Shown here piece by piece: positions 1 through 64,000 of a DNA stretch of 64,000 bases. The position numbers and the translations under genes are program-made. Positions within the stretch are counted from its first letter, which is position 1; each line of letters starts with the position of its first letter. The DNA comes from Oscillospiraceae bacterium (GTDB lineage Bacteria > Bacillota > Clostridia > Oscillospirales > Oscillospiraceae), in the NCBI GenBank assembly GCA_015067945.1, contig SVLM01000001.1:62001-126000 (forward strand), given 5' to 3'. The notes beneath the pieces are model-generated. The model was not told the origin of the DNA. It saw only the letters and a program-made list of their open reading frames with translations, and did no database searches.

Positions 1-587
1 GCAGACGGCAGCCGGATCCTGCAGCACTGAGTAATCTTAGAGTGCTTCGCACTGCTCTGACCCCAATGCTTCTCGGCTTCATTGCATGGCCTTTTACCCA
101 CAGCCTGACCAAAAGTATGTGGGTCTCGGCACTGATGCTGGCGTTCAACGGCATCGTGCTGTACATCGCTCCTTATGTGCCCCAGGGCAATAAGGATGCC
201 TCAACCGTATCCGGTCTTGACGGCTTGCTGATGGGATTTGGTGCTGTTTTGGCAATGCTGCCCGGCGTGTCCCGAATCGCCGGATTTACCACGACCGGTA
301 TTTTGCGTGGCTGTCAGCGAAGCTATGTATTGGAGCTTGCCTTGCTGCTGTGCATCCCGGCACTGATCGTACTCATTATCTTTGATGTATATTTTTTGAT
401 TGTGGCAGGTGCGGTTACCGGAGCATGGATATTGTCCGGTGTCTTGGCAATGGTCATTGCTGCTCCCACTGCGTATCTGTGCATTATCTTCCTGCGGTTC
501 TTGTCTGTAAAAGTTGGCTTTTCCGGCTTCGCTTATTATAGCTGGGGTGTGGCAATGTTCATCTTGATTCTATATTTGATGATATAA
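1..587 (+). CDS. uppP: Undecaprenyl-diphosphatase (UppP/BacA), 5'-truncated by the window edge
   Basis: The frame is open from base 3, so the GTG at 42 in the ORF track is internal and the gene starts outside the window. The visible part is almost wholly hydrophobic, with about five membrane segments, and carries the family signature region LPGVSRIAGF. UppP recycles undecaprenyl diphosphate to the monophosphate carrier for peptidoglycan synthesis at the membrane. The usual motif is PGxSRSG; here the arginine is kept but Ser-Gly reads Ile-Ala, a deviation worth noting. The N-terminal glutamate-rich motif lies outside the window. ftsK follows 13 bp downstream, so they may be co-transcribed. Confidence 0.82.
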   Translation, partial: RRQPDPAALSNLRVLRTALTPMLLGFIAWPFTHSLTKSMWVSALMLAFNGIVLYIAPYVPQGNKDASTVSGLDGLLMGFGAVLAMLPGVSRIAGFTTTGILRGCQRSYVLELALLLCIPALIVLIIFDVYFLIVAGAVTGAWILSGVLAMVIAAPTAYLCIIFLRFLSVKVGFSGFAYYSWGVAMFILILYLMI

Positions 588-600
588 AGGAGGGGTTCGT

Positions 601-3252
601 ATGCCGAATCAAAAATCCAAATCTCAGGCACAAAAGGCTGCGGCTAAGAAGCAACCCAATAAGTCCGGCGGTAAAGCATCTGCCAAGAAGAATGATGCAA
701 CCGAAAAGACCGCTATTCCGGTTCGCCTTATTACGTCTGTCGTGAGTTTAGGCTTATTCATTCTGTTTCTTGTCATGTTTCTGTGGCCGGAAGGCGTTCT
801 GGTGGAGAAGTTCCTGCTCCCGGGCATTCTGGGACTGATTGGTAAGGCCGGTTTTTACATTGCCATTCCTGCACTGCTGTATCTGTTTGTCATCCAGGCC
901 TTCAGCGGTAAGCGACCGGTGATTCTTCGCAGTGTTTGCCTGATTCTGTTTGTGATGATCTGTGGCTGCATCCATCAGGTGGCTTTGCCGAATCCGCAGG
1001 CACCCAGCGGCGGTGCATTGCTGGTTGCCCTGTATCATGGCGGCAGCGACGGAACCACAGCCGGTATTCTGTGCGGCGGTATTGGCTACCTTATCAAATT
1101 TCTGTGCGGCCCCGTCATTCCTTACATAATTTTCGCTGTGGCAGCGGTACTGGCACTGCTGGCGGCTTTTCAGATCACCATCCCCAGTATTGTCCGTGCA
1201 GTTCAAAACCGCCCCAGAGCCGACTGGGAGGACGAGGGGGAGGAATTGCAGGAGCCTGCAACAGTGGTTGTCAATCACTTTGCCAACAAGCGGATCGAGC
1301 GTAAGGAAAATCGCCGCCGCCGGGAGGCTGAGCGTGCCGAAAAGCAAGCTCAAGAGGAAGCTGAAGAGGAAGAGAAGCCTGCTGAGCAGCCCAAGCCTGA
1401 ACGCAAGAGTCGCAAGAAGTCCGATGACTTCATGAGCCAGATCGACAGCGATGTGGATGACCCGGTGGGTGTTTCTGCCACTGCGGTTACCGACGATGTG
1501 GATGTGGATTTGATCATTTCTGATCCCAAACCCGGTAAGACTAGTTCCAATGTTGTTTCCATGGATCCGGTTCCGGAACAAATGCCGATTTTTGAGAAGG
1601 GAGATGACGACGCAATGCCTGCTCAACCGACCCAAAATGTTAAGGTTGATAAGATCACTGCCAAGGATGCTGCTGAATCTGCAGCTCAGGTGGCAGCTGA
1701 GATTGCCGAGGCTGAAGCAGCTGAAAAGCCTGAGTACTGCTATCCGCCCATCGATCTTTTGAAAAATGCAGGCCGCAGTACCACCGATGGCACTACGGAA
1801 ATGCGGGAGAATACCCGCCGCTTGAACGAAACTCTGGCAAGCTTTAAGATTGAAGCTCATATCATCAATGTAACCCGGGGTCCCAGTGTTACCCGTTATG
1901 AGGTGGAGCTGGATAAGGGCGTCCGCCTGAACAAGCTGACCTCTTGTGCTGATGACATCGCCCTGAGCCTGGGTGCCTCCGGTGTCCGTATCGCCGCCGT
2001 TCCCGGCAAGATCTCCGTCGTGGGTATTGAGGTGCCCAACCGTTCGGTCACTACTGTTTCTCTGCGTGAGGTCATCGACTCCAATGAGTTTGAGCGTGCG
2101 TCCTCCAAATCCTCCTTCGCTGTGGGCAAGGACATTGGCGGCAACTGCATCGTTGGTAATATTGCCAAACTGCCCCATATGCTCATTGCAGGTACTACCG
2201 GTTCCGGTAAATCCGTGTGCATGAACTCTGTGATTATTTCTCTGCTGTATAAGGCAAGCCCTGAGGATGTCAAGCTCATTATGATCGATCCCAAGATGGT
2301 CGAGCTTGGTATCTACAACGGCATTCCGCATCTGCTCATTCCCGTTGTCACCGACCCGAAGAAGGCGGCTGGCTCTCTGCAGTGGGCGGTAACGGAAATG
2401 ATGCGTCGCTACAAGACCATGTCCGATGCCGGTGTCCGTGACCTGGAAAGCTACAATTCCATTGCCGAGGCGGAAGACGACGGCGGTAAGCTGCCCCAGA
2501 TCGTTGTCATCATCGACGAGCTGGCTGACCTGATGCTGGTTGCAGCCAAGGAAGTGGAAGAATCCATCTGCCGCATCGCACAGATGGGTCGTGCTGCCGG
2601 TATCCACCTGATCATCGCTACCCAGCGTCCTTCTGCCGATGTTATCACCGGACTTATGAAGGCCAATATTCCCTCCAGAATTGCGTTCGCAGTTGCGTCT
2701 TCCATGGAATCCCGTATTATTCTGGATACCATGGGTGCCGAAAAACTGGTTGGCCGTGGCGATATGCTTTACGCGCCTATCGGAGCCGGCAAACCTCTGC
2801 GTGTGCAGGGTTGCTTTGTCAGCGACCCGGAGGTTGAAGCGGTTGCGAATTTCGTTAAGGACAATTATAGCAATACCTACGATCAGAAGGTTATGGATGA
2901 AATTGAGCGTAAGGCCGCTCAGGCCGGTTCCTCCAAATCCACCGTTTCCGATCCGGATCCTTCTTCTGCGGAAACCGAGGGCGACGAGCTCCTGCCGGAT
3001 GCTGTGGATGTATTCCTGGAAACAGGTCAGGCCTCTGTATCCATGCTCCAGCGGCGGCTGAAACTGGGTTATGCCCGGGCAGCACGTATCGTGGATGAGA
3101 TGGAGGAAAAGGGCATTGTCGGCCCCTTCCAGGGCAGCAAGCCCCGTGCCATTCTGGTCACAAAGGAACAGTGGGAGGCTATGAAATCCGGTCAGTCCGG
3201 TCAAATTGGCTTTGATGACCTGGGCAGCGGTGTGCCAGACGAACTGATGTAA
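601..3252 (+). CDS. ftsK: DNA translocase FtsK/SpoIIIE family
   Basis: An 883-residue hexameric DNA pump that moves chromosomal DNA through the division or sporulation septum. The order is a basic N-terminal tail, four or five membrane segments (about residues 40-200), a charged Glu/Lys-rich linker (about 210-380), the RecA-like motor with Walker A GTTGSGKSV near residue 530 and Walker B VVIIDELADL near 634, and a C-terminal winged-helix gamma domain (about 795-860) that reads KOPS/SRS sequences. Length is typical for SpoIIIE/FtsK. The ATG at 601 follows the ribosome site AAAGGAGGGG. The sporulation operon just downstream fits a SpoIIIE role, but sequence alone does not separate FtsK from SpoIIIE. 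Confidence 0.95.
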   Translation: MPNQKSKSQAQKAAAKKQPNKSGGKASAKKNDATEKTAIPVRLITSVVSLGLFILFLVMFLWPEGVLVEKFLLPGILGLIGKAGFYIAIPALLYLFVIQAFSGKRPVILRSVCLILFVMICGCIHQVALPNPQAPSGGALLVALYHGGSDGTTAGILCGGIGYLIKFLCGPVIPYIIFAVAAVLALLAAFQITIPSIVRAVQNRPRADWEDEGEELQEPATVVVNHFANKRIERKENRRRREAERAEKQAQEEAEEEEKPAEQPKPERKSRKKSDDFMSQIDSDVDDPVGVSATAVTDDVDVDLIISDPKPGKTSSNVVSMDPVPEQMPIFEKGDDDAMPAQPTQNVKVDKITAKDAAESAAQVAAEIAEAEAAEKPEYCYPPIDLLKNAGRSTTDGTTEMRENTRRLNETLASFKIEAHIINVTRGPSVTRYEVELDKGVRLNKLTSCADDIALSLGASGVRIAAVPGKISVVGIEVPNRSVTTVSLREVIDSNEFERASSKSSFAVGKDIGGNCIVGNIAKLPHMLIAGTTGSGKSVCMNSVIISLLYKASPEDVKLIMIDPKMVELGIYNGIPHLLIPVVTDPKKAAGSLQWAVTEMMRRYKTMSDAGVRDLESYNSIAEAEDDGGKLPQIVVIIDELADLMLVAAKEVEESICRIAQMGRAAGIHLIIATQRPSADVITGLMKANIPSRIAFAVASSMESRIILDTMGAEKLVGRGDMLYAPIGAGKPLRVQGCFVSDPEVEAVANFVKDNYSNTYDQKVMDEIERKAAQAGSSKSTVSDPDPSSAETEGDELLPDAVDVFLETGQASVSMLQRRLKLGYARAARIVDEMEEKGIVGPFQGSKPRAILVTKEQWEAMKSGQSGQIGFDDLGSGVPDELM

Positions 3253-3282
3253 TCAATGCAGCTAACTGCTTGATAATAATTT
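3252..3282 (+). terminator. Weak stem-loop after ftsK
   Basis: ATCAA-T-GCAG, loop CTAA, then CTGC-TTGAT forms a nine-pair stem with one bulged T, followed by AATAATTTT. It is a modest terminator candidate overlapping the ftsK stop codon. Confidence 0.35.
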
Positions 3283-3328
3283 TGCATCGCATCCGGATGG
3301 CCGGAGCGACAGCAAGGAGGAATTGAAA

Positions 3329-3913
3329 TTGAAAAACCCGAAAATCAAACGTATGGTGGGAATTGCACTGCTGATGGCCATGGTCGTCGTTATGCAGGCA
3401 CTCAGCGGTATTATCCCTCCGGTGGGCGGCTTCTCCATTTCTTTGGTGTTGATCCCCATCGTTCTGGGTGCTGCGGTCTATGGAGCCGGAGCTGGAGCTC
3501 TGCTGGGTGCAACCTTTGGAGCTATTGTGTACATCAACTGCGTGACCGGTGCGGATCCCGGCGGTGCCATGGTGTTCCAGGCAAACCCCGTTCTGTGCTT
3601 CCTGGTGGTCATGGGCAAGGGCATCCTTGCAGGCTTGGCTTCCGGTGGTGTGTACAAGCTGCTGCATAAGGTCAACCCCTATCTGGCCATGCTCTGTGCA
3701 GCGATCATCTGCCCAATGGTCAACACCGGCGTGTTTGTGATCTGCATGCTGCTGTTCTTTATTGAGGTTCTTTCTCAGTGGGCAGGCGGAGCGGATGTGC
3801 TTGGCTATATTCTCACCGGTCTGATCCTGGCAAATTTCGTCCCGGAGCTGATCATCAATGTGGTATTCAGTCCTGCGGGTCAGCGGATCAGTCATTTCGT
3901 CAACAAGAAATAA
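3329..3913 (+). CDS. ECF transporter S component, substrate unknown
   Basis: About 194 residues with five or six hydrophobic segments in the pattern of the substrate-binding S subunits of energy-coupling factor vitamin transporters (KRMVGIALLMAMVVVMQALSG at the start, glycine/alanine-rich core). It would sit in the membrane and dock on a shared EcfA/A'/T module, which is not in this window. The ORF track starts at TTG 3323, but AGGAGG at 3315-3320 is only 2 bp from it and 8 bp from the in-frame TTG at 3329, so 3329 is preferred. The substrate cannot be told from sequence. A strong terminator follows. Confidence 0.8.
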   Translation: MKNPKIKRMVGIALLMAMVVVMQALSGIIPPVGGFSISLVLIPIVLGAAVYGAGAGALLGATFGAIVYINCVTGADPGGAMVFQANPVLCFLVVMGKGILAGLASGGVYKLLHKVNPYLAMLCAAIICPMVNTGVFVICMLLFFIEVLSQWAGGADVLGYILTGLILANFVPELIINVVFSPAGQRISHFVNKK

Positions 3914-3920
3914 ATTCCCA

Positions 3921-3950
3921 ATGCCGGCGGCTTTGTCCGCCGGCATTTTT
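3921..3950 (+). terminator. Rho-independent terminator after the ECF S gene
   Basis: ATGCCGGCGG, loop CTTTGT, CCGCCGGCAT, then TTTT: a perfect 10-bp GC-rich stem with a U tract. Confidence 0.9.
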
Positions 3951-3987
3951 ATGCACCTGCAGGCATGAAGCAGCCTGCAGGTGCATA
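3950..3987. repeat. 15-bp perfect inverted repeat upstream of spoIIIAA
   Basis: TATGCACCTGCAGGC and GCCTGCAGGTGCATA flank an 8-nt loop. It touches the preceding terminator and ends 10 bp before the spoIIIAA ribosome site. It could be an operator or a second hairpin in the leader; no U tract follows, so it is not a simple terminator. Confidence 0.7.
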
Positions 3988-4010
3988 GTCTTTTCCAGGA
4001 GATGATGCAA

Positions 4011-4844
4011 ATGAAATGTGCATGGAGGGAATTGCTCGCCATCCAGCCACTGAACTTACGGGAGGATGTGGACAAGCTGGGCAGGGAAGACCTGCAGGAA
4101 ATCCGCCTGCGTCAGGGCAAGCCGGTGCAGTTGATCTGCCATAAGCAAACCCATTGGTTAGAAACTTCAGTAACTACTGCTGACCTGAACTATACAATCA
4201 ATGCCGCCAGTCGTTATTCACCTTGGACAGCTGCTTCCATTGCTCACGGCTACCTTACAGCTCAGGGCGGGCATCGCATTGGAATTGCCGGAGAGGTCGT
4301 AACCCGGGACGGACAAATCACCGGTATTAAGAATGTCACAAGCCTGTGTATCCGCGTCGCGAGAGACTTTCCGGGAATCGCCAAGGCTGTGGGACAAGTT
4401 AACGATTCTCTGCTCATTCTCGGACCTCCGGGCAGCGGCAAGACCACCTTTCTGCGTGATCTGATCCGGCAAATGGCGGACAGACTGTGCGTTGCAGTGG
4501 TGGACGAACGGGGAGAACTGTTCCCAACCGGAGCCAACTTTATGCAGGGAAAACAGATGGACGTGCTGTCGCTGTGCGATAAGCCGAGAGGAATCGACAT
4601 GGCACTGCGTACCCTGGGGGCAAGTTATATCGCCATGGATGAAATTACGTCTGAAGCAGATTGCACAGCCATGCTTCGGGCGGGCTGGTGCGGTGTCGGT
4701 TTGCTTGCCACCGCCCATGCAGCGGATGTACATGATTTGTACTGCCGTCCGGTCTATCGGCCATTGGTGGATACTAAGTTGTTTCAAACCGCGGTGGTGC
4801 TGAGGCCGGACAAGTCCTGGAAACTGGAAAGGATGAAACTATGA
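4011..4844 (+). CDS. spoIIIAA: Stage III sporulation protein AA, secretion-type ATPase
   Basis: About 277 residues. It is the ATPase of the SpoIIIA-SpoIIQ channel that joins mother cell and forespore, and resembles type II/IV secretion ATPases. Walker A is GPPGSGKTT near residue 137, followed by a DERGEL segment and a Walker-B-like YIAMDEIT. The ORF track uses GTG 3981, which lies inside the palindrome; AGGAG at 3997-4001 is 9 bp from the ATG at 4011, so that start is chosen. It heads an eight-gene operon with overlapping stops and starts. In B. subtilis this operon is mother-cell specific (sigma E); no such promoter was resolved here. Confidence 0.94.
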   Translation: MKCAWRELLAIQPLNLREDVDKLGREDLQEIRLRQGKPVQLICHKQTHWLETSVTTADLNYTINAASRYSPWTAASIAHGYLTAQGGHRIGIAGEVVTRDGQITGIKNVTSLCIRVARDFPGIAKAVGQVNDSLLILGPPGSGKTTFLRDLIRQMADRLCVAVVDERGELFPTGANFMQGKQMDVLSLCDKPRGIDMALRTLGASYIAMDEITSEADCTAMLRAGWCGVGLLATAHAADVHDLYCRPVYRPLVDTKLFQTAVVLRPDKSWKLERMKL

Positions 4845-5353
4845 ATCTACATTGGATCGGTGCTATTTTGATCATAGCCGGCTGCGGCGGCGTCGGTTTC
4901 TCAATGGCACTGAATTATAAACGGGAGGAAAATACACTGCGGCAGCTGATTCGGGTTATGGATCTTTTTTGCTGCGAGTTGGAATACCGGATCTCGCCCC
5001 TGCCGGAGCTTTTCAGAAAGGCCTCCAATGCGGCATCCGGTCATTTGTCAAAATTATTTGAAAGAGTTGTTCAGGAGTTGGAGAATCAGGTAGCACCGGA
5101 TGCCGCTTATTGTATGGCATCTGCACTGCGTCACAGCAGGGAATTGCCGGGTAAAATCGTATTTGCCTTGACCGATCTTGGCCGGTCCTTGGGTGAATAC
5201 GACCTGCAGGGACAACTGCAAGGCATCAAGGCAGTGCAAAGCACTTGTATGCGGCAATTGGAAGATTTAGAAAACAACCGCACACAAAGAATCCGTAGCT
5301 ATCAGACCCTTGGCCTTTGTGCCGGAGCGGCTCTGGCAATTTTGTTTTTATAG
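4841..5353 (+). CDS. spoIIIAB: Stage III sporulation protein AB
   Basis: 170 residues with one N-terminal membrane helix (about 5-23), a soluble helical middle and a C-terminal hydrophobic segment, the layout of SpoIIIAB, which resembles the GspF-type inner-membrane platform of secretion systems. It overlaps spoIIIAA by 4 bp (ATGA), indicating translational coupling. Length matches the family (about 170). The call rests strongly on its fixed place in the operon. Confidence 0.92.
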   Translation: MNLHWIGAILIIAGCGGVGFSMALNYKREENTLRQLIRVMDLFCCELEYRISPLPELFRKASNAASGHLSKLFERVVQELENQVAPDAAYCMASALRHSRELPGKIVFALTDLGRSLGEYDLQGQLQGIKAVQSTCMRQLEDLENNRTQRIRSYQTLGLCAGAALAILFL

Positions 5354-5356
5354 CCT

Positions 5357-5551
5357 ATGGAAATCGACCTGATATTCAAAATCGCTGCCATCGGCATCAT
5401 CGTAACCATCCTGCACCAGGTGCTGGCTCGCTCCGGTCGCGACGAGCAGGCGATGATGACCATGCTGGCAGGCTTGGTGGTGGTACTGATGATGATGGCA
5501 CAGAAGATCGCTGATCTGTTTGAACTGGTCAAGCGTCTGTTTCGTTTTTAA
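5357..5551 (+). CDS. spoIIIAC: Stage III sporulation protein AC
   Basis: 64 residues with two hydrophobic helices joined by a short polar loop (ARSGRDEQ), which is the whole of SpoIIIAC. It is a small membrane subunit of the SpoIIIA channel. It starts 3 bp after spoIIIAB and its stop overlaps the spoIIIAD start by one base. Size and position match the canonical operon. Confidence 0.93.
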   Translation: MEIDLIFKIAAIGIIVTILHQVLARSGRDEQAMMTMLAGLVVVLMMMAQKIADLFELVKRLFRF

Positions 5552-5946
5552 TGGATGCCTTTTGGCAATGGATCGCCGGGGCAATGCTGACTGTGGTGCT
5601 GGGCATCGCTCTTGGAAAACAAAGTAAGGACATTTCTCTGATTCTGTCGATTGTTGTCTGTATTATGGTGCTGGTGGCAGCAGCGGCATATCTGCAGCCG
5701 GTAATGGACTTTGTAAAACGCTTGCAAAGTATTGGCCTTTTGGACGAGCAATACGGCCAGATACTACTTAAGTCTGTGGGAATTGGTCTGGTAACGGAGT
5801 TTGCAGTGCTGATTTGTAATGATGCAGGAAACACGGCTCTTGGGAAATCTCTGCAAATAGCCGCAACTGTGCTTGTGCTATGGATTTCTCTACCGCTTAT
5901 GGAGTCGCTGCTTACACTGATCGAGAAAATTATGGGTGGCGTATGA
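5551..5946 (+). CDS. spoIIIAD: Stage III sporulation protein AD
   Basis: 131 residues with about four membrane helices; a SpoIIIAC-like membrane subunit of the mother cell-forespore channel. Starts in TAATG (shared base with the spoIIIAC stop) and overlaps spoIIIAE by 4 bp. The length is normal for the family. Confidence 0.93.
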   Translation: MDAFWQWIAGAMLTVVLGIALGKQSKDISLILSIVVCIMVLVAAAAYLQPVMDFVKRLQSIGLLDEQYGQILLKSVGIGLVTEFAVLICNDAGNTALGKSLQIAATVLVLWISLPLMESLLTLIEKIMGGV

Positions 5947-6983
5947 GAAGAATCCTCTTGTTAATTCTACTTCTGTTGCTCCTGACTCAGCCGGTGCGGG
6001 CAATGGATTACACTGCACCAACAGTACCGGATTCCGGTGCGGAGCTGATGCCGGCCAGGACGGAAACCTTTTCCCAAGGCTTATCCAAGGTGCTGAGTAA
6101 CGCCATCGCGTATATCAGTCCATCCTTGGCAGAAGCGGCAGGAATCTGTCTGTCACTGGTTGGTATCGTTATGCTTCATTCTGTTCTGGAGACAATGCCA
6201 ACAGATTTGAAGAAAGTCATCGGTATGGTCTCAGCATTGGCAATCGCAGGCATTCTGCTGAAACGGACAAGCACGATGATCCATCTTGGTGTGGAAACGG
6301 TCCGGGAGTTAAGCGAATATGGAAAATTGCTGGTTCCGGTGCTGACAGCTGCCATGGCTGCCCAGGGCGGAGTAACCGGTGCTACCGCGTTGTATGCCGG
6401 TACGGCGATGTTTAATATGCTGCTGGGTACAGCCATATCAAATCTTTTGATACCTATGCTGTATTGTTTTCTGGCATTGGCAATCGCCGGGACAGCCACG
6501 GGCTCGGAGCGGTTGAATAAGCTGCGGGACTTGGTGAAAAGCTTTGTCTCCTGGTGCTTGAAGATCCTCATATACATCTTTACTGGCTATATCGCAATTA
6601 CCGGCGTCATCAGCGGAAATGCTGACGCAACGGCCATTAAAGTGACAAAGCTTACCATGTCCGGCATGATCCCGGTGGTTGGCGGTATGCTGTCGGATGC
6701 GTCGGAGGCGGTGCTGGTCAGTGCCGGTGTGATGAAAAATGCAGTGGGAACTTATGGCCTGCTTGCAATTCTGGCTGTATGGATTGCACCGTTCATACAG
6801 ATTGGTGCCCAGTATCTGCTTCTGAAGCTGACAGGTGCCTTGTGCGGTGTCTTTGGTGCAAAGGAACCCTCCAAGCTGATCGACCAATTTTCCGGTGCTA
6901 TGGGCCTTCTGCTGGGCATGACGGCCACAATGTGCATGCTGCTGTTGATCAGTACGGTGTGCTTTATGAGAGGAGTTGGGTGA
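5943..6983 (+). CDS. spoIIIAE: Stage III sporulation protein AE
   Basis: About 346 residues. The N-terminus RRILLLILLLLLLTQPVRA is a clear signal peptide, followed by about seven membrane segments, as expected for the large polytopic SpoIIIAE channel component. The ORF track begins at 5880 inside spoIIIAD; the ATG at 5943 overlaps the spoIIIAD stop (ATGA) and puts the signal peptide at the very start, so it is preferred. Repeated glycine/alanine helices such as TAAMAAQGGVTG fit the family. Confidence 0.93.
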   Translation: MRRILLLILLLLLLTQPVRAMDYTAPTVPDSGAELMPARTETFSQGLSKVLSNAIAYISPSLAEAAGICLSLVGIVMLHSVLETMPTDLKKVIGMVSALAIAGILLKRTSTMIHLGVETVRELSEYGKLLVPVLTAAMAAQGGVTGATALYAGTAMFNMLLGTAISNLLIPMLYCFLALAIAGTATGSERLNKLRDLVKSFVSWCLKILIYIFTGYIAITGVISGNADATAIKVTKLTMSGMIPVVGGMLSDASEAVLVSAGVMKNAVGTYGLLAILAVWIAPFIQIGAQYLLLKLTGALCGVFGAKEPSKLIDQFSGAMGLLLGMTATMCMLLLISTVCFMRGVG

Positions 6984-7455
6984 AACGGATATTACGAAAT
7001 ATCTTCTGGGAGTGGTCGGTGCAGCGTTGTTATGCGGCATTGTAACGTACCTTTTGGGGCAAAAGGGAGCATTGGGCACAACGGTAAAACTTCTGGCAGG
7101 CATCTATATGACTCTGACAATTTTTGCTCCCCTGGGACAAATGCGGCTGCATGAATTAACGCAGTGGAAAGTACAGATAACAACTGAAGCAGACCAAATA
7201 ACGCTCTCCGGGCAAAACGAAGCCCGTGAAGCCATGGCACAAAGCATAATTGACAGCACCCGGGCATATATTTTGGAGAAAGCCGAAACATTTGGTGCCG
7301 AACTGACAGTGGAGGTGATGCTGGATGATTCCTCAATTCCCGTACCATCAGGGGTACGTATCCGCGGAAACATCTCCCCGTACAACAGGGAAAAGCTAGG
7401 CAGTATCATACAAAGGGATCTCGGCATACCCACGGAGGCACAAATATGGATTTGA
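6976..7455 (+). CDS. spoIIIAF: Stage III sporulation protein AF
   Basis: 159 residues: two membrane helices in the first 55 residues, then a soluble domain with a ring-building-motif-like fold in known SpoIIIAF proteins. The start is uncertain. TTG 6976 overlaps spoIIIAE by 8 bp but has AGAGGAG directly against it, so initiation may be coupled or may occur slightly downstream (GTG 7012). It overlaps spoIIIAG by 10 bp. Identification rests on topology plus position between AE and AG. Confidence 0.9.
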   Translation: MGETDITKYLLGVVGAALLCGIVTYLLGQKGALGTTVKLLAGIYMTLTIFAPLGQMRLHELTQWKVQITTEADQITLSGQNEAREAMAQSIIDSTRAYILEKAETFGAELTVEVMLDDSSIPVPSGVRIRGNISPYNREKLGSIIQRDLGIPTEAQIWI

Positions 7456-7952
7456 AGGAACTGAAAAACAAGGCATTGGAATCTATACGAAAGCATAAAT
7501 ATGCCTTGGCTATTGTTGTATTGGGACTGATATTGATCTTCATACCCTTTGGCAGTAGCGACAAGGCAAGCGAAGCGACCCAAACCCCAATATACGCAGT
7601 GGAAGCAGATACTGTTGAACAAAGGCTTGCGGATATCCTTACCAAAATCGACGGGGCAGGGAAGGTGCAGGTAATGCTGACGGTTGCATCGTCGGAACAG
7701 AAGGTATATCAGGAAGATACAGATCTGTCGGGGGGTGGTGCGGATACCTCCCGATACGATACGGTTATCATCAAGGATTCCAATGGTAACGAAATGGGAC
7801 TCATACAGCAGGTGATCGGAGCCAAATATCAAGGGGCGATTATTGTGTGCCAGGGTGCGGGGAAACCGGCAGTGAAACTGGCAATTGTCGAAGCGGTATC
7901 CCGGGCCACCGGTTTGGGTGCAGACCAGATTTCCGTTTTGAAAATGAAATGA
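7446..7952 (+). CDS. spoIIIAG: Stage III sporulation protein AG
   Basis: 168 residues: a short cytoplasmic N-terminus, one membrane helix (about 20-36, YALAIVVLGLILIFIPFG) and an extracytoplasmic domain that in SpoIIIAG builds a large ring in the channel. The segment VQVMLTVASSEQKVYQED is typical of the family. Residues 90-100 are glycine-rich (SGGGADTSRYD). The length is shorter than in B. subtilis (about 230), as often seen in clostridia. Confidence 0.94.
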   Translation: MDLKELKNKALESIRKHKYALAIVVLGLILIFIPFGSSDKASEATQTPIYAVEADTVEQRLADILTKIDGAGKVQVMLTVASSEQKVYQEDTDLSGGGADTSRYDTVIIKDSNGNEMGLIQQVIGAKYQGAIIVCQGAGKPAVKLAIVEAVSRATGLGADQISVLKMK

Positions 7953-7968
7953 ATGGAGGCAATCAATC

Positions 7969-8517
7969 ATGAAAAATTGGAAAAAGAATCTGATGGCGGC
8001 GGCTGTGCTACTGGTGGTATGTGCCGGTATCTATATGAACTGGATGTATACCAATGCCCAAAGCGTTGCCGATCTGACTGATACTCTGGATGCGGAAAAA
8101 GTTATGTCTGAAAACGGTTTGATTCTGGATTTGAACGAACCGGTCAGCGGTGAGCTGGAGGGTAATACCGTAACGGACTATTTTGCAGCGGTTCGACTGT
8201 CCCGGCAGGAAGCCCGCGACAGTGCCGTCAGCTTGCTTCAGGAGGCAATGTCCTACGGCGATGGCTCCGGCACCGATTCTCAGGCACAGCTGGAGCAAAT
8301 CGTACAGACTGCATTGTGTGAGGCACAAATTGAAAGTCTGATCATCGCCAAGGGCTATACCGATTGTGTTGCATACATGACGGATACCGGCATTGCGGTG
8401 GCCGTTGCCAGTCCCGAAGGCGGGATGAAGCAGACGGATGTCGCGGTCATTGCCGACATTGTCATTACTCAATCCGGTCTTACCATGGAGCAGATCCGGG
8501 TGGTGGAGGTTCCATAA
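7969..8517 (+). CDS. spoIIIAH: Stage III sporulation protein AH
   Basis: 182 residues with one N-terminal membrane anchor (about 8-27) and an extracytoplasmic YscJ/FliF-like domain. SpoIIIAH pairs with SpoIIQ across the intermembrane space to form the engulfment-stage channel. The C-terminal VIADIVITQSGLTMEQIRV matches the conserved end of the family. GGAGG precedes the ATG. It ends the operon; a strong hairpin terminator follows at once. Confidence 0.94.
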   Translation: MKNWKKNLMAAAVLLVVCAGIYMNWMYTNAQSVADLTDTLDAEKVMSENGLILDLNEPVSGELEGNTVTDYFAAVRLSRQEARDSAVSLLQEAMSYGDGSGTDSQAQLEQIVQTALCEAQIESLIIAKGYTDCVAYMTDTGIAVAVASPEGGMKQTDVAVIADIVITQSGLTMEQIRVVEVP

Positions 8518-8519
8518 TT

Positions 8520-8561
8520 AAAACGCTGTCATTACCGATGCCTCGGTCGTGACAGCGTTTT
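8520..8561 (+). terminator. Terminator of the spoIIIA operon
   Basis: AAAACGCTGTCA and TGACAGCGTTTT form a 12-bp stem around an 18-nt loop that itself contains CCGA/TCGG. It ends in TTTTC. Confidence 0.85.
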
Positions 8562-8595
8562 CTGCGAAAAAACCGTTAAAGGCTTACATTGCACA

Positions 8596-8624
8596 TTGAC
8601 TTGCGGCGGATTTTTTGGTATACT
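8596..8624 (+). promoter_or_regulatory. Sigma-A-type promoter for the Asp23-nusB-xse-ispA operon
   Basis: TTGACT, a 17-bp spacer, TATACT, placed about 55 bp before the Asp23 start. Five of six -35 and five of six -10 bases match consensus. Confidence 0.8.
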
Positions 8625-8678
8625 AACGAAAAAGTATGGTGTCAAAATACGCACCTACATGAATTAGGAGGTACTCCC

Positions 8679-9047
8679 ATGGCTGATAATAAGCAGTATG
8701 TTACACAGGTGCAGGACAACGGCACCGTTATGATCTCTGAGGATGTGATCGCCACCATCGTGTGCAACGCGGTTGCAGATGTTGAGGGCGTCATCGGCCT
8801 GACCACCAAGCCCGGTGCGGATATTGTCGATAAGATCGGCATTAAGAACTGGGGCAAGGGCATGAAGATTGTCATTGATGAAGATAATGGGGTCAGTGTT
8901 GATTGCAATGTGATCGTCGCTTACGGTCAGAGTGTGGTTGCCGTGGCACAGAGCGTACAGAGTGCTGTGACTTCCGCATTGGAGTCTGCCACCGGTGTAA
9001 AGGTGAAGGCAGTCAATGTCAATGTCTGCGGTATTGTCCGTCAGTAA
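8679..9047 (+). CDS. Asp23/Gls24 family envelope stress protein
   Basis: 122 residues from the ATG at 8679, which has AGGAGGT 6 bp upstream; the ORF-track start at 8589 lies before the promoter -35 box and cannot be used. The protein shows the Asp23 pattern: VMISEDVIATIVCNAVADVEGV near the start, then a beta-rich core and ALESATGVKVKAVNVNVCGI. Family members are small cytoplasmic proteins, some membrane-associated through AmaP, linked to cell-envelope homeostasis. In clostridia one member is commonly found just ahead of nusB, as here, so it leads a housekeeping operon. Confidence 0.92.
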   Translation: MADNKQYVTQVQDNGTVMISEDVIATIVCNAVADVEGVIGLTTKPGADIVDKIGIKNWGKGMKIVIDEDNGVSVDCNVIVAYGQSVVAVAQSVQSAVTSALESATGVKVKAVNVNVCGIVRQ

Positions 9048-9057
9048 GAGGTAAACC

Positions 9058-9516
9058 ATGACTAGAGCAAACGCCAGAGAACTGGCGGTACATCTGATCT
9101 ACTCCCAGTCCTTTACCGGGGATGAGCCCAAGGACCTGATTGCTTTGCGGCTGGAAAAGGAATACTATCAGAAGCTGGCCGCCGATAACGAGATTTATGG
9201 AGAGCGACCCAGCCGCCCCCAGCGTGCCTATCTTGACGGTGTGGTGGAAGGTGTTGCCAACCGTTGCGAGGATCTGAACGAACAGATTCAGAAGTTTTCC
9301 ATCGGATGGGATGTCAGCAGAATTTCCCGGCTGGCCCGTACCATCATGCAGTTGGCAATTTATGAGATTCTCTATGTTGAGGATGTCCCCACCGGCGTAG
9401 CGGTTTCCGAGGCAGTACGCTTAGCTAAGAAGTACGACGGAGACGATACCGGCTCCTTTGTCAACGGTATTTTGGGCAGCTTCGCCCGGAGCTTGAATAC
9501 TGAGGAAGTAAAATGA
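9058..9516 (+). CDS. nusB: Transcription antitermination protein NusB
   Basis: 152 residues with the NusB helical fold: RANARELAVHLIYSQSF at the start and the C-terminal block ILYVEDVPTGVAVSEAVRLAKKYDGDDTGSFVNGILG, which is diagnostic. It binds boxA RNA with NusE (S10) to keep rRNA transcription processive. There is an extra charged stretch near residues 45-65. It starts 10 bp after the Asp23 gene and overlaps the next gene by 4 bp. Confidence 0.95.
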   Translation: MTRANARELAVHLIYSQSFTGDEPKDLIALRLEKEYYQKLAADNEIYGERPSRPQRAYLDGVVEGVANRCEDLNEQIQKFSIGWDVSRISRLARTIMQLAIYEILYVEDVPTGVAVSEAVRLAKKYDGDDTGSFVNGILGSFARSLNTEEVK

Positions 9517-10436
9517 GTGTCATCGGGTTTGATACCAGCAATTACACCACCTCCGTCGCTTGCTTCGACGGCAGGGATGGCGTGAATTGCTCCAAGCTGC
9601 TGCCTGTAAAGGAAGGCGAGCTTGGCCTGCGTCAATCCGACGCAGTATTTGCCCATATAAAAGGCCTGCCGGAGCTATCCGGCAGGCTGTTTTCCCATGT
9701 AAACAAGGCAACCATCACTGCAGTGGGTGTTTCTACCCACCCCAGAGCGGTACAAGGCAGCTATATGCCCTGCTTCATGGTCGGATATTCCCACGCAAAG
9801 CTCCTTTCAGATAGCCTGGGCGTGCCTCTTGTGGAGGTATCTCACCAACAGGGCCATGTGGCCGCATCCCTTTGGAGTGCCGGTCGCCTGGACTTGATGG
9901 ATACACCCCATTTGGCGTGGCACCTATCCGGCGGCACGACGGAGCTTTTGCTTGTAGAACCGGATGGCAGGAATGTCCGGTGCACCAGAATTGGCGGAAC
10001 AACTGATATCTCTGCCGGCCAACTCATCGATCGTACAGGTCAGTTGCTTGGTCTGCCGTTCCCCTCCGGAAAGCATCTGGATGCCTTGAGCCGCGAAGCG
10101 GTAGGGAAGACCCTCTTTAAGGTAAAATGCAACGGCTCAGAGTTTTCGCTGTCAGGCGTGCAGAACAAGGTGCAGCAGTTCTACCAAACCACCGGCGATG
10201 CCGCCGAAACTGCAGCCTACGCACTGCGATGCGTTGCCTATGCGGTCCATAAAGCAACAGAATATGCCCTGCTGGAATACCCGGGCCTGAGCGTGGTTTT
10301 TTCCGGTGGAGTTGCCTCCAATTCCATGCTCAGGGAGCTGACTGCAGATCTGCAGCCTGTTTTCTCCGAGCCCCAGTATTCTACGGATAATGCCATGGGT
10401 GTGGCCGTGCTGGCACACCGGATGACGGAGGAATGA
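9513..10436 (+). CDS. TsaD/Kae1-like (peptidase M22 family) protein, divergent paralogue
   Basis: 307 residues of the ASKHA-fold TsaD family. Visible motifs are GFDTSNYTTS near the N-terminus, the metal-binding pair in SHQQGH (TsaD has HxEGH), HLSGGTTELL where TsaD has SGGHTQL, and C-terminal STDNAMGVA with the conserved aspartate. True TsaD (about 340 residues) makes t6A37 in tRNA. This shorter protein changes several signature positions, so it may be a paralogue with another or a regulatory role; whether the genome has a separate tsaD cannot be seen. It overlaps nusB by 4 bp and abuts xseA. Confidence 0.75.
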   Translation: MSVIGFDTSNYTTSVACFDGRDGVNCSKLLPVKEGELGLRQSDAVFAHIKGLPELSGRLFSHVNKATITAVGVSTHPRAVQGSYMPCFMVGYSHAKLLSDSLGVPLVEVSHQQGHVAASLWSAGRLDLMDTPHLAWHLSGGTTELLLVEPDGRNVRCTRIGGTTDISAGQLIDRTGQLLGLPFPSGKHLDALSREAVGKTLFKVKCNGSEFSLSGVQNKVQQFYQTTGDAAETAAYALRCVAYAVHKATEYALLEYPGLSVVFSGGVASNSMLRELTADLQPVFSEPQYSTDNAMGVAVLAHRMTEE

Positions 10437-10437
10437 T

Positions 10438-11640
10438 ATGCAGCAGAAGATCATTTCCGTAACCCAAATCAATGAATATATCCGTGTCCAGATGGATGCG
10501 GATCCCTTGTTGGGCAACCTCTCCATCCGTGGCGAGATCAGTAACTATAAGATGTACCCCTCCGGTCACCACTACTTTACCCTGAAGGATGAAGGCGGTG
10601 CATTGCGATGCGTGCTGTTTAAGGGCAATGCGGTTCGTCTGCGTTTCCGCCCGGAGAACGGCATGAAGGTCATCGCCATGGGTAAGATCTCCGTCTTTCC
10701 CAGAGACGGTGCGTATCAGCTGTACTGCACCGCATTAACGCTGGATGGCGTCGGTGACCTCCATGTGGCCTTCGAACAATTGAAGGCCAAATTGGCCGCA
10801 CAAGGGTTGTTTGATCCGGCACACAAGAAGCCGATACCGAAATATCCCCAAACCATTGGCATCGTCACCAGCTCTGCCGGTGCGGCGGTTCACGATATGC
10901 TCCGCATTCTGCGAAAACGCTATCCGCTTTGCAAAGTGCTGCTTCTGCCGGTGCGGGTGCAGGGCGTTGAGGCACCACCGGAGATTGCAGGAGCAATCCG
11001 ATACGCCAACCATTACCGCCTGGCAGATCTGTTGATCGTCGGTCGCGGCGGTGGATCCATCGAGGATCTATGGGCATTTAACGATGAACGGGTGGCCTAT
11101 GCCATCTATGAATCTCAAATTCCCATCATTTCCGCAGTTGGACATGAGCCGGATGTGACCATTGCCGACTATGTTGCAGACCTCCGTGCGGCAACCCCGT
11201 CCAACGGTGCGGAATTGGCAGTACCGGATCAGGATGCTCTGCGGCAGACACTGGATGCCATGTCCGGTGCTATGGCCAGCAGCCTGAACCGGCAGGTGAA
11301 AGCTGCCCGGCAGCATTTGCAGGTCTTGTCGGCAAGCCCCGCCTTGCAAAGTCCCACCGGCTATCTGGATCAAAAACGCAAGAATCTGGAAATGCTGCAA
11401 AACCGTCTGCTATCTGCACAGATCCAAGGCACCGACCGAAAGAAACGCCGTTATGTGGAATTGGCAGCCAAGCTGGATGCCATGAGTCCCCTGAAGGTTT
11501 TGACCCGTGGCTATGCTATGGCACAGACCGAAACCGGCGATGTATTGAAATCCGTCACTCAGGTACAAGTGGGTGATGTTATAACCGTTCACCTCAGCGA
11601 CGGCAGCGTGGATGCTACCGTAGCCGAAAGGAAGGAGTGA
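10438..11640 (+). CDS. xseA: Exodeoxyribonuclease VII large subunit
   Basis: 400 residues. An N-terminal OB fold (about 1-100; SVTQINEYIRVQMDADPLLG, RGEISNYK) is followed by the catalytic domain with VGRGGGSIEDLWAFNDE and SAVGHEPDVTIADYVADLRAATPS, then a long helical region. With XseB it degrades single-stranded DNA in both directions. It starts one base after the TsaD-like gene and is followed 4 bp later by xseB. Confidence 0.97.
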   Translation: MQQKIISVTQINEYIRVQMDADPLLGNLSIRGEISNYKMYPSGHHYFTLKDEGGALRCVLFKGNAVRLRFRPENGMKVIAMGKISVFPRDGAYQLYCTALTLDGVGDLHVAFEQLKAKLAAQGLFDPAHKKPIPKYPQTIGIVTSSAGAAVHDMLRILRKRYPLCKVLLLPVRVQGVEAPPEIAGAIRYANHYRLADLLIVGRGGGSIEDLWAFNDERVAYAIYESQIPIISAVGHEPDVTIADYVADLRAATPSNGAELAVPDQDALRQTLDAMSGAMASSLNRQVKAARQHLQVLSASPALQSPTGYLDQKRKNLEMLQNRLLSAQIQGTDRKKRRYVELAAKLDAMSPLKVLTRGYAMAQTETGDVLKSVTQVQVGDVITVHLSDGSVDATVAERKE

Positions 11641-11644
11641 TCCC

Positions 11645-11884
11645 ATGAGCGAAACTACAATGACCTTTGAAGCCGCCATGCAGCGTCTGGAACAGATCGT
11701 CCGGGCTATGGAGCGTGGCGATGCACCCTTGGATGACAGCCTGAAGCTGTTCCAGGAGGGCACTGAGCTAGTTCGCACCTGTGCAAAGATGCTGGATGAT
11801 GCTCAGCTGCAGATCAAAAAAGTCATGACCGCTGCCGACGGCAGCCCCGTTACGGAGGACTTTGCAGATGAAGCAGATTCCTGA
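11645..11884 (+). CDS. xseB: Exodeoxyribonuclease VII small subunit
   Basis: 79 residues, the usual size, with the family pattern TFEAAMQRLEQIVRAMERGDAPLDDSLKLFQEG. Several copies bind the coiled-coil arms of XseA. The 3' end overlaps the start of the prenyl synthase gene by 17 bp, so expression is probably coupled. Confidence 0.96.
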   Translation: MSETTMTFEAAMQRLEQIVRAMERGDAPLDDSLKLFQEGTELVRTCAKMLDDAQLQIKKVMTAADGSPVTEDFADEADS

Positions 11885-12746
11885 AAACCGTACTGCTGAG
11901 TATCGGGCCTATATTGAGTCGTACATGACTCGTTACTATGCCCGATTTCATGACGAACCCCAAAAGGCTCTGTTCGAGGCTATGGAGTATAGTCTGTTGG
12001 CTCCGGGTAAGCGTCTTCGTCCCGTGTTTGCATTTGAATTTTGCCGCATGTCCGGCGGAGCATGGGAAAAAGCTGCACCCTTTGCGGCGGCCGTGGAAAT
12101 GATCCATAACTATAGTCTGATCCATGATGATCTGCCCTGCATGGACAATGACGACTTCCGCCGCGGCAGACCCACCAATCATAAGGTCTACGGTGAAACG
12201 CTGGCCGTGCTTGCCGGTGACGCACTGCTGACCGATGCATTTGCCGTTGCCGCATCGGCGGATGTTCCCGGGAAGGACGTGGCATTTGCGATTCAGATCC
12301 TTTCTGAAAATGCCGGCTCCCTGGGCATGGTCGGCGGACAGGTGCTGGACACCATGAGTGAGGAGCGTACCCTGACAGAGCAGGAGGTTTTGGACATCCA
12401 GTCCCGCAAGACAGGGGCACTGATCAATGCCGCTTGCGTTTTGGGCGTTGTTGCTGCCGGTGGCAGTGAGGACCAAATCAAGGCCGCTGCCGGCTTTGCC
12501 GCGGCTCTGGGATTGGCCTTCCAGATCCGTGATGATATGCTGGATGTGATCGGCACCCAGGAGGAAATGGGCAAGGGCGTCGGCACCGATGCCAATAAGA
12601 ATACCTTTGTCCGGCTTTACGGTTTGGACAAATGTGCTGAGCTTGTTGATACTTACACCAAAACTGCCTTGGATTGCCTCTCGGCCTTTACGGATACCGA
12701 ATATATGCGTGAACTGGCTTTGAGCCTGATCAACAGAACCGTATAA
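11868..12746 (+). CDS. ispA: Polyprenyl synthetase, probable farnesyl diphosphate synthase
   Basis: About 292 residues. It condenses IPP with allylic diphosphates to short-chain prenyl diphosphates for quinone and undecaprenyl synthesis. Both aspartate-rich motifs are present: DDLPCMD in the first (with two residues between the Asp pair and MD, as in bacterial FPP synthases) and DDMLD in the second, plus GKRLRP near the start. GGAGG at 11854-11858 is 9 bp from the ATG at 11868, better than TTG 11862 of the track. Chain length (C15 versus C20) is inferred from family type only. Confidence 0.93.
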   Translation: MKQIPENRTAEYRAYIESYMTRYYARFHDEPQKALFEAMEYSLLAPGKRLRPVFAFEFCRMSGGAWEKAAPFAAAVEMIHNYSLIHDDLPCMDNDDFRRGRPTNHKVYGETLAVLAGDALLTDAFAVAASADVPGKDVAFAIQILSENAGSLGMVGGQVLDTMSEERTLTEQEVLDIQSRKTGALINAACVLGVVAAGGSEDQIKAAAGFAAALGLAFQIRDDMLDVIGTQEEMGKGVGTDANKNTFVRLYGLDKCAELVDTYTKTALDCLSAFTDTEYMRELALSLINRTV

Positions 12747-12776
12747 AAAACTGCCGCTCATCCGAGCGGCAGTTTT
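12747..12776. terminator. Bidirectional terminator between ispA and gltX
   Basis: AAAACTGCCGCTC, loop ATCC, GAGCGGCAGTTTT: a perfect 13-bp stem with A and T runs on both sides, serving the convergent ispA (+) and gltX (-). Confidence 0.92.
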
Positions 12777-12783
12777 CGTAGTC

Positions 12784-14427
12784 TTACAGCGTATCAATCA
12801 CAGCCTGAATTCTTTCCACAGACCGTTCCTTGCCCAAAATCTGCATCACAGTGTAAAGATCCGGGGAGTTGGTCTGACCGGTAACCGCCTGACGGATAAA
12901 GGTAGAAACATCCGCCACAGTACCGGGGAAGGCAGTCGGATCGGCCTTGTATGCCTTCATATCGGTGGTGAAGCCGATTTCTTCGGTGATGGCCTTAACC
13001 TTGTCAAACCATGCGGCAGAATCATCCGCAGGATCGTAAACTGTCAGGAATTTCTCCAAAACCGATTTGATCACTTCGTTTTCAAACCGATCGTCAAATA
13101 CGGGCAGCTCCAGATAATCGTCGTAGAAGAAACCCATGTAAGGCTTGGCATCCTTCCAGACCGCCAGATCCTTTCTCGGCTTCTTGCCGCCACGGCCGAT
13201 GGCCAGAATGGAAACAGCGAAGTCCTTGTCTGCAACCAGCTTTTCGGCAAAATCAGGATCAAACTCCTTGGCCCACTCGGTCAGCAACTCGTAGACCTCT
13301 TCTGCACCCATCTTGGAGATAACATTCTTGGAAACGTCCACCAGCTTTGCATAGTCAAAAAGGCTGCCGGCAGGATTCAGCTTCTTGGGGCTAAACTTAA
13401 ATTCGTCGGTGTGGGCATCAGGATTGGCTCGCCGCCAGTCCTCAAAATTGGAGTTCAGAATGGTCATGATGTACTCATAGACCGCCTTAACCGGGAAGCC
13501 TTCGGCCTTGTAGAAGGTCAGAGCCAGCTCCGGATCCTTCCGCTTGCTCAGCTTACGCTTGGAGGTGCCGTCCATCTTCATCAGCGGTCCGATGTGGACA
13601 TACTTGGGCAGCTTGAAGCCCAGAGCCTTGAACAGCTGAATATGGAAGGGCAGGGTGGGAAGCCACTCATCACCGCGGACAACGTGGGTGGTACGCATCA
13701 GATGATCGTCCACCGCATGGGCGAAGTGATAGGTGGGGATACCGTCGGACTTCAGCAGCACATGGTCAACATTATTCTCGGTAATGGTTAGCTTGCCCTT
13801 GACCAGATCATCAAACTTAAACTGATTCTCAACACTGCCGGTGGACTTAAAACGCAGCACCCAGGGGTTGCCTGCGTTCAGCTGTGCCTGAATCTCCTCC
13901 ATGGAGCGGTCACGCCACATGGCATACTGGCCGTAGTAACCGGTGGTTTCTTTGTTGGCCTCCTGCTTTTCGCGCATGGCAGACAGTTCCTGCTCCGTGC
14001 AGAAGCAGGGATAAGCCTGACCCTCGGAAACCAGCTTTTTTGCATATACATGATAAATTCCGGCTCTCTGCCGCTGACGGTAGGGGCCGTAGTTGCCGCT
14101 GTCGCCATCATGGGTTGCACCCTCGTCGAAGGCAATGCCGTAGTGTTTCAGTGTGTCGATCAGTACCTCCACAGCACCGGGTACCTCACGCTTGGCGTCG
14201 GTATCTTCAACACGGAGGAAAAGCACGCCACCGCTTTGGTGAGCCATTCTTTCAGAAGTCAGACCCTGTACCAGATTGCCAAGATGGACGAAGCCGGTAG
14301 GGGAAGGGGCCATACGCGTGATAACCGCACCCTCCGGGGCATTTCTCAGGGGGAATTTCTCCTCCAGCATCTCCGGTGTGTCGGTCACATTAGGAAACAG
14401 CAATTGGGCTAAAGCTTGATAGTCCAT
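12784..14427 (-). CDS. gltX: Glutamyl-tRNA synthetase
   Basis: 547 residues from the ATG at 14427; the 890-aa track ORF runs on through the divergent trpS gene and is an artefact. GAGGT lies 7 bp before this ATG. Class I motifs are MAPSPTGFVHLGN (HIGH equivalent) near residue 40 and KRKLSKRKDPE (KMSKS equivalent). The protein charges tRNA-Glu. It is longer than E. coli GltX (471), as in other clostridia. It has its own promoter and is divergent from trpS. Confidence 0.96.
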   Translation of the reverse strand: MDYQALAQLLFPNVTDTPEMLEEKFPLRNAPEGAVITRMAPSPTGFVHLGNLVQGLTSERMAHQSGGVLFLRVEDTDAKREVPGAVEVLIDTLKHYGIAFDEGATHDGDSGNYGPYRQRQRAGIYHVYAKKLVSEGQAYPCFCTEQELSAMREKQEANKETTGYYGQYAMWRDRSMEEIQAQLNAGNPWVLRFKSTGSVENQFKFDDLVKGKLTITENNVDHVLLKSDGIPTYHFAHAVDDHLMRTTHVVRGDEWLPTLPFHIQLFKALGFKLPKYVHIGPLMKMDGTSKRKLSKRKDPELALTFYKAEGFPVKAVYEYIMTILNSNFEDWRRANPDAHTDEFKFSPKKLNPAGSLFDYAKLVDVSKNVISKMGAEEVYELLTEWAKEFDPDFAEKLVADKDFAVSILAIGRGGKKPRKDLAVWKDAKPYMGFFYDDYLELPVFDDRFENEVIKSVLEKFLTVYDPADDSAAWFDKVKAITEEIGFTTDMKAYKADPTAFPGTVADVSTFIRQAVTGQTNSPDLYTVMQILGKERSVERIQAVIDTL

Positions 14428-14461
14428 AATTTCTACCTCTTTCGTAGCATTTTCTGGCTGG

Positions 14462-14490
14462 ATTATAACACAGCATTTGAAAGAAATCAA
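14462..14490 (-). promoter_or_regulatory. Promoter of gltX
   Basis: On the minus strand TTGATT, 17 bp, TATAAT, about 35 bp before the gltX ATG. Confidence 0.78.
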
Positions 14491-14513
14491 TAAACCCAAG
14501 CGATAATTTACCC

Positions 14514-14542
14514 TTGCGGAAAGGAAATAACTGTGATAATAT
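14514..14542 (+). promoter_or_regulatory. Promoter of trpS
   Basis: TTGCGG, 17 bp, TAATAT just upstream of trpS. An alternative -10, GATAAT at 14535-14540, would give a 15-bp spacer. No T-box leader is present. Confidence 0.5.
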
Positions 14543-14568
14543 AGCCTTTGTAATTCAAGGAAAGAAGC

Positions 14569-15606
14569 GTGAAACCAATGAGTGAGGAAATTTTGGAGCA
14601 AGTTCAGCCGAAAAAGAGGATGCTCTCCGGTATTAAACCCTCCGGCGATCTGACCCTGGGCTCCTATCTGGGTGCCGTTAAGAATTGGGCAGAGCGTGCC
14701 GAACAGTATGATTGCTTTTATTTTATGGCGGATCTTCATGCCATCACTGTCCGGCAGAATCCGGCGGATCTGCGTCGGCGTACCCTGGAGCAGCTGGCTC
14801 AGTATATCGCCTGCGGCCTTGACCCGGAGAAAAATACCCTGTTCATTCAGAGCCACGTCCACCAGCATGCAGAGCTTGGCTGGATTCTGGACTGCTATTC
14901 CATGTTCGGCGAGCTGAGCCGTATGACCCAGTTCAAGGATAAGTCTGCCAAGAATGCGGATAATATCAATGCGGGACTGTTTACTTACCCCAGCCTGATG
15001 GCCGGCGATATTCTGCTGTACCAGCCGGATCTTGTGCCCGTGGGCGAGGATCAGAAACAGCATGTGGAGCTGACCCATGTTATTGCACGCCGTTTCAACG
15101 GCATTTATGGCGATGTGTTCAAGATTCCCGAGCCCTTTGTTCCCAAGGTCGGTGCAAGAATTATGAGCCTGACCAATCCTCTGGCAAAGATGTCCAAGTC
15201 CGAGAACGAGGATACCGGCCGTGTCCTGCTGATGGATGCCCCCGAGGTTATCATGAAGCAATTTAAGCGTGCCATCACCGATTCCGATACAGAAAACTGT
15301 GTCCGCTATGACAAGGAGAATAAGCCCGGCGTTGCAAACCTCATGACCATCTACTCCGCTGTCACGGGCAAGACCTATGAGGAAATCGAAAATGAGTTCA
15401 TCGGCTGTGGCTACGGCAAGTTTAAGCCCGTTGTTGGCGAAGCGGTGGTGGAACACCTCCGGCCTATCCGGGAGGAGTCTGCCCGACTGATGAAGGATAA
15501 GGCATATCTGGAGAGCGTCTACCGTGACGGTGCCCAGAAGGCTTCCTACGTAGCCGAAAAGACCCTGCGTAAGGTCTATAAGAAGGTCGGCTTTGTAGCC
15601 AAGTAA
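14569..15606 (+). CDS. trpS: Tryptophanyl-tRNA synthetase
   Basis: 345 residues. Class I synthetase motifs: KPSGDLTLGSYLGAV for the HIGH region and LAKMSKSENED for KMSKS; GEDQKQHVELT is the TrpRS-specific tryptophan pocket segment. GTG 14569 has AAGGAAAG about 5-7 bp upstream; ATG 14578 is possible but lies 13 bp away. The leader is too short for a T-box, so this copy is not T-box controlled. Confidence 0.96.
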   Translation: MKPMSEEILEQVQPKKRMLSGIKPSGDLTLGSYLGAVKNWAERAEQYDCFYFMADLHAITVRQNPADLRRRTLEQLAQYIACGLDPEKNTLFIQSHVHQHAELGWILDCYSMFGELSRMTQFKDKSAKNADNINAGLFTYPSLMAGDILLYQPDLVPVGEDQKQHVELTHVIARRFNGIYGDVFKIPEPFVPKVGARIMSLTNPLAKMSKSENEDTGRVLLMDAPEVIMKQFKRAITDSDTENCVRYDKENKPGVANLMTIYSAVTGKTYEEIENEFIGCGYGKFKPVVGEAVVEHLRPIREESARLMKDKAYLESVYRDGAQKASYVAEKTLRKVYKKVGFVAK

Positions 15607-15616
15607 AGTAAATAAT

Positions 15617-15650
15617 AAAGGACGCGTTGCAAAACGCGTCCTTTATGCAT
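15617..15650. terminator. Terminator between trpS and the XRE gene
   Basis: AAAGGACGCGTT, loop GCAA, AACGCGTCCTTT: a perfect 12-bp stem usable from both strands; it overlaps the 3' end of the minus-strand XRE gene. Confidence 0.88.
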
Positions 15651-15870
15651 CTAAAATTTCCTCATAGCTTGCCTTTAATATGGTTTTGATTAGAATCAGC
15701 TCGTCTGGATACAGATGACGTTGACCAACCTCAATTTTTGCGATCGCACTTCGCGTGATATCACAGCCCTCAATCTGCAGTTTTGCTGACAGGTTTTCCT
15801 GGGTCATTCCTTTCTTTTCCCGTAAAATTCGAATATTTCGCCCGATTCTCTTTTCAATATCCTGATTCAT
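15643..15870 (-). CDS. Small XRE-family HTH transcriptional regulator
   Basis: 75 residues, essentially one Cro/CI helix-turn-helix: GRNIRILREKKGMTQENLSA, then ITRSAIAKIEVGQRHLYPDE. The start is set at the second ATG (15870) because AAAGGA is 9 bp from it and directly abuts the first. The gene is divergent from a zinc-ribbon membrane protein, and an 18-bp palindrome lies between them. It is likely an autoregulated local repressor (inference). Confidence 0.88.
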   Translation of the reverse strand: MNQDIEKRIGRNIRILREKKGMTQENLSAKLQIEGCDITRSAIAKIEVGQRHLYPDELILIKTILKASYEEILDA

Positions 15871-15908
15871 AGATGTCATTCCTTTGCACTTATTCGAGAA
15901 CAAAATGC

Positions 15909-15937
15909 TTGACATCATTATATTTGGTTGTTATGAT
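15909..15937 (+). promoter_or_regulatory. Sigma-A promoter of the zinc-ribbon gene
   Basis: TTGACA, 17 bp, TATGAT. The predicted start point (about 15944) falls at the first base of the palindromic operator. Confidence 0.8.
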
Positions 15938-15942
15938 AACTA

Positions 15943-15960
15943 TGCACCTATATAGGTGCA
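15943..15960. promoter_or_regulatory. 18-bp perfect palindrome, probable operator
   Basis: TGCACCTATATAGGTGCA, covering +1 of the plus-strand promoter and lying just upstream of a minus-strand TATAAT that could serve the XRE gene. The position fits a repressor site of the adjacent XRE protein. Confidence 0.7.
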
Positions 15961-15986
15961 AAAGTAAATTTATAGGAGAGAATACT

Positions 15987-16475
15987 ATTTTTTGCACAAA
16001 TTGCGGTAAACAAATGAACCCTAACAGTAAGTTTTGCAACTTCTGTGGCCATAAATTGGATGACACAGAGACTGTTGTTGCCCAAGTTCCTACACATTCA
16101 GTGACACCGGCGTATTCGGTATCGCCTGTGTATTCAGTATCACCGGCTGCTGGAAGAAGAATCAGCAAATCCTATGTTGTTTCAATTATCGGTGCCATCG
16201 TGTCTTTTATTATCAGAATTGCAGGACAGGACACCTTCTATACGGCAAATGACTTCTTTCGTAATAAGAAATTTGTCGGTTTGGATGCGGATGTTAAGCC
16301 TCTCCTTACGCTGATACCTGCACTGGTGGGCATTATCGTATCATTACTGATTGTTTCTGATGAAGCACGGGATGCCCGAAGAAAGGGTATTGCATTTTTT
16401 GTAAACGCAATTTTCGTCATTCTTTCACTCCTGTGTATCTGGTACGACTTGCCCTCTGAGATTATTGCACTGTAA
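15987..16475 (+). CDS. Zinc-ribbon membrane protein, probable ATT start
   Basis: About 162 residues: an N-terminal zinc ribbon (CTNCGKQMNPNSKFCNFCGH, four cysteines) followed by a spacer with repeated YSVSP units, then three hydrophobic segments. Function is unknown; such proteins are common in Firmicutes. The track start at 15873 and the ATGs at 15933/15942 lie before or at the predicted transcription start. AGGAG at 15974-15978 is 8 bp from an in-frame ATT (15987), which leads straight into IFCTNCG, so an ATT start is the best reading. Confidence 0.75.
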   Translation: MFCTNCGKQMNPNSKFCNFCGHKLDDTETVVAQVPTHSVTPAYSVSPVYSVSPAAGRRISKSYVVSIIGAIVSFIIRIAGQDTFYTANDFFRNKKFVGLDADVKPLLTLIPALVGIIVSLLIVSDEARDARRKGIAFFVNAIFVILSLLCIWYDLPSEIIAL

Positions 16476-16501
16476 TTATTCGAAGAAACTTATGTAAACC
16501 C

Positions 16502-16530
16502 TTGACATGGATTCTCCAATAAGTTACAAT
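16502..16530 (+). promoter_or_regulatory. Sigma-A promoter of the M23 peptidase gene
   Basis: TTGACA, 17 bp, TACAAT; predicted start near 16537, about 25 bp before the ATG. Confidence 0.85.
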
Positions 16531-16561
16531 AAATTACAAATATATACAGATTGGAGAATCC
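16509..16561. repeat. 12-bp inverted repeat linking promoter spacer and ribosome site
   Basis: GGATTCTCCAAT (16509-16520, inside the -35/-10 spacer) is perfectly complementary to ATTGGAGAATCC (16550-16561, containing the GGAG ribosome site). See findings. Confidence 0.65.
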
Positions 16562-16562
16562 T

Positions 16563-17786
16563 ATGTTACATAAGAAATTTTTGCTGCCGCTCATATGCTG
16601 TGCGATATGTGTCATACTGCTGTGCATTGTATTTCCACCGGCACAAGCGGCCTCTTCCTCGGAAATTCGTGAGCAGATCAATGCCATGGAGCAGGAACAG
16701 GAAAACCTTCGCCATGAAATGGAAAAGCTGGAGAGCCAAATTCAGCAAAATACCGATGAACTGATGGCCCTTGTTGCCAATAAGGCTGCCATAGACCAAC
16801 AGATCAATGTACTGCATAAGCAGATTTCCGTCAGCAATGATCAGATTGCGGCGTATGCACTGCTGATGGCGGACAAGGAATTGGAGTTGGAGAAAGCGGA
16901 GCAATATCTTGCTGAACTGAATGCCGCCTACAAAGCACGTGTTCGTGCTATGGAAGAGGAAGGCCAGTATTCCTTTTGGCAGGTTCTCTTTGAATCAAGA
17001 AGCTTGTCTGATTTTCTGGATCGATTGAATATCATCGAGGAAATTGCTCGTTCGGATACCAAGCGGTTGAAGCAGCTGCAGTTTACCGCCAATCTTGTTG
17101 CACAGGCAAGGGAAGAGCTGACCGTCGAAAAGCAGGCACTGGAAGCTGCTCGTTTGCAGCTGACAGCGGATCAACTGTCCCTTCAATTAAAATCAGAACA
17201 AGCAACAACCATTGTTGCGGAACTGATGGACAAGGGGCTGGAGTATGAACTGTTACTGGATCAAGCGGAGCGGGACGAGCAGGCACTTATGGAGGAGCTC
17301 GCCAAGCTGGAAGATGACTTTGACGATGCGGTATATCAGGAGTGGCTTGCGACTTATGTGCCGCCCACCACAGCACCGGCAACCCCGCCCGTCAGCGACA
17401 GCGGCTGGCTTACGCCGGTAACAAATTACCGTCTATCCAGTCCTTTCGGTATGCGTCCGCACCCCATTCTGGGCTACGACCGTATGCACAACGGTATCGA
17501 TATGGCCTGCCCGGCCTGGACACCCATCTATGCTACCCGCGGCGGCAAGGTGACGATTGCAAAGTATTCAGATTCTGCTGGCAACTACGTTCAGATCAGC
17601 CACGGTGACGGCTATGCATCTGTCTATATGCATATGATTCAGTATGTGGTTTCTTACGGTGACTATGTGGCTCAAGGCCAGTTGATAGGCTATGTGGGAA
17701 ACACTGGTCTATCCAAGGGTAACCACCTGCACTTCGGCATTTCCTATAACGGAACATATGTCAATCCTATGGAATATATTGGATAA
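16563..17786 (+). CDS. Murein hydrolase activator / M23 peptidase with coiled coil (EnvC/PcsB-like)
   Basis: About 407 residues. A signal peptide ends near residue 30 (PPAQAAS), a long coiled coil (about 35-250) follows, then a proline/threonine linker and a LytM/M23 domain (about 285-405) with SSPFGMRPHPILG, HNGIDMACP and GNHLHFG; the zinc-binding H...D and HLH motifs are intact, so it may be catalytic. Such proteins act outside the membrane on peptidoglycan crosslinks, often under FtsEX control. ATG 16563 is used because TTGGAG sits 6-7 bp upstream; the track start TTG 16551 lies within that ribosome site. Confidence 0.92.
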   Translation: MLHKKFLLPLICCAICVILLCIVFPPAQAASSSEIREQINAMEQEQENLRHEMEKLESQIQQNTDELMALVANKAAIDQQINVLHKQISVSNDQIAAYALLMADKELELEKAEQYLAELNAAYKARVRAMEEEGQYSFWQVLFESRSLSDFLDRLNIIEEIARSDTKRLKQLQFTANLVAQAREELTVEKQALEAARLQLTADQLSLQLKSEQATTIVAELMDKGLEYELLLDQAERDEQALMEELAKLEDDFDDAVYQEWLATYVPPTTAPATPPVSDSGWLTPVTNYRLSSPFGMRPHPILGYDRMHNGIDMACPAWTPIYATRGGKVTIAKYSDSAGNYVQISHGDGYASVYMHMIQYVVSYGDYVAQGQLIGYVGNTGLSKGNHLHFGISYNGTYVNPMEYIG

Positions 17787-17788
17787 AG

Positions 17789-17816
17789 AACACAGGGCAT
17801 TTTGCCCTGTGTTTTT
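17789..17816 (+). terminator. Terminator of the M23 gene
   Basis: AACACAGGGCA, loop TTT, TGCCCTGTGTT and TTT: an 11-bp stem with U tract. Confidence 0.9.
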
Positions 17817-17850
17817 ATGTAGGGACCGGCGTCTGCGACGGTCCTGATTG

Positions 17851-18165
17851 TTACATAAATAAGTAAAGTGCCAGTGTTAGCAGAGCGGAATTTTTCTCTT
17901 CCTGGCAATCTGCAGACATAAGTAACAGCAACACGATAATCAGTAAATCTCCCGTGTCCAGATCCTTCGGAATTAGTCGACGAAGAAAATCTCCGGCCTT
18001 GAACGATGGTGGTGGCATATGCTTAGGCTCCTCGCTGTGTGTCGATTCAGGGCAGGGAGCTGCTTCTGACTTTTCCTGTGCCTGCTGCCGTCGCTGTGAC
18101 ACACCGGAATTTACCGGACTTCGCCGGTGAGAGCCATCCGGCTGCGGGATATAACGGTTGTACAT
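17851..18165 (-). CDS. Unknown small protein with hydrophobic C-terminus
   Basis: 104 residues from ATG 18165 (AGGTGA just upstream; the longer track ORF overlaps the preceding gene by about 70 bp). The N-terminal half is polar, proline- and glutamine-rich (RYIPQPDGSHRR). The C-terminal part reads DTGDLLIIVLLLLMSADCQEE then LLTLALYLFM: two hydrophobic strips separated by an acidic patch. It follows the next gene by 4 bp in a three-gene minus-strand cluster. No function is recognised. Confidence 0.7.
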   Translation of the reverse strand: MYNRYIPQPDGSHRRSPVNSGVSQRRQQAQEKSEAAPCPESTHSEEPKHMPPPSFKAGDFLRRLIPKDLDTGDLLIIVLLLLMSADCQEEKNSALLTLALYLFM

Positions 18166-18169
18166 ATCG

Positions 18170-18544
18170 TCACCTGCCTGGAAGAAATATGGATCCGGCA
18201 CCGCCCAACGCAGTGGTTGCGATCCCGGCGATCTTGGCTGCACGCATGGCTTTTTCCAGCTTTATAATTCTATGCTCACTTAGGTATGGCCGCAGAGCCT
18301 TCAGCAGGTTCTGCTGATTCCGGTCGATTCCGGATTGCTGTGCGATTCCGATCATTTTCTGAATCGTGCCGGGATCGATACCGCCAAGCATCCCCTGCAA
18401 CGGTGTGCTTGATGGCATAGAAGCCGGCTCGTTGACCGGCTCCGGTTCCTCTTTTCCACCCAATGCCTGAGCCATATTCATGATCTGCGACATCATTTCC
18501 GGGTTGGCCAGTATGGAGTTTAACTTCTGTTCCATTTCATCCAT
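18170..18544 (-). CDS. Unknown conserved-type small protein
   Basis: 124 residues. A methionine/asparagine-rich helical N-terminus (LNSILANPEMMSQIMNMAQ), a proline linker, then LLKALRPYLSEHRIIKLEKAMRAAKIAG and a glycine-rich tail. No catalytic motif or signal peptide. It overlaps the upstream 77-aa gene by 8 bp and is followed 4 bp later by the 104-aa gene, so the three are one unit. Function unknown. Confidence 0.72.
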   Translation of the reverse strand: MDEMEQKLNSILANPEMMSQIMNMAQALGGKEEPEPVNEPASMPSSTPLQGMLGGIDPGTIQKMIGIAQQSGIDRNQQNLLKALRPYLSEHRIIKLEKAMRAAKIAGIATTALGGAGSIFLPGR

Positions 18545-18770
18545 TTTGTTTGCCTCTTAATTGTTTCAGCAGTGCCATTGCCTGCGGAGAATTCATCATG
18601 GATGCCATTGCTTTTTTAGCCATGGTGTAATCACCGGCTGCAGCTCGGTCCATCGCAACCTGCAGCTGATCACCATGGGTCTGCTGCAATAATGTGAACA
18701 GCTGCATACCGGCATCACTCTCAGCAATTTTTTTGATTTGCTCAGCGGTAAAATCGGGCAATCGTTCCAT
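18537..18770 (-). CDS. Unknown 77-residue helical protein
   Basis: 77 residues, first gene of a three-gene cluster; GGGAGG lies upstream of its ATG. The sequence is amphipathic helical (FTAEQIKKIAESDAGMQLFT, then KKAMASMMNSPQAMALLKQL), with no cysteine and no membrane segment. Similar wording (NPEMMSQIM versus NSPQAMALL) suggests it and its neighbour share a related helical motif. Function not recognised. Confidence 0.72.
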   Translation of the reverse strand: MERLPDFTAEQIKKIAESDAGMQLFTLLQQTHGDQLQVAMDRAAAGDYTMAKKAMASMMNSPQAMALLKQLRGKQNG

Positions 18771-18848
18771 AAACCAACGCCTCCCATTCAGTTTCTTGCC
18801 TGCTTAACAATACTATATGCACAGAAATAAAAAATGTGCCCATCGGTG

Positions 18849-18877
18849 TGGAAATTTCCGAATCTATGTGATATAAT
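18849..18877 (+). promoter_or_regulatory. Promoter before the phosphoesterase-coaX pair
   Basis: TGGAAA, 17 bp, TATAAT, about 28 bp before the start codon. Confidence 0.55.
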
Positions 18878-18904
18878 AATCAAAAATACAAAGCAGGTGA
18901 TGGT

Positions 18905-19402
18905 ATGAAAATTCTTGTTTTGTCTGATTCCCATGCCGGTCTCAGCTTTATGCGTCGCGTGATCCGTTGCGTGAAACCGGATGCTGTGGTTCATTTGGGC
19001 GATTTTCATGAAGATGCTGAGGTTATGGCGGAGGAACATCCTAGTATCCGTTTTCATATGGTTCCCGGCAACTGCGATTTCCATCGCCTGTTTAATTGCG
19101 GACCGGAGATCCTGTGCTATGATGTTTGCGGCGTCCGGCTGTACATGACCCACGGCCACAAGCATGAGGTCAAGCGGACCATGCTTCCGCTCCTTGCAGA
19201 CGCCCGGGCGGCAGGTGCTGCTGCGGCACTGTACGGCCACACCCACACGGCTGTATGCTATCAGGAGGAAGATGGCCTGTGGGTACTTAATCCCGGTCCT
19301 TGCGGCAGCTCCGGTGGCAGCGTTGGACTCATTGAAACAGATGGGAATATGATTAAAGCCTGCCGGCTGTTAAGGCAGGCAGACTTGGAGGTAACTGTAT
19401 GA
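18905..19402 (+). CDS. YfcE/MJ0936-type metallophosphoesterase
   Basis: 165 residues with the full calcineurin-like metal set: DSH near residue 8, GD (HLGDFHED), GNCD, a THGH block and GHTHTA. Family members are cytoplasmic phosphodiesterases with broad activity in vitro; the natural substrate is unknown. In many Firmicutes this gene lies beside rdgB/rph, but here it overlaps coaX by 4 bp. Confidence 0.9.
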   Translation: MKILVLSDSHAGLSFMRRVIRCVKPDAVVHLGDFHEDAEVMAEEHPSIRFHMVPGNCDFHRLFNCGPEILCYDVCGVRLYMTHGHKHEVKRTMLPLLADARAAGAAAALYGHTHTAVCYQEEDGLWVLNPGPCGSSGGSVGLIETDGNMIKACRLLRQADLEVTV

Positions 19403-20166
19403 TTCTGGCAGTGGATATTGGCAATTCCAACATTGTCATTGGCGGCGTGGAGGGCGACCGTATTGTTTTTGAATCCCGAATTCGCACCGATGCCACCAAA
19501 ACCTCCGATGAATACTGTGTTGACCTGAAGATCCTGCTGGATGTTCAGGGGGTCGATACATCGTCGATTGAAGGTTCCATTATCGCATCTGTTGTTCCTC
19601 AGGTGCTCAATTCCTTCCAGACAGCGATCTTAAAGCTCACCGGAAAGACCAGTCTTGTGGTAGGCCCAGGTCTGAAAACCGGACTGAATATCAAGATTGA
19701 GAATCCAGCCCAGACCGGTGCCGACCTTGTGGTTGGCTGTGTGGCCGCACTGCGGGAGCATAAGCCGCCCCTGATCGTTGTGGATATGGGCACGGCAACC
19801 ACTGTTGTCGTGCTGGACGAATCCGGTGCATTGATCGGCGGCTCCATCAGCCCCGGTGTCAAGATTTCCATGGACGCTTTGACGGAGCGGACAGCTCTGC
19901 TACCCGGCTTACAGCTGGATCAGCCCAAGCGAGCCATTGGCAAGAACACCATCGATTGTATGCGAAGCGGTATTATGCTGGGCACTGCCTGCATGCTGGA
20001 CGGCCTGATTGCACGAATGGAAGCTGAGCTGGGATGCAAAACTACGGTTGTGGCCACCGGCGGCATTGCAAAATTTGTTCTGCCCATGTGTCAGACCCCT
20101 GTCATTTATGACAAGGATCTGATCATCAAAGGCCTTGCGGCACTGTATCGGGATAATAAGCGTTAA
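19399..20166 (+). CDS. coaX: Type III pantothenate kinase
   Basis: 255 residues, ASKHA fold. DIGNSNIVIGG at the N-terminus binds phosphate, GADLVVGCVAAL and DMGTATTVVVLDESG are the CoaX signatures, and IGGSISPGVKISMDAL follows. It phosphorylates pantothenate, the first step to coenzyme A, and is not feedback-inhibited by CoA in known members. It overlaps the phosphoesterase gene by 4 bp, and its stop overlaps the stop of a convergent small gene. Confidence 0.96.
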   Translation: MILAVDIGNSNIVIGGVEGDRIVFESRIRTDATKTSDEYCVDLKILLDVQGVDTSSIEGSIIASVVPQVLNSFQTAILKLTGKTSLVVGPGLKTGLNIKIENPAQTGADLVVGCVAALREHKPPLIVVDMGTATTVVVLDESGALIGGSISPGVKISMDALTERTALLPGLQLDQPKRAIGKNTIDCMRSGIMLGTACMLDGLIARMEAELGCKTTVVATGGIAKFVLPMCQTPVIYDKDLIIKGLAALYRDNKR

Positions 20167-20315
20167 ACAAACATCAAAAACAACACTGCCACAGTAAGTC
20201 CGATAATTGCTGCGGCGGTCAAAGCGGTGTCGATGGCCTTGTCGATGCGGTACTGACGGTCTGCGGCATTTGGGTAGGGTCTGGCAGTGACTTGCTGAAT
20301 AACAGTTTTGTTCAT
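20163..20315 (-). CDS. Small single-pass membrane protein, unknown
   Basis: 50 residues from ATG 20315, which has AAGGAGG 6-8 bp upstream (the track start further upstream has no such site). A polar N-terminus (NKTVIQQVTARPYPNAADRQ) precedes one C-terminal membrane helix (ALTAAAIIGLTVAVLFLMFV). The stop codon overlaps that of convergent coaX by 3 bp. Function unknown. Confidence 0.65.
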   Translation of the reverse strand: MNKTVIQQVTARPYPNAADRQYRIDKAIDTALTAAAIIGLTVAVLFLMFV

Positions 20316-20423
20316 GGTTGTTTCCTCCTTGGTTTTGCTTGTAATTGGAGTATACAACACATTAAGTACAATAAAACGGACCAAACAAAAGAATTCACGC
20401 ACATTTTTTCGTATATAACCCGG

Positions 20424-20452
20424 TTGCATCTCGATGGAAAATGTGCTATGAT
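20424..20452 (+). promoter_or_regulatory. Promoter of the 139-aa membrane protein gene
   Basis: TTGCAT, 17 bp, TATGAT, about 28 bp before the ATG. Confidence 0.65.
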
Positions 20453-20479
20453 TAGAAAAACGAAAATGGGGGAGAGCCA

Positions 20480-20899
20480 ATGAACTTCCTTGAAACAGTT
20501 ATGGAAAAATGGAATACATTCACAGCCAAGGCGAGGCCGGTGTTGGAATCTGCCCAAAATGTCTGCACCGAGACGGGCCGAGCTGTGAAGAATGTCAGTA
20601 GCTACGTTATTAAAATGCGTAAGATATTTCTGGCAATTCCGGTGGTTTGGGGTGCCATTTATATGGCAATTTATAACGAAGCAAATCTGCCGGCGATTGT
20701 TGGCTTGGATCTGCAGACCAACGGTGACTTTGGCATTCAGGTCATTCGGGAGCTGGCAGTGTTGGGCCCGGTGGTCATTACCGGTGTATGCCTGCTTCTG
20801 ATGTTCTGTTCCCGCCGATTGCTGACTCCATGGCTGGTCAGTATGTTTTCGCTGCTGCTGCCGGTCATTATCCTGATTACCAATACCTTTCCTGCATAA
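20480..20899 (+). CDS. Membrane protein of unknown function
   Basis: 139 residues. The first about 45 residues are amphipathic and soluble, followed by three hydrophobic segments (IFLAIPVVWGAIYMAIY; LGPVVITGVCLLLMFC; LVSMFSLLLPVIILIT). GGGGGAGAG precedes the ATG. A strong terminator closes the gene, so it is a single-gene unit. No family recognised. Confidence 0.72.
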   Translation: MNFLETVMEKWNTFTAKARPVLESAQNVCTETGRAVKNVSSYVIKMRKIFLAIPVVWGAIYMAIYNEANLPAIVGLDLQTNGDFGIQVIRELAVLGPVVITGVCLLLMFCSRRLLTPWLVSMFSLLLPVIILITNTFPA

Positions 20900-20954
20900 T
20901 ACTGTCATTGTGAGCCAGTGATCACACTGGCGTGGCAATCTCCCGGTTATAACA

Positions 20955-20985
20955 AAAAAGCGTGCTGATTTCAGCACGCTTTTGT
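20955..20985. terminator. Bidirectional terminator
   Basis: AAAAGCGTGCTGA, loop TT, TCAGCACGCTTTT: a perfect 13-bp stem between two convergent genes. Confidence 0.9.
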
Positions 20986-20987
20986 CA

Positions 20988-21608
20988 TTATTTAAATAAA
21001 TCCAACAGTTCATCAGTTGTTCTGACAATTTCTGCTCCGGCCTCCTTCATTTCTGTGATGTCGCCATAACCCCATGTTACAGCAACTGGCTGCAGCAGAT
21101 TCTCCTTCGCACCAACTACATCGAAAATTGTGTCGCCGACCATAACACCGCCTGGACCGCTGCGGTCAAGCAGAAAAGCGATCACATCTTCCTTTTTACT
21201 GCGGCTATCATCGGCGGTCGCACCGCAGATGATCTCAAAGTATTGAGCAAGCTCAAAATGCTCCAAAATCTCGATGGCCATATGCTCCGGTTTGGAGGTA
21301 GCTACAAACAGCCGATGCCCTCGGGACTTCAACCCATCCAGCAATTCGCGGATACCGGGGTAGGGGAAATTCTCAAACTTGCCAAGGGTAACATACCGTT
21401 TCCGATACACGGCAATAGCTTCATCCACCCGATCCACCGGAACACCGAATTTGGGGAAAGAATCCCGCAGGGGAGGACCTACAAACACCCGCAGGGCGTT
21501 ACGTTCCGGAATTGGTAAACCGAAGTGTTCCAACGCAGCAATGGCACAGTTGATGATGCCCTCACCGGAGTCGGTTAATGTGCCGTCTAGGTCGAATAGG
21601 ATGTTCAT
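20988..21608 (-). CDS. HAD-family hydrolase, phosphoglycolate-phosphatase-like
   Basis: 206 residues with the HAD motifs: FDLDGTLTDS at residues 5-14 (nucleophile and acid/base aspartates), VATSKPE (motif II), a lysine in SRSKKEDV (motif III) and MVGDTIFDVVGAKEN (motif IV). The cap domain lies between motifs I and II. It is closest in layout to the Gph/PgmB group, which dephosphorylates small metabolites. The exact substrate is not deducible. Confidence 0.88.
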   Translation of the reverse strand: MNILFDLDGTLTDSGEGIINCAIAALEHFGLPIPERNALRVFVGPPLRDSFPKFGVPVDRVDEAIAVYRKRYVTLGKFENFPYPGIRELLDGLKSRGHRLFVATSKPEHMAIEILEHFELAQYFEIICGATADDSRSKKEDVIAFLLDRSGPGGVMVGDTIFDVVGAKENLLQPVAVTWGYGDITEMKEAGAEIVRTTDELLDLFK

Positions 21609-21729
21609 ACACCACTGTCCTTTCTCTGTTTAGGTTAGTATAGCATAGAGCAGTAATTTTCGCAACCGAAGTAATGCTTTTTGGAAAGGCAGAATATAAT
21701 TGCAGCCTATCTCGTTTAAGACTGAACTC

Positions 21730-21944
21730 ACGAAAAGTGAAATTGTTCACTACACTCACGGTGAGATTATTTCCCTGCGGAAATTGTGATATTTATTGCT
21801 AACACGTCAAGTGAAATCAAATCCACCCACCGCCTCAGCGATTTCACACGCCGAAGGCGTATTTTATATTGCGTAGCAATATTTCACTCACCCGAAGGGT
21901 GAATTTTGTTGCAAAACCGACTTGTCGAAACAAGTCGGTTTTGC
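21730..21944. repeat. Array of mini-hairpins separated by ATTTCAC words
   Basis: This gene-free stretch holds five small perfect hairpins: ATTTCC-ctgc-GGAAAT, ACGCC-gaa-GGCGT, ATATTGC-gta-GCAATAT, TCACCC-gaa-GGGTGA and GCAAAACCGACTTG-tcgaaa-CAAGTCGGTTTTGC. Between them the word ATTTCAC (or GTGAAAT) recurs four times. The last hairpin would also act as a terminator. It looks like a dispersed non-coding repeat element; the rest of 21610-22055 shows nothing else. Confidence 0.6.
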
Positions 21945-22055
21945 TGGAAAGGTGGCATAAATCAACCACCCTACGCATATTGGATTGAACTCACGAGAAT
22001 CAATTTTTAAACTGCGCCTTACTGCGGTTTTGTCCATACATTCTCTACGCTCTGA

Positions 22056-23078
22056 TCACGGTTTCTTCTCTGGTTCTCTTGTTGTTTTATCCAGTGCAGC
22101 GATCATTTGTTCCTCGAAGTTCGTAGCATTTGCTCTTACCGCATGAATATCATTAATTATCTTTCCAACTGTACCATCAAATATCTCGTTATCCAAGCAA
22201 ACATTGATGATCTTCTTTTCAAATGCATCTGCCGTTATAATCTCTATTTTAACATCCTCGGATTTGACCGAGTTTGCCGATGTAAAAACAATTAAATTTT
22301 TTGAAGATTTGATTTTTTCACGCAAAACCTTGCGCCAATTATCTCCACCTCGAATTCCGGTGTCGTACCACAACCGGAACCCGATCCGCTGTAAAATATG
22401 GAGTTTTTCCTCAACTTTTGTTTTATCTCTATGCGAATAACTGACAAAAATATAATCGTCGGGGCCAACATAGGGAAGTGCAACTTTTCGTTGGGAATTC
22501 AGTTTGACTTCAATGCTTCTGGCACGTTCAATAATCCCGTCAAGTTGCAGCAAAAGATTCTTTTCGTTAAATACCGAATCCTCTCCACCGTACAAAACAA
22601 TATTATCAAAAAGATTGGGATTATCTACATAAACATGCTTCAATGTTCTGCCGGTTGTCAGCCGTTGCTGGCGGCAAGATTCATCATAGCAAAGTGTTAC
22701 ATTTTCAAGAGTGGCATCGTCTATATACACATAAATCAGGGTAACGTAATTTCCGTAATCGGCTTTCAAGTTTTTCAAAAAATCAATATCCGAGCAAGCA
22801 ACCGATGTAAAAATATCTTCCGCACCGTTTGCAGCCCTCTCAAAATCCTTTTTATTAAACCCTACCAAACGATTGTTTACCAGGTACGAGTAGTCACACT
22901 GACTCTGAATTTCATCCGGTGTGGAAAACACAGAAAATCCGTCCGCTGAAATCGACGTGATATCCTCTTCGCTGCTGGAATAATAGATTTTTTCCATACG
23001 TTTGAATCCGCTGGCATCAAAATGAGAACGAACCCTCCGTCCGATTTCTCCCGTAAGTCCATACAAAACAATAAACAT
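22056..23078 (-). CDS. TIR-domain protein with a guanylate-kinase-like N-terminal region
   Basis: 340 residues. The C-terminal part (about 205-325) is a TIR domain: YIFVSYSHRD, FRLWYDTGIRGGDNW, then SANSVKSEDVKIEI, which contains a glutamate in the place of the NADase catalytic residue. The N-terminal part (about 1-190) begins FIVLYGLTGEIGRRV and its overall pattern recalls guanylate kinase, but the P-loop lacks GK[S/T], so it is more likely a sensor than a kinase (inference). Bacterial TIR proteins often act in phage defence by depleting NAD. The gene is visibly AT-rich, stands alone, and lies beside tRNA genes and a repeat array, suggesting acquisition by transfer. Confidence 0.75.
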   Translation of the reverse strand: MFIVLYGLTGEIGRRVRSHFDASGFKRMEKIYYSSSEEDITSISADGFSVFSTPDEIQSQCDYSYLVNNRLVGFNKKDFERAANGAEDIFTSVACSDIDFLKNLKADYGNYVTLIYVYIDDATLENVTLCYDESCRQQRLTTGRTLKHVYVDNPNLFDNIVLYGGEDSVFNEKNLLLQLDGIIERARSIEVKLNSQRKVALPYVGPDDYIFVSYSHRDKTKVEEKLHILQRIGFRLWYDTGIRGGDNWRKVLREKIKSSKNLIVFTSANSVKSEDVKIEIITADAFEKKIINVCLDNEIFDGTVGKIINDIHAVRANATNFEEQMIAALDKTTREPEKKP

Positions 23079-23341
23079 ATCCGCCGCCCAGCCTTTCTTT
23101 CCGAAAAATTACTATAATAACTATGACTTTTAAACCGTTTGTTCTTTTATACTACAATAAAAATCAACTATTTGCAATAGGTTTTGAAAATAATATCCGT
23201 TATTCCCAAAAACAGGATGTGCGTCTTCTGTTGAACTTGTTATTGCTTTTGCAAGGCTCAATCTCTCCCAACCCGAATGCTATATTTTAAGCCAAAACAC
23301 ATAAAAGGTAGCATCAAATGGCGGCCTCTTCGAATTCCATG

Positions 23342-23387
23342 CCGCCAATAAAAAGACCAGCCTTATGGCTGGTCTTTTTATTGGCGG
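23342..23387 (-). terminator. tRNA operon terminator extended into a 21-bp perfect palindrome
   Basis: CCGCCAATAAAAAGACCAGCC, loop TTAT, and its exact complement. On the minus strand it terminates the tRNA-Arg/tRNA-Ser transcript. The outer bases copy the encoded GCCA end and the first two acceptor bases of tRNA-Ser. Confidence 0.85.
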
Positions 23388-23470
23388 AGAGAGTGGGATT
23401 CGAACCCACGGTGGGTTGCCCCATCACCAGTTTTCAAGACTGGCTCCTTAAACCGCTCGGACATCTCTCC
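23382..23470 (-). tRNA. tRNA-Ser(TGA)
   Basis: The minus strand gives a 7-bp acceptor (GGAGAGA/TCTCTCC), a long variable arm, the T-loop GGTTCGAATCC, discriminator G and encoded CCA. The anticodon loop CTTGAAA gives TGA, reading UCA. Its T-arm translates to the well-known false peptide ERVGFEPT in the track. Confidence 0.95.
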
Positions 23471-23476
23471 GTTCAT

Positions 23477-23553
23477 TGGCACACCAGAAGGAATTCGAAT
23501 CCCCGACCTTCCGCTTAGGAGGCGGACGCTCTATCCTGCTGAGCTACTGGTGC
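23477..23553 (-). tRNA. tRNA-Arg(CCT)
   Basis: The minus strand gives acceptor GCACCAG/CTGGTGT (first pair G-U), anticodon loop CTCCTAA (anticodon CCT, reading AGG), T-loop GATTCGAATTC and encoded CCA. It is 6 bp upstream of tRNA-Ser, in the same transcript. Confidence 0.93.
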
Positions 23554-23667
23554 ATATTCCGCTCGGTTATTGTAACGAAAAAAAGTCGTTCTGTCAACAA
23601 AAACAGATAGATTATTTTCCGTTATCAACATATACTGTCCGGTAGATGATGAAGAGGAGGATAAAAT

Positions 23668-23748
23668 ATGGAAGAAAAGAATGAAAGAGCTACAGATATT
23701 GATGATCTGATCTTTGGTGAGGAAGAATCCGGGCCAAGTCAGCGGTGA
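23668..23748 (+). CDS. Possible 26-residue acidic micro-protein
   Basis: AGGAGG lies 7 bp before an ATG that opens a 26-codon frame ending in TGA (starts EEKNERATDIDDLIFGEE). It is highly acidic, with no membrane segment. It is too short for the ORF track. The ideal ribosome site is the only support; it could also be chance, and it precedes the prfB promoter. Confidence 0.4.
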   Translation: MEEKNERATDIDDLIFGEEESGPSQR

Positions 23749-23774
23749 AAACCGGGATTTTTTGGGAATACCTC

Positions 23775-23803
23775 TTTACAGATGGGCTAGTTTCGGCTAT
23801 AAT
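23775..23803 (+). promoter_or_regulatory. Promoter of prfB
   Basis: TTTACA, 17 bp, TATAAT, about 40 bp before the ATG. Confidence 0.78.
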
Positions 23804-23844
23804 ATTACGGAAAAATCGAAACTGACAGAAATGAGTGCCTTTCT

Positions 23845-24972
23845 ATGAATATTGAATTTGATTCTTATAAGCAGAAACTCAATGACATTAAGCCCGCTTT
23901 GGACGGCCTTGCAGATTCCTTGAATCTTGAGGGTCTACGTAACGAGCTGGAGCGTCTTCACGCCATGCAGGAAGCTCCCGGCTTTTGGGATGATCCTGAA
24001 CGCAGCCAGAAAACGGTTATGAAAACCAAGCAGACCGAAACCAAAATCACCCGTTACGAGAAAATGGTTTCCTCTTGGGAGGATTTGATCACCATCTGCG
24101 AAATGGCTGAGGAAGAGGACGACGATTCCATGCTGCCGGAGCTGAAAGAGGGCTTTGCCGCTCTGACCGCAGAAATGGAGAGCTGCCGTTTGGAGACTCT
24201 TCTCACCGGCAAGTTTGACAAAAACAATGCCATTATGAGCTTCCAGTCCGGTGCAGGCGGCACCGAGGCACAGGATTGGTGTCAGATGCTGTACCGTATG
24301 TACACTCGCTGGGCGGAACGCAGTGGCTTCACCTATACGATTTTGGACTATCAGGAGGGCGACGAAGCAGGCCTGAAGTCTGCATCCATTATGGTCGAGG
24401 GCGAGAACGCTTACGGCTTCCTGAAGGGCGAAAACGGCGTCCACCGCTTGGTTCGTGTTTCTCCCTTCGATGCCAATGCCCGTCGGCAGACATCCTTCTC
24501 CGCTATTGAAGTCATTCCGGAGATCGAGGATGATTCCGAGGACTTTGAGATCAAGCAGGAAGACTATGAAATGCAGGTCTACCGTTCCTCCGGTGCCGGC
24601 GGTCAGCACGTCAATAAGACATCCTCTGCAGTCCGTCTGATTCATAAGGCCACCGGCATTGTGGTATCCTGCCAGACTCAGCGCAGCCAGTTCCAGAACA
24701 AGGAAACCTGTCTGAAGATGCTCCGCAGTAAGCTGGTTGAGATCCGCGAGCGTGAACACTTGGCAACCATCGCTGATGTCAAGGGCGTTCAGCAGAAGAT
24801 CGAGTGGGGCAGCCAGATCCGTAACTATGTTTTCATGCCCTACACATTGGTTAAGGACACCCGCACCGGCTGTGAAACCTCCAATGTTAATGGTGTTATG
24901 GACGGTGCTTTGGACCCCTTTATCGAGGCATATTTGAATTGTTTGGCATCCGGTAACTGGGTTACAAAATAA
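23845..24972 (+). CDS. prfB: Peptide chain release factor 2
   Basis: 375 residues. The GGQ motif that triggers peptidyl-tRNA hydrolysis is in SSGAGGQHVNKTSSA, and the SPF tripeptide that reads UGA/UAA is in VRVSPFDANARRQ. The N-terminal coiled domain is complete. Unlike most bacterial prfB genes, the frame is continuous from ATG to stop, with no in-frame UGA near codon 25, so the usual +1 frameshift autoregulation is absent. Confidence 0.97.
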   Translation: MNIEFDSYKQKLNDIKPALDGLADSLNLEGLRNELERLHAMQEAPGFWDDPERSQKTVMKTKQTETKITRYEKMVSSWEDLITICEMAEEEDDDSMLPELKEGFAALTAEMESCRLETLLTGKFDKNNAIMSFQSGAGGTEAQDWCQMLYRMYTRWAERSGFTYTILDYQEGDEAGLKSASIMVEGENAYGFLKGENGVHRLVRVSPFDANARRQTSFSAIEVIPEIEDDSEDFEIKQEDYEMQVYRSSGAGGQHVNKTSSAVRLIHKATGIVVSCQTQRSQFQNKETCLKMLRSKLVEIREREHLATIADVKGVQQKIEWGSQIRNYVFMPYTLVKDTRTGCETSNVNGVMDGALDPFIEAYLNCLASGNWVTK

Positions 24973-24986
24973 ATTCTCGAAAATAC

Positions 24987-25015
24987 TTGAATTTTAGAAA
25001 TGAATATGCTATAAT
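24987..25015 (+). promoter_or_regulatory. Promoter of secG
   Basis: TTGAAT, 17 bp, TATAAT. Confidence 0.78.
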
Positions 25016-25056
25016 TACCAAGATTGTAACAAACCCGTGGAGGGAGGTTAAAGAAA

Positions 25057-25293
25057 ATGCCTGTTTATAAGATTATTCTCATTATTTTTGAGGTACTGGC
25101 CAGCATTGCACTGATCACTGTTGTTGTACTGCAGTCCGGTAAGGAAGAGGGACTGGGTGCCCTGAGCGGCAAGAGCGGTTCTTACATGAGCAAGAGCAAG
25201 TTCGGCAGCCTGGATAAGATTCTGTCCGCTGCTACCAAGTGGATTGCTCTGGTTTGGGTTCTGCTGACTCTGGCTTTGAGCATCGTTCACTAA
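25057..25293 (+). CDS. secG: Preprotein translocase subunit SecG
   Basis: 78 residues with two membrane helices around the conserved loop VLQSGKEEGLGALSG, the SecG signature. It is an accessory subunit of the SecYEG channel. GGAGGT precedes the ATG. It has its own promoter and terminator. In many Firmicutes rnr and smpB follow; here pepD does. Confidence 0.95.
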   Translation: MPVYKIILIIFEVLASIALITVVVLQSGKEEGLGALSGKSGSYMSKSKFGSLDKILSAATKWIALVWVLLTLALSIVH

Positions 25294-25304
25294 TATAAAT
25301 TTAG

Positions 25305-25333
25305 CCACAGGGTTCGTCCCTGTGGTTATTTTT
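25305..25333 (+). terminator. Terminator of secG
   Basis: CCACAGGG, loop TTCGT, CCCTGTGG, then TTATTTTT. Confidence 0.85.
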
Positions 25334-25334
25334 A

Positions 25335-25363
25335 TGGACAATCTTCAAAGAATATGATACGAT
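25335..25363 (+). promoter_or_regulatory. Promoter of pepD
   Basis: TGGACA, 17 bp, TACGAT, shortly before the AAGGAGG ribosome site of pepD. Confidence 0.55.
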
Positions 25364-25389
25364 AAGCGAAAAGATAAGGAGGTCATAAC

Positions 25390-26832
25390 ATGTACTCAGT
25401 AAAGCTGGCAGGTCTTGAGCCTGCGTCCGTATTTGCCTATTTTGAAGAAATTTGTGCCATTCCACATGGCTCCCGAAATACAAAGGCCATCAGCGATTAC
25501 CTTGTAGCATTTGCCAAAGCCCACAACATCCGCTACATTCAGGACGAACTGAACAATGTCCTGCTGTTCCAGGAGGGCACCTGCGGTTACGAAGACCATC
25601 CCCCGGTGATTTTGCAGGGTCATATGGATATGGTCTGCGAGAAGGACGAGGATTGCCCCATCAATATGGATACTGACGCTCTGGATATCGCCCACGACGG
25701 TGAAAACATCTTTGCTAAGGGTACAACTCTTGGCGGCGATAACGGCATTGCTGTGGCTTACGCACTGGCTCTGCTGGCGGACAAATCCATTTCGCACCCG
25801 CCGCTGGAAGTCATCATCACCGTTGACGAGGAGATCGGCATGGAGGGTGCTGCCGGTGTGGATCTATCCATGCTGAAGGGCCGCACATTGATTAATCTGG
25901 ATTCCGAAGATGAGGGCGTTTTCACCGTTTCCTGTGCCGGCGGTGCCCGGGGTACAATCAGCCTGCCGCTGCAGCGTCGCATGGTGTACGGACCCTGCGT
26001 CCGCCTAACTGTGGATGGTCTGCAGGGTGGTCATTCCGGTGTGGAGATCCACAAAAACCGTGCCAATGCCAATAAGGTCATGGGTGAATTTTTGAGCCGG
26101 GTACAAAAGCTGATGCCTCTATGCATTACCAAGCTTCAGGGCGGTGCAAAGGACAATGCCATTCCCAGATCCTGTCAGGTCACATTGGTTCCTTTGGGTA
26201 TGTATATCGAGCGAATCAATGATATAGCTGCCCAGCTTCAGGAGGAGATCCGCACCCAGTATGATGAGCCGGAAGCCATCGTCCGGGGCGACGATGTGGA
26301 CGCACTGGGCGGCAATGCTCTGACAACCGAAGAAACCGCCAAGGTCATCGCCCTTTTGAACGCTGCACCCAATGGCGTTCAGGCCTGGAGTCAGGATATA
26401 CCCGGTCTGGTTCAGACCAGCCTGAACCTGGGCGTTGTGAATCTGGACGATAATCTGACCATGACCTTTGCTGTCCGCAGCAGCGTTAATGCAGAAAAGC
26501 GTGAGCTGCTCACAAAATTGGTGGAGCTTGCCAAATTCTATAACGGCACTTACAGCGAAATGGGCGATTATCCTGCCTGGGAATACCGGAAGGATTCTCC
26601 CTTGCGTGAGACTATGGTTCGAACGTTCCGCGAAATGTTCGGCAAGGAACCGGAGGTCGTGGCCATCCATGCCGGATTGGAATGCGGCTTGCTCAGTGAG
26701 AAGTTACCCGGTCTTGATTGTGTTTCTATCGGCCCGGATATGCAGGATATCCACACCAGCCGTGAAAAGCTGAACATTGCATCGACTGCCCGGACATGGC
26801 AGTTCCTGCTGGAAATTTTAAGAGCTTTGTAA
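25390..26832 (+). CDS. pepD: Aminoacyl-histidine dipeptidase (PepD, M20 family)
   Basis: 480 residues. Metal-binding M20 motifs are visible: QGHMDMVCEK (His and Asp), LGGDNGIAVAYALALL, VDEEIGMEGA (catalytic Glu pair) and the C-terminal HAGLECGLL. The lid domain spans about residues 200-390 with GGHSGVEIHKNRANA. It is a cytosolic dipeptidase that hydrolyses Xaa-His dipeptides such as carnosine and others. Length matches E. coli PepD (485). Monocistronic, with its own promoter and terminator. Confidence 0.95.
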   Translation: MYSVKLAGLEPASVFAYFEEICAIPHGSRNTKAISDYLVAFAKAHNIRYIQDELNNVLLFQEGTCGYEDHPPVILQGHMDMVCEKDEDCPINMDTDALDIAHDGENIFAKGTTLGGDNGIAVAYALALLADKSISHPPLEVIITVDEEIGMEGAAGVDLSMLKGRTLINLDSEDEGVFTVSCAGGARGTISLPLQRRMVYGPCVRLTVDGLQGGHSGVEIHKNRANANKVMGEFLSRVQKLMPLCITKLQGGAKDNAIPRSCQVTLVPLGMYIERINDIAAQLQEEIRTQYDEPEAIVRGDDVDALGGNALTTEETAKVIALLNAAPNGVQAWSQDIPGLVQTSLNLGVVNLDDNLTMTFAVRSSVNAEKRELLTKLVELAKFYNGTYSEMGDYPAWEYRKDSPLRETMVRTFREMFGKEPEVVAIHAGLECGLLSEKLPGLDCVSIGPDMQDIHTSREKLNIASTARTWQFLLEILRAL

Positions 26833-26835
26833 TGG

Positions 26836-26866
26836 AAAATGACCTGCCTTGGCAGGTCATTTTTTC
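26836..26866. terminator. Bidirectional terminator between pepD and the flippase gene
   Basis: AAAATGACCTGCC, loop TT, GGCAGGTCATTTT plus TT. It overlaps the last codons of the minus-strand gene. Confidence 0.9.
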
Positions 26867-28341
26867 CATATCAATCTTCTTAGCCATTTCACATCAGCGT
26901 TGCTAAGTACGCCGGTGCAGAACAGCAAACAAATGAAGACAACTGCAAATCCAAAACCACGCAGCAGGGCAGGTTGCAGAATACTTGCTGCAAGAATGGC
27001 GGCAACGGTGCAAAGCAGACATAAAACACCGCGAATCGGGGATATACTTACCTTGCTGATCATCAAAAGCCGCCGCAGACTGAGGATAAAATTTATGGCA
27101 TGGGTAACCAAAAAACTGATAAAGTACCCGAAAATACCGTGGCTTGGCAGCAGTATGAACAGAAAACAAACATCCATGATGTTGGTGATGATATTATATC
27201 GCACAGACGCCTTTTGCTCGCCCAGACCCTTGATCATAGCATCCGTAACTGCGTCTAAGTACAGCATGATGGTCAGCAGGGAAAACCACTGTAAATACCT
27301 TCCTGCATCGCTGTTTTGATATAGCCGCATACCCAACTCGTTTGCACACAAGAATAAGATTCCACCACATAATGTGCCGTACAACAGTGCTACCCGGAGG
27401 CTTTTTCTGACCAGATAACGGATTCTCCTATGACTGGCCGCAGCCTGACAACGTGCCAGTTCGGGAATTAACAGCTCCGTCAATCCGAATAAAATGGCCG
27501 CCGGAAACATCAGCACCGGAAACACCATGCCGGTAACCACGCCGAAATCCGCCAAGGCAGAAGCGGTGCCCGGATACAGTGCCAACCTCTTTGGCACCAT
27601 CAAATTCTCCACTGTGCTGATTCCGGTTCGCAGGTCATCCGCCACTGCTAGTGGAATTGCAGATTGAGAGAGCCTGGCTGCCATTGGGATCCGTTTTCCG
27701 GTTCGCGGACGCTCCTGTAACCGTAAAAATAAAAGGGCACTTAAGGTCATGCATGCCCCGAGACAGCCTCCGAGAATCACAGACTTGCAGGACCTGACCG
27801 GATCATGCCCAGCCCAAAGCGTCAGCAGAAGTACTGTGCATACCATTGAAAACAACTGCTCTACAATTTCCACAGCTGCCAGTGTTACGATTCGGTTCGC
27901 TCCGGTAAAATAACCTGTCATCACACCGCAAAGGCAGCTTACCGGCAAAAAAACAGCATACAGACGCAGAGCACCGATGATTTCCGGATTTCCGATCCAG
28001 TGAATTGCGATTGCTGGTGCAAGCAGATATACGAGCACTCCAACGCTGCCGCTAAACAGTATACTGTACAGAAGACATCCGGAAAGCACCCATGTCACAT
28101 TTTTCGAACGACCCCGCCCCAGCTCCTCCGCGGTAAGATACATGGTTGCCGTCCGGATTCCACCCATCCCGGCAACCATTGCCATTACGCCAACGGACAT
28201 GGTCAACTGCAGCAAGCCAATTCCCTCCGCACCGATCCGGCCCGAAAGATACACTTGAAAGGATGTTCCCACAAACCGCAGCAGCAGGTTGACTCCGGTC
28301 AGCATCAGGGCACTGTAGAATATGGGCAATTTCCTCTGCAA
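26857..28341 (-). CDS. SpoVB/MurJ-like polysaccharide flippase (MATE/MOP superfamily)
   Basis: About 494 residues with 12-14 membrane segments: ALMLTGVNLLLRFVGTSFQVY at the start and GIGLLQLTMSVGVMAMVAGMGGI, as in the SpoVB group. Members flip lipid-linked oligosaccharides; SpoVB itself is needed for spore cortex. The track start GTG 28362 places the ribosome site AAGGAGGGG inside the coding region; that site is 7-8 bp from an in-frame TTG (28341), which is preferred. spoVB is probable but not certain, since clostridia carry several paralogues. Confidence 0.85.
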   Translation of the reverse strand: MQRKLPIFYSALMLTGVNLLLRFVGTSFQVYLSGRIGAEGIGLLQLTMSVGVMAMVAGMGGIRTATMYLTAEELGRGRSKNVTWVLSGCLLYSILFSGSVGVLVYLLAPAIAIHWIGNPEIIGALRLYAVFLPVSCLCGVMTGYFTGANRIVTLAAVEIVEQLFSMVCTVLLLTLWAGHDPVRSCKSVILGGCLGACMTLSALLFLRLQERPRTGKRIPMAARLSQSAIPLAVADDLRTGISTVENLMVPKRLALYPGTASALADFGVVTGMVFPVLMFPAAILFGLTELLIPELARCQAAASHRRIRYLVRKSLRVALLYGTLCGGILFLCANELGMRLYQNSDAGRYLQWFSLLTIMLYLDAVTDAMIKGLGEQKASVRYNIITNIMDVCFLFILLPSHGIFGYFISFLVTHAINFILSLRRLLMISKVSISPIRGVLCLLCTVAAILAASILQPALLRGFGFAVVFICLLFCTGVLSNADVKWLRRLIWKK

Positions 28342-28396
28342 AGCAAACCCCTCCTTGTCCACAGTCTATGCGGACAAGAAGGGGGGATAGAACCCA

Positions 28397-29032
28397 TTAT
28401 TTCGCTCGGTTAATTTCGTCGCACCATAATGCCAGAGGACATTCGCTGCATTTGGGATTTCTCGCAACGCAAATTTCCCGGCCGAACAGCACGATCCGAT
28501 GACAGAAATCCGAGCTTTCCTCCGGCGGCAGGATGGCACGAAGCTGCTGCTCCACCTTCTCAGGCTCTTTTCCGTGGGAAAGACCAAGCTTACCACAGAT
28601 GCGGATACAGTGGGTGTCGCAAACCACACTTCCCGGCACGGCATACAGATCGCCCAGCAGCAGATTGGCGGTCTTTCGACCCACGCCGGGAATCCGTAAA
28701 AGCTCTTCCATTGTTCCGGGGACTTTACCGCCGTAATCTCGCAGCAGCATTTGACAGCCAAGCACAATATCCCGGGCTTTGTGCTTGTAAAATCCGCAGG
28801 AGTGAACCAATTCCTCCACATGGGCGATATCAGCCCCTGCCATGGCCTCCAGCGTGGGGTAAGCCGCAAAGAGAGACGGGGTCACTAAATTTACTCTGGC
28901 GTCTGTGCATTGGGCAGAGAGCCGTACAGCGATCATCAGTTCATAGTCCTTGCTGTAATGTAATGCACAAGGTGCAACCGGGTATTTTTCCTTTAACGCT
29001 CCAATAATAGCGGTTACTTTCTCTTTCAACAC
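28397..29032 (-). CDS. nth: Endonuclease III
   Basis: 211 residues. The helix-hairpin-helix LLRIPGVGRKTANLLLG carries the catalytic lysine, DTHCIRICGKLG follows with the conserved aspartate, and the [4Fe-4S] loop is C-x6-C-x2-C-x5-C (CVARNPKCSECPLALWC). It removes oxidised pyrimidines from DNA. The GTG start has AGGAGG 6 bp upstream. Confidence 0.97.
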   Translation of the reverse strand: MLKEKVTAIIGALKEKYPVAPCALHYSKDYELMIAVRLSAQCTDARVNLVTPSLFAAYPTLEAMAGADIAHVEELVHSCGFYKHKARDIVLGCQMLLRDYGGKVPGTMEELLRIPGVGRKTANLLLGDLYAVPGSVVCDTHCIRICGKLGLSHGKEPEKVEQQLRAILPPEESSDFCHRIVLFGREICVARNPKCSECPLALWCDEINRAK

Positions 29033-29052
29033 ATTTCGCCTCCTTTTGTGTC

Positions 29053-29080
29053 ATTATAGCATAAAAGAAATGTGTTGAAA
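29053..29080 (-). promoter_or_regulatory. Possible promoter of nth
   Basis: Minus strand TTTTCA, 17 bp, TATAAT. The -35 is weak, the -10 perfect. Confidence 0.5.
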
Positions 29081-29094
29081 AGAATCAGTTTTTG

Positions 29095-29703
29095 TTAATC
29101 GCTGTCAATTATTTCTGCAGTCAAGGCAGAAACCTCATATGCAGTCCGTTCCTGAACACCATCCTCCGTCACCTTGGTGTATACCCGGCTTTGAAGCCGC
29201 CCGGTGATCCGTACACCGTCACGAATGCTCAGTTGCGAGATCTCCCGGGCAGTCCTGCCCCAAAGAATGCAGGGAAGATAATCAGCCCGGTGAAATCCTC
29301 TTGGTACTGCCAGCATCACATCGCAGATTTCCCGTCCCAGAGGCGTTCTGCGATAGACCGGCTCTTTGCAGATTAATCCGTCAAGCAGCACATCGTTGAT
29401 CGGTTCACCGTCCTCTGCTTTTATGCTCAACGCATATACAAAGATCAACAGCCTCCGAATTCCGTCGGTGCGGCTGTTATGGGTCCGCAGCTGCCCGGTA
29501 ACAGTCAGCATATGTCCTCCTGATAGATCAATATCATTGAGTACCTGTTCTTCTGCCACTACAGGCAGTATGTCAACTGTGCCGGATAACCGGGGTACTT
29601 CCAAATAGAACCGATAAAACCGCCGCCCGTGATTCTCGTGGGAGTATTCCGGCAGAGCGGATAATGTGCCCCGTAATGTGATTTGATTGTTCGTATGTTC
29701 CAT
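29095..29703 (-). CDS. SSB-like protein with two OB folds
   Basis: 202 residues. Two related halves, each with the SSB/PriB look: NNQITLRGTLSALPEYSHE and RRFYRFYLEVPRLSG in the first, then DGLICKEPVYRRTPLGREIC, DYLPCILWGRTA and RITGRLQSR in the second. It probably binds single-stranded DNA, but lacks the acidic C-terminal tip of canonical SSB (ends IIDSD). It lies 62 bp upstream of nth on the same strand, which may hint at repair, but each seems to have its own promoter. Confidence 0.75.
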   Translation of the reverse strand: MEHTNNQITLRGTLSALPEYSHENHGRRFYRFYLEVPRLSGTVDILPVVAEEQVLNDIDLSGGHMLTVTGQLRTHNSRTDGIRRLLIFVYALSIKAEDGEPINDVLLDGLICKEPVYRRTPLGREICDVMLAVPRGFHRADYLPCILWGRTAREISQLSIRDGVRITGRLQSRVYTKVTEDGVQERTAYEVSALTAEIIDSD

Positions 29704-29769
29704 AGTACCACCTCAAAGTCAGTTGTATGAAACATCCTATGGTCAATTTGATAAATTCATACCAGAAAA

Positions 29770-29804
29770 ATAAAGGTCATCCCCGTTTTGCGGGGATGAC
29801 CTGT
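29770..29804 (-). terminator. Terminator of the ygiQ-like gene
   Basis: AGGTCATCCCCG, loop TTTTG, CGGGGATGACCT; on the minus strand it ends in TTTATTTTT. Confidence 0.88.
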
Positions 29805-31697
29805 TTATCTATGCTTGCTTCTGTTTTTTGCTGCAGGAGCTTTCTTGACGGAGGGCTTGCTCCTTGGCGGCATCTTCGGTGGGGGAGCGGTGGGCTTACC
29901 TTGCCTTGGTGGCACGGCCCGGATCAAGCACGTGGGGTCGGAGCCGATCAAATCCTCACGGTGTGCTTTGATCAGTGCCTCCCGTACCAAATAGTAATTT
30001 TTGGGATTGCGATACTGGATGAGTGCCCGCTGCATGGCCTTTTCATGTGGATCGGTAGGCACATACACCTTCTCCATCGTTCTGGGGTCAATCCCGGTGT
30101 AATACATCACCGTGGAAAGGGTAGAAGGGGTGGGGTAGAAGTCCTGCACCTGCTCCGGGTTGTAGCCCATTTCACGGATGTACTCTGCCAGCTCAATGGC
30201 CTCTTTCAGTGTTGAGCCGGGATGGCTGGACATGAGATAGGGAACCAGATACTGATTCATGCCATACTGCTTGTTCAGTGCCCAATACTTCTCCACAAAA
30301 CGGTTGTACACAGCATTTCTTGGCTTGCCCATCCGATCCAGTACTGCGTCAGACACATGCTCCGGTGCGACTTTCAACTGCCCTGAAATATGGAATTGCA
30401 CCAATTCCTTAAAGAAGGTGTCCTTTTTGTCAGCCAGCAGATAGTCAAAACGAATGCCACTGCGAACAAAGACCTTCTTTACACCGGGAATCTTCCGCAG
30501 TTTACGCAACAGTGCCACATAATCGGAGTGATCCGCCTTCATGTTCTTGCATGGGGTGGGGAACAAGCACTGCCGTCCGCCGCAGGCACCCTTGGTCATC
30601 TGCTTATCGCAGGCAGGATGGCGGAAATTGGCGGTTGGACCGCCCACATCGTGAATGTAGCCCTTGAAATCCTTGTCCTTAACCATGATTTCCGCCTCCC
30701 GGAGGATGGACTCATGACTCCGGGTCTGAATGATCCGCCCTTGATGAAAGGTCAATGCACAGAACGAGCATGCTCCAAAGCAGCCCCGGTTGGACACAAG
30801 ACTGAACTTAACCTCTTCAATCGCCGGGACACCGCCTGCTTTCGCATAACTGGGATGCCAGGAACGCATATAGGGCAGTTCATAAACTGCGTCCATTTCC
30901 TCCGCAGTCAGGGGCTTTTGTGGAGGATTCTGCACGACGAACAGATTCCCGTAGGGTTCAGCCAACCGCTTTGCGGTAAAAGGATCGCAGTTTCCGTACT
31001 GAATCTTGAAGGATTCCGCATATTTCTTTCGGTTTGCCTTTATCTCATCAAAGCTGGGCAGGGTAATGGTGGGCAGGCTGTTGTCCAGCTCTGCGGTCTT
31101 AAATACCGTGCCATCGATATAGGTGATGTCTTTCACATCCATACCGGCGTTGAGTGCGTCGGCGATCTCAATAATACTCTTTTCGCCCATGCCATACATC
31201 AAAAGATCAGCCTGGCTGTCCAGCAGGATGGAACGCTTCATAGATTCCGACCAGTAATCGTAATGTCCCAACCGTCGCAGACTGGCCTCAATTCCACCAA
31301 TGAGAATCGGCACATCCTTGTAGGTCCGCCGAATCAGATTGCAGTAAACTACCGTCGCATAGTCCGGACGTTTGCCCATCACACCACCGGGCGTAAAGGC
31401 ATCGGTTTTTCTCTTGTGCTTGGTCACGGAATAATGATTCACCATGGAATCCATATTGCCGCCGGATACCAAGAAACCCAATCTCGGTCTGCCGTAAATA
31501 TCAATGGATTTGGGATCCTTCCAATCGGGTTGAGAAATAATACCCACACTGTAGCCGTGACTTTCCAGAACACGGCTGATGATCGCATGACCGAAGGAGT
31601 GATGGTCCACGTAGGCATCACCGATTACATATACAAAATCGCAGCTTTCCCAACCGCGATCGATCATGTCCTGCTTGCAGATAGGAAGAAAGGCCAT
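29805..31697 (-). CDS. YgiQ family radical SAM protein
   Basis: 630 residues. The N-terminal cobalamin-binding-like region (about 1-180; [21 protein letters not shown]) precedes the radical SAM core with the [4Fe-4S] motif in [18 protein letters not shown] near residue 310. The C-terminus is basic and proline/lysine-rich (disordered). The family is widespread, but the reaction is not established. GGAGG precedes the ATG. Single-gene unit. Confidence 0.92.
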
Positions 31698-31808
31698 AGG
31701 TAACCTCCAAACATACTTTTTGTTATTATAACATTTCCTTCACCAAAATGGAAGAGAGAATCTTCTTGACATGTGGTGTATAATCAAAAATGAAAGGAAG
31801 TGCAATAT

Positions 31809-32003
31809 ATGGCAGTCAGACTTAATGAAGATAAAGAAATGGTCGCCTCCATTAAAGAGGGATTAAAGCGTACCGGCGGTTATTGCCCCTGTCGCCTGCA
31901 GAGAACAGAAGAAAACAAGTGCATTTGTCAGGAATTCCGTCAGCAGATCGCAGATCCGGACTTTAAGGGCTACTGTCATTGCATGCTGTATTATAAAGAC
32001 TAA
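31809..32003 (+). CDS. Ferredoxin-thioredoxin-reductase-like mini-protein
   Basis: 64 residues from ATG 31809 (AAAGGAAG upstream; the track GTG at 31800 overlaps that site). Six cysteines fall in three CxC pairs: CPC at 26-28, CIC at 38-40, CHC at 56-58, the pattern of the FTR catalytic chain (CPC...CPC...CHC), which holds a [4Fe-4S] cluster next to a redox disulfide. It is about half the length of plant FTR beta. A role in passing electrons to thioredoxin-like proteins is likely from family knowledge; the partner is not visible. Confidence 0.85.
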   Translation: MAVRLNEDKEMVASIKEGLKRTGGYCPCRLQRTEENKCICQEFRQQIADPDFKGYCHCMLYYKD

Positions 32004-32031
32004 AAACTTTTGCAAATTCCGTAAAAAGTTG

Positions 32032-32060
32032 TTGACAAATGTGGCTCTGCGTGCTATCAT
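32032..32060 (+). promoter_or_regulatory. Promoter of the tRNA-Leu pair
   Basis: TTGACA, 17 bp, TATCAT, about 38 bp upstream of the first tRNA. Confidence 0.85.
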
Positions 32061-32098
32061 AGCAAAGCGGTTTGCGAAAGCAGCCGTTGAATGAAAAT

Positions 32099-32186
32099 GG
32101 GCGAGTGGTGGAATTGGTAGACTCGCTAGATTCAGGTTCTAGTGTCCATTACGGACGTGCGGGTTCAAGTCCCGCCTCGCCCACCA
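32099..32186 (+). tRNA. tRNA-Leu(CAG), copy 1
   Basis: Acceptor GGGCGAG/CTCGCCC, anticodon stem CTAGA/TCTAG with loop TTCAGGT (anticodon CAG), long variable arm GTGTCCATTACGGAC, T-loop GGTTCAAGTCC, encoded ACCA. 88 nt. Confidence 0.97.
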
Positions 32187-32211
32187 TTTTCTTTCTTAAC
32201 TACATATTTAC

Positions 32212-32299
32212 GGGCGAGTGGTGGAATTGGTAGACTCGCTAGATTCAGGTTCTAGTGTCCATTACGGACGTGCGGGTTCAAGTCCCGCCTCGCCCACCA
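32212..32299 (+). tRNA. tRNA-Leu(CAG), copy 2
   Basis: An exact copy of the 88-nt gene 25 bp upstream, followed at once by the operon terminator. Confidence 0.97.
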
Positions 32300-32300
32300 A

Positions 32301-32336
32301 AAAGAAAGACATGCGTTTGCATGTCTTTCTTTTTTT
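32301..32336 (+). terminator. Terminator of the tRNA-Leu operon
   Basis: AAAGAAAGACATGC, loop GTTT, GCATGTCTTTCTTT then TTTT. Confidence 0.92.
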
Positions 32337-32352
32337 AACCCGGGAAAAGTCC

Positions 32353-32395
32353 ATAGATTTCAGAATGCACCCTATGGGTGTAGGATGAAATCTAT
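32353..32395. repeat. Nested stem-loop of unknown role
   Basis: ATAGATTTCA and TGAAATCTAT (10 bp) enclose a 5x5 internal loop and an inner CACCC-tat-GGGTG hairpin. It lies between the tRNA terminator and the GH2 terminator. Confidence 0.5.
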
Positions 32396-32431
32396 TTAGA
32401 TCGATGATTGAAGGCTTCATCAAGATTCATT

Positions 32432-32467
32432 AACCCCGGTTGCACATTCAGCTGCAACCGGGGTTTT
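32432..32467. terminator. Terminator of the GH2 gene
   Basis: AACCCCGGTTGCA, 8-nt loop, TGCAACCGGGGTT then TT: a perfect 13-bp stem immediately past the minus-strand GH2 stop. Confidence 0.82.
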
Positions 32468-32472
32468 GATGA

Positions 32473-34725
32473 TTACTTCTTCTTGGGTGCTTTGATTTTG
32501 CTCAGCTTTTTATTCAGAGTCAGGAGATCTTCCTTCGTAAACTTGGCGTCCATCATGCCACCGGCCATAGTGATCAAACGCAGGACGGTGAAGCCGCTCA
32601 TCATGGACATCATCTCAGGGGTAACCTCGAAGCCCATGGGCTTTGCTTTTTCGCCCTTCTTCTTGCCACCAAGCATCTTTCCCATCAGTTTGGCAAAGAC
32701 AAGCTTGCCGCGGAAAGTAGAGATCACATCGCTCATCTTGGAGTTCAGGGACAGCCTGCCGGTCTTCTCTTCAATGTCAAACCAGTTGAGGATTGCACCC
32801 TCCTCTTTGAGGCGGTAGTCCTCGTTGAAGGTATCAACCTTGCGAATAATACCTTCATCGCGTAGTTCACCGGAAACAGCTTCCAGCTTTGTCTCGCCTA
32901 CATTGGGAACATCGAAGTAGAAGAAATGATCTGCAGCTTCCTTGACACCCAGCGATACGCCGTTTGCAAACAGCTCAACGCTCTTCTGATTGGAGTAGAC
33001 AGTGACCTTGGTCACATCCTCCACACGGTCAATATAGCGCTTGCCGCACAGATGAACAAAGGGTTCGTCGGACAGCCATGCCTTGTAAGCATAGAAGGAA
33101 TCCTTCTTGTATTTGCGGTCGAAGGTCACCAGACCCTTGTGATTCTGGCCGTTCTCGCCGCCTTCGTTCCGGGCATCGGCACCGAAGTCAAACATGTTCC
33201 AAACATGGGTGGCCCACATATACTTGCGGGTGAACAGCTGCTTAATCAGCTCCTCGTGGTAATATGCCTGGTATTCCTCGGTATAGTCGCCCTGACGGGG
33301 ATCGGAGGTGTGCCAGTTCAGTGCCTCACAGCCGTATTCGGAGCAGCCAATGGGAATGTTGGGGTGCATGGCGTGGAACTTATCGAACCAGGGACCGTTC
33401 ATGGAGGTGTCACCGCCGTACCAGCCGAAGTAATGGTTGTAGGAAACCACATCGGGGATCTGCAAATAAGGATCGTCCATTTTGCACATGGACACCGCGG
33501 CAATGGTGGTCAAACGAGTCTTATCCATCTCGTGACACAAATCGTTCAGAATTCTGTGGTTCTCCAGCAGATCGCCATCAGAGCCGCCAATGGAAATTTC
33601 GTTGGACAGACCCCAAACCACGATGGAGGGATGGTTATAGTTTTGAATGACCAGTTCCTTCATCTGGGAGATGGTATTTTCCCGGCCGTTAGGCATGTGC
33701 TTGGAGATGTAGGGGATCTCCGCCCAAATTACGAGACCCTTTTCGTCGCACAGATCGTAGAAATATTGGTCATGCTGGTAGTGGGCAAGACGAATGGTGG
33801 TGCAGCCGACCTCACAGATCAGGTCGATATCCTCCTCGTGATGCTCGGGCAGCAGGGCGTTGCCTACGCCCCAGCGATCCTGATGGCGGGAAACGCCCCG
33901 GAGGGGATATTCTTCACCGTTGAGGATGAAACCGTTGTTGGGATCAATCTGGAAGCTGCGACAACCGAACCGAGTGCAGACATTGTCCAGTACAGTGCCG
34001 TTGTCCATCAGCTCTGCTTCACAGCAGTACAGGTAAGGATCCTTGCGACCATGCCACAGGTGGACATTTTCAATGACAAGGCTTGCCTGGGGCTCAGCGG
34101 TCTCCAGAGTTGCCACCACATTTTCGTCCTTGTCATAGAAGGTGTACTTAACAGTTTGACCAGCCTTGACGTTGGTAAGCAACACCTTAACATCCACATT
34201 GGCGTTAGTGCCGTTGATGGTGGGGGTGACCATGATACCGGGGCCGCCGTAGTAGTCCAGATCAAAGTGAGACTCACTGACGCAGATCAGGTTCACATCC
34301 CGGTAGATACCACCGTAGAAGGTGAAGTCCGCCATCTGGGGATAAACTCTGTCGTTGGCACTGTTGTCAACAGCGATAGTCAACAGGCTGCTGTCTGCCA
34401 GAGCTTCGGTCACATCTACTCTCCAGGTGGAGTAGCCGCCGTCGTGGTGAGCAAGGGCCTTGCCGTCTACATACACATCAGCAGACGAGTTGGCACCGCG
34501 GATTTCCAGATAATAGCGATCAGCGACGGGCAGATCAGCCTTGTTGATAGTTTTGGCGTAATAAGCAGTGCCACGGTAGTAGTCATTACCACCGTCCTGT
34601 CCGTCGACAGCGTTCCAGGAATGGGGCAGATCTACCACATCCCAGCTAGCATCAATAGCAGAGGGAACAGATGTTGCCTGCTTGCTGAAAGACCACTTAC
34701 TGTTTATGTTTACAATTTCTCTCAT
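32473..34725 (-). CDS. Glycoside hydrolase family 2 (beta-galactosidase/beta-glucuronidase type)
   Basis: 750 residues, no signal peptide, so cytoplasmic. Order: sugar-binding jelly roll (1-170, DLPHSWNAVDGQDGGNDYYRG), immunoglobulin-like domain, TIM barrel with acid/base Glu in VWGLSNEISIGG and nucleophile Glu in IGCSEYGCEALNW, then WNMFDFGADARNEGG and NHKGLVTFDRKYKKD. The last about 100 residues form a basic, methionine-rich extra segment (PMGFEVTPEMMSMM) absent from E. coli enzymes. The wording is nearest to beta-galactosidase-type GH2, but an NxK triplet, also seen in uronide-active enzymes, and the neighbouring uronate genes make a glucuronide or galacturonide substrate possible. Confidence 0.9.
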   Translation of the reverse strand: MREIVNINSKWSFSKQATSVPSAIDASWDVVDLPHSWNAVDGQDGGNDYYRGTAYYAKTINKADLPVADRYYLEIRGANSSADVYVDGKALAHHDGGYSTWRVDVTEALADSSLLTIAVDNSANDRVYPQMADFTFYGGIYRDVNLICVSESHFDLDYYGGPGIMVTPTINGTNANVDVKVLLTNVKAGQTVKYTFYDKDENVVATLETAEPQASLVIENVHLWHGRKDPYLYCCEAELMDNGTVLDNVCTRFGCRSFQIDPNNGFILNGEEYPLRGVSRHQDRWGVGNALLPEHHEEDIDLICEVGCTTIRLAHYQHDQYFYDLCDEKGLVIWAEIPYISKHMPNGRENTISQMKELVIQNYNHPSIVVWGLSNEISIGGSDGDLLENHRILNDLCHEMDKTRLTTIAAVSMCKMDDPYLQIPDVVSYNHYFGWYGGDTSMNGPWFDKFHAMHPNIPIGCSEYGCEALNWHTSDPRQGDYTEEYQAYYHEELIKQLFTRKYMWATHVWNMFDFGADARNEGGENGQNHKGLVTFDRKYKKDSFYAYKAWLSDEPFVHLCGKRYIDRVEDVTKVTVYSNQKSVELFANGVSLGVKEAADHFFYFDVPNVGETKLEAVSGELRDEGIIRKVDTFNEDYRLKEEGAILNWFDIEEKTGRLSLNSKMSDVISTFRGKLVFAKLMGKMLGGKKKGEKAKPMGFEVTPEMMSMMSGFTVLRLITMAGGMMDAKFTKEDLLTLNKKLSKIKAPKKK

Positions 34726-34768
34726 TAGGGAACCTCCTGATTGGAATAGTGTGTTTATGTGTCGGTAA

Positions 34769-34800
34769 TATCACCCTGCGGGAAAATCGACAGGGTGATA
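34769..34800. other. Intercistronic hairpin between symporter and GH2 genes
   Basis: TATCACCCTG and CAGGGTGATA (10 bp, perfect) with a 12-nt loop and no U tract. It may stabilise or attenuate the downstream GH2 message. Confidence 0.5.
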
Positions 34801-34821
34801 CGGCATTACGATACTATGAAA

Positions 34822-36405
34822 TTACTCTGCACTGATGTTTGTGCCACGACGCTCAGACAGATCTGTGTACATTTGATCCACAGTCTTCTTGTCCAGGTTG
34901 TAAATCAGAGCCAGACCGATGAACTGCAGCAAGGCACTGAACATGTACAAACCGGCAACCAGCCAGCACATGTTGTGGGAAGTCTGAGCACTCTGGGCGA
35001 TGGTGCCGAACTTGGCTTCGTAGCCCAGCCAGCCCATGATCAACAGCACTACAGAGGGGCCAACGCCCTGTGCCAGCTTACGGAAGAAGGAGTGCAGAGA
35101 ATAGACAGTACCTTCTTCGCGGGTGCCGAACTTCCATTCATTGTAGTCGATGGCATCGCTCATCATAGCCCAGGATACGCAGGTGTAGACACCCATGCCA
35201 AGGCCGTAGACCACCAGTGCCAGCAGGTAGACTACCAATGCAATGGTTGTATTAGGAATCAGGGGGAAGACCAGCATAACCGCACCGCCGACCAAGGAAG
35301 CGATCGTTCCGACAACGGAGGCTTCTTTTTTGCCATACTTCTTGACAATCTTGGTAATGAAAGGAATGAACAGGAACATGGGCAGGAAGCCGATCAGCTG
35401 AACCAGGCCGGACAGAGAAGCCATATTGAAATAGGTGGCGAACATGATGGTATTTGCGGTGGAGGCAGACTGCATGCCCAGGAACATACCCATAGCAGCC
35501 AGGGTGGTGCCCACAGCGGGACGGTTCTTCATGAACTTACCGAAGGCACTGAAAATATTAATCTTCTCGGTGCTTTCATTGGTCTTAACGGAGCTCTCAT
35601 CCACGCGGACGGTGATGGTCTTAAGCATAAACATAAAGGCAAGGAAGCCAAGAACACCCATGATCAGAGCTACCCAAAACACCATCTCACCCTGCAGGAT
35701 CTCGACCTGCTTGCCGGTGACGGGGCTCAGAATTGCATCGCCCACAGCGTATGCTTCGCCGGTGAGGGGGTTGCTCAGGAACTGAGACTTATCAATGCCC
35801 TCGGGAATCTCGATCTTGCTGAGGAACTCGGAGGTGCCGTCCCATGTGGCTTTTTCCCAAATCAGCATGGGCAGCAGAACCATGGGCAGCATGTTGCCGA
35901 TCATGGAGCCAATGGAACGCCAGGTGGACAGCTGTGCTCGCTCACCAACATCATTGGTGACCAGGCTCAGCATGGAACCGTAAGGCACATTTGCGATAGT
36001 GTAGAAAGCATCCCAAATGATATAACCCAGAATAAACAGAATCGCCTTCACTACGACATGTGCATCGGGGAAAGGCAGGAATACAGCAGCACCGCCTACC
36101 AGCAGGCCGCAAGCACCTATGAAAATATAGGTTTTGAATTTGCCGTGGCGATAGCTTCTTCTGTCGTTATCGATCAGAGAGCCGATCAGCGGATCATTTA
36201 CGGCGTCCCAAATCTGTACAAGCAGCAATAAAATGGACAGCAGACCCGTTTCCATGGTCATAAAGACCAGCCAGAATGTCTGAACCGTGCCTTTCAGGGC
36301 AAAGCTCATGTTACAGCCTAGGTCACCGGCAGCATAGGCGAGTTTATCCCGCATGCCGAACTTGCGGTGGCCGTTGGCATCTAATGAAATAGGTTTTTTC
36401 GCCAT
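34822..36405 (-). CDS. GPH-family sugar:cation symporter
   Basis: 527 residues with 12 membrane segments; the glycoside-pentoside-hexuronide pattern is clear in KLAYAAGDLGCNMSF, IWDAVNDPLIGSLIDND and YTIANVPYGSMLSLVTND. It imports a glycoside with Na+ or H+. The start at ATG 36405 has AAGGAGG 7 bp upstream; the track start lies inside a leader hairpin. GH2 follows 96 bp downstream on the same strand, so symporter and glycosidase form a transport-cleavage pair, divergent from a TetR regulator. Confidence 0.93.
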   Translation of the reverse strand: MAKKPISLDANGHRKFGMRDKLAYAAGDLGCNMSFALKGTVQTFWLVFMTMETGLLSILLLLVQIWDAVNDPLIGSLIDNDRRSYRHGKFKTYIFIGACGLLVGGAAVFLPFPDAHVVVKAILFILGYIIWDAFYTIANVPYGSMLSLVTNDVGERAQLSTWRSIGSMIGNMLPMVLLPMLIWEKATWDGTSEFLSKIEIPEGIDKSQFLSNPLTGEAYAVGDAILSPVTGKQVEILQGEMVFWVALIMGVLGFLAFMFMLKTITVRVDESSVKTNESTEKINIFSAFGKFMKNRPAVGTTLAAMGMFLGMQSASTANTIMFATYFNMASLSGLVQLIGFLPMFLFIPFITKIVKKYGKKEASVVGTIASLVGGAVMLVFPLIPNTTIALVVYLLALVVYGLGMGVYTCVSWAMMSDAIDYNEWKFGTREEGTVYSLHSFFRKLAQGVGPSVVLLIMGWLGYEAKFGTIAQSAQTSHNMCWLVAGLYMFSALLQFIGLALIYNLDKKTVDQMYTDLSERRGTNISAE

Positions 36406-36420
36406 ATATTTATCCTCCTT

Positions 36421-36448
36421 ATTATGCAGGTGCATACCTGCTCATAAT
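36421..36448. promoter_or_regulatory. Leader hairpin of the symporter operon
   Basis: GCAGGT-gcat-ACCTGC, extended by ATTAT/ATAAT with a 2-nt bulge. It covers about +1 to +28 after a minus-strand TATAAT at 36455-36460 whose -35 is poor, so regulated initiation is likely. Confidence 0.55.
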
Positions 36449-36492
36449 GAGATAATTATAAAATATTCCCGGTTATTTTTCCAGTCACAAAA

Positions 36493-36508
36493 TGCCACTT
36501 TTGTGGCA
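36493..36508. promoter_or_regulatory. Inverted repeat TGCCAC-N4-GTGGCA, possible TetR operator
   Basis: It lies between the divergent symporter and tetR promoters, about 35 bp upstream of the symporter -10. A-rich on one side and T-rich on the other. Confidence 0.5.
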
Positions 36509-36558
36509 CCCTATTGAAATTTATTTACTCATTATTTGGCTATCTTGGACAATATATG

Positions 36559-36586
36559 TTGCGAATTCCCAATTTTATGCTATACT
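36559..36586 (+). promoter_or_regulatory. Promoter of the TetR-family gene
   Basis: TTGCGA, 16 bp, TATACT. Confidence 0.6.
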
Positions 36587-36622
36587 ATCGTAAAGCCAAT
36601 ATCGAAATTAGGGGTGATATTT

Positions 36623-37183
36623 ATGTATAAAGTATGCCTGACAGATCAATCCTCAAAACGGCAGCGGGAATTGGAAAAAGGCCTTTTGCAGCTGATGCAG
36701 AAGCAGCGGTATGAGGATATTTCCGTCAGCGATCTGTGTGATTATCTGCAGATTCCCAGAAAATCCTTTTATCGGTACTTTTCCTGTAAGGATGGAGCAC
36801 TTTATGCCTTGATCGACCACACCTTGGCAGATTTCTTTGAAATGCCGGTGTCCGCGAAAAAAACCAGAGGCACCGCATTAGGGGATCTGGATCTGTTTTT
36901 TGAGTATTGGTACAATAATAAATCATTTTTGGATGCATTGGCCAATAGCGGTTTGAGTGGTATTTTGGCTGATCGGGCCAATCAATTTGCACTACGTGAA
37001 GGCCATCTACCCCAAAGGTTTAAGTCTGTTCCCACAGAGATACAAGGTCTGGCAATGGCTTTTTCTCTCTACGGCCTGATGTCTATGACACTCCACTGGC
37101 ACCGTCGGGGATTTCCCGTATCAGCTGAGGAAATGACACGCTTGGCAATTCATATGCTTACCAATCCTTTGCTTGCTCCGTAA
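36623..37183 (+). CDS. TetR/AcrR family transcriptional regulator
   Basis: 186 residues from ATG 36623 (AGGGGTGAT upstream; the track start is upstream of the promoter -35). The N-terminal helix-turn-helix reads ELEKGLLQLMQKQRYEDISVSDLCDYLQIPRKSFYRYFSCKD, the TetR/DhaS type, and the C-terminal half is a helical ligand domain. Placed between the symporter-GH2 operon and uxaC, it is the likely local regulator of glycoside use (inference). Confidence 0.88.
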   Translation: MYKVCLTDQSSKRQRELEKGLLQLMQKQRYEDISVSDLCDYLQIPRKSFYRYFSCKDGALYALIDHTLADFFEMPVSAKKTRGTALGDLDLFFEYWYNNKSFLDALANSGLSGILADRANQFALREGHLPQRFKSVPTEIQGLAMAFSLYGLMSMTLHWHRRGFPVSAEEMTRLAIHMLTNPLLAP

Positions 37184-37188
37184 AAACT

Positions 37189-37231
37189 ACCCGGTTTTTG
37201 TGTAACCTGTTCAAAAACCGGGTGTTATTTT
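37189..37231 (+). terminator. Terminator of the TetR-family gene
   Basis: ACCCGGTTTTTG and CAAAAACCGGGT (12 bp) with an 11-nt loop, then GTTATTTTTT. Confidence 0.85.
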
Positions 37232-37267
37232 TTATGTATGAGTGTCACACATGGGGCATTTTGTGCC

Positions 37268-37297
37268 TTGAAACTCACGTACCATAAGAGGTATAAT
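37268..37297 (+). promoter_or_regulatory. Promoter of the uxaC-uxuA-uxuB operon
   Basis: TTGAAA, 18 bp, TATAAT; the ATG is 35 bp further, after AGGAGG. Confidence 0.72.
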
Positions 37298-37331
37298 ACT
37301 ATCGATACTATGCAAAAGTAGGAGGTATTGC

Positions 37332-38729
37332 ATGAAACCTTTTCTTTGCGAAGATTTTCTGTTGAACACACCTACCGCTAAGGTACTGTACCATGATGTG
37401 GCAAAGAAACTGCCCATTGTGGATTATCACTGCCACCTGGACCCTCAGGCAATCTATGAAGATGCCCGGTTTGAAAACATTACCCAGCTTTGGTTGGGGG
37501 GCGATCACTATAAGTGGCGTATCTTGCGCTCCAATGGCGTTGATGAATATTACATCACCGGCTCTGCTCCGGATCGGGTAAAATTCCAGAAGTTTGCGGA
37601 GGCTTTACCCCGGTGCATCGGCAATCCCATGTACCACTGGTGCCACTTGGAGTTGAAAAATTATTTTGGCTACCAAGGTGTCCTCAACGGTGAAACGGCT
37701 GAGGAGGTTTGGAATCTGTGCAACACCCAATTGCAGCAGCCTGAGTTTTCAGCCCGGAACCTAATTGCCCGTAGCAATGTGACCATGATCGGCACCACCG
37801 ATGATCCGTGCAGCGATCTGAAGTGGCATAAGCTGTTGGCCGAGTCCGACTTTGAAACTAAGGTCTATCCCAGCTTCCGTCCGGATCCTGCCCTCAATGC
37901 CCATAAACCCGATTTCTCCGCTTACATTCAAAAGCTAAGTCAGGCTGCAGATATGCCCATTTGCAGTGCTGCGGATGTTGCCAAGGCACTGACGAAACGC
38001 ATTGAATACTTCAACGAATGTGGTTGCCGTGCTTCCGACCACGGTCTGGATTACGTGATGCACCGCATTGGCACTATGGACGATATCGAATCTGTGTTCC
38101 AGAAGGCCATGGCAGGGGAGCGTCTGTCTGCTGCAGAAACTGAGATCTATCAAACCTATTTACTGCTCCATTGCGGCAGAGAATATGCCCGCCACGGCTG
38201 GGTTATGCAGCTGCACTTCAGTTGCTTCCGCAACCCCAATTCCCGGCAGTTTGCTGCCTTGGGGGCAGACAGCGGATATGACTGCATTGCGGTGACGGAT
38301 TCTTCCGCTGCACTGCACCGCCTCATGGATGCTTGGGACAGCACCGATCAGCTGCCTAAAACCATCGTTTATTCCCTGAATCCTGCCGATGACCAATGGC
38401 TGGACACATTGCTTGGTGCCTACCAGGGTACAGAGGTACCCGGCAAGATTCAGCACGGCTCTGCCTGGTGGTTCAATGACAATAAGGTTGGTATGCAAAA
38501 CCAGATGACATCTCTTGCACAGCTGGGAATTTTGGGCAATTTCATCGGTATGCTTACCGATTCCCGCTCCTTCCTCAGCTATGCCCGCCATGAGTACTTC
38601 CGAAGAATTCTCTGTAATCTCATTGGTACTTGGGTAGAAAACGGTGAATATCCTGCCGATATGGACACTCTTGGTGAGCTGGTGGCAGATATTTGCTGCC
38701 GCAACGCAGTACGTTATTTTAATCTGTAA
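37332..38729 (+). CDS. uxaC: Glucuronate (uronate) isomerase
   Basis: 465 residues. It interconverts D-glucuronate/D-fructuronate and D-galacturonate/D-tagaturonate, the first step of hexuronate catabolism. Family marks are IVDYHCHLDPQAIYED (metal-binding HxH), MIGTTDDPCSDLKWH, WVMQLHFSCFRNPNS and MLTDSRSFLSYARHEYFRRILC near the end. Length fits (about 465-470). First gene of an operon with uxuA (12 bp gap) and uxuB (17 bp gap). Confidence 0.97.
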   Translation: MKPFLCEDFLLNTPTAKVLYHDVAKKLPIVDYHCHLDPQAIYEDARFENITQLWLGGDHYKWRILRSNGVDEYYITGSAPDRVKFQKFAEALPRCIGNPMYHWCHLELKNYFGYQGVLNGETAEEVWNLCNTQLQQPEFSARNLIARSNVTMIGTTDDPCSDLKWHKLLAESDFETKVYPSFRPDPALNAHKPDFSAYIQKLSQAADMPICSAADVAKALTKRIEYFNECGCRASDHGLDYVMHRIGTMDDIESVFQKAMAGERLSAAETEIYQTYLLLHCGREYARHGWVMQLHFSCFRNPNSRQFAALGADSGYDCIAVTDSSAALHRLMDAWDSTDQLPKTIVYSLNPADDQWLDTLLGAYQGTEVPGKIQHGSAWWFNDNKVGMQNQMTSLAQLGILGNFIGMLTDSRSFLSYARHEYFRRILCNLIGTWVENGEYPADMDTLGELVADICCRNAVRYFNL

Positions 38730-38741
38730 GGAGGAATATAT

Positions 38742-39830
38742 ATGCCTATGCAAATGGGTTTTCGCTGGTATGGCGAAGGCAATGACAACATCAAACTATC
38801 CGATATCAAGCAGATCCCCGGTGTGACCAGCATTGTCTGGGCTCTGCACCATAAAATGCCCGGTGAAATCTGGGAAGAGCATGAAATTGCTGAGGTTATG
38901 GATCAGCTCCATGCCTATGGCTTTAACGGTGATGTGGTTGAGTCCGTCAATGTTCACGACGACATTAAGATCGGTCTGCCCACCCGGGATGCCCTTATTG
39001 AAAACTACAAGCAGTGTATCCGCAATCTGTCCAAGTTTGGCGTTAAGGTCATCTGCTATAACTTTATGCCGATTTTCGACTGGACGCGTTCCAATCTTTT
39101 CCACGAGGTTGGCGATGGTTCTACTGCATTGTTCTATGAAAAAGGCATGATTCAGGACGATTATAATGCCATGGCAAAGTATATCCTGGATTTCACCGAA
39201 AAGTATAATATGTCCTTCCCTGGTTGGGAACCGGAGCGTATGGCCAAGCTGGACGAGCTGTTTAAGGCCTATGCCGATGTAGATCACGAGAAGCTGTGGT
39301 CTAACCTGAAATATTTCCTGGAAGCCATCATGCCTACCTGTGAGGAGTGCGGCATGAAAATGGCCATCCACATGGACGATCCCCCCTGGGATATTTTCGG
39401 CCTGCCCCGTCTGCTGATCAACGAGGCCAATATTGACCGTTTCCTGCAGATGGTGGACCATCCCTGCAACTGTCTGACTCTGTGCTCCGGCAGTCTGAGT
39501 GCAGACCCCAACAACAATGTTGCTGCGGTTGTACGCAAGCATTGTGGCCGTATTGCTTTTGCCCATATTCGCAATGTAAAGCACTTTGAAAATGGCGACT
39601 TCTCCGAAGCTTCTCACCGTGACTGCGATGGTGATACCGGTATTCTGGACATTCTGAAAGCCTATCACGATTGCGGCTTTGAGGGTTATATTCGCCCCGA
39701 CCATGGACGCCATCTCTGGAACGAAGGTCCCGGCAATGTTCGCCCCGGCTATGGCTTGTATGACCGTGCTTTGGGTATTATGTATATGCTTGGTGTTTGG
39801 GATATGCTGGACAAGCTGAATAATAAATAA
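38742..39830 (+). CDS. uxuA: Mannonate dehydratase
   Basis: 362 residues. UxuA dehydrates D-mannonate to 2-keto-3-deoxygluconate with Mn2+/Fe2+. The family marks are MGFRWYGEGNDNIKLSDIKQIPGV at the N-terminus, MKMAIHMDDPPWDIFGLPR (metal-binding His/Asp) and CLTLCSGSLSADPNN, with RPDHGRHLW near the end. AAGGAGG precedes the ATG. Length agrees with Gram-positive UxuA (about 360). Confidence 0.97.
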   Translation: MPMQMGFRWYGEGNDNIKLSDIKQIPGVTSIVWALHHKMPGEIWEEHEIAEVMDQLHAYGFNGDVVESVNVHDDIKIGLPTRDALIENYKQCIRNLSKFGVKVICYNFMPIFDWTRSNLFHEVGDGSTALFYEKGMIQDDYNAMAKYILDFTEKYNMSFPGWEPERMAKLDELFKAYADVDHEKLWSNLKYFLEAIMPTCEECGMKMAIHMDDPPWDIFGLPRLLINEANIDRFLQMVDHPCNCLTLCSGSLSADPNNNVAAVVRKHCGRIAFAHIRNVKHFENGDFSEASHRDCDGDTGILDILKAYHDCGFEGYIRPDHGRHLWNEGPGNVRPGYGLYDRALGIMYMLGVWDMLDKLNNK

Positions 39831-39847
39831 CTTGGAGGTAATGAACT

Positions 39848-40693
39848 ATGATGAATCTTCCGTTGAATGTTGATTTTACCGGTAAGGTGGTTGTTGTCAC
39901 CGGTGCAGGCGGCGTTCTGTGCGGTGATATGGCCCGTGCCTATGCCAATGCCGGTGCAAAGGTTGCTGCCCTGGATTTAAATGAAGAGGCCGTTAAGAAT
40001 CTGGCAGCTGAGCTGACTGCTGAAGGCTTCACTTGTATTGGTTACAAGGCAAATGTGCTGGACGCTGAGGCATTGGAGTTGGTCCATCAGCAGGTTTTAG
40101 CCGACCTTGGCCCTTGCGATATTCTGGTCAACGGTGCCGGCGGCAACAATCCTCGTGCCACCTGCGATAATGAGTACCAGCACGAGGCCAAAGAAGGAGG
40201 CAAATCCTTCTTCGATCTGGATCCTAATGGCGTTGACTTTGTGTTCAAACTGAACTTCCAAGGTACCTTGCTGCCCACTCAGACCTTTGCCAAGGACATG
40301 GTTGCCCGGAAGAGCGGCAATATTCTGAACATTTCTTCCATGAATGCCTACATTCCTTTGACAAAGATTCCCGCTTATTCTGCTGCCAAAGCCGGTATTT
40401 CCAACTTTACCCAGTGGCTGGCTACCCACTTTGCCGGCACTGGTATCCGCTGCAATGCCATCGCCCCCGGCTTCCTGGTTTCCAATCAGAATAGAGCATT
40501 GCTCTTCAATGAGGATGGTACTCCCACCGCCCGTTCTGCCAAGATCCTGAACGGTACGCCTATGGGTCGTTTTGTAGACTCTGCCGAGCTGCTGGGCGGT
40601 GTGTTCTTCCTGACCGACGATAAGTCCGCCTCTGCCATCACCGGCGTTGTTCTGCCCATCGATTGTGGCTTTGCCGCCTATTCCGGTGTATAA
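39848..40693 (+). CDS. uxuB: SDR-type D-mannonate oxidoreductase (fructuronate reductase)
   Basis: 281 residues, short-chain dehydrogenase: NAD(P) site TGAGGVLCGDMARAYA, NGAGG, catalytic Ser in NISSMNAY, and YSAAKAGI (Tyr-x3-Lys). The insert with DNEYQHEAKEGGKSFFDLDP is typical of the YjmF/UxuB SDR group, which replaces the unrelated long-chain UxuB of E. coli. It reduces fructuronate to mannonate, linking UxaC and UxuA in this operon. Confidence 0.92.
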   Translation: MMNLPLNVDFTGKVVVVTGAGGVLCGDMARAYANAGAKVAALDLNEEAVKNLAAELTAEGFTCIGYKANVLDAEALELVHQQVLADLGPCDILVNGAGGNNPRATCDNEYQHEAKEGGKSFFDLDPNGVDFVFKLNFQGTLLPTQTFAKDMVARKSGNILNISSMNAYIPLTKIPAYSAAKAGISNFTQWLATHFAGTGIRCNAIAPGFLVSNQNRALLFNEDGTPTARSAKILNGTPMGRFVDSAELLGGVFFLTDDKSASAITGVVLPIDCGFAAYSGV

Positions 40694-40727
40694 GATAGAC
40701 GATCGAATAATCATCTTCTCTTTATAT

Positions 40728-40762
40728 AACAAGGCATATCCGGTCGGATATGCCTTGTTTTT
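40728..40762 (+). terminator. Terminator of the uxa/uxu operon
   Basis: AACAAGGCATATCC, loop GGTC, GGATATGCCTTGTT then TTTT. Confidence 0.92.
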
Positions 40763-41010
40763 TGATTTTTAGCCTGTCTTTCGTCGTTCCATCGAAAAAC
40801 CTGCCTAAAAAGAAAAATGCGAATACACAGATACACCCAGGCGGAGGTTGACAGCACAGTGTTTGTAGAACTGAAAAAAGAAATATGAAAAGGTCGTTTA
40901 CAAACGCAGGCTTCCGCTATCTCAGAGTGATGCAATGGCGTGGGTTTGCGGCGAGAACATAAGTATCAGCAAGAAAATGCCGGGCTCGTATGGATCCTGG
41001 CATTTCATTA
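40763..41010 (+). pseudogene. Decayed VTC-domain (polyphosphate polymerase-like) gene fragment
   Basis: Reading across frames on the plus strand gives FRRSIEKPA, a stop, KEK, then a shift to RIHRYTQAEVDSTVFVELKK, a further one-base shift to KYEKVVYKRRLPLSQSDAMA, then WVCGEN. This matches from memory the central part of clostridial VTC-domain proteins (SIEKP.YKEKLR.RSY, FVELKKKY, VVYKRR). At least one stop and two frameshifts plus missing ends show it is dead. It fills the otherwise gene-free space between uxuB and eda. Confidence 0.72.
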
Positions 41011-41030
41011 CTGTTTTCGTAATATTTTTC

Positions 41031-41059
41031 TTGCAAATTATGTGATGTAGAGCTATGAT
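41031..41059 (+). promoter_or_regulatory. Promoter of eda
   Basis: TTGCAA, 17 bp, TATGAT, about 32 bp before the ATG. Confidence 0.72.
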
Positions 41060-41090
41060 ATAGATACATAAACAAAATGGAGGAACCAAT

Positions 41091-41717
41091 ATGACTGTTC
41101 TTGAAAGACTTCGTAATTCCGTTGTTGTACCCGTCGTGGTGCTGGATCGTGTAGAGGATGCCATCCCCACCGCAAAGGCAATGGCTGCCGGCGGCGTTGA
41201 TACCATGGAGATCACATTCCGCACTGCTTGTGCTCCTGAGGCTATCAAGGCCGTTGCAGATAATTGCCCTGATGTGCTGGTAGGTGCCGGTACCATCGTC
41301 AATGTTGATCAGGCGAAGCTGGCTGTAAAGATGGGTGCTAAATTCATCGTGTCTCCTGGTTTTAGCGAAGAGGTGGTCAGCTGGTGTGTTGCCAATAACA
41401 TTCCTGTCGCTCCCGGCTGCGTAACACCTACTGAGATTATGGCTGCCATGAGTCATGGCCTTACAATGGTTAAATTTTTTCCTGCCAATGTCTACGGCGG
41501 CCTGAACGCCATGAAGAATCTGGCGGCTCCCTTTGTCGGCCTGAAGTTCCTGCCTACCGGCGGTGTGAACACTGCCAATATTAAGGAATACTGGGACGCT
41601 CCCTTTATTCATGCCGTTGGCGGCAGCTGGGTCTGTCCCAAGGCGGAAATTGCCGCAGGTAACTTTGATAAGATCACCCAGCTTTGCCGCGAAGCAAGAT
41701 CGGGCGTGGTTGAATAA
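41091..41717 (+). CDS. eda: Bifunctional KDPG/KHG aldolase
   Basis: 208 residues, class I aldolase TIM barrel. The Schiff-base lysine is in TMVKFFPANVYGG; GGVDTMEITFRT and VGAGTIVNVDQ (Glu and phosphate site) and LPTGGVN complete the active site. It cleaves 2-keto-3-deoxy-6-phosphogluconate to pyruvate and glyceraldehyde-3-phosphate, ending the uronate pathway started by uxaC-uxuB-uxuA. The KDG kinase needed between UxuA and Eda is not in this window. Confidence 0.96.
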   Translation: MTVLERLRNSVVVPVVVLDRVEDAIPTAKAMAAGGVDTMEITFRTACAPEAIKAVADNCPDVLVGAGTIVNVDQAKLAVKMGAKFIVSPGFSEEVVSWCVANNIPVAPGCVTPTEIMAAMSHGLTMVKFFPANVYGGLNAMKNLAAPFVGLKFLPTGGVNTANIKEYWDAPFIHAVGGSWVCPKAEIAAGNFDKITQLCREARSGVVE

Positions 41718-41759
41718 TTGGAGAATAATCACGAGTTTTACGCATGAATACGTGTGTAC

Positions 41760-41788
41760 TTGACACGGGAACAAAAATATGCAATAAT
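41760..41788 (+). promoter_or_regulatory. Promoter of the lipoprotein gene
   Basis: TTGACA, 17 bp, AATAAT, followed directly by a 12-bp hairpin at the predicted start point. Confidence 0.65.
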
Positions 41789-41820
41789 AAGTCTGCAAGG
41801 TTAAACTGCCTTGCAGACTT
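41789..41820. promoter_or_regulatory. 12-bp inverted repeat at the lipoprotein transcription start
   Basis: AAGTCTGCAAGG, loop TTAAACTG, CCTTGCAGACTT. The arms straddle the predicted +1, so it is either an operator or a 5' hairpin; it could also terminate eda transcripts. Confidence 0.6.
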
Positions 41821-41841
41821 TGCATATAAGGAGAGAAAGAT

Positions 41842-42693
41842 ATGAAAAGAATCATCACTTTTCTGCTGGCAGTTGTAATGCTGGTAGGTATGATGGCACT
41901 GGTTGGTTGCGATAAGGACAACGAAAATCCTGGCTCCGGCAACATCCCGAACACTGGCAATAACCCGAACACCGGCAATAACCCGAATAATACCACTGAT
42001 GTCTATACACTGGTTACTGCTGCAATGAAGAAGACTATAGAAGCCAAATCCTACATTGGTGCCATTAAGCAGACCGTCACCGAAACCCTGATGGGCAATA
42101 CTTCTACTGTTAAAGCTGATTACGTCATTAAGGCTTCCCTTGACGATCCTGCCAAACCTTTGATGGGCCTGGACGGCGAAATCGAGATGGAAGGCGAGAA
42201 GATGCCCTATACCTACTATTTTGACGGTGCCTGGATGTACTATGTGATGTACGGAGAGGGCTTTAAGGCACAGGCCACCCTGGAGGAGTTCATGGAAGAT
42301 GCCGGCGGCATTGATTCTCTGTTCACCGATCTGCCCAAGGCACTTTTTGACGGCGTCGCCGCTAAAACTGAGGGCAATACAACCAAGGTTGAGTTGACTG
42401 CTGACAGTGATACATTCAAGGCAATGTACACCAAGCTGATCACCGATATGTTCTATGATGTCCTTGGCGATATCATTACTCCCGTTGTTGTATCTGATGT
42501 CAAGATTGTCGTTTCTGTTACTGACGGCTATGTCATGGGCTACGATCTGTCTTTCAAAAGCAGCTACACAATCGGAAACGATTCCGTTTCCTATGACTAT
42601 TCCCAGTCTGTCGTATTCGAGAGTATCGATAAGGCAGTGACCATCACACCTCCTGAAGGCTACGAGAACTTCATGGAAATGGGTTGGGGCTAA
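41842..42693 (+). CDS. Secreted lipoprotein of unknown function
   Basis: 283 residues. A lipoprotein signal peptide ends in a clear lipobox (MALVGC, Cys about residue 27), so it is anchored outside the membrane. A low-complexity linker with repeated NTGNNP units follows, then a beta-rich domain of about 220 residues with alternating polar strands (TYYFDGAWMYYVMYGEG), recalling LppX/LolA-like or DUF6612-type lipoproteins. Own promoter and terminator. No specific function can be assigned. Confidence 0.85.
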   Translation: MKRIITFLLAVVMLVGMMALVGCDKDNENPGSGNIPNTGNNPNTGNNPNNTTDVYTLVTAAMKKTIEAKSYIGAIKQTVTETLMGNTSTVKADYVIKASLDDPAKPLMGLDGEIEMEGEKMPYTYYFDGAWMYYVMYGEGFKAQATLEEFMEDAGGIDSLFTDLPKALFDGVAAKTEGNTTKVELTADSDTFKAMYTKLITDMFYDVLGDIITPVVVSDVKIVVSVTDGYVMGYDLSFKSSYTIGNDSVSYDYSQSVVFESIDKAVTITPPEGYENFMEMGWG

Positions 42694-42708
42694 TTTACGT
42701 ATTATTTT

Positions 42709-42738
42709 GCCGGGTCTGCATTTCAGACCCGGCTTCCT
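42709..42738 (+). terminator. Terminator of the lipoprotein gene
   Basis: GCCGGGTCTG, loop CATTT, CAGACCCGGC then TTCCTT. Confidence 0.8.
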
Positions 42739-42741
42739 TAT

Positions 42742-42777
42742 AAAAAAAGCTGCCGATACAATTGTAACGGCAGCTTG
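42742..42777 (-). terminator. Terminator of the GalM-like gene
   Basis: AAGCTGCCG and CGGCAGCTT with a 12-nt loop; on the minus strand it ends in a run of seven T. Confidence 0.85.
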
Positions 42778-42786
42778 ATTCTGTTG

Positions 42787-43668
42787 TTATCCTACCCGGA
42801 AGGTGAGCTTGTGATGCCCGGTTTCACCCACTTCAATGCGGCGGATTCCGGGTTTGTTTTCCCAAATATGATCCGTATCCGTGCGGTCAGATGTTCCGCA
42901 CCAGGGCTCAATACAAATGACTGACATCTTTCCGGGAGCACCCCAAAGACACAGATTCTCAAAACCTGCGACACCCAGCTCCATAAAATGACCGGAGCGG
43001 TTGGAGAGCAGGGTAATCGTATTTGCATTCATGTTGCAATACAGACGGGGACCATCGTCAAAGAAATGCTCATCCAGTGGAATCTCGGTTTCACCGACCA
43101 GTGCGGGAGTAGTGTTACCGGTGAGCAACCGGGTGTGAGCCTCCAGCACCTCACGATCCAGATTTTGAGGAGTATCAAAAACCAAACTGTAATCGTCTCC
43201 GGATTCGCCCAGCACGATGGGGCAATAGAAACCGGGATGGGCACCCAAGCAATAGTATACTGCCTTCCGATCGTCGTTGATCACATAGAAATTCTGCTCA
43301 ACCACATCGTCTTTCAGCGTGAATACAACCTGCAGCCGGAATTCGTAGGGGAAATACCGACGGGTGTAGTCCGTCGCCGCCAATTCCAAAAGGATTTTAT
43401 TCGCACTATGCTCCACAAGGCGGAATTCCATATCGTTGGCGAAGCCGTGCATCGTTGCAGGATAAACCTTACCTCCCACAATGATCCGGTCGTGAGCAAT
43501 CCGTCCGGGATTGGGGAACAGGAGCATGGTGTGGTGTGCAAAGGTCTCAGCGCCGGGCTGCCAGATGTATTCCATCTCCAGTTCCTTGGAGTAGACGCTC
43601 TGCAGTTCTGCACCAACCGAGCAGACACGGATTCGCAGCTTGTTGTTTTCCAATTCAAAATATGCCAT
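42787..43668 (-). CDS. Aldose 1-epimerase-like protein
   Basis: 293 residues from ATG 43668 (AAAGG 8-9 bp upstream). All-beta galactose mutarotase fold: NPGRIAHDRIIVGGKVYPATMHGFAND (first catalytic His region), YYCLGAHPGFYCP (second His) and IEPWCGTSDRTDTD with acidic residues. The group, near LacX/YeaD-type epimerases, opens and closes sugar rings; the substrate is not clear. It is the second gene of a pair behind the DUF2877 gene (5 bp gap). Confidence 0.87.
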   Translation of the reverse strand: MAYFELENNKLRIRVCSVGAELQSVYSKELEMEYIWQPGAETFAHHTMLLFPNPGRIAHDRIIVGGKVYPATMHGFANDMEFRLVEHSANKILLELAATDYTRRYFPYEFRLQVVFTLKDDVVEQNFYVINDDRKAVYYCLGAHPGFYCPIVLGESGDDYSLVFDTPQNLDREVLEAHTRLLTGNTTPALVGETEIPLDEHFFDDGPRLYCNMNANTITLLSNRSGHFMELGVAGFENLCLWGAPGKMSVICIEPWCGTSDRTDTDHIWENKPGIRRIEVGETGHHKLTFRVG

Positions 43669-43673
43669 CGTTA

Positions 43674-44534
43674 TCAACCTTTCATAGTCATTTTTCCTGC
43701 CAGCAACAGACCAAGCAACATTTCCGAACCGGAGCTGCTGCCAATCTGTAAAATGGGTGAAATATTCAAGGGGGTAGTTCCGGACAAGCCGCGGATCACA
43801 TTGTCCAAACTTTCAAACATACCGCCTTTGGCAACAGCCTCAAGATAAGCGGCACTGATTGCGTTTGTATTGTGTGGTGCGTGGGTTAATATCGCGTTTT
43901 GAAGAGCGATGGTTTTTGCCTCTTTGGGAGCAAACCGCTGTAGACCGTAGAGCATGCCTAGCATTACATCATCCAGAGACGGTGTCAACCCTAAACCCAG
44001 TCCGAGCAGCTGCCGTACCGACTCGTCAATATTGCAGCTTTCCGATTCCGTTATCTCACGTAAAATCGGCAGAGATGCTTTGCAATAGGCATTGTGTCTT
44101 GTATCCGTATCCGGTCGTTCAAGCAACAGTGGAGCGACCAGCGGTGCTACGCCTCTGGTGTTTGTGCATTGTTCGGCTAGTTGTTCAGCACATAAACGAA
44201 GCAATTCCTGCCAAGGGGTTGCTTCTTGTGTGTTCGGTTTGACGATATCCCATGCTGGTTTCAAAATGCCGTTTGGGAAGTAGAACGCCCCGTCGCAAAA
44301 GTACACGGATTGGCCGGATAGGGGATGGATGACTGTCAGAAAATCCACAAACCGAGTCAGTCCTAAGCCAATCGGTGTAACGCCGCAGGACTTGTCGGCC
44401 AGCAACAAAATCTTCGATGAAAATTGCAAATATATCCCTTTTGATGTGGTTAATATAACATCACCGGAAAGATTATTTTGTAAATAAGTGAAAATGTCCG
44501 AAGAAACACGGATATTGTCTCGAAATACTGTCAT
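43674..44534 (-). CDS. DUF2877 protein (AllH/YlbF-like)
   Basis: 286 residues from ATG 44534 (GGAGGTGG upstream). Family marks are LGLGLGLTPSLDDVMLGMLYGLQ and IGSSSGSEMLLGLLLAG, glycine-rich motifs of DUF2877. In E. coli this family (AllH, formerly YlbF) forms oxamate carbamoyltransferase with FdrA (AllF) and DUF1116 (AllG). Both partners are encoded 2-5 kb away here but in a separate operon, beyond a divergent AraC regulator. A shared complex is therefore likely. Confidence 0.85.
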   Translation of the reverse strand: MTVFRDNIRVSSDIFTYLQNNLSGDVILTTSKGIYLQFSSKILLLADKSCGVTPIGLGLTRFVDFLTVIHPLSGQSVYFCDGAFYFPNGILKPAWDIVKPNTQEATPWQELLRLCAEQLAEQCTNTRGVAPLVAPLLLERPDTDTRHNAYCKASLPILREITESESCNIDESVRQLLGLGLGLTPSLDDVMLGMLYGLQRFAPKEAKTIALQNAILTHAPHNTNAISAAYLEAVAKGGMFESLDNVIRGLSGTTPLNISPILQIGSSSGSEMLLGLLLAGKMTMKG

Positions 44535-44614
44535 AAAACCCACCTCCAGTACTTGTAATTCAAGCCGGTCTTTGGTAAAATAATGTCAGAAACAGCCGAA
44601 GGGAGGTGCTAGTT

Positions 44615-45445
44615 GTGGAGCTGATCCATGCTAACCCGTTTGTTCGCTTTGCGGACAAGCTTTGCTTTTCATTTCAGCGAGGTCCGTCTAAAACCTATGA
44701 CTGCCGTCTTCTGTACTGTGTAGAAGGCAATGCCTCTGTTGAGCTTTCCGGCGAAACATACAGCATGCACCATGGCAGCATGGTTCTGTTTCAGCCTGGT
44801 ACAGAATATACCATTTACCCGGATGAGACCGTTGATTTGATTGTTTTTGATTTCGATCTCACTCAGGATTTCTCGAATATCGCAACCAGCATGATTCCAT
44901 CACCGACCTCTGCATTTGTGCCTGAACAGGCACATCCTGTCCTATCTTTTTCCGATGCAGAGCTATATGATGAGCCGGTTTTCTTCGATAATGTGACCTT
45001 TATCGAACCATTGCTCCGGGAAATCGTGTCGGAATTTCAGGAGAAACGGCTTTATTATGCCGGAAAAACATCCACCTTACTGAAATCCGTCTTGTTTGAA
45101 CTGGCACGTTACAGCAAGCTGGATACCAAGAGCAATACGCTGGTCACACAGATTATGCAGTATATCGATGCCAACATTTCCGGGCAGATTACAAATGGCG
45201 ATTTGGGCGTGTATTTTAACTATAACCCCAACTATCTGAACCGGCTGATGCTTCGTCATACGGGCAAGACCCTGCACAAGTATGTGCTGCAGCAACGGAT
45301 TGCACTGTCACTGAAGCTGATCCAAACCACCAACATGACCATTGCGGAAATTGCTATGCAGCTGGGCTTTAACAGTCCGTCCCACTTTTCCTACTGCTTT
45401 AAGAAGGAAATGGGATTCTCACCCATGCAGTTCCGAAGTGAATAA
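44615..45445 (+). CDS. AraC-family transcriptional regulator
   Basis: 276 residues. N-terminal cupin-like sensing domain (about 20-110; HHGSMVLFQPGTEYTIYPDE) and C-terminal double helix-turn-helix (about 180-276; FNYNPNYLNRLMLRHTGKTL and IAEIAMQLGFNSPSHFSYCF). GTG 44615 is 7 bp from GGGAGGT and is preferred to GTG 44606, which overlaps that site. Divergent from DUF2877-galM and convergent with the FdrA operon, it is the likely activator of one or both. Confidence 0.9.
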   Translation: MELIHANPFVRFADKLCFSFQRGPSKTYDCRLLYCVEGNASVELSGETYSMHHGSMVLFQPGTEYTIYPDETVDLIVFDFDLTQDFSNIATSMIPSPTSAFVPEQAHPVLSFSDAELYDEPVFFDNVTFIEPLLREIVSEFQEKRLYYAGKTSTLLKSVLFELARYSKLDTKSNTLVTQIMQYIDANISGQITNGDLGVYFNYNPNYLNRLMLRHTGKTLHKYVLQQRIALSLKLIQTTNMTIAEIAMQLGFNSPSHFSYCFKKEMGFSPMQFRSE

Positions 45446-45464
45446 TACCGATACAAGCAACTAT

Positions 45465-45495
45465 GGAGCTGGCACGAAAGTGCCAGCTCCTCTTT
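45465..45495. terminator. Terminator between AraC gene and kinase-like gene
   Basis: GGAGCTGGCAC, loop GAAA, GTGCCAGCTCC then TCTTTATT; a very stable tetraloop stem used by both converging genes. Confidence 0.88.
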
Positions 45496-45496
45496 A

Positions 45497-46678
45497 TTAT
45501 TGCAGCATACTGCAAACATTCATTGCAACGATGCTTTCCTCGTCGGTTTTCAGTCTCCAGACAGAAACCTTGCTGTCCGTTGTGCTGATGCATCCGTCGG
45601 TTCTGCCGTTGTTAGCATTCGCATCCAGTACAAGGCCCATGTATGCCAGCTTTTCACAGACACGGCTGCGAATAATATCGCTGTTCAGGCCAATACCGCC
45701 TGTGAACACCAGAGCGTCCAAACCGCCCAAATATGCGGTGTACATACCGATGTAACCAAGAATATTGTCGACCAGTGTATCAACAGCAAGCTGTGCGTGT
45801 TCGTTGCCCTGATCGGCAGCCTCCAGCACCAGCCGCAGATCATTACTGACACCGCTTAAGCCCAGCAGACCGCTCTGCTTGGAGAGAATTGCCAAAACCT
45901 CCTCCATAGAGCAGTTCAGCTTTTCCATCAGCATCGGCAGGCAGAAGGGTTCAAAATCACCGACACGGTTGTTGTTGAACAGACCGGATTGCAGCGTTGC
46001 ACCCATGGTGGTCGCAACGCTCTTTCCGTCCAGAATGGCACAAATAGAGGAAGAACCGCCAAGATGGCAGGTGATGACCCGCTTGGCTTCAGGCTGCAAT
46101 TTCTGCATGGTTGTTGCGATGTACTCATGGCTGGAGCCGTGGAAACCGTACTTGCGGATGCCGAATTCTTCCCGCCATGCGTAGGGGACACCGTAAGTCG
46201 TACGATAATCTGGAATTGTCGCATGGAAACTTGTCTCAAAACGAGCAATCTGCAGCAGATTGGGATAATTCTTACGAATATCCTTCATTGCGGAAAGATA
46301 AATGGGGTTGTGTGCCGGTGCCAGAGGCGTGACACGCTCCATTTCCGCAATCAGCTCATCATCAACGATCCGGGTGCCGGAAAGATTGCCGCCATGAACA
46401 GCTTTGTAACCAACGGCATTCAGATCGTCCAGGCTGCGGAGCAGACCCTCAACCTGGAGCATTTCCAGAAACAGCGTAAAACCGGCACCGTGATTTGGCA
46501 CAGGAGAAGCACCGGATGCGGATTTCCCGTTACAATCGCTATATTGCCAACGGCTCTGAGCTGCACCAACAGATTCAATCTCACCGCTGGCGCGAACATC
46601 CATACTGTCGCCATCCACATGATAGAGCTTGAATTTGAAACTGGTGGTACCCAGATTCATGATAAAAATCTTTTTCAT
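45497..46678 (-). CDS. Acetate-kinase-family protein with altered active site
   Basis: 393 residues, AckA length and fold: FIMNLGTTSFKFKLY (phosphate site, Asn kept), AVHGGN, LAPAHNP (His kept), FETSFHATIP, YGFHGSSHEY (His kept), NRVGDFEPF (Arg kept), TDEES near the end (Glu kept). By motif alignment, AckA Arg91 (HRVVHGG) is Lys (YKAVHGG), catalytic Asp148 (FDTAFH) is Glu, and HLGNGAS reads HLGGSSS, nearer butyrate kinase. So ATP formation from an acyl or carbamoyl phosphate other than acetyl phosphate is probable (inference). Last gene of the seven-gene FdrA operon, overlapping DUF1116 by 4 bp. Confidence 0.85.
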   Translation of the reverse strand: MKKIFIMNLGTTSFKFKLYHVDGDSMDVRASGEIESVGAAQSRWQYSDCNGKSASGASPVPNHGAGFTLFLEMLQVEGLLRSLDDLNAVGYKAVHGGNLSGTRIVDDELIAEMERVTPLAPAHNPIYLSAMKDIRKNYPNLLQIARFETSFHATIPDYRTTYGVPYAWREEFGIRKYGFHGSSHEYIATTMQKLQPEAKRVITCHLGGSSSICAILDGKSVATTMGATLQSGLFNNNRVGDFEPFCLPMLMEKLNCSMEEVLAILSKQSGLLGLSGVSNDLRLVLEAADQGNEHAQLAVDTLVDNILGYIGMYTAYLGGLDALVFTGGIGLNSDIIRSRVCEKLAYMGLVLDANANNGRTDGCISTTDSKVSVWRLKTDEESIVAMNVCSMLQ

Positions 46679-48093
46679 ACTGTTTCCTTCTCGTATTTCT
46701 TAACGAACGCAGCTATAGCCTTTTCAAAGCACTCCATAGGAATCCGAGCCATGCCGGCACCGATTAGGCCGCCTTCTTTGTTAAACATACCGCCGTGGAT
46801 TACGGGACTGATGCCGGTCTGCAGAACCTTACGGATATCGATACCCACCGGCAGGAAATCAAAGTCCATGTTGGGGATAGGATAGTTGTAGTTTTTCTTG
46901 ACACAGATCTTCTCCATTTCCCGTGTCTGTGCAATGGCGTCCTTCAGCTTCATGCCCCGGAGATTGCAAACAATGGGGGAGGCTGCAGCAGCCAATCCGC
47001 CCAAACCGGCACATTCCACAACGCAGCTGTCACCGCACCAGGGAATCTGATCAGCGATGGTGTACTTACTGGAGGTATAGCGGCCTTCCATCATAGGTGC
47101 GGGAGCGGTGAACCACTCATCACCCAATGCTGCGATTTTGATGCCGAATTCCACGCCGTTGCCGCAAACTGCGGTAACCACGGTAGAGTATTCACGGCCC
47201 ACATTGCCCAGCATAGCAGCTCGGCTGGCACCCTGACCAAAGCAATGGAAGAAGCGGGGAGTCTCAACAATGTATTGCATAGATGCCATAACCTGATCCT
47301 TGGGCATATCCAGCTTCATCATGTCCATGGTAATCTGATGCTCAAACAGCAGGTCAGCGGCGGACTGACGGGTATGGTTCTCATCACCCATGACCATGCT
47401 CTCTGCCAGGATGGGCTTGATGGGCAGACCGCCCTTTGCCTTGGCTACCTCAGCCATGGGGGGCAGCAGGTATTCCTTCATATGCCGCAGGTTCTCGGCA
47501 ATACCCTCGGAGTACAGACCCCAACCGCAGAAACCGCCCTGATAGACAATACCCTCAGCAGGGAAGGTAGCAGCAACCTTGCCGTTGTTACGATCCTTGA
47601 TGATGATCATGGCGACACTCTTTGTAATGATGCCGGTACCGGCACCAACGGTGTTTGTGTCCAGTGCAGAGATCATCTTGATCTTGCCGCTGTGAATCAG
47701 CTCAAGAGCTTCCTCCTCGGTTTTTGCCCAGCCTTCGAACAGGCAGGCAGAAACCATGCCACGCTGATGCAGCATGACCATGTCCTCAAAGCAGATGGGA
47801 GGGCCGGAGTGGGTGACTGTGTAGTCATCCAAACCTTCGATAACCTCACCTGCAGGCTTAACATCGATCCAGACAGGGTCGGCCTGAATTACCATGTCAG
47901 CGGCAGCTTCGTTGGCTTCATCGATTTTGGCAGCCAAAGCTCCGGAGGTAACCTTCTGCAGTTGCTCCTGAAGCTGCTCACTCAGCTTCACGGGAGGATG
48001 CCAGTCAATCTGTGCGACCTTGCAATCCTGGTTAACGAGGGCATCATAGAAAGAAGAGATGCCCAGGTTTACGATTCTCAATTTTTCAGCCAT
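46675..48093 (-). CDS. DUF1116 protein (AllG/YlbE-like)
   Basis: 472 residues. Typical DUF1116 stretches are IDWHPPVKLSEQLQ near the start, GVEFGIKIAALGDEWFTAPA, and PVIHGGMFNKEGGLIGAGMARIPMECF near the end. The E. coli relative AllG (YlbE) is a subunit of oxamate carbamoyltransferase with FdrA and DUF2877. Here it lies 5 bp after fdrA, in the classic pairing, and overlaps the kinase gene by 4 bp. No membrane segment; cytoplasmic. Confidence 0.92.
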   Translation of the reverse strand: MAEKLRIVNLGISSFYDALVNQDCKVAQIDWHPPVKLSEQLQEQLQKVTSGALAAKIDEANEAAADMVIQADPVWIDVKPAGEVIEGLDDYTVTHSGPPICFEDMVMLHQRGMVSACLFEGWAKTEEEALELIHSGKIKMISALDTNTVGAGTGIITKSVAMIIIKDRNNGKVAATFPAEGIVYQGGFCGWGLYSEGIAENLRHMKEYLLPPMAEVAKAKGGLPIKPILAESMVMGDENHTRQSAADLLFEHQITMDMMKLDMPKDQVMASMQYIVETPRFFHCFGQGASRAAMLGNVGREYSTVVTAVCGNGVEFGIKIAALGDEWFTAPAPMMEGRYTSSKYTIADQIPWCGDSCVVECAGLGGLAAAASPIVCNLRGMKLKDAIAQTREMEKICVKKNYNYPIPNMDFDFLPVGIDIRKVLQTGISPVIHGGMFNKEGGLIGAGMARIPMECFEKAIAAFVKKYEKETV

Positions 48094-48098
48094 TGTCC

Positions 48099-49616
48099 TT
48101 ACCTCCGATCCAGTTCGTTCATCATGGCACTGGCAAGCTTGGCACTCTGATAGTTACTCTTAACAACGATCACGCCGGATTCAACCAGCAGCTTTTCCTT
48201 TTCTGCAACATTCTGGGGGTCCTCCTGAGAACCGCAGATGCTGGAGATGAACACAATTTCAGGATGCTTTGCACATTCCTTGGCGAATGCTGTAATGGGA
48301 TCAGCCGCAACGCCGGGGCCGGTGATGAAGTCCACCAGCACCACGCCAACCTCCTCGTCAGCAAGCTCCTGACGAAGTCTTGCCAATCGCAGGCTGGGAT
48401 CAAATACGGGATGAGGAGCCTTAGCGGTAAAGTCCTCGGCACCCAGGTCCAGAATGGCATGGCCTTCGCTCTTTTCAGAGTCAGCCAGCTTGGTGCAGAA
48501 GCGGTTGGACAGATTGGAATTCAGCTGCACACCCTGGTTGTGGGCACTGAAATACTGCAATGCCTCCTCGGTGAAGGTACCGCCACAGTACAGACCACGG
48601 AAATACTTTCTTCCGCCGTCCAGTCTGGCAACGGATTCCTTGGCCAGTTTGACGATCTGCTCGTCATTCATACCAAAGTCGCTGACATTGCCACCGGCCA
48701 GCTCCACAGCCTTCAGAGCACAGGCCTCCAGGCTGAAGGTAGCGTGAACCTTGTGGCCCTCAAACAGCTTCTCATTGCTGCCCAGGAATACAACGACCAC
48801 GGGCTTGGCGCAGTTATCGGCAACATCCAGAACCTTCGCCATGACACCCAGATCAGCCAGCTTGGAGACCAGCACGATAACCTTGGTGTTGGGATCGGCT
48901 TCCATACGCTTGATACCCTCGATCATGGTAATTCCACCGATCTGAGGATACAGATCGCGGCCACCGGTGCCGATCAGATTGCTGACACCCAGGCCACACT
49001 TTTCAATAATGCAGCCAACCTCCTGAGCACCGCTGCCGGAGGCGGCAACGATGCCGATGGGGCCGTCCTTGATGATGGAGCCGGCTGCCAGAGCGACACC
49101 GTTCAGCAGGGCAACACCTGCGTCGGGACCCATAACCAGCTTACCAAGTTTCTGGCCCAGCTGCTTCAGCTCCAGCTCTTCCTCAATGGTCACATTGTCA
49201 CTGAAGATGAACAGATCCATACCCATATGCAGGGCCTTCTTGGCCTCAGCAGCGGCATATTCTCCGGGCAGGGAGATCTGGCACAGATCGTAGGGATCTT
49301 CCTGCAGATTGATCTCGCTCAGGCTGTTGTAGCTGGTGTAGTCTGCAACATCCTTGCGGTCAATGATATTCTTGACCATTTCAATAGCGGCACCGCAAAT
49401 CTCTTCGGTATCAGCGGTGACGGCGATGACCAGGTCGTTGCTGGTCACATCCTCAGGCAGAACATAATTCAACTCTTTCAGAAGAGCCTGATTGGCGGGG
49501 GTTGCCATCATGGCCTCCACATTGGTGACACCTGCCAGGGTCAGAACCTTATCGGAAATGCCCATCAGACTGACAGAGTCCACATAGCGTTTCTTTTCAA
49601 CAATTACTTTTTGCAT
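48099..49616 (-). CDS. fdrA: FdrA family protein (AllF-like, succinyl-CoA-synthetase fold)
   Basis: 505 residues from ATG 49616 (GAGGTG upstream; the track start adds three codons over that site). FdrA resembles fused succinyl-CoA ligase domains: YVDSVSLMGISDKV at the N-terminus, a CoA/nucleotide-type loop GIVAASGSGAQEVGCIIEK, LIGTGGRDLYP and a C-terminal flavodoxin-like domain (VVLVDFITGPGVAADP). AllF in E. coli uses carbamoyl groups with AllG and AllH. Its neighbours here (dehydratase, flavoprotein, kinase) are not those of allantoin catabolism. Confidence 0.94.
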   Translation of the reverse strand: MQKVIVEKKRYVDSVSLMGISDKVLTLAGVTNVEAMMATPANQALLKELNYVLPEDVTSNDLVIAVTADTEEICGAAIEMVKNIIDRKDVADYTSYNSLSEINLQEDPYDLCQISLPGEYAAAEAKKALHMGMDLFIFSDNVTIEEELELKQLGQKLGKLVMGPDAGVALLNGVALAAGSIIKDGPIGIVAASGSGAQEVGCIIEKCGLGVSNLIGTGGRDLYPQIGGITMIEGIKRMEADPNTKVIVLVSKLADLGVMAKVLDVADNCAKPVVVVFLGSNEKLFEGHKVHATFSLEACALKAVELAGGNVSDFGMNDEQIVKLAKESVARLDGGRKYFRGLYCGGTFTEEALQYFSAHNQGVQLNSNLSNRFCTKLADSEKSEGHAILDLGAEDFTAKAPHPVFDPSLRLARLRQELADEEVGVVLVDFITGPGVAADPITAFAKECAKHPEIVFISSICGSQEDPQNVAEKEKLLVESGVIVVKSNYQSAKLASAMMNELDRR

Positions 49617-49626
49617 AATTTTCACC

Positions 49627-51183
49627 TCAAACTGACTCTTTGGACAGAATCATACTTCCATCTTGATGTTCAACGATGATGCGATAGGGGATATCCTCGG
49701 TTTGGGAATCCTCCCGGTAGTGGCAACCGATGCTTTGCTTTCGCTGCAAAGCACTGACTAATGCGATCCTCGCAGTTAGCAGATCGTTATAAAGTCTGTG
49801 CTTTACGAAGCAACCCCGATGATCTCCAAGCTGTGCAAGAAGTTCATCAGTTTTCTGAAGACCCTCCAGCAGCTCCTGCTCGTTTCGAATCACGCCCAGG
49901 TGGCCACGGAGTAGATTCTGCAATCTGCTGCGAAGGGCAGCGATATCCACATCGGCAGCTTTGTTGGGCATTTGATCAGGTACAGCGGGGGTTGCTGCAG
50001 AATCAAAATCTCTGACAGCAGTCTGACCGGCAATACGACCGAAAACCATTGTCTCAAGACCTGCGTTGCCGCCTAGGCGATTGGCACCGTGCAGACCACC
50101 GGTGACCTCACCGCAGGCAAGTAATCCGGGGATGCCAGTACGGCAGTTTTCGTCAATCAAGGCACCTCCGCAGGTTGTGTGTGCCGCAGGGGCGATCTCC
50201 ACCGGCACTTTGCACATATCAATACCGTGATTTAAGTACCGGTTGCGGTAAGGTTTGTACACGCCCTCCCACAGTTCCTGAGGTACGGCTGTTGCGTCGA
50301 ACCAAACACCGCCGTGTTCCGTGGCACCGTTGCGTCGGATTTCGTCGCAGATGCACTTGGCCTGCAGATCCTTGGATACACGTTCGCCATCCTCGCTGTA
50401 TCGGAGCATAAAACGCTCACCGTCTTTGCCGCGAAGGACAGCACCCTCGTAAAACATGGTTGTGATGATGCTCTTTCCCACCAATTCCGAAGGCCAGACA
50501 GCGGCACTGGGCTCAAACTGGATAAATTCCATGTCGGTCATTTTTGCACCGGCAAGGTATGCCATGGCACAGCCGTCACCGCCAATATCTGCAGAATTGG
50601 TGGATTCCGGAAACAGCTTACCGAAGCCGCCTGTGGCCAGAATCACCAGTTTTGCTCCAACGGTGCAAAAGCTGTCGGTATCCTTGTCATAGCAGTATGC
50701 ACCGGTGACACGGCCATCCTGTTTCACAAGCTCCAATGCCCGGAAGTTTCGATACTCACGGTAACGATCACTGGCATTTAATTGCTTCCGAAGGGTGCTG
50801 AGCATGGCAGGGCCGGTGTTGTTGTGAATACCGGCGATCCGTGCTACGGTAGAACCCAGAGATTTGATCAGTTGATAACCCCGTTCGTTCTCGTCCACAG
50901 CAAGATTCAATTCTGCAAAATATTCCTGTAGCGTCAGGCTTTCGTGGCACAGACGCTTGACTAAGGAGGGACGACTTTGCTGATAGCCTGAGGCCATAGA
51001 GTCATGATAGAACAGTTCTTCACTGTCACCATCGCCAACCGGCAGGCAAAAGCCGTGAATGTAGGGGGAAGCACCGCCACCGCACTGCAGCAGCGTAACT
51101 TGCAGATCGCTGTTTTTAATGATCTCATAGGCAGCGGCAATGCCGGTAAGACCGCCACCGATGATTAAAATATCTGTGGTCAT
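49627..51183 (-). CDS. Fumarate-reductase/aspartate-oxidase-type flavoprotein
   Basis: 518 residues. FAD Rossmann motif IIGGGLTGIAAAYE at the N-terminus, ATGGFGKLFPEST, the capping-domain marks AAHTTCGGALID and GLLACGEVTGGLHGANRLGGNAG, and the C-terminal helical domain ending in IGCHYREDS, as in SdhA/FrdA/NadB. It probably oxidises or reduces an organic acid with a soluble electron partner. The substrate is unknown. It is fourth in the operon, 3 bp after the dehydratase gene. Confidence 0.88.
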   Translation of the reverse strand: MTTDILIIGGGLTGIAAAYEIIKNSDLQVTLLQCGGGASPYIHGFCLPVGDGDSEELFYHDSMASGYQQSRPSLVKRLCHESLTLQEYFAELNLAVDENERGYQLIKSLGSTVARIAGIHNNTGPAMLSTLRKQLNASDRYREYRNFRALELVKQDGRVTGAYCYDKDTDSFCTVGAKLVILATGGFGKLFPESTNSADIGGDGCAMAYLAGAKMTDMEFIQFEPSAAVWPSELVGKSIITTMFYEGAVLRGKDGERFMLRYSEDGERVSKDLQAKCICDEIRRNGATEHGGVWFDATAVPQELWEGVYKPYRNRYLNHGIDMCKVPVEIAPAAHTTCGGALIDENCRTGIPGLLACGEVTGGLHGANRLGGNAGLETMVFGRIAGQTAVRDFDSAATPAVPDQMPNKAADVDIAALRSRLQNLLRGHLGVIRNEQELLEGLQKTDELLAQLGDHRGCFVKHRLYNDLLTARIALVSALQRKQSIGCHYREDSQTEDIPYRIIVEHQDGSMILSKESV

Positions 51184-51186
51184 AGG

Positions 51187-52857
51187 TTATTCCCAAATGC
51201 CGCCCTTGGCCATGGAACCAACGTTCTTAACGAACAGACGCAGGAATCTGGGATATTTCTCAGCAGGGAACTCCCAGTGGAAGGCAGCCTTACGCTTTGC
51301 AAGCTCCTCATCAGACAGCTCCACATTCATGGTACGCTTCTTCACATCAATCTCGATGATGTCACCCTCTTCGATCAGACCCAGAGGGCCGCCCAAGGCA
51401 GCCTCCGGAGAAACGTAACCGACACTCAGTCCGGAAGTACCGCCGGAGAAACGGCCATCAGTAATGACCGCACAGGACTTGTACAGATTAGGATCGCCCT
51501 TCAGCTCCTCTTGGAAGGTGAATGCAGTCGTACCAAAGCGAGCCTTTAGACCCAGAAAACGGAGAACGCAGGCATCTCCGGGCTTGACTTCACCGTTACG
51601 CAGAGCGGTCAGACCCTCTTCCAGCGAGTTGAAGATGCGAGCACGCCCACGGAAATAAGTAAGCTCCTCAGGAACAGCAGCGATCTTCAGAATGGATCCC
51701 TCAGGTGCCAGATTGCCGTAAAGAACACCCAGACCGGGCTCCTGAGAAACGGGATTCTCCAGAGTGCGGATCACATCGCTGTGATAAATCTTGGCTTTTT
51801 TGCAGTTTTCAGCCAGTGTATTACCGGTTACGGTGATGCAGGTGCCGTCCAGCTTGGGCATCAGCTCCTTCAGCAGAGCGGGCAGACCACCGGCAAGATC
51901 CAGATCCTTGACGGAGTAGGGGCCGCCGGGGGCCAGGTGGCTCATCAGGGGAATCTCGTTGGATGCTTCGTCGAAATACTGCCACCAGGGCAGATCATAA
52001 CCTGCTTCGTTGGCAATGGCGGGAATATGCAGGATCAGATTGGAAGAGCCGGCAATTGCCATGTCAACCTTGATTGCATTTTTGATTGCCTCAACGGTCA
52101 TTACATCCCGGGCTTTGATATCATTTCGAACCAATTCCATGATCTGCAGACCGGCCATATATGCCAGCTTGTAGATGGCAGAACCGGTGGCGTCCATAGT
52201 GGAGTTGCCGGGCAGAGTCATGCCCATGGCCTCTGCGATCATGCACATGGAGTTGGCGGTGGTCATGGAGGTACAGGCACCGCAGGTACCCCAGGAGTTC
52301 TCGATCAGATCGTTGTAAAGCTCCATATCCATAGCACCCTTGTGAGCGGTACCCACTTTGTCCTGAGCATGGATGTGCAGCACTTCCTTGCCACGGCAGT
52401 GACCCAGGGGCATGTAACCGCCAGTAACCAGAATTGTGGGAATGTTCACCCGAGCGGCACCCATCAGATGACCGGGAACGATGGAGTCACAGGTGGACAG
52501 CATAACCATGCCGTCGAACATATTGCTTTCGCTGGTCAGCTCCACCTGATCGGCGATGCAGTTACGGCTGGGAACTTCGATATAGCGGGGATCTTTCATG
52601 ACCATGCCATCACAAACAGCAGTAGTCATGACCTCCACCGGCAGACCGCCGGCCTCACGGATGCCCTGCTTGACACGCTCAGCAAGCTTGTCCAGATGAA
52701 CGTGGCCGGGGTTGTACTCATTCCAGGAATTCACAACACCGATAAGGGGACGCTTCTGCTCTTCAGGAGTGTAGCCCATACCGCACATCAAACCCTTGCG
52801 GCACTCGGAAGCTTCACCGAATTCCCAGCAGCTACGCATATCTTCGTACTTTTTCAT
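51187..52857 (-). CDS. IlvD/Edd-family dehydratase, probably sugar-acid specific
   Basis: 556 residues. Iron-sulfur dehydratase marks: cysteines in TAVCDGMVM, STCDSIVPGH and NSWGTCGACTSMTTANSM, then TDGRFSGGTSGLSVGYVSPEA near the end. The segment after CDGM reads KDPRYIEVPSRN where dihydroxyacid dehydratases have GHxGMxxSLPSR, so a sugar-acid dehydratase is more likely than a biosynthetic IlvD; no ilv genes are nearby. In the operon it lies between an SDR and a flavoprotein, consistent with dehydrating an oxidised sugar acid. Confidence 0.9.
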   Translation of the reverse strand: MKKYEDMRSCWEFGEASECRKGLMCGMGYTPEEQKRPLIGVVNSWNEYNPGHVHLDKLAERVKQGIREAGGLPVEVMTTAVCDGMVMKDPRYIEVPSRNCIADQVELTSESNMFDGMVMLSTCDSIVPGHLMGAARVNIPTILVTGGYMPLGHCRGKEVLHIHAQDKVGTAHKGAMDMELYNDLIENSWGTCGACTSMTTANSMCMIAEAMGMTLPGNSTMDATGSAIYKLAYMAGLQIMELVRNDIKARDVMTVEAIKNAIKVDMAIAGSSNLILHIPAIANEAGYDLPWWQYFDEASNEIPLMSHLAPGGPYSVKDLDLAGGLPALLKELMPKLDGTCITVTGNTLAENCKKAKIYHSDVIRTLENPVSQEPGLGVLYGNLAPEGSILKIAAVPEELTYFRGRARIFNSLEEGLTALRNGEVKPGDACVLRFLGLKARFGTTAFTFQEELKGDPNLYKSCAVITDGRFSGGTSGLSVGYVSPEAALGGPLGLIEEGDIIEIDVKKRTMNVELSDEELAKRKAAFHWEFPAEKYPRFLRLFVKNVGSMAKGGIWE

Positions 52858-52869
52858 GATGATACCTCC

Positions 52870-53658
52870 TTAGAAGTCCTCTTTCATGCTTTCAATATTG
52901 CCGGTAACGGTCTGTCCGCCGTCCACGCGGAGGATCTGACCGGTGATGTAACGGGTGTTTACCTCGTCGGACATAAACAGAATTGCAGGCACAATGTGCT
53001 CGGTCTGACCCAGAAAGCCAACAGGAATCCGGTTGGTGAATGCTTCCAGGTCAGAATCCTTGTACCGGTCGCTGAGCTTGGTCATGATAAAGCCGGGAGC
53101 GATGCAGTTGACGCGGATGCCGTACTTGGCCACTTCAACTGCCAGAGCCTTGGTCAACATTTCCAGACCGCCCTTGGCGGCACAGTAGGGCAGGAACTTC
53201 CGCTTCACCCAGGAGATAGAGCCATGTACGGAGCTGATATTCACAATCCGACCGGGAATATTATTTTCCTTCATGTTTTTGATGGCAGCCTGTGCACAGT
53301 ATGCAGCACTGCTCAGGTTCAGGGTGATCTGACGATCCCAGTAATCCAGGGGCAGATCCTCAAATTCGCCCTTAGGAATCTGCAAGGCACCGCCGGCGTT
53401 GTTGATCAAAACATCAATGGTGCCGAAGTCAGCCAGGAACTTCTGCATCAGCTTCTCGCAGTCCTCACGGAACTGGAAGTCGGCCTTATAGATCCGGGCG
53501 TCAATGCCGTATTTCAGACATTCGCGCTGAACCTTTTCAGCACCTTCGGGATTCTTGCAGTAGGTGATACCCACGTTGTAGCCCTTCTGGGCAAATGCAA
53601 TGGCGGATGCCGCACCGATTCCGTTGGAGGAACCGGTAACCAGTACGTTTTTGCTCAT
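52870..53658 (-). CDS. SDR-family oxidoreductase
   Basis: 262 residues, classical short-chain dehydrogenase: TGSSNGIGAASAIAFAQKGY (cofactor loop), NNAGG, NISSVHGS, catalytic YCAAKGGL (Tyr-x3-Lys), and the typical C-terminal TGQILRVDGGQTVTG. Likely converts an alcohol of the pathway sugar or sugar acid to the ketone, or the reverse. Second gene of the operon, 10 bp after the MBL gene and 12 bp before the dehydratase. Confidence 0.92.
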   Translation of the reverse strand: MSKNVLVTGSSNGIGAASAIAFAQKGYNVGITYCKNPEGAEKVQRECLKYGIDARIYKADFQFREDCEKLMQKFLADFGTIDVLINNAGGALQIPKGEFEDLPLDYWDRQITLNLSSAAYCAQAAIKNMKENNIPGRIVNISSVHGSISWVKRKFLPYCAAKGGLEMLTKALAVEVAKYGIRVNCIAPGFIMTKLSDRYKDSDLEAFTNRIPVGFLGQTEHIVPAILFMSDEVNTRYITGQILRVDGGQTVTGNIESMKEDF

Positions 53659-53668
53659 TTTCGTTACC

Positions 53669-54586
53669 TCACTTGTTGTTAATTTGTTGGATATGTTCGG
53701 TTACAGTGTAAAGTGCCATAAACAGATGCTCAGGCATGCCGCAGCCTTTGCTGCGAATTAGAGACTCGGCAATTTCCGAAGGATCACTAACACCGAGCTT
53801 CATGCAAGCACGAATATAGCTGTCATATTCGGAAACATAGCACTTGCAGGTAAACAGGGCGTTATGGACATTTTCCTTTTCCCGGATAACGTAGCCCAGG
53901 CCTACATAGTCATGACCGCAGAGGATGTTCTCAATTTCCATCTGAATCAGCCGATTCAGGGTGTACTCGTAGTCTGCAAGACTCTTATAGAAGCCAACGC
54001 CCTGACAGATGGTGCCGTTTGCCTGGAGGCTGTCGCCGGTGATGATGGTCTTGGTGGGGATATCATACCAGCAAACACAGTCGTTGTCGTGACCGGGGGT
54101 GTGGATCACCTGCAGGCGGTCTGCCAGAATGTCGCCATCCTTCAGCACGATGTCCACAGGGATGCCCTTAAGGAAGGATTGGGGAACAGGGGAGTGCTCC
54201 GGGAATTTCGTCCGCGTCTGAATGGCGTAGGGAACCGGATCTTCAATTTTGGGTGCGGCAAGTTCAAATGCCGCCACCTGAAAATCACCCAGTTGACGCA
54301 GGCGGTAGTTGCCGCCGATGTGATCACCGTGGCAGTGTGTGTTGACCAGATAATCAATATCGTCCACAGACATTCCCAGATCCCGCAGAGCAGGCACGAT
54401 ATAATAATCCACATCCGTATCCTTGGCTGCGGTATCGATCAGGATGTTCTTTTCACCGGTCAGCAGGTAAACGCCTGTCCAAACGGGTCCAAAGGGCACC
54501 TCCAGCAGAAAGATCCCCGGCAGCATTTGCCGAAATGTTACCATCGGCGGTTTCATGAATTCCATATCTTCAACAGCAGATGTCAT
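53669..54586 (-). CDS. Metallo-beta-lactamase-fold hydrolase (glyoxalase II/lactonase type)
   Basis: 305 residues. Metal-binding NTHCHGDHIGG (HxHxDH), later TPGHDNDC and ITGDSL, then the final histidine in CGHDYVGLG. The extra C-terminal helical region resembles the quorum-lactonase and glyoxalase II-like groups. It could open a sugar lactone made by the operon's dehydrogenase (inference). First gene of the seven-gene operon; a minus-strand TATAAT with a poor -35 lies about 27 bp upstream, so activator control is likely. Confidence 0.88.
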   Translation of the reverse strand: MTSAVEDMEFMKPPMVTFRQMLPGIFLLEVPFGPVWTGVYLLTGEKNILIDTAAKDTDVDYYIVPALRDLGMSVDDIDYLVNTHCHGDHIGGNYRLRQLGDFQVAAFELAAPKIEDPVPYAIQTRTKFPEHSPVPQSFLKGIPVDIVLKDGDILADRLQVIHTPGHDNDCVCWYDIPTKTIITGDSLQANGTICQGVGFYKSLADYEYTLNRLIQMEIENILCGHDYVGLGYVIREKENVHNALFTCKCYVSEYDSYIRACMKLGVSDPSEIAESLIRSKGCGMPEHLFMALYTVTEHIQQINNK

Positions 54587-54612
54587 AGTGCAGCTCCTTT
54601 GCTAATTTGTTC

Positions 54613-54618
54613 ATTATA
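54613..54618 (-). promoter_or_regulatory. -10 element of the FdrA operon
   Basis: TATAAT on the minus strand about 27 bp before the MBL gene; no good -35 at 16-18 bp, as expected for an AraC-activated promoter. Confidence 0.45.
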
Positions 54619-54757
54619 ATATTACTATATGGCATTAACCGCCCAGTTTCAATGTAGGAAAAAAGCAAATCATTACAAAAAATACACTTTTCAAGATAAC
54701 TGACAGATTCATTGGTGATGATTTGAATATTCATGAATGAATAGGGATACTTTCCAC

Positions 54758-54786
54758 TTGAAACGTTGGCATTCAAATGTTATACT
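54758..54786 (+). promoter_or_regulatory. Promoter of the second ECF S-component gene
   Basis: TTGAAA, 17 bp, TATACT. Confidence 0.72.
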
Positions 54787-54822
54787 TTGTACTAAATCAA
54801 AACTCGGGAAGGTATGCGTATA

Positions 54823-55386
54823 ATGAGTAAAAAAATCCGCTGGATTACACAAACCGCCGTCATGCTGGCTGCACTGGTAGCCTTGCAGGCAATTACAAAA
54901 CCCCTTGGTCAACTGGTCACCGGTTCCTGCGTCAATGCTGTTCTGGCCATCTCTGCTTTGCTGGTGGGCATGAGCAGCGGTATTGCAGTCGCGCTCATAA
55001 GTCCGATTTTTGCATTCCTGCTCGGCATAGCACCTAATTTTGTGACAGTGATTCCCATTATGCTTAGCAATACAATTTTTGCGTGCTTACTCTGCTGTCT
55101 TGCAGGAAATAATTGCGCGTCCTTTTTGCGTCAAACTGCGGCATTGATCACCGCATCTGTTGCAAAGTTTGCTCTTCTCTATTTACTTGTCGTAGAGTTG
55201 ATTTGTGGCATTCTTGCGGATGCTCTCCTGGGGCAGAAAATTGGATCTGTAGTCGTTCTCGCACCACCCATGCTGAATATGTTGCCAGCAATGTTCAGCT
55301 GGCCCCAATTGCTGACAGCCCTCATTGGCGGCGGTGTCGCTTTGTTCTTGCGACCAATTCTTGCCAAAGCAACTCAAAAGCGATAA
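54823..55386 (+). CDS. ECF transporter S component, substrate unknown
   Basis: 187 residues, five to six membrane helices: ITQTAVMLAALVALQAITKPLG at the N-terminus, then SALLVGMSSGIAVALISPIFAFLLG. The layout fits S components of energy-coupling factor transporters. It stands alone between two catabolic loci, so it may bring in a vitamin or pathway compound. ATG 54823 is about 10 bp from GGGAAGG, whereas ATG 54814 is only 1 bp from it. Confidence 0.75.
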   Translation: MSKKIRWITQTAVMLAALVALQAITKPLGQLVTGSCVNAVLAISALLVGMSSGIAVALISPIFAFLLGIAPNFVTVIPIMLSNTIFACLLCCLAGNNCASFLRQTAALITASVAKFALLYLLVVELICGILADALLGQKIGSVVVLAPPMLNMLPAMFSWPQLLTALIGGGVALFLRPILAKATQKR

Positions 55387-55416
55387 AAAAGAGGCAGTTC
55401 AAACTGCCTCTTTTTG
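55385..55416. terminator. Bidirectional terminator
   Basis: AAAAAAGAGGCAGTT, loop CA, AACTGCCTCTTTTT, serving the ECF gene (+) and the G1P dehydrogenase-like gene (-). Confidence 0.9.
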
Positions 55417-55421
55417 CTATT

Positions 55422-56759
55422 TTAGCCGAATAGTCTATCAGCGACTTCTTCCAGACAACCCAAATCCCACAACAGGCGAGTGCCGACGTACTTGTCACGA
55501 ATGTCCTTTGCCATCAAAAATGCGTTGCGGATCTCATACTCATTGAAGCCGATTTCCTCCGCTTTCGTTGCTGCACCAACGGTCTTTAAAGCATTCTCAA
55601 CAAATTCATAGGGAGGAATCTCGTCATTGATGATTTGCAGAATCTCATCCCATGCATTGATGATGAGTTCAAGACGGGCAGCGTGCTTAGCCTTGTCATA
55701 TTTGCCCTCGCGGCTTTCGTTCTGGATCATCGCTTCCGCACCGGTTCCAAGGAATCTCCGCAATTCCTCATTCCAGTCCTCAACGTCAAAGCCTGCAACA
55801 TAAGCAAGTGCTTTTTCCTTATTGGGAACAATTTGCCGAATCTGTTCGTAAGCACGGATGCCCATCAGCGTACCGACACCGCATTGAATTCCGTGAGTGT
55901 CCGTCAGTGTACCGAAGGACAGGCCACGCATATCCCAAATATGGGAGAAATAGTGCTCCATACCGGATGCAGGCCTGGACATACCGGCATAGCTCATGGC
56001 GATACCCGTGATCACCAAGCCCTCCATAACAGCGGCCACAGCATCAGGTTTTCGTTGCATCAGGCTTTCCGCGTTGGTGACGCACTTATGGACAGCCTCC
56101 CGCACCATCTGTGCGATGACGGGACAGAATTCCTCACCGATCAGTCGGTTTGCAATACGCCACTCGCAGATGGACACATACTTAGCAACCATATCGCCCA
56201 GACCGGACTGGAGCATCTTGATTGGAGCCGCACAGAGGATGTCCAGATCACCGATAATAACAGAAGGGCAGCAGGAGTTCAGGGAAACTTTCAGGCCACT
56301 GCGAGCCATGGAGCTGGTTGCTGAGGCATATCCGTCCATAGAAGGAGCCGTGCCGAAAATCATATAGGTCTTTCCGATCAGATTGGCAAGAATTTTTCCG
56401 ATATCGTTGATCACACCGGAGCCAACGCCCAAAATGAGATCGCAAGAAGTATCGAAATGCATCACAGCCGCACCAACAGCATGCTCGTCAGGCTCCAAAT
56501 TTGTCTGTGGGAACACATAGCTGGAATAGGGAATACCGGCATTCTTCAGATGCTCACAAACGGCTGTGCCAGCCGCAGCTTCTGCGTTAACGTCAGTCAA
56601 TACAAATACCTTGTGACCGCCGTATTTCTCAACCAGACCGGGAATCCGCTTGATTGCACCTGCCTCAATGATCAATTCCTTCAGAGAACTGCTGTGAGAT
56701 TTGCCGCACTGGCAGGAAAAGCTGCCTTCTCGGATACAGTCATAAATTGTTTTATTCAT
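55422..56759 (-). CDS. sn-Glycerol-1-phosphate dehydrogenase-like protein (EgsA/AraM)
   Basis: 445 residues of the iron-alcohol-dehydrogenase-like family. NAD site GVGSGVINDIGK, substrate region APSMDGYASATSS, metal ligands in GLGDMVAKYVS (Asp), GMEHYFSHIWD (His) and DTHGIQCG (His). AraM of B. subtilis reduces dihydroxyacetone phosphate to glycerol-1-phosphate. The approximately 25-residue N-terminus with CQCGKSH is extra and cysteine-rich, so it may bind metal. It lies 21 bp after an AraC gene on the same strand. Confidence 0.85.
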   Translation of the reverse strand: MNKTIYDCIREGSFSCQCGKSHSSSLKELIIEAGAIKRIPGLVEKYGGHKVFVLTDVNAEAAAGTAVCEHLKNAGIPYSSYVFPQTNLEPDEHAVGAAVMHFDTSCDLILGVGSGVINDIGKILANLIGKTYMIFGTAPSMDGYASATSSMARSGLKVSLNSCCPSVIIGDLDILCAAPIKMLQSGLGDMVAKYVSICEWRIANRLIGEEFCPVIAQMVREAVHKCVTNAESLMQRKPDAVAAVMEGLVITGIAMSYAGMSRPASGMEHYFSHIWDMRGLSFGTLTDTHGIQCGVGTLMGIRAYEQIRQIVPNKEKALAYVAGFDVEDWNEELRRFLGTGAEAMIQNESREGKYDKAKHAARLELIINAWDEILQIINDEIPPYEFVENALKTVGAATKAEEIGFNEYEIRNAFLMAKDIRDKYVGTRLLWDLGCLEEVADRLFG

Positions 56760-56780
56760 TGTCGTAATTCCTTTCCTATG

Positions 56781-57590
56781 TTATGCCTGGTATCGTGCCA
56801 TGTTCCTCTGTCTGTATTCACCCGGCGTGCAGAATACCGCTTGTTTAAATCTAGAGCAAAGGTGGGATTGGGAGGAGTATCCGCATTCGTATGCAATTTC
56901 TGACAGAGAGCTTTCGGTGTGCACCAAAAGCCATTTTGCCTGCTGCAATCGCTGTTCCATCAGATATTCCTGGGGGGTGATACCCATCACCTTCCGGAAA
57001 AGATTGTGAAAGTAATTCGGGGAATATCCGGCCAGGGCTGCCATATCTGCCAGAGTGATGGGTTTTTGATAATTGCGGTGAATGTACTCCAACACTTTTG
57101 GAATGAACTGGTAACGGTTTTCGTCGCAATGCTCCAGGCAGTTGTGATTGTTCTGGCTGTCATTTTGCAGATGGTAGAATAGCTCCAAGAGCTTTGCATT
57201 GATATAATCCGACTCTGGATTGTAACCCACCCTGAGCAGATGGTCAATCAGAGCCTCGAAAAGTTGACTGTAAACCTGAGAGTCGATAATCCGATAGAAA
57301 TCAGGAGTCTGCATTAAAGCAGCCCGGTACGGTGAATCCTCTGGAAATTGAATATGTAAAAAGTAGCATTTAAAGGGGAAGATACTGCTTCTTTTTTGAC
57401 CCGGCTTTCCGCATAACAGCGTGCCCGGTGCAATTTCATAGTGATGATCATTTACAATGGATGTACCGTTTGCAGATATATAATATTCGATTTCAAATAG
57501 TTTCGTATTACGAACGATAGAGCGTTTTTTGCCTGGGCGTGCGTTGGTTGTGTCATACACGCCGAAATTATGCAGCTCACAGAGTTTCAT
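56781..57590 (-). CDS. AraC-family transcriptional regulator
   Basis: 269 residues from ATG 57590 (GAGGTGG upstream). Cupin-type N-terminal domain (about 1-140; YEIAPGTLLCGKPGQ) and C-terminal double HTH (MAALAGYSPNYFHNLFRKVMGI; SLSEIAYECGYSSQSHLCSRF). It is divergent from the GH operon starting at 57767 and upstream of the G1P dehydrogenase-like gene, so it may regulate both. Confidence 0.91.
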   Translation of the reverse strand: MKLCELHNFGVYDTTNARPGKKRSIVRNTKLFEIEYYISANGTSIVNDHHYEIAPGTLLCGKPGQKRSSIFPFKCYFLHIQFPEDSPYRAALMQTPDFYRIIDSQVYSQLFEALIDHLLRVGYNPESDYINAKLLELFYHLQNDSQNNHNCLEHCDENRYQFIPKVLEYIHRNYQKPITLADMAALAGYSPNYFHNLFRKVMGITPQEYLMEQRLQQAKWLLVHTESSLSEIAYECGYSSQSHLCSRFKQAVFCTPGEYRQRNMARYQA

Positions 57591-57766
57591 AATCCACCTC
57601 GTCCCTTGCAAGATGATAACATAATAACATTAAGGAATGAAATTAACAAGAGAAATCATAAGATAATATAAAACAAAAAGAATATGGTGATATACTGCCG
57701 TGTGATTTTAAATCATAATGTAATTGTATTATTCTGCCAAAATGCCTAAGAAAGGGGCACTTGACT

Positions 57767-59221
57767 ATGGAACGTCTCAAAAAAGTTGGAACTGTCAAAG
57801 CAAAATCTTCCCATGAGGTACAGAATTCCCGACTGGGAATCGGCTTTGAAAAGCTGGACAGAGCGGTCTTTGACCCCGAAAAAGCATACGATAAGGTTGC
57901 TGCTATTGGTGTCAAGTGGATTCGCATTCAGTCCGGCTGGGCCAGAACCGAACAGCAGAAAGGTGTCTATGATTTTGCATGGCTGGATGAGATCGTGGAC
58001 AATATTATCCGTCGTGGTATGAAGCCTTGGATCTGCCTTTGCTACGGCAATCCGGTGTATAGCTCCTTTGCTTCTGTGTACTTTGGTGCTGTTGGATGTC
58101 CGCCCATCGCTACACAGGAAGAACGGGACGCCTGGGTTCGGTATGTCACCGCTGTGGTAGAGCACTACCGCGGCAAGGTGGAGTATTACGAAATCTGGAA
58201 TGAGCCGGACAGCCGTTACAGCTGGAAGCATGCTCACGCAGAGGATGAGCCGGAACCCGGCCCCAATGCACTGGAATATGCAATGCTTGCCAATCTGACC
58301 GCCGATGCTGTTCATGCGGCAGACCCCAAGGCAAAGGTTGTTGGCTTTGCTATTGCTCAGGCTTATCAATATACATACATGAACACTGCACTGGCCGCCG
58401 GTATGGCAGAACGCATTGACGCACTGTCCTTCCACGCCTACACCGCAGATGACACCCTGCGTCCAGGGTATCTTAAAATGTTCCGTCAGCTGCTAGACAG
58501 CTATCGCCCCGGCATTGAGATCATCCAAAGTGAGACCGGTGCTCAATCCAGAAGTGACGGCTCCGGTGCATTGGCCGGGCTGAGCTGGACTCCTGAAAAG
58601 CAGCTGAAGCACCAGCTGCGGAATCTGCTCCATGATCTTGCTGCCGATGTGACCTTTACTTCATATTTCTCCACAATGGATATGATCGAAGCACTCCGGG
58701 GCTTGATTTCGGATAAGAAATCCTATCTGGACTACGGTTATTTTGGCGTCCTCAGTGCCGATTTTGACGAAAACGGCTTCTCCACCGGCAGCTATACTCC
58801 GAAGCCCTCCTATCGCTCCCTGCAGGTACTGGCGGCGTTGTTCTCGGATGATTTTAAGCCCAAGGATATGCCGGTGCGTCATGTCAGCCTGCCTTCAAAG
58901 CGAGTTAAGGGCAATGATTGTGACGATAAGACAATCTGTGTTTACACCTTCGCCCGTGAAAACGGTGCCAAGGCCATCGTCTACTGGAATGCAGTACCCT
59001 TGCTGACCCAAACCTACGAAGGTACGATTTCCTTCCAAACCTTCGGCATGGACAAAACAGTCCGCTTGATTGACCTTGCAGATGGCAGTGTGTATTCTCT
59101 GCCGGAGGATATGGTCAAAGATGCCGGAGCAGGGGAGATTCAACTGATCAATGTGCCGATCTCCGACACACCCAAAATGCTGGTATTCGGTGATATTAAT
59201 GACGAAATGGAGGAAATTTAA
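57767..59221 (+). CDS. Clan-A glycoside hydrolase (GH39-like), cytoplasmic
   Basis: 484 residues. TIM-barrel clan GH-A: KWIRIQSGWARTE, acid/base Glu in EIWNEPDSRY (near residue 145), nucleophile Glu in IIQSETGAQSR (near 250), with a C-terminal beta domain. It resembles GH39/GH5-type beta-xylosidases and relatives; the exact activity is unknown. There is no signal peptide, so it acts in the cytoplasm. ATG 57767 is 9 bp from AAAGGGG and preferred over TTG 57761. First gene of a six-gene operon. Confidence 0.8.
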   Translation: MERLKKVGTVKAKSSHEVQNSRLGIGFEKLDRAVFDPEKAYDKVAAIGVKWIRIQSGWARTEQQKGVYDFAWLDEIVDNIIRRGMKPWICLCYGNPVYSSFASVYFGAVGCPPIATQEERDAWVRYVTAVVEHYRGKVEYYEIWNEPDSRYSWKHAHAEDEPEPGPNALEYAMLANLTADAVHAADPKAKVVGFAIAQAYQYTYMNTALAAGMAERIDALSFHAYTADDTLRPGYLKMFRQLLDSYRPGIEIIQSETGAQSRSDGSGALAGLSWTPEKQLKHQLRNLLHDLAADVTFTSYFSTMDMIEALRGLISDKKSYLDYGYFGVLSADFDENGFSTGSYTPKPSYRSLQVLAALFSDDFKPKDMPVRHVSLPSKRVKGNDCDDKTICVYTFARENGAKAIVYWNAVPLLTQTYEGTISFQTFGMDKTVRLIDLADGSVYSLPEDMVKDAGAGEIQLINVPISDTPKMLVFGDINDEMEEI

Positions 59222-60046
59222 ATGCAAATTTTTGAAGTTGAGGGCCATAGCCCCAGTCTTTTGCCCGAGGGCATGAATTTCAAACTGGTCTGGTCCGACG
59301 AATTTGATGGCGACAAGCTTGACGAAACCAAGTGGGATTACCGTCTTTGCATGATGGGCAAGCGTCACCCCGCCTGGACCGATAAGGGTGTTAGGATCGA
59401 AAACGGCTGTGCTGTTTTCTCCATTTTCGAAGAGGACGGCGAGGTTGTCTCTTCTCAGCTGCAGACCGGCTATAACTATATGGACGAGCCTGTGAAGAAA
59501 ACCACCTTCGGCAATGAGCACCTGCAGTGGCCCATCGGTAAGCTGAAGGAAAGCAAGTTTACCCACCGCTACGGCTACTATGAGTGCCGCTGCCGTTTGC
59601 AGCAGCTGCCCGGCTGGTGGAGTGCATTCTGGATCCAGTCTCCCATCATCGGTGCCAGCCTGAACCCCAAGCTCACCGGCACTGAGGTGGATATCATGGA
59701 ATCCTTCAGGCCCGGCGAGGTTCACACCCACAATGTGTTTACCGGTGGTTACGGTCAGGATATGAAGCGTATCCATGTGGGCGGCGACTTTGATGCTGAC
59801 CTCAATGAATTCCATACCTTCGGCCTGCTGTGGCTGAAGGACAAGTACGTCTTCTATGTCGATGGCGTTGAGGATGGCGTTGTCACCGAGAATGTCTCCG
59901 GCATTGACCAGTTTATCCTCGTAACCACAGAGCCCATCGGCTACCGCAAGGAAAACCACCGCCCCACTGAGGAGGCTCATGCAGCTGCCAAGGCAGGCGA
60001 CACCTTCCTTGTTGACCATGTTCGCGTGTTTGACATTGTAGAGTAA
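59222..60046 (+). CDS. GH16-like glycoside hydrolase without signal peptide
   Basis: 274 residues. Jelly-roll GH16 pattern: LVWSDEFDGDKLDETKWD at the start, GYYECRCRLQQLPGWWSAFWI, and the catalytic box TEVDIMESF (ExDxxE, nucleophile and acid/base Glu). Relatives cleave beta-1,3/1,4-glucans, agar, carrageenan or other galactans. GH16 enzymes are normally secreted, but no signal peptide is present. It starts one base after the clan-A hydrolase stop, so both act together on an imported oligosaccharide (inference). Confidence 0.85.
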   Translation: MQIFEVEGHSPSLLPEGMNFKLVWSDEFDGDKLDETKWDYRLCMMGKRHPAWTDKGVRIENGCAVFSIFEEDGEVVSSQLQTGYNYMDEPVKKTTFGNEHLQWPIGKLKESKFTHRYGYYECRCRLQQLPGWWSAFWIQSPIIGASLNPKLTGTEVDIMESFRPGEVHTHNVFTGGYGQDMKRIHVGGDFDADLNEFHTFGLLWLKDKYVFYVDGVEDGVVTENVSGIDQFILVTTEPIGYRKENHRPTEEAHAAAKAGDTFLVDHVRVFDIVE

Positions 60047-60057
60047 GAGGTAATTTT

Positions 60058-61218
60058 ATGAAAATTACAGATATTAAAACCTTCGTTGTGGATTGCTTCC
60101 GCACCAACTGGGTTTTTGTAAAGGTTTATACCGACGAAGGCATTACCGGTGTCGGCGAAGGCACTCTGGAGTATAAAGAAAAGGCTTTGGTTGGTGCTAT
60201 TGAGCACATCCGCAGCTACCTGATCGGCAAGGACCCCCGACAGATCGAAAAGCATTACCATGATATTTACCGTGACGCCTATTGGCGGGGCGGTGCCGTG
60301 CTGATGAGTGCACTTTCCGCAGTGGAAATGGCACTGTGGGATATCCTGGGTAAATCCTTGAACGTCCCCGTTTATCAGTTGCTCGGCGGTAAGGTCAACG
60401 ACGATTGCCGTATCTACATCAACGGCTGGTTTGCCGGTGCAAAGGAGCCTGAGGAGTTCGGTGCAAAAGCCGCAGAGGCCGTCAAGCGTGGCGTTACTGC
60501 CATGAAGTGGGACCCCTTCGGCAAAAACTATCTGCAGATCTCCAATAAGGATCTGGATAAGGCTATCCGTTGCATCGCTGCCGTTCGTGAAGCGGTGGGC
60601 AACGATGTGGACCTGTTGATCGAAGCACACGGCCGCTTTGATGTCCCCACCGGTATCAAGATCGCCCAGGAGATCGCACCCTTCAAGCCCATGTTCCTGG
60701 AGGAGCCCGTACCTCCGAACAATCTGGAAGCTCTTGCAGCTGTCCGCGAAAAGTCCCCGGTTGCCATTTCTGCCGGTGAGCGTCTGTACACCCGCTTTGA
60801 TTATAACGAGATGTTCCGCCGCAGAGCAGCCGACTACATCCAACCGGATATTTCTCATGCCGGCGGCATTATGGAGCTGAAGAAGATCGCAGCTCAGGCT
60901 GAGGCCAATTACATTCCCTTCGCACCCCATAACCCCTCCGGCCCCATCGCCAATGCAGCTACCTTGCAGCTGGCAGCCTGCTGTCCCAATTTCTGCATCC
61001 TGGAAATCATGTACAGCGATGTGGATTATCGTCGTTTCATTACCAACGAGAGCCTGGAATACGCGGATGGCCGCATCAAAATTGGTGACAAGCCCGGCCT
61101 TGGCGTTGAGCTGAATGAAGAAGAGTGCCTGAAGCATCCCTATGTGGAGCACAATCTGCGTCACTACACCGGTGCTTTGACAGATATTCGTCCTGCCAAA
61201 ACAGAATTCTATTTCTGA
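60058..61218 (+). CDS. Enolase-superfamily (mandelate racemase/galactonate dehydratase) enzyme
   Basis: 386 residues. N-terminal capping domain (TWVFVKVYTDEG-like NWVFVKVYTDEGITGVGEG), then the barrel with KWDPFG, metal ligands in LLIEAHGRFD, LEEPVPPNN and SAGERLYTR, IQPDISHAGGI, and base His in APHNPSGPIA. It matches the acid-sugar dehydratase branch (DgoD/RspA-like). 3,6-anhydrogalactonate cycloisomerases belong to the same superfamily and would fit a galactan-cutting GH16, but nothing here proves that. Confidence 0.88.
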   Translation: MKITDIKTFVVDCFRTNWVFVKVYTDEGITGVGEGTLEYKEKALVGAIEHIRSYLIGKDPRQIEKHYHDIYRDAYWRGGAVLMSALSAVEMALWDILGKSLNVPVYQLLGGKVNDDCRIYINGWFAGAKEPEEFGAKAAEAVKRGVTAMKWDPFGKNYLQISNKDLDKAIRCIAAVREAVGNDVDLLIEAHGRFDVPTGIKIAQEIAPFKPMFLEEPVPPNNLEALAAVREKSPVAISAGERLYTRFDYNEMFRRRAADYIQPDISHAGGIMELKKIAAQAEANYIPFAPHNPSGPIANAATLQLAACCPNFCILEIMYSDVDYRRFITNESLEYADGRIKIGDKPGLGVELNEEECLKHPYVEHNLRHYTGALTDIRPAKTEFYF

Positions 61219-61227
61219 GGTGAACCT

Positions 61228-62007
61228 ATGAAAACTGTATTGATTACCGGTGCCTGTATCAACACCGGCGTTGCAATTGTCCGTAAATTTGCCGCTGAGG
61301 GCTATCAGGTTATTTTCACCGGCCGTGATCCGCAGAAGGTCCGTGCTGCAGAGGAAACCTACAAGGCAGAATTTCCCGAGGCTTCCATCATCGGTTATGC
61401 CATCGATTCTTTGAACGCTGACGGATCTGTTGACGAGGCCAGCGTTATGACTCTCTTTGCAGAGCTGGAGGGTAAGGGCATTGTTGTTGATACCCTTGTG
61501 CTGAATGCAGCTGATCAGGGCTTGGGTATGAAAGTGTTTGAGAATCCTTTGTCCGACTTTACCCGTGTTCTGAATACCAACGTTGTCTGGAATTTTGTGA
61601 TCGCACAGCGTGCTGCTGAGATTATGAAGAAAATCGGCGGCGGCAGTATCATCTTTGTCAATTCCAATACTGCCTACCGTGCCATCCCGGACAGAGTGGC
61701 CTATGTCACCTCCAAGGGTGCTCAGCTTGGCATGATGCGTGCCTTGGCAATGGATTTGGGCAAGTACAATATCCGTGTCAACGCAGTCCTACCCGGCATG
61801 ATCAAAACCGACCGCTGGGTGAAGAATCCCGACTTCTACGCAAAGGTACCTTCCCGTTTCACACCCTTGGGTGATGTAGCGGTTGGTGAAGATGTGGCTG
61901 ATGCCATCTATTATTTCGCAGCCTTCGCCCGGAATACAACTGGTGCGGAACTGGTCGTCGATGGCGGTAATACAATTCAGCTGTACCCCATCATTCCGGA
62001 GGTATAA
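61228..62007 (+). CDS. SDR-family oxidoreductase
   Basis: 259 residues. Cofactor loop TGACINTGVAIVRKFAAEGY is unusual (classical SDRs have TGxxxGIG), with LNAADQG, VNSNTAYR and catalytic YVTSKGAQ (Tyr-x3-Lys), then VLPGMIKTDRW and ELVVDGGNTIQ. Likely interconverts a hydroxy and keto group on the pathway sugar acid. It is 9 bp after the dehydratase gene and 1 bp before the MBL gene. Confidence 0.9.
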   Translation: MKTVLITGACINTGVAIVRKFAAEGYQVIFTGRDPQKVRAAEETYKAEFPEASIIGYAIDSLNADGSVDEASVMTLFAELEGKGIVVDTLVLNAADQGLGMKVFENPLSDFTRVLNTNVVWNFVIAQRAAEIMKKIGGGSIIFVNSNTAYRAIPDRVAYVTSKGAQLGMMRALAMDLGKYNIRVNAVLPGMIKTDRWVKNPDFYAKVPSRFTPLGDVAVGEDVADAIYYFAAFARNTTGAELVVDGGNTIQLYPIIPEV

Positions 62008-62008
62008 T

Positions 62009-62704
62009 ATGAAGATCACTTGGCTTGGACAAGCAGGTCTTATGATGGAAACCGGTGGGAAGACCATTCTGATCGATCCCTATCTTTCCGACAATGTAAA
62101 GAATTTCGAACCGAAGAACTACCGCAGAGTGCCGGTGGATGAACACTTCCTGCAGATCAAACCGGATGTGATCATTATCACCCATAACCACTTGGATCAC
62201 CTGGACAAGGAGACACTGAAGTATTACCTGACGGAAGATGCAACATCCCTGGTGCTTGCTCCCAACGGCGGTTGGCAGGAAATCCGCAAATTTGGCGGCA
62301 GCAGTAACTATGTGCTGTTTAATAACGGCACGACCTGGACGCAGGATCAGGTGGTTTTCCGTGCTGTCAAGGCGGAGCATTCCGATGCCTACGCCATCGG
62401 TGCGATTATCTCCGCTGAGGGGGAGAATTACTACATCACCGGCGACACGCTGTACAGCGAAGATGTGTTCAAAAGCCTTCCTGATATGCCCTTGAAGGCC
62501 GTCTTCCTGCCCATCAACGGAGTCGGCAATAATATGAACGCCACCGACGCTGCAGCCTTTGCCAAGCGTACCGGTGCAAAGTTTGCTGTACCCATCCATG
62601 TGGGAATGTTTGATTCCATTGATCCAAATGTCTTTGCAGCTGAGAATAAGGTGATTCCCGAAATCTACCGGGAAATCAAATTCGAGCAGGAGGTTTGCGT
62701 ATGA
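62009..62704 (+). CDS. UlaG-like metallo-beta-lactamase-fold hydrolase
   Basis: 231 residues from ATG 62009 (GGAGG upstream; the track start lies inside the SDR gene). WLGQAGLMMETGGKTILIDPYLSD is the UlaG/DUF-type MBL N-terminus, THNHLDHLD the metal site, EHSDAYAIGAI, ITGDTLYSEDV and IHVGMFDSID the rest. UlaG opens ascorbate-6-phosphate lactone; a lactonase role on a sugar lactone is plausible. It overlaps the FAD oxidoreductase gene by 4 bp. Confidence 0.9.
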   Translation: MKITWLGQAGLMMETGGKTILIDPYLSDNVKNFEPKNYRRVPVDEHFLQIKPDVIIITHNHLDHLDKETLKYYLTEDATSLVLAPNGGWQEIRKFGGSSNYVLFNNGTTWTQDQVVFRAVKAEHSDAYAIGAIISAEGENYYITGDTLYSEDVFKSLPDMPLKAVFLPINGVGNNMNATDAAAFAKRTGAKFAVPIHVGMFDSIDPNVFAAENKVIPEIYREIKFEQEVCV

Positions 62705-64000
62705 ATCCGAATTTACGACATGAAAAGCTTCAGACCCAGCTTTGCATCATCGGCGGCGGCTTATCGGGAACCTTCGCTGCCCTGGCTGCAGCCCGCCGCG
62801 GCACGAAGGTTGTTCTGATTCAGGACCGTCCCATGCTGGGAGGCAACGCTTCTTCTGAGATCCGTATGTGGGTTCGCGGTGCCCATGGAATTTATAACCG
62901 GGAATCCGGTCTGATCAGCGAGCTGGAAGAACGCAACATTCACGGTAACCCCACATTGGTCCATTCTCTGTTCGATGCCACCCTCTACGGTATGGTGCAG
63001 GAAAATCCCAATATTCATCTTCTGCTGAACTGCTCCTGTGCAGACGTAACCATGGATGGCAACAAGATCCAGTCCGTTACCGCTTGGCAGAGTACAACCT
63101 ATACCTGGTTTACTGTGGAAGCAGACATCTTCATGGACTGCTCAGGTGACAGCATTCTCGCACCGCTGACCGGAGCAGAGTACCGCCATGGCCGTGAATC
63201 CAAGTCAGAATTTGGTGAAACCATTGCACAGGATACTGAGGATAAGTGCACCATGGGTATGTCCATTATCCTGGCCGCCCGGGAGACGGACCATCCCGTA
63301 AAATTCACACCGCCTTCCTTTGCATCTTATTACCCCACGGATGAATCCTTCTCCGGAAATGATGTGCAAAATGTCCACGATCAGATCCGCAATCATAATA
63401 TTGGCACCAGCGGCGGCAACCTTTGGTGGGTGGAGCTTGGCGGCAATATGGACTCCATTCATGATGCCGACCGGCTGAGAGAGCGGTTGATTGCCAATAT
63501 TTATGGCGTTTGGGATCATATTAAGAACCATGGCGACCACGGCAAGGAGAACTGGGATTTGGAGTGGGTAGGCTTCCTGCCCGGAAAGCGTGAATCCCGT
63601 CGGTATATCGGCGATGTGATCGTTACAGAGCATGATGTTGTATCCGGTGGCCATTTTGAGGATGAAATTGCCTACGGTGGCTGGCCCATGGACGACCATA
63701 ACCCCTACGGTATGGAGAAGAACCCCTACAGCAACACCCCGTCTTACATGATTCCTGTGAAGGAGCCCTACGGCCTGCCTTACCGGGCATTGTACTCAAA
63801 AAACATCGATAACCTGATGTTTGCCGGTCGCAATATCAGCGTTACCCATGCTGCATTGAGCTCCTGCCGGGTCATGGCAACCTGTGCACTGCTTGGTCAG
63901 GCCTGCGGTACCGGTGCTGCGATTGCTCTGAAGTACGGTTGTGCACCCCGGGGTGTTTATGCCGATCACATGACCGAGCTGCAGAACGCTCTGTTGGAGG
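62701..64000 (+). CDS. FAD-dependent oxidoreductase, 3'-truncated by the window edge
   Basis: Open frame from ATG 62701 (ATGA overlap with the MBL gene) to the window end, at least 433 residues; absent from the ORF track because no stop is seen. FAD Rossmann motif LCIIGGGLSGTFAALAAARR near residue 15, then MLGGNASSEIRMWVRGAHG, DCSGDSILAPLTGAEYRHGR and LMFAGRNISVTHAALSSCRV. This is the FAD_oxidored type found in many glycan and sugar-acid loci of gut bacteria; substrate unknown. Confidence 0.88.
   Translation, partial: MNPNLRHEKLQTQLCIIGGGLSGTFAALAAARRGTKVVLIQDRPMLGGNASSEIRMWVRGAHGIYNRESGLISELEERNIHGNPTLVHSLFDATLYGMVQENPNIHLLLNCSCADVTMDGNKIQSVTAWQSTTYTWFTVEADIFMDCSGDSILAPLTGAEYRHGRESKSEFGETIAQDTEDKCTMGMSIILAARETDHPVKFTPPSFASYYPTDESFSGNDVQNVHDQIRNHNIGTSGGNLWWVELGGNMDSIHDADRLRERLIANIYGVWDHIKNHGDHGKENWDLEWVGFLPGKRESRRYIGDVIVTEHDVVSGGHFEDEIAYGGWPMDDHNPYGMEKNPYSNTPSYMIPVKEPYGLPYRALYSKNIDNLMFAGRNISVTHAALSSCRVMATCALLGQACGTGAAIALKYGCAPRGVYADHMTELQNALLE

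What the first reader, a model, noticed from the sequence alone, without database searches (positions are those of the whole stretch)
22056..23078. Lone TIR protein with a degenerate guanylate-kinase-like N-terminus, a candidate defence gene
A clear TIR domain with a glutamate at the NADase position is fused to an N-terminal region that looks like a P-loop kinase without the GK[S/T] motif. The gene is AT-rich against its surroundings, has no operon partner, and lies between a repeat array and tRNA-Ser/Arg genes, a common island location.
Basis: partly seen in the sequence, partly recalled or inferred. Interest (0 to 1): 0.7.

Follow-up and report, generated by a model that had tools for sequence, protein, structure and literature searches.

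The report
Pseudo-guanylate-kinase fused to TIR domain
This is a stand-alone bacterial gene, recently acquired by its host, that joins a catalytically broken guanylate-kinase-shaped domain to a TIR domain with an intact NAD-cleaving glutamate; it is most likely a one-protein phage alarm whose sensor half was built from a metabolic enzyme.

Summary
ORF 22056-23078(-) (340 aa) has a clear TIR domain (Pfam TIR_2, E 4e-16) with an invariant glutamate, E279, in the NADase register. The N-terminal ~195 residues take a guanylate kinase (GK) fold: two AlphaFold models, of this protein and of a 32% identical homologue, each return GMP kinases as their best PDB matches (best E 2.7e-7 and 1.2e-7). The P-loop is one residue longer than normal and degenerate.

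Six full-length homologues define a rare family, found in 3 of 95 genomes of the genus and both genomes sampled of another. A distant relative, in G684, has the same pairing as two adjacent genes: a GK-like protein with an intact P-loop, then, 5 bp later, a TIR protein.

The gene looks recently acquired: the closest relative, G022, has an empty site; GC3 is 38% against 53-65% for neighbours. It is under purifying selection (dN/dS 0.14). It is not in a defence island, and the 'repeat array' is not a tandem array.

Best reading: a single-gene TIR NADase triggered through a pseudo-GK sensor, working like SpbK. Folds are predicted; trigger, NAD cleavage and defence are inferred.

The parts
22056..23078 (-). 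GK-like/TIR fusion gene, 340 aa
   Evidence: ORF; start and full length conserved in six homologues; dN/dS 0.14 against L001
22491..23078 (-). residues 1-196: guanylate-kinase-fold domain
   Evidence: AlphaFold pLDDT 83.8, Foldseek best PDB hits are guanylate kinases, E 2.7e-7; repeated with homologue L008, pLDDT 86.7, E 1.2e-7
23034..23060 (-). residues 7-15 GLTGEIGRR: degenerate, one-residue-longer P-loop (R14 at the position of the P-loop Lys)
   Evidence: alignment A4 with the intact GASGAGKT of L042
22893..22895 (-). D62, aligns with the acidic residue of the guanine pocket (Glu69 in yeast GK, from memory); D/E in six of seven homologues
   Evidence: gapless match CDYSYLVNNRLVGF / LEYSYEFNGEWYGI in A4
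22128..22451 (-). residues 210-317: TIR domain
   Evidence: Pfam TIR_2 E 4.1e-16, ThsB_TIR E 1.5e-5; SPARTA and SARM1 TIRs among Foldseek hits
22242..22244 (-). E279, putative NADase catalytic glutamate (codon GAG)
   Evidence: invariant in seven homologues; aligned with AbTIR Glu
21632..23325 (.). about 1.7 kb present here and absent from the orthologous HAD-tRNA-prfB site of closest relative G022
   Evidence: blastn of 21501-23700 against L064: homology ends about 21608-21631 and resumes at 23326
23382..23553 (-). tRNA-Ser(tga) and tRNA-Arg(cct) upstream of the gene, same strand
   Evidence: ARAGORN

Best explanation
A single-gene TIR effector with an enzyme-derived sensor. The N-terminal guanylate-kinase fold has lost a canonical P-loop and most of the GMP-phosphate-binding arginines, so it should no longer phosphorylate GMP. 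It is used as a binding platform, most likely for a phage-derived protein, less likely for a guanine nucleotide. Ligand binding clusters the C-terminal TIR domains, which then cleave NAD+ through E279 and stop growth of the infected cell. Supported by computation: both folds, conservation of E279, degeneration of the P-loop, purifying selection, recent insertion. Inferred: loss of kinase activity, ligand, clustering, NAD cleavage, anti-phage role.
For: GK fold in two models whose top PDB hits are GMP kinases and whose top viral hit is a phage GMP kinase. TIR residues F211, S213, Y214, D218, W237, Y238, D239, G245, N247, W248, S267, E279 invariant in all seven proteins, whose TIRs are down to 35% identical. 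Same domain pair as adjacent genes in G684, where the TIR protein matches the PADLOC TIR-TM model at E 3e-23. Accessory-gene behaviour: empty site in G022, atypical GC3, 3 of 95 genomes in the genus, 77% identity to L001 while its neighbour PepF is 57% identical to this genome's PepF. The N-domain diverges faster than the TIR in 20 of 21 pairwise comparisons, as expected of a sensor. Precedents: SpbK, a lone protein with an N-terminal sensor and C-terminal TIR NADase, triggered by a phage portal (PMC12847820); MAGUK GK domains, where the former GMP site became a phosphoprotein-binding site and ATP and GMP are no longer bound (PMC3335814).
Against: No defence genes beside it or beside the tested homologues. 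No homologue in 50,697 phage or 72,556 plasmid records beyond the TIR part, and none in viral contigs. Profile-profile comparison with 19 GMP kinases was not significant (hhalign probability 1%), so homology to GK rests on predicted fold plus the L042 bridge. TIR domains in bacteria are not all NADases and not all defence proteins. The ligand is unknown.
Confidence: 0.5

Rival explanations
1. The pseudo-GK domain senses a small guanine nucleotide (GMP, dGMP or (p)ppGpp) rather than a protein. A change in the nucleotide pool, caused by phage DNA metabolism or the stringent response, releases the TIR NADase.
For: An acidic residue at the guanine-pocket position is kept in six of seven homologues and the Gly of the YG motif is invariant. 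One Foldseek hit for the homologue model is a GK regulated by (p)ppGpp (4qrh). The G684 pair keeps an intact P-loop and TTRxPR GMP-phosphate motif beside a TIR gene.
Against: The TTRxPR arginines and the Tyr of YG are not conserved in the fusion family, so GMP-phosphate binding in the canonical way is unlikely. MAGUK GK domains show that such a pocket can be reused for protein.
Confidence: 0.22
2. A housekeeping or regulatory TIR protein of these Clostridia, unrelated to phage: the GK-like part is a scaffold and the TIR acts in NAD-RNA decapping or in NAD homeostasis.
For: Neighbours are housekeeping genes; the host genome carries several other TIR proteins, including TIR-MORN; TIR proteins can decap NAD-RNA (abstract of PMC10937652).
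Against: Sporadic presence (3 of 95 genomes), insertion relative to G022, and foreign base composition argue for a dispensable accessory gene.
Confidence: 0.18
3. Part of a split Thoeris-like signalling system: the TIR makes a cyclic ADP-ribose signal that activates an effector encoded elsewhere in the genome.
For: The TIR part matches ThsB models (Pfam ThsB_TIR E 1.5e-5, PADLOC ThsB E 1.9e-8) and, weakly, NCBIfam ThcB4 (E 0.0045; E 3.3e-6 in homologue L008).
Against: No effector gene recognised next to it here, and none evident in the ORFs of the G011, G031, G109 or L001 loci. Matches cover the TIR only and the ThcB4 scores are far below its cut-off of 220.
Confidence: 0.1

Closest known systems
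SpbK (Bacillus subtilis ICEBs1), single-gene TIR NADase defence
   Same: Lone gene; N-terminal sensor domain plus C-terminal TIR with catalytic Glu; accessory gene
   Different: SpbK sensor is a 94-residue four-helix bundle that binds the phage portal (PMC12847820); here the N-domain is a ~195-residue GK fold. SpbK is on an integrative element; no element found here
Guanylate kinase (Gmk; Pfam PF00625)
   Same: Fold of residues 1-196; Gly of YG, acidic residue of guanine pocket, conserved RL and LFD segments in matching order
   Different: No Pfam Guanylate_kin match; P-loop longer and degenerate; TTRxPR motif lost; TIR appended
MAGUK GK domain (Dlg, PSD-95, PALS1)
   Same: A GK fold that lost catalysis and serves as interaction module; PALS1 appears among Foldseek hits
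   Different: Eukaryotic, within a PDZ/SH3 scaffold protein, keeps the GMP-pocket residues; no TIR
Swarozyc (DUF4062 TIR-like NADase)
   Same: TIR-like NADase defence protein with an auxiliary domain, acting with the phage portal (PMC13174449)
   Different: DUF4062 TIR-like family; guanylate kinase is not mentioned in that paper
Thoeris ThsB / ThcB
   Same: TIR subfamily resemblance
   Different: No effector gene in the locus

Membership tests
TIR domain proteins (PF13676) | TIR domain above curated cut-off | tested here: met
   60 bits against cut-off 28
TIR NADases | catalytic glutamate conserved | tested here: met
   E279 invariant in seven homologues and aligned with AbTIR Glu
TIR NADases | NAD+ cleavage | not testable with these tools
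   needs biochemistry
Guanylate kinase enzymes | GK fold | tested here: met
   Foldseek E 2.7e-7 and 1.2e-7 on predicted models
Guanylate kinase enzymes | P-loop GxxGxGK[ST] and TTRxPR GMP site | tested here: not met
   GLTGEIGRR and KIYYSSS at these places; PF00625 not reported for the protein
SpbK-type defence | SpbK N-terminal four-helix bundle | tested here: not met
   N-domain is a GK-like alpha/beta fold; SpbK bundle as described in PMC12847820
SpbK-type defence | activation by phage portal | not testable with these tools
   needs infection and binding assays
Thoeris | TIR protein with an effector gene in one operon | tested here: not met
   no operon partner; nearest protein-coding genes are housekeeping
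Defence-island gene | proximity to known defence genes | tested here: not met
   PADLOC on ten window neighbours gave only an Nth-like glycosylase (as REase_II) and a CoaX cross-match; tested neighbours of homologues gave none

The most novel reading that the evidence does not exclude
A previously undescribed GK-TIR defence family in which a nucleotide-kinase fold is the infection sensor. It occurs as a pseudo-GK-TIR fusion and as a two-gene form with a P-loop-intact GK. The pseudo-GK may act as a decoy or receptor for a phage component that targets or mimics guanylate kinase.
Probability: 0.25. Interest if true: 0.72.

Novelty: new variant of a known kind. Interest (0 to 1): 0.55.

Why it matters
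Few triggers of lone TIR effectors are known, and those cited here (SpbK, Swarozyc) are phage portal proteins. A sensor built from a nucleotide kinase would tie TIR immunity to guanine-nucleotide metabolism, or show that bacteria, like animals with MAGUKs, turned guanylate kinase into a recognition domain. The open question (what the domain binds) is directly testable with one 340-residue protein.

Tried and rejected
hhalign of the N-domain profile against 19 GMP kinases: not significant (probability 1.1%), though the best of five targets and in a plausible register. PDB sequence search with the N-domain profile: nothing. Weak PF00625 hit near the TIR cluster on contig 12: it is an ABC transporter gene. 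Phage and plasmid hits to the L042 kinase: regions were fetched for seven; only the two annotated ones were read, no TIR named there; not pursued. Two further TIR relatives of the L042 TIR (L093, L094) have no GK neighbour, so the two-gene pairing is seen once only. N-domain search in viral contigs: no relative. Paper searches for a GK-TIR system: none found in the open-access library; subscription papers are not covered. The L042 hit has E 3.3e-4 per genome over 401 genomes, so on its own it is borderline; it is the clear best non-family ORF of 1143 (E 2.5e-5, next 0.12) and is itself a GK beside a TIR.

Full report
Observation. The ORF at 22056-23078 on the minus strand is real: 340 codons, same start and same two-domain layout in six homologues, dN/dS 0.14 against the closest homologue, 0.16 in the N-domain and 0.11 in the TIR. 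It therefore codes a maintained protein, not a chance frame.

TIR half. Pfam TIR_2 covers residues 210-317 at E 4.1e-16, with ThsB_TIR at E 1.5e-5; PADLOC gives ThsB and other TIR effectors. The motifs YIF.SY, WYD.GI, G.NW and E279 are kept in all seven sequences. In the phmmer alignment E279 sits on the Glu of AbTIR. NADase competence is thus likely but not shown.

N-terminal half. No Pfam family is reported for residues 1-200 and the PDB sequence search finds none. AlphaFold with the seven-sequence alignment gave pLDDT 83.8; Foldseek returned guanylate kinases as the best hits (7u5f, E 2.7e-7, TM 0.68 by target) together with SPARTA and SARM1 TIRs for the other half. A second model, of the 32% identical homologue L008, reached pLDDT 86.7 and pTM 0.78 and again returned guanylate kinases first, E 1.2e-7, with MAGUK GK domains further down. 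Viral structures give a phage GMP kinase first. The two models share the same family alignment, so they are not fully independent.

The catalytic sites are lost. In alignment A4 the GASGAGKT of the G684 kinase faces GLTGEIGRR here: one residue longer, with Arg where the P-loop Lys belongs. Five homologues keep a Lys at that column, L001 has His, and only L008 has Thr after it. The TTRxPR segment that holds the GMP phosphate in the enzyme is KIYYSSS here. The acidic residue of the guanine pocket is kept as D or E in six of seven, and the Gly of YG in all. The assignment of enzyme residue roles is from general knowledge of yeast guanylate kinase. Hence a pseudo-enzyme is the fair reading; residual nucleotide binding is possible.

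Separate link between GK and TIR. The N-domain profile found one distant match outside the fusion family: G684, E 3.3e-4. The hit is a 194-aa protein with intact GASGAGKT and TTRKPR (Pfam Guanylate_kin E 2.7e-7; NCBIfam guanyl_kin E 2.8e-11 but far below cut-off). The next gene, 5 bp downstream on the same strand, is a TIR protein, PADLOC TIR-TM E 3e-23. In a pool of 1143 ORFs the kinase is the only significant non-family match. Two further relatives of that TIR lack a GK neighbour, so the pairing is seen once.

Distribution and mobility. The fusion is found in 3 of 95 genomes of the genus, in both genomes held of another genus, g47, with two tandem copies in one, in a goat rumen MAG contig (L001, 77% identical), and, apart from the window's own genome, in none of 399 genomes drawn from the phylum. 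In G022, whose PrfB is 95% identical, the HAD gene and the tRNA-Ser/Arg pair are separated by about 150 bp with no TIR gene; here the interval holds about 1.7 kb more. Insertion here or loss in G022 cannot be told apart by this pair alone; base composition favours insertion. No tRNA-derived direct repeat marks an att site in the repeat list. GC3 is 38% against 53-65% for neighbours; the G011 and G031 copies are GC-rich like their contigs (GC3 74% and 77%), so those are probably older residents. L001 is 77% identical while its PepF neighbour is 57% identical to the PepF of this genome, consistent with horizontal transfer.

Neighbourhood. Genes around the window copy are housekeeping: M23 peptidase, phosphoesterase, CoaX, HAD hydrolase, prfB, M20 peptidase, MatE, Nth, SSB, radical SAM. 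PADLOC finds no credible defence gene among ten of them, nor among the tested neighbours of homologues. The 'defence island' cue therefore fails on this small sample, as it could for single-gene systems spread one by one.

How it most likely works. By analogy with SpbK, where an N-terminal domain docks on the phage portal and clusters TIR domains into active NADases (PMC12847820), the pseudo-GK domain is the receptor. MAGUK GK domains show the route: the old GMP site became a phosphoprotein site, with ATP and GMP binding lost (PMC3335814). The faster divergence of the N-domain in 20 of 21 pairs fits a sensor. The exception, L023 against the second G109 copy (N 87%, TIR 69%), together with L023 against the first copy (N 48%, TIR 76%), suggests that tandem copies have exchanged domains. 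Nothing here shows the ligand, NAD cleavage or phage protection.

Novelty. No paper found in the open-access library describes a GK-TIR protein. It is a new variant of a known kind: a lone TIR effector with a new type of sensor.

Noticed in passing
L029 7422-8771(-) and 10070-10978(-) (host genome contig 12): Two more TIR proteins close together, one with a long run of MORN repeats after the TIR, lying near two ABC transporter genes and a metallophosphoesterase.
   Followed up: partly
L033 7144-9135 (G109): Tandem GK-TIR copies; compared with L023, one copy is closer in the N-domain (87%) and the other in the TIR (76%), which suggests domain exchange between copies.
   Followed up: partly
L042 1524-3289 (G684): GK-like kinase with intact P-loop followed 5 bp later by a TIR protein with an uncharacterised C-terminal half; a possible two-gene version of the system.
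   Followed up: partly
L001: Rumen MAG contig filed as Desulfovibrionaceae; its PepF is 55-61% identical to PepF of sixteen genomes of this genus, so the contig may be wrongly binned.
   Followed up: partly
window 21911-21944: Perfect 15-nt inverted repeat (hairpin) inside a stretch of short GTGAAAT-type repeats downstream of the gene, within the inserted segment; function unknown.
   Followed up: no
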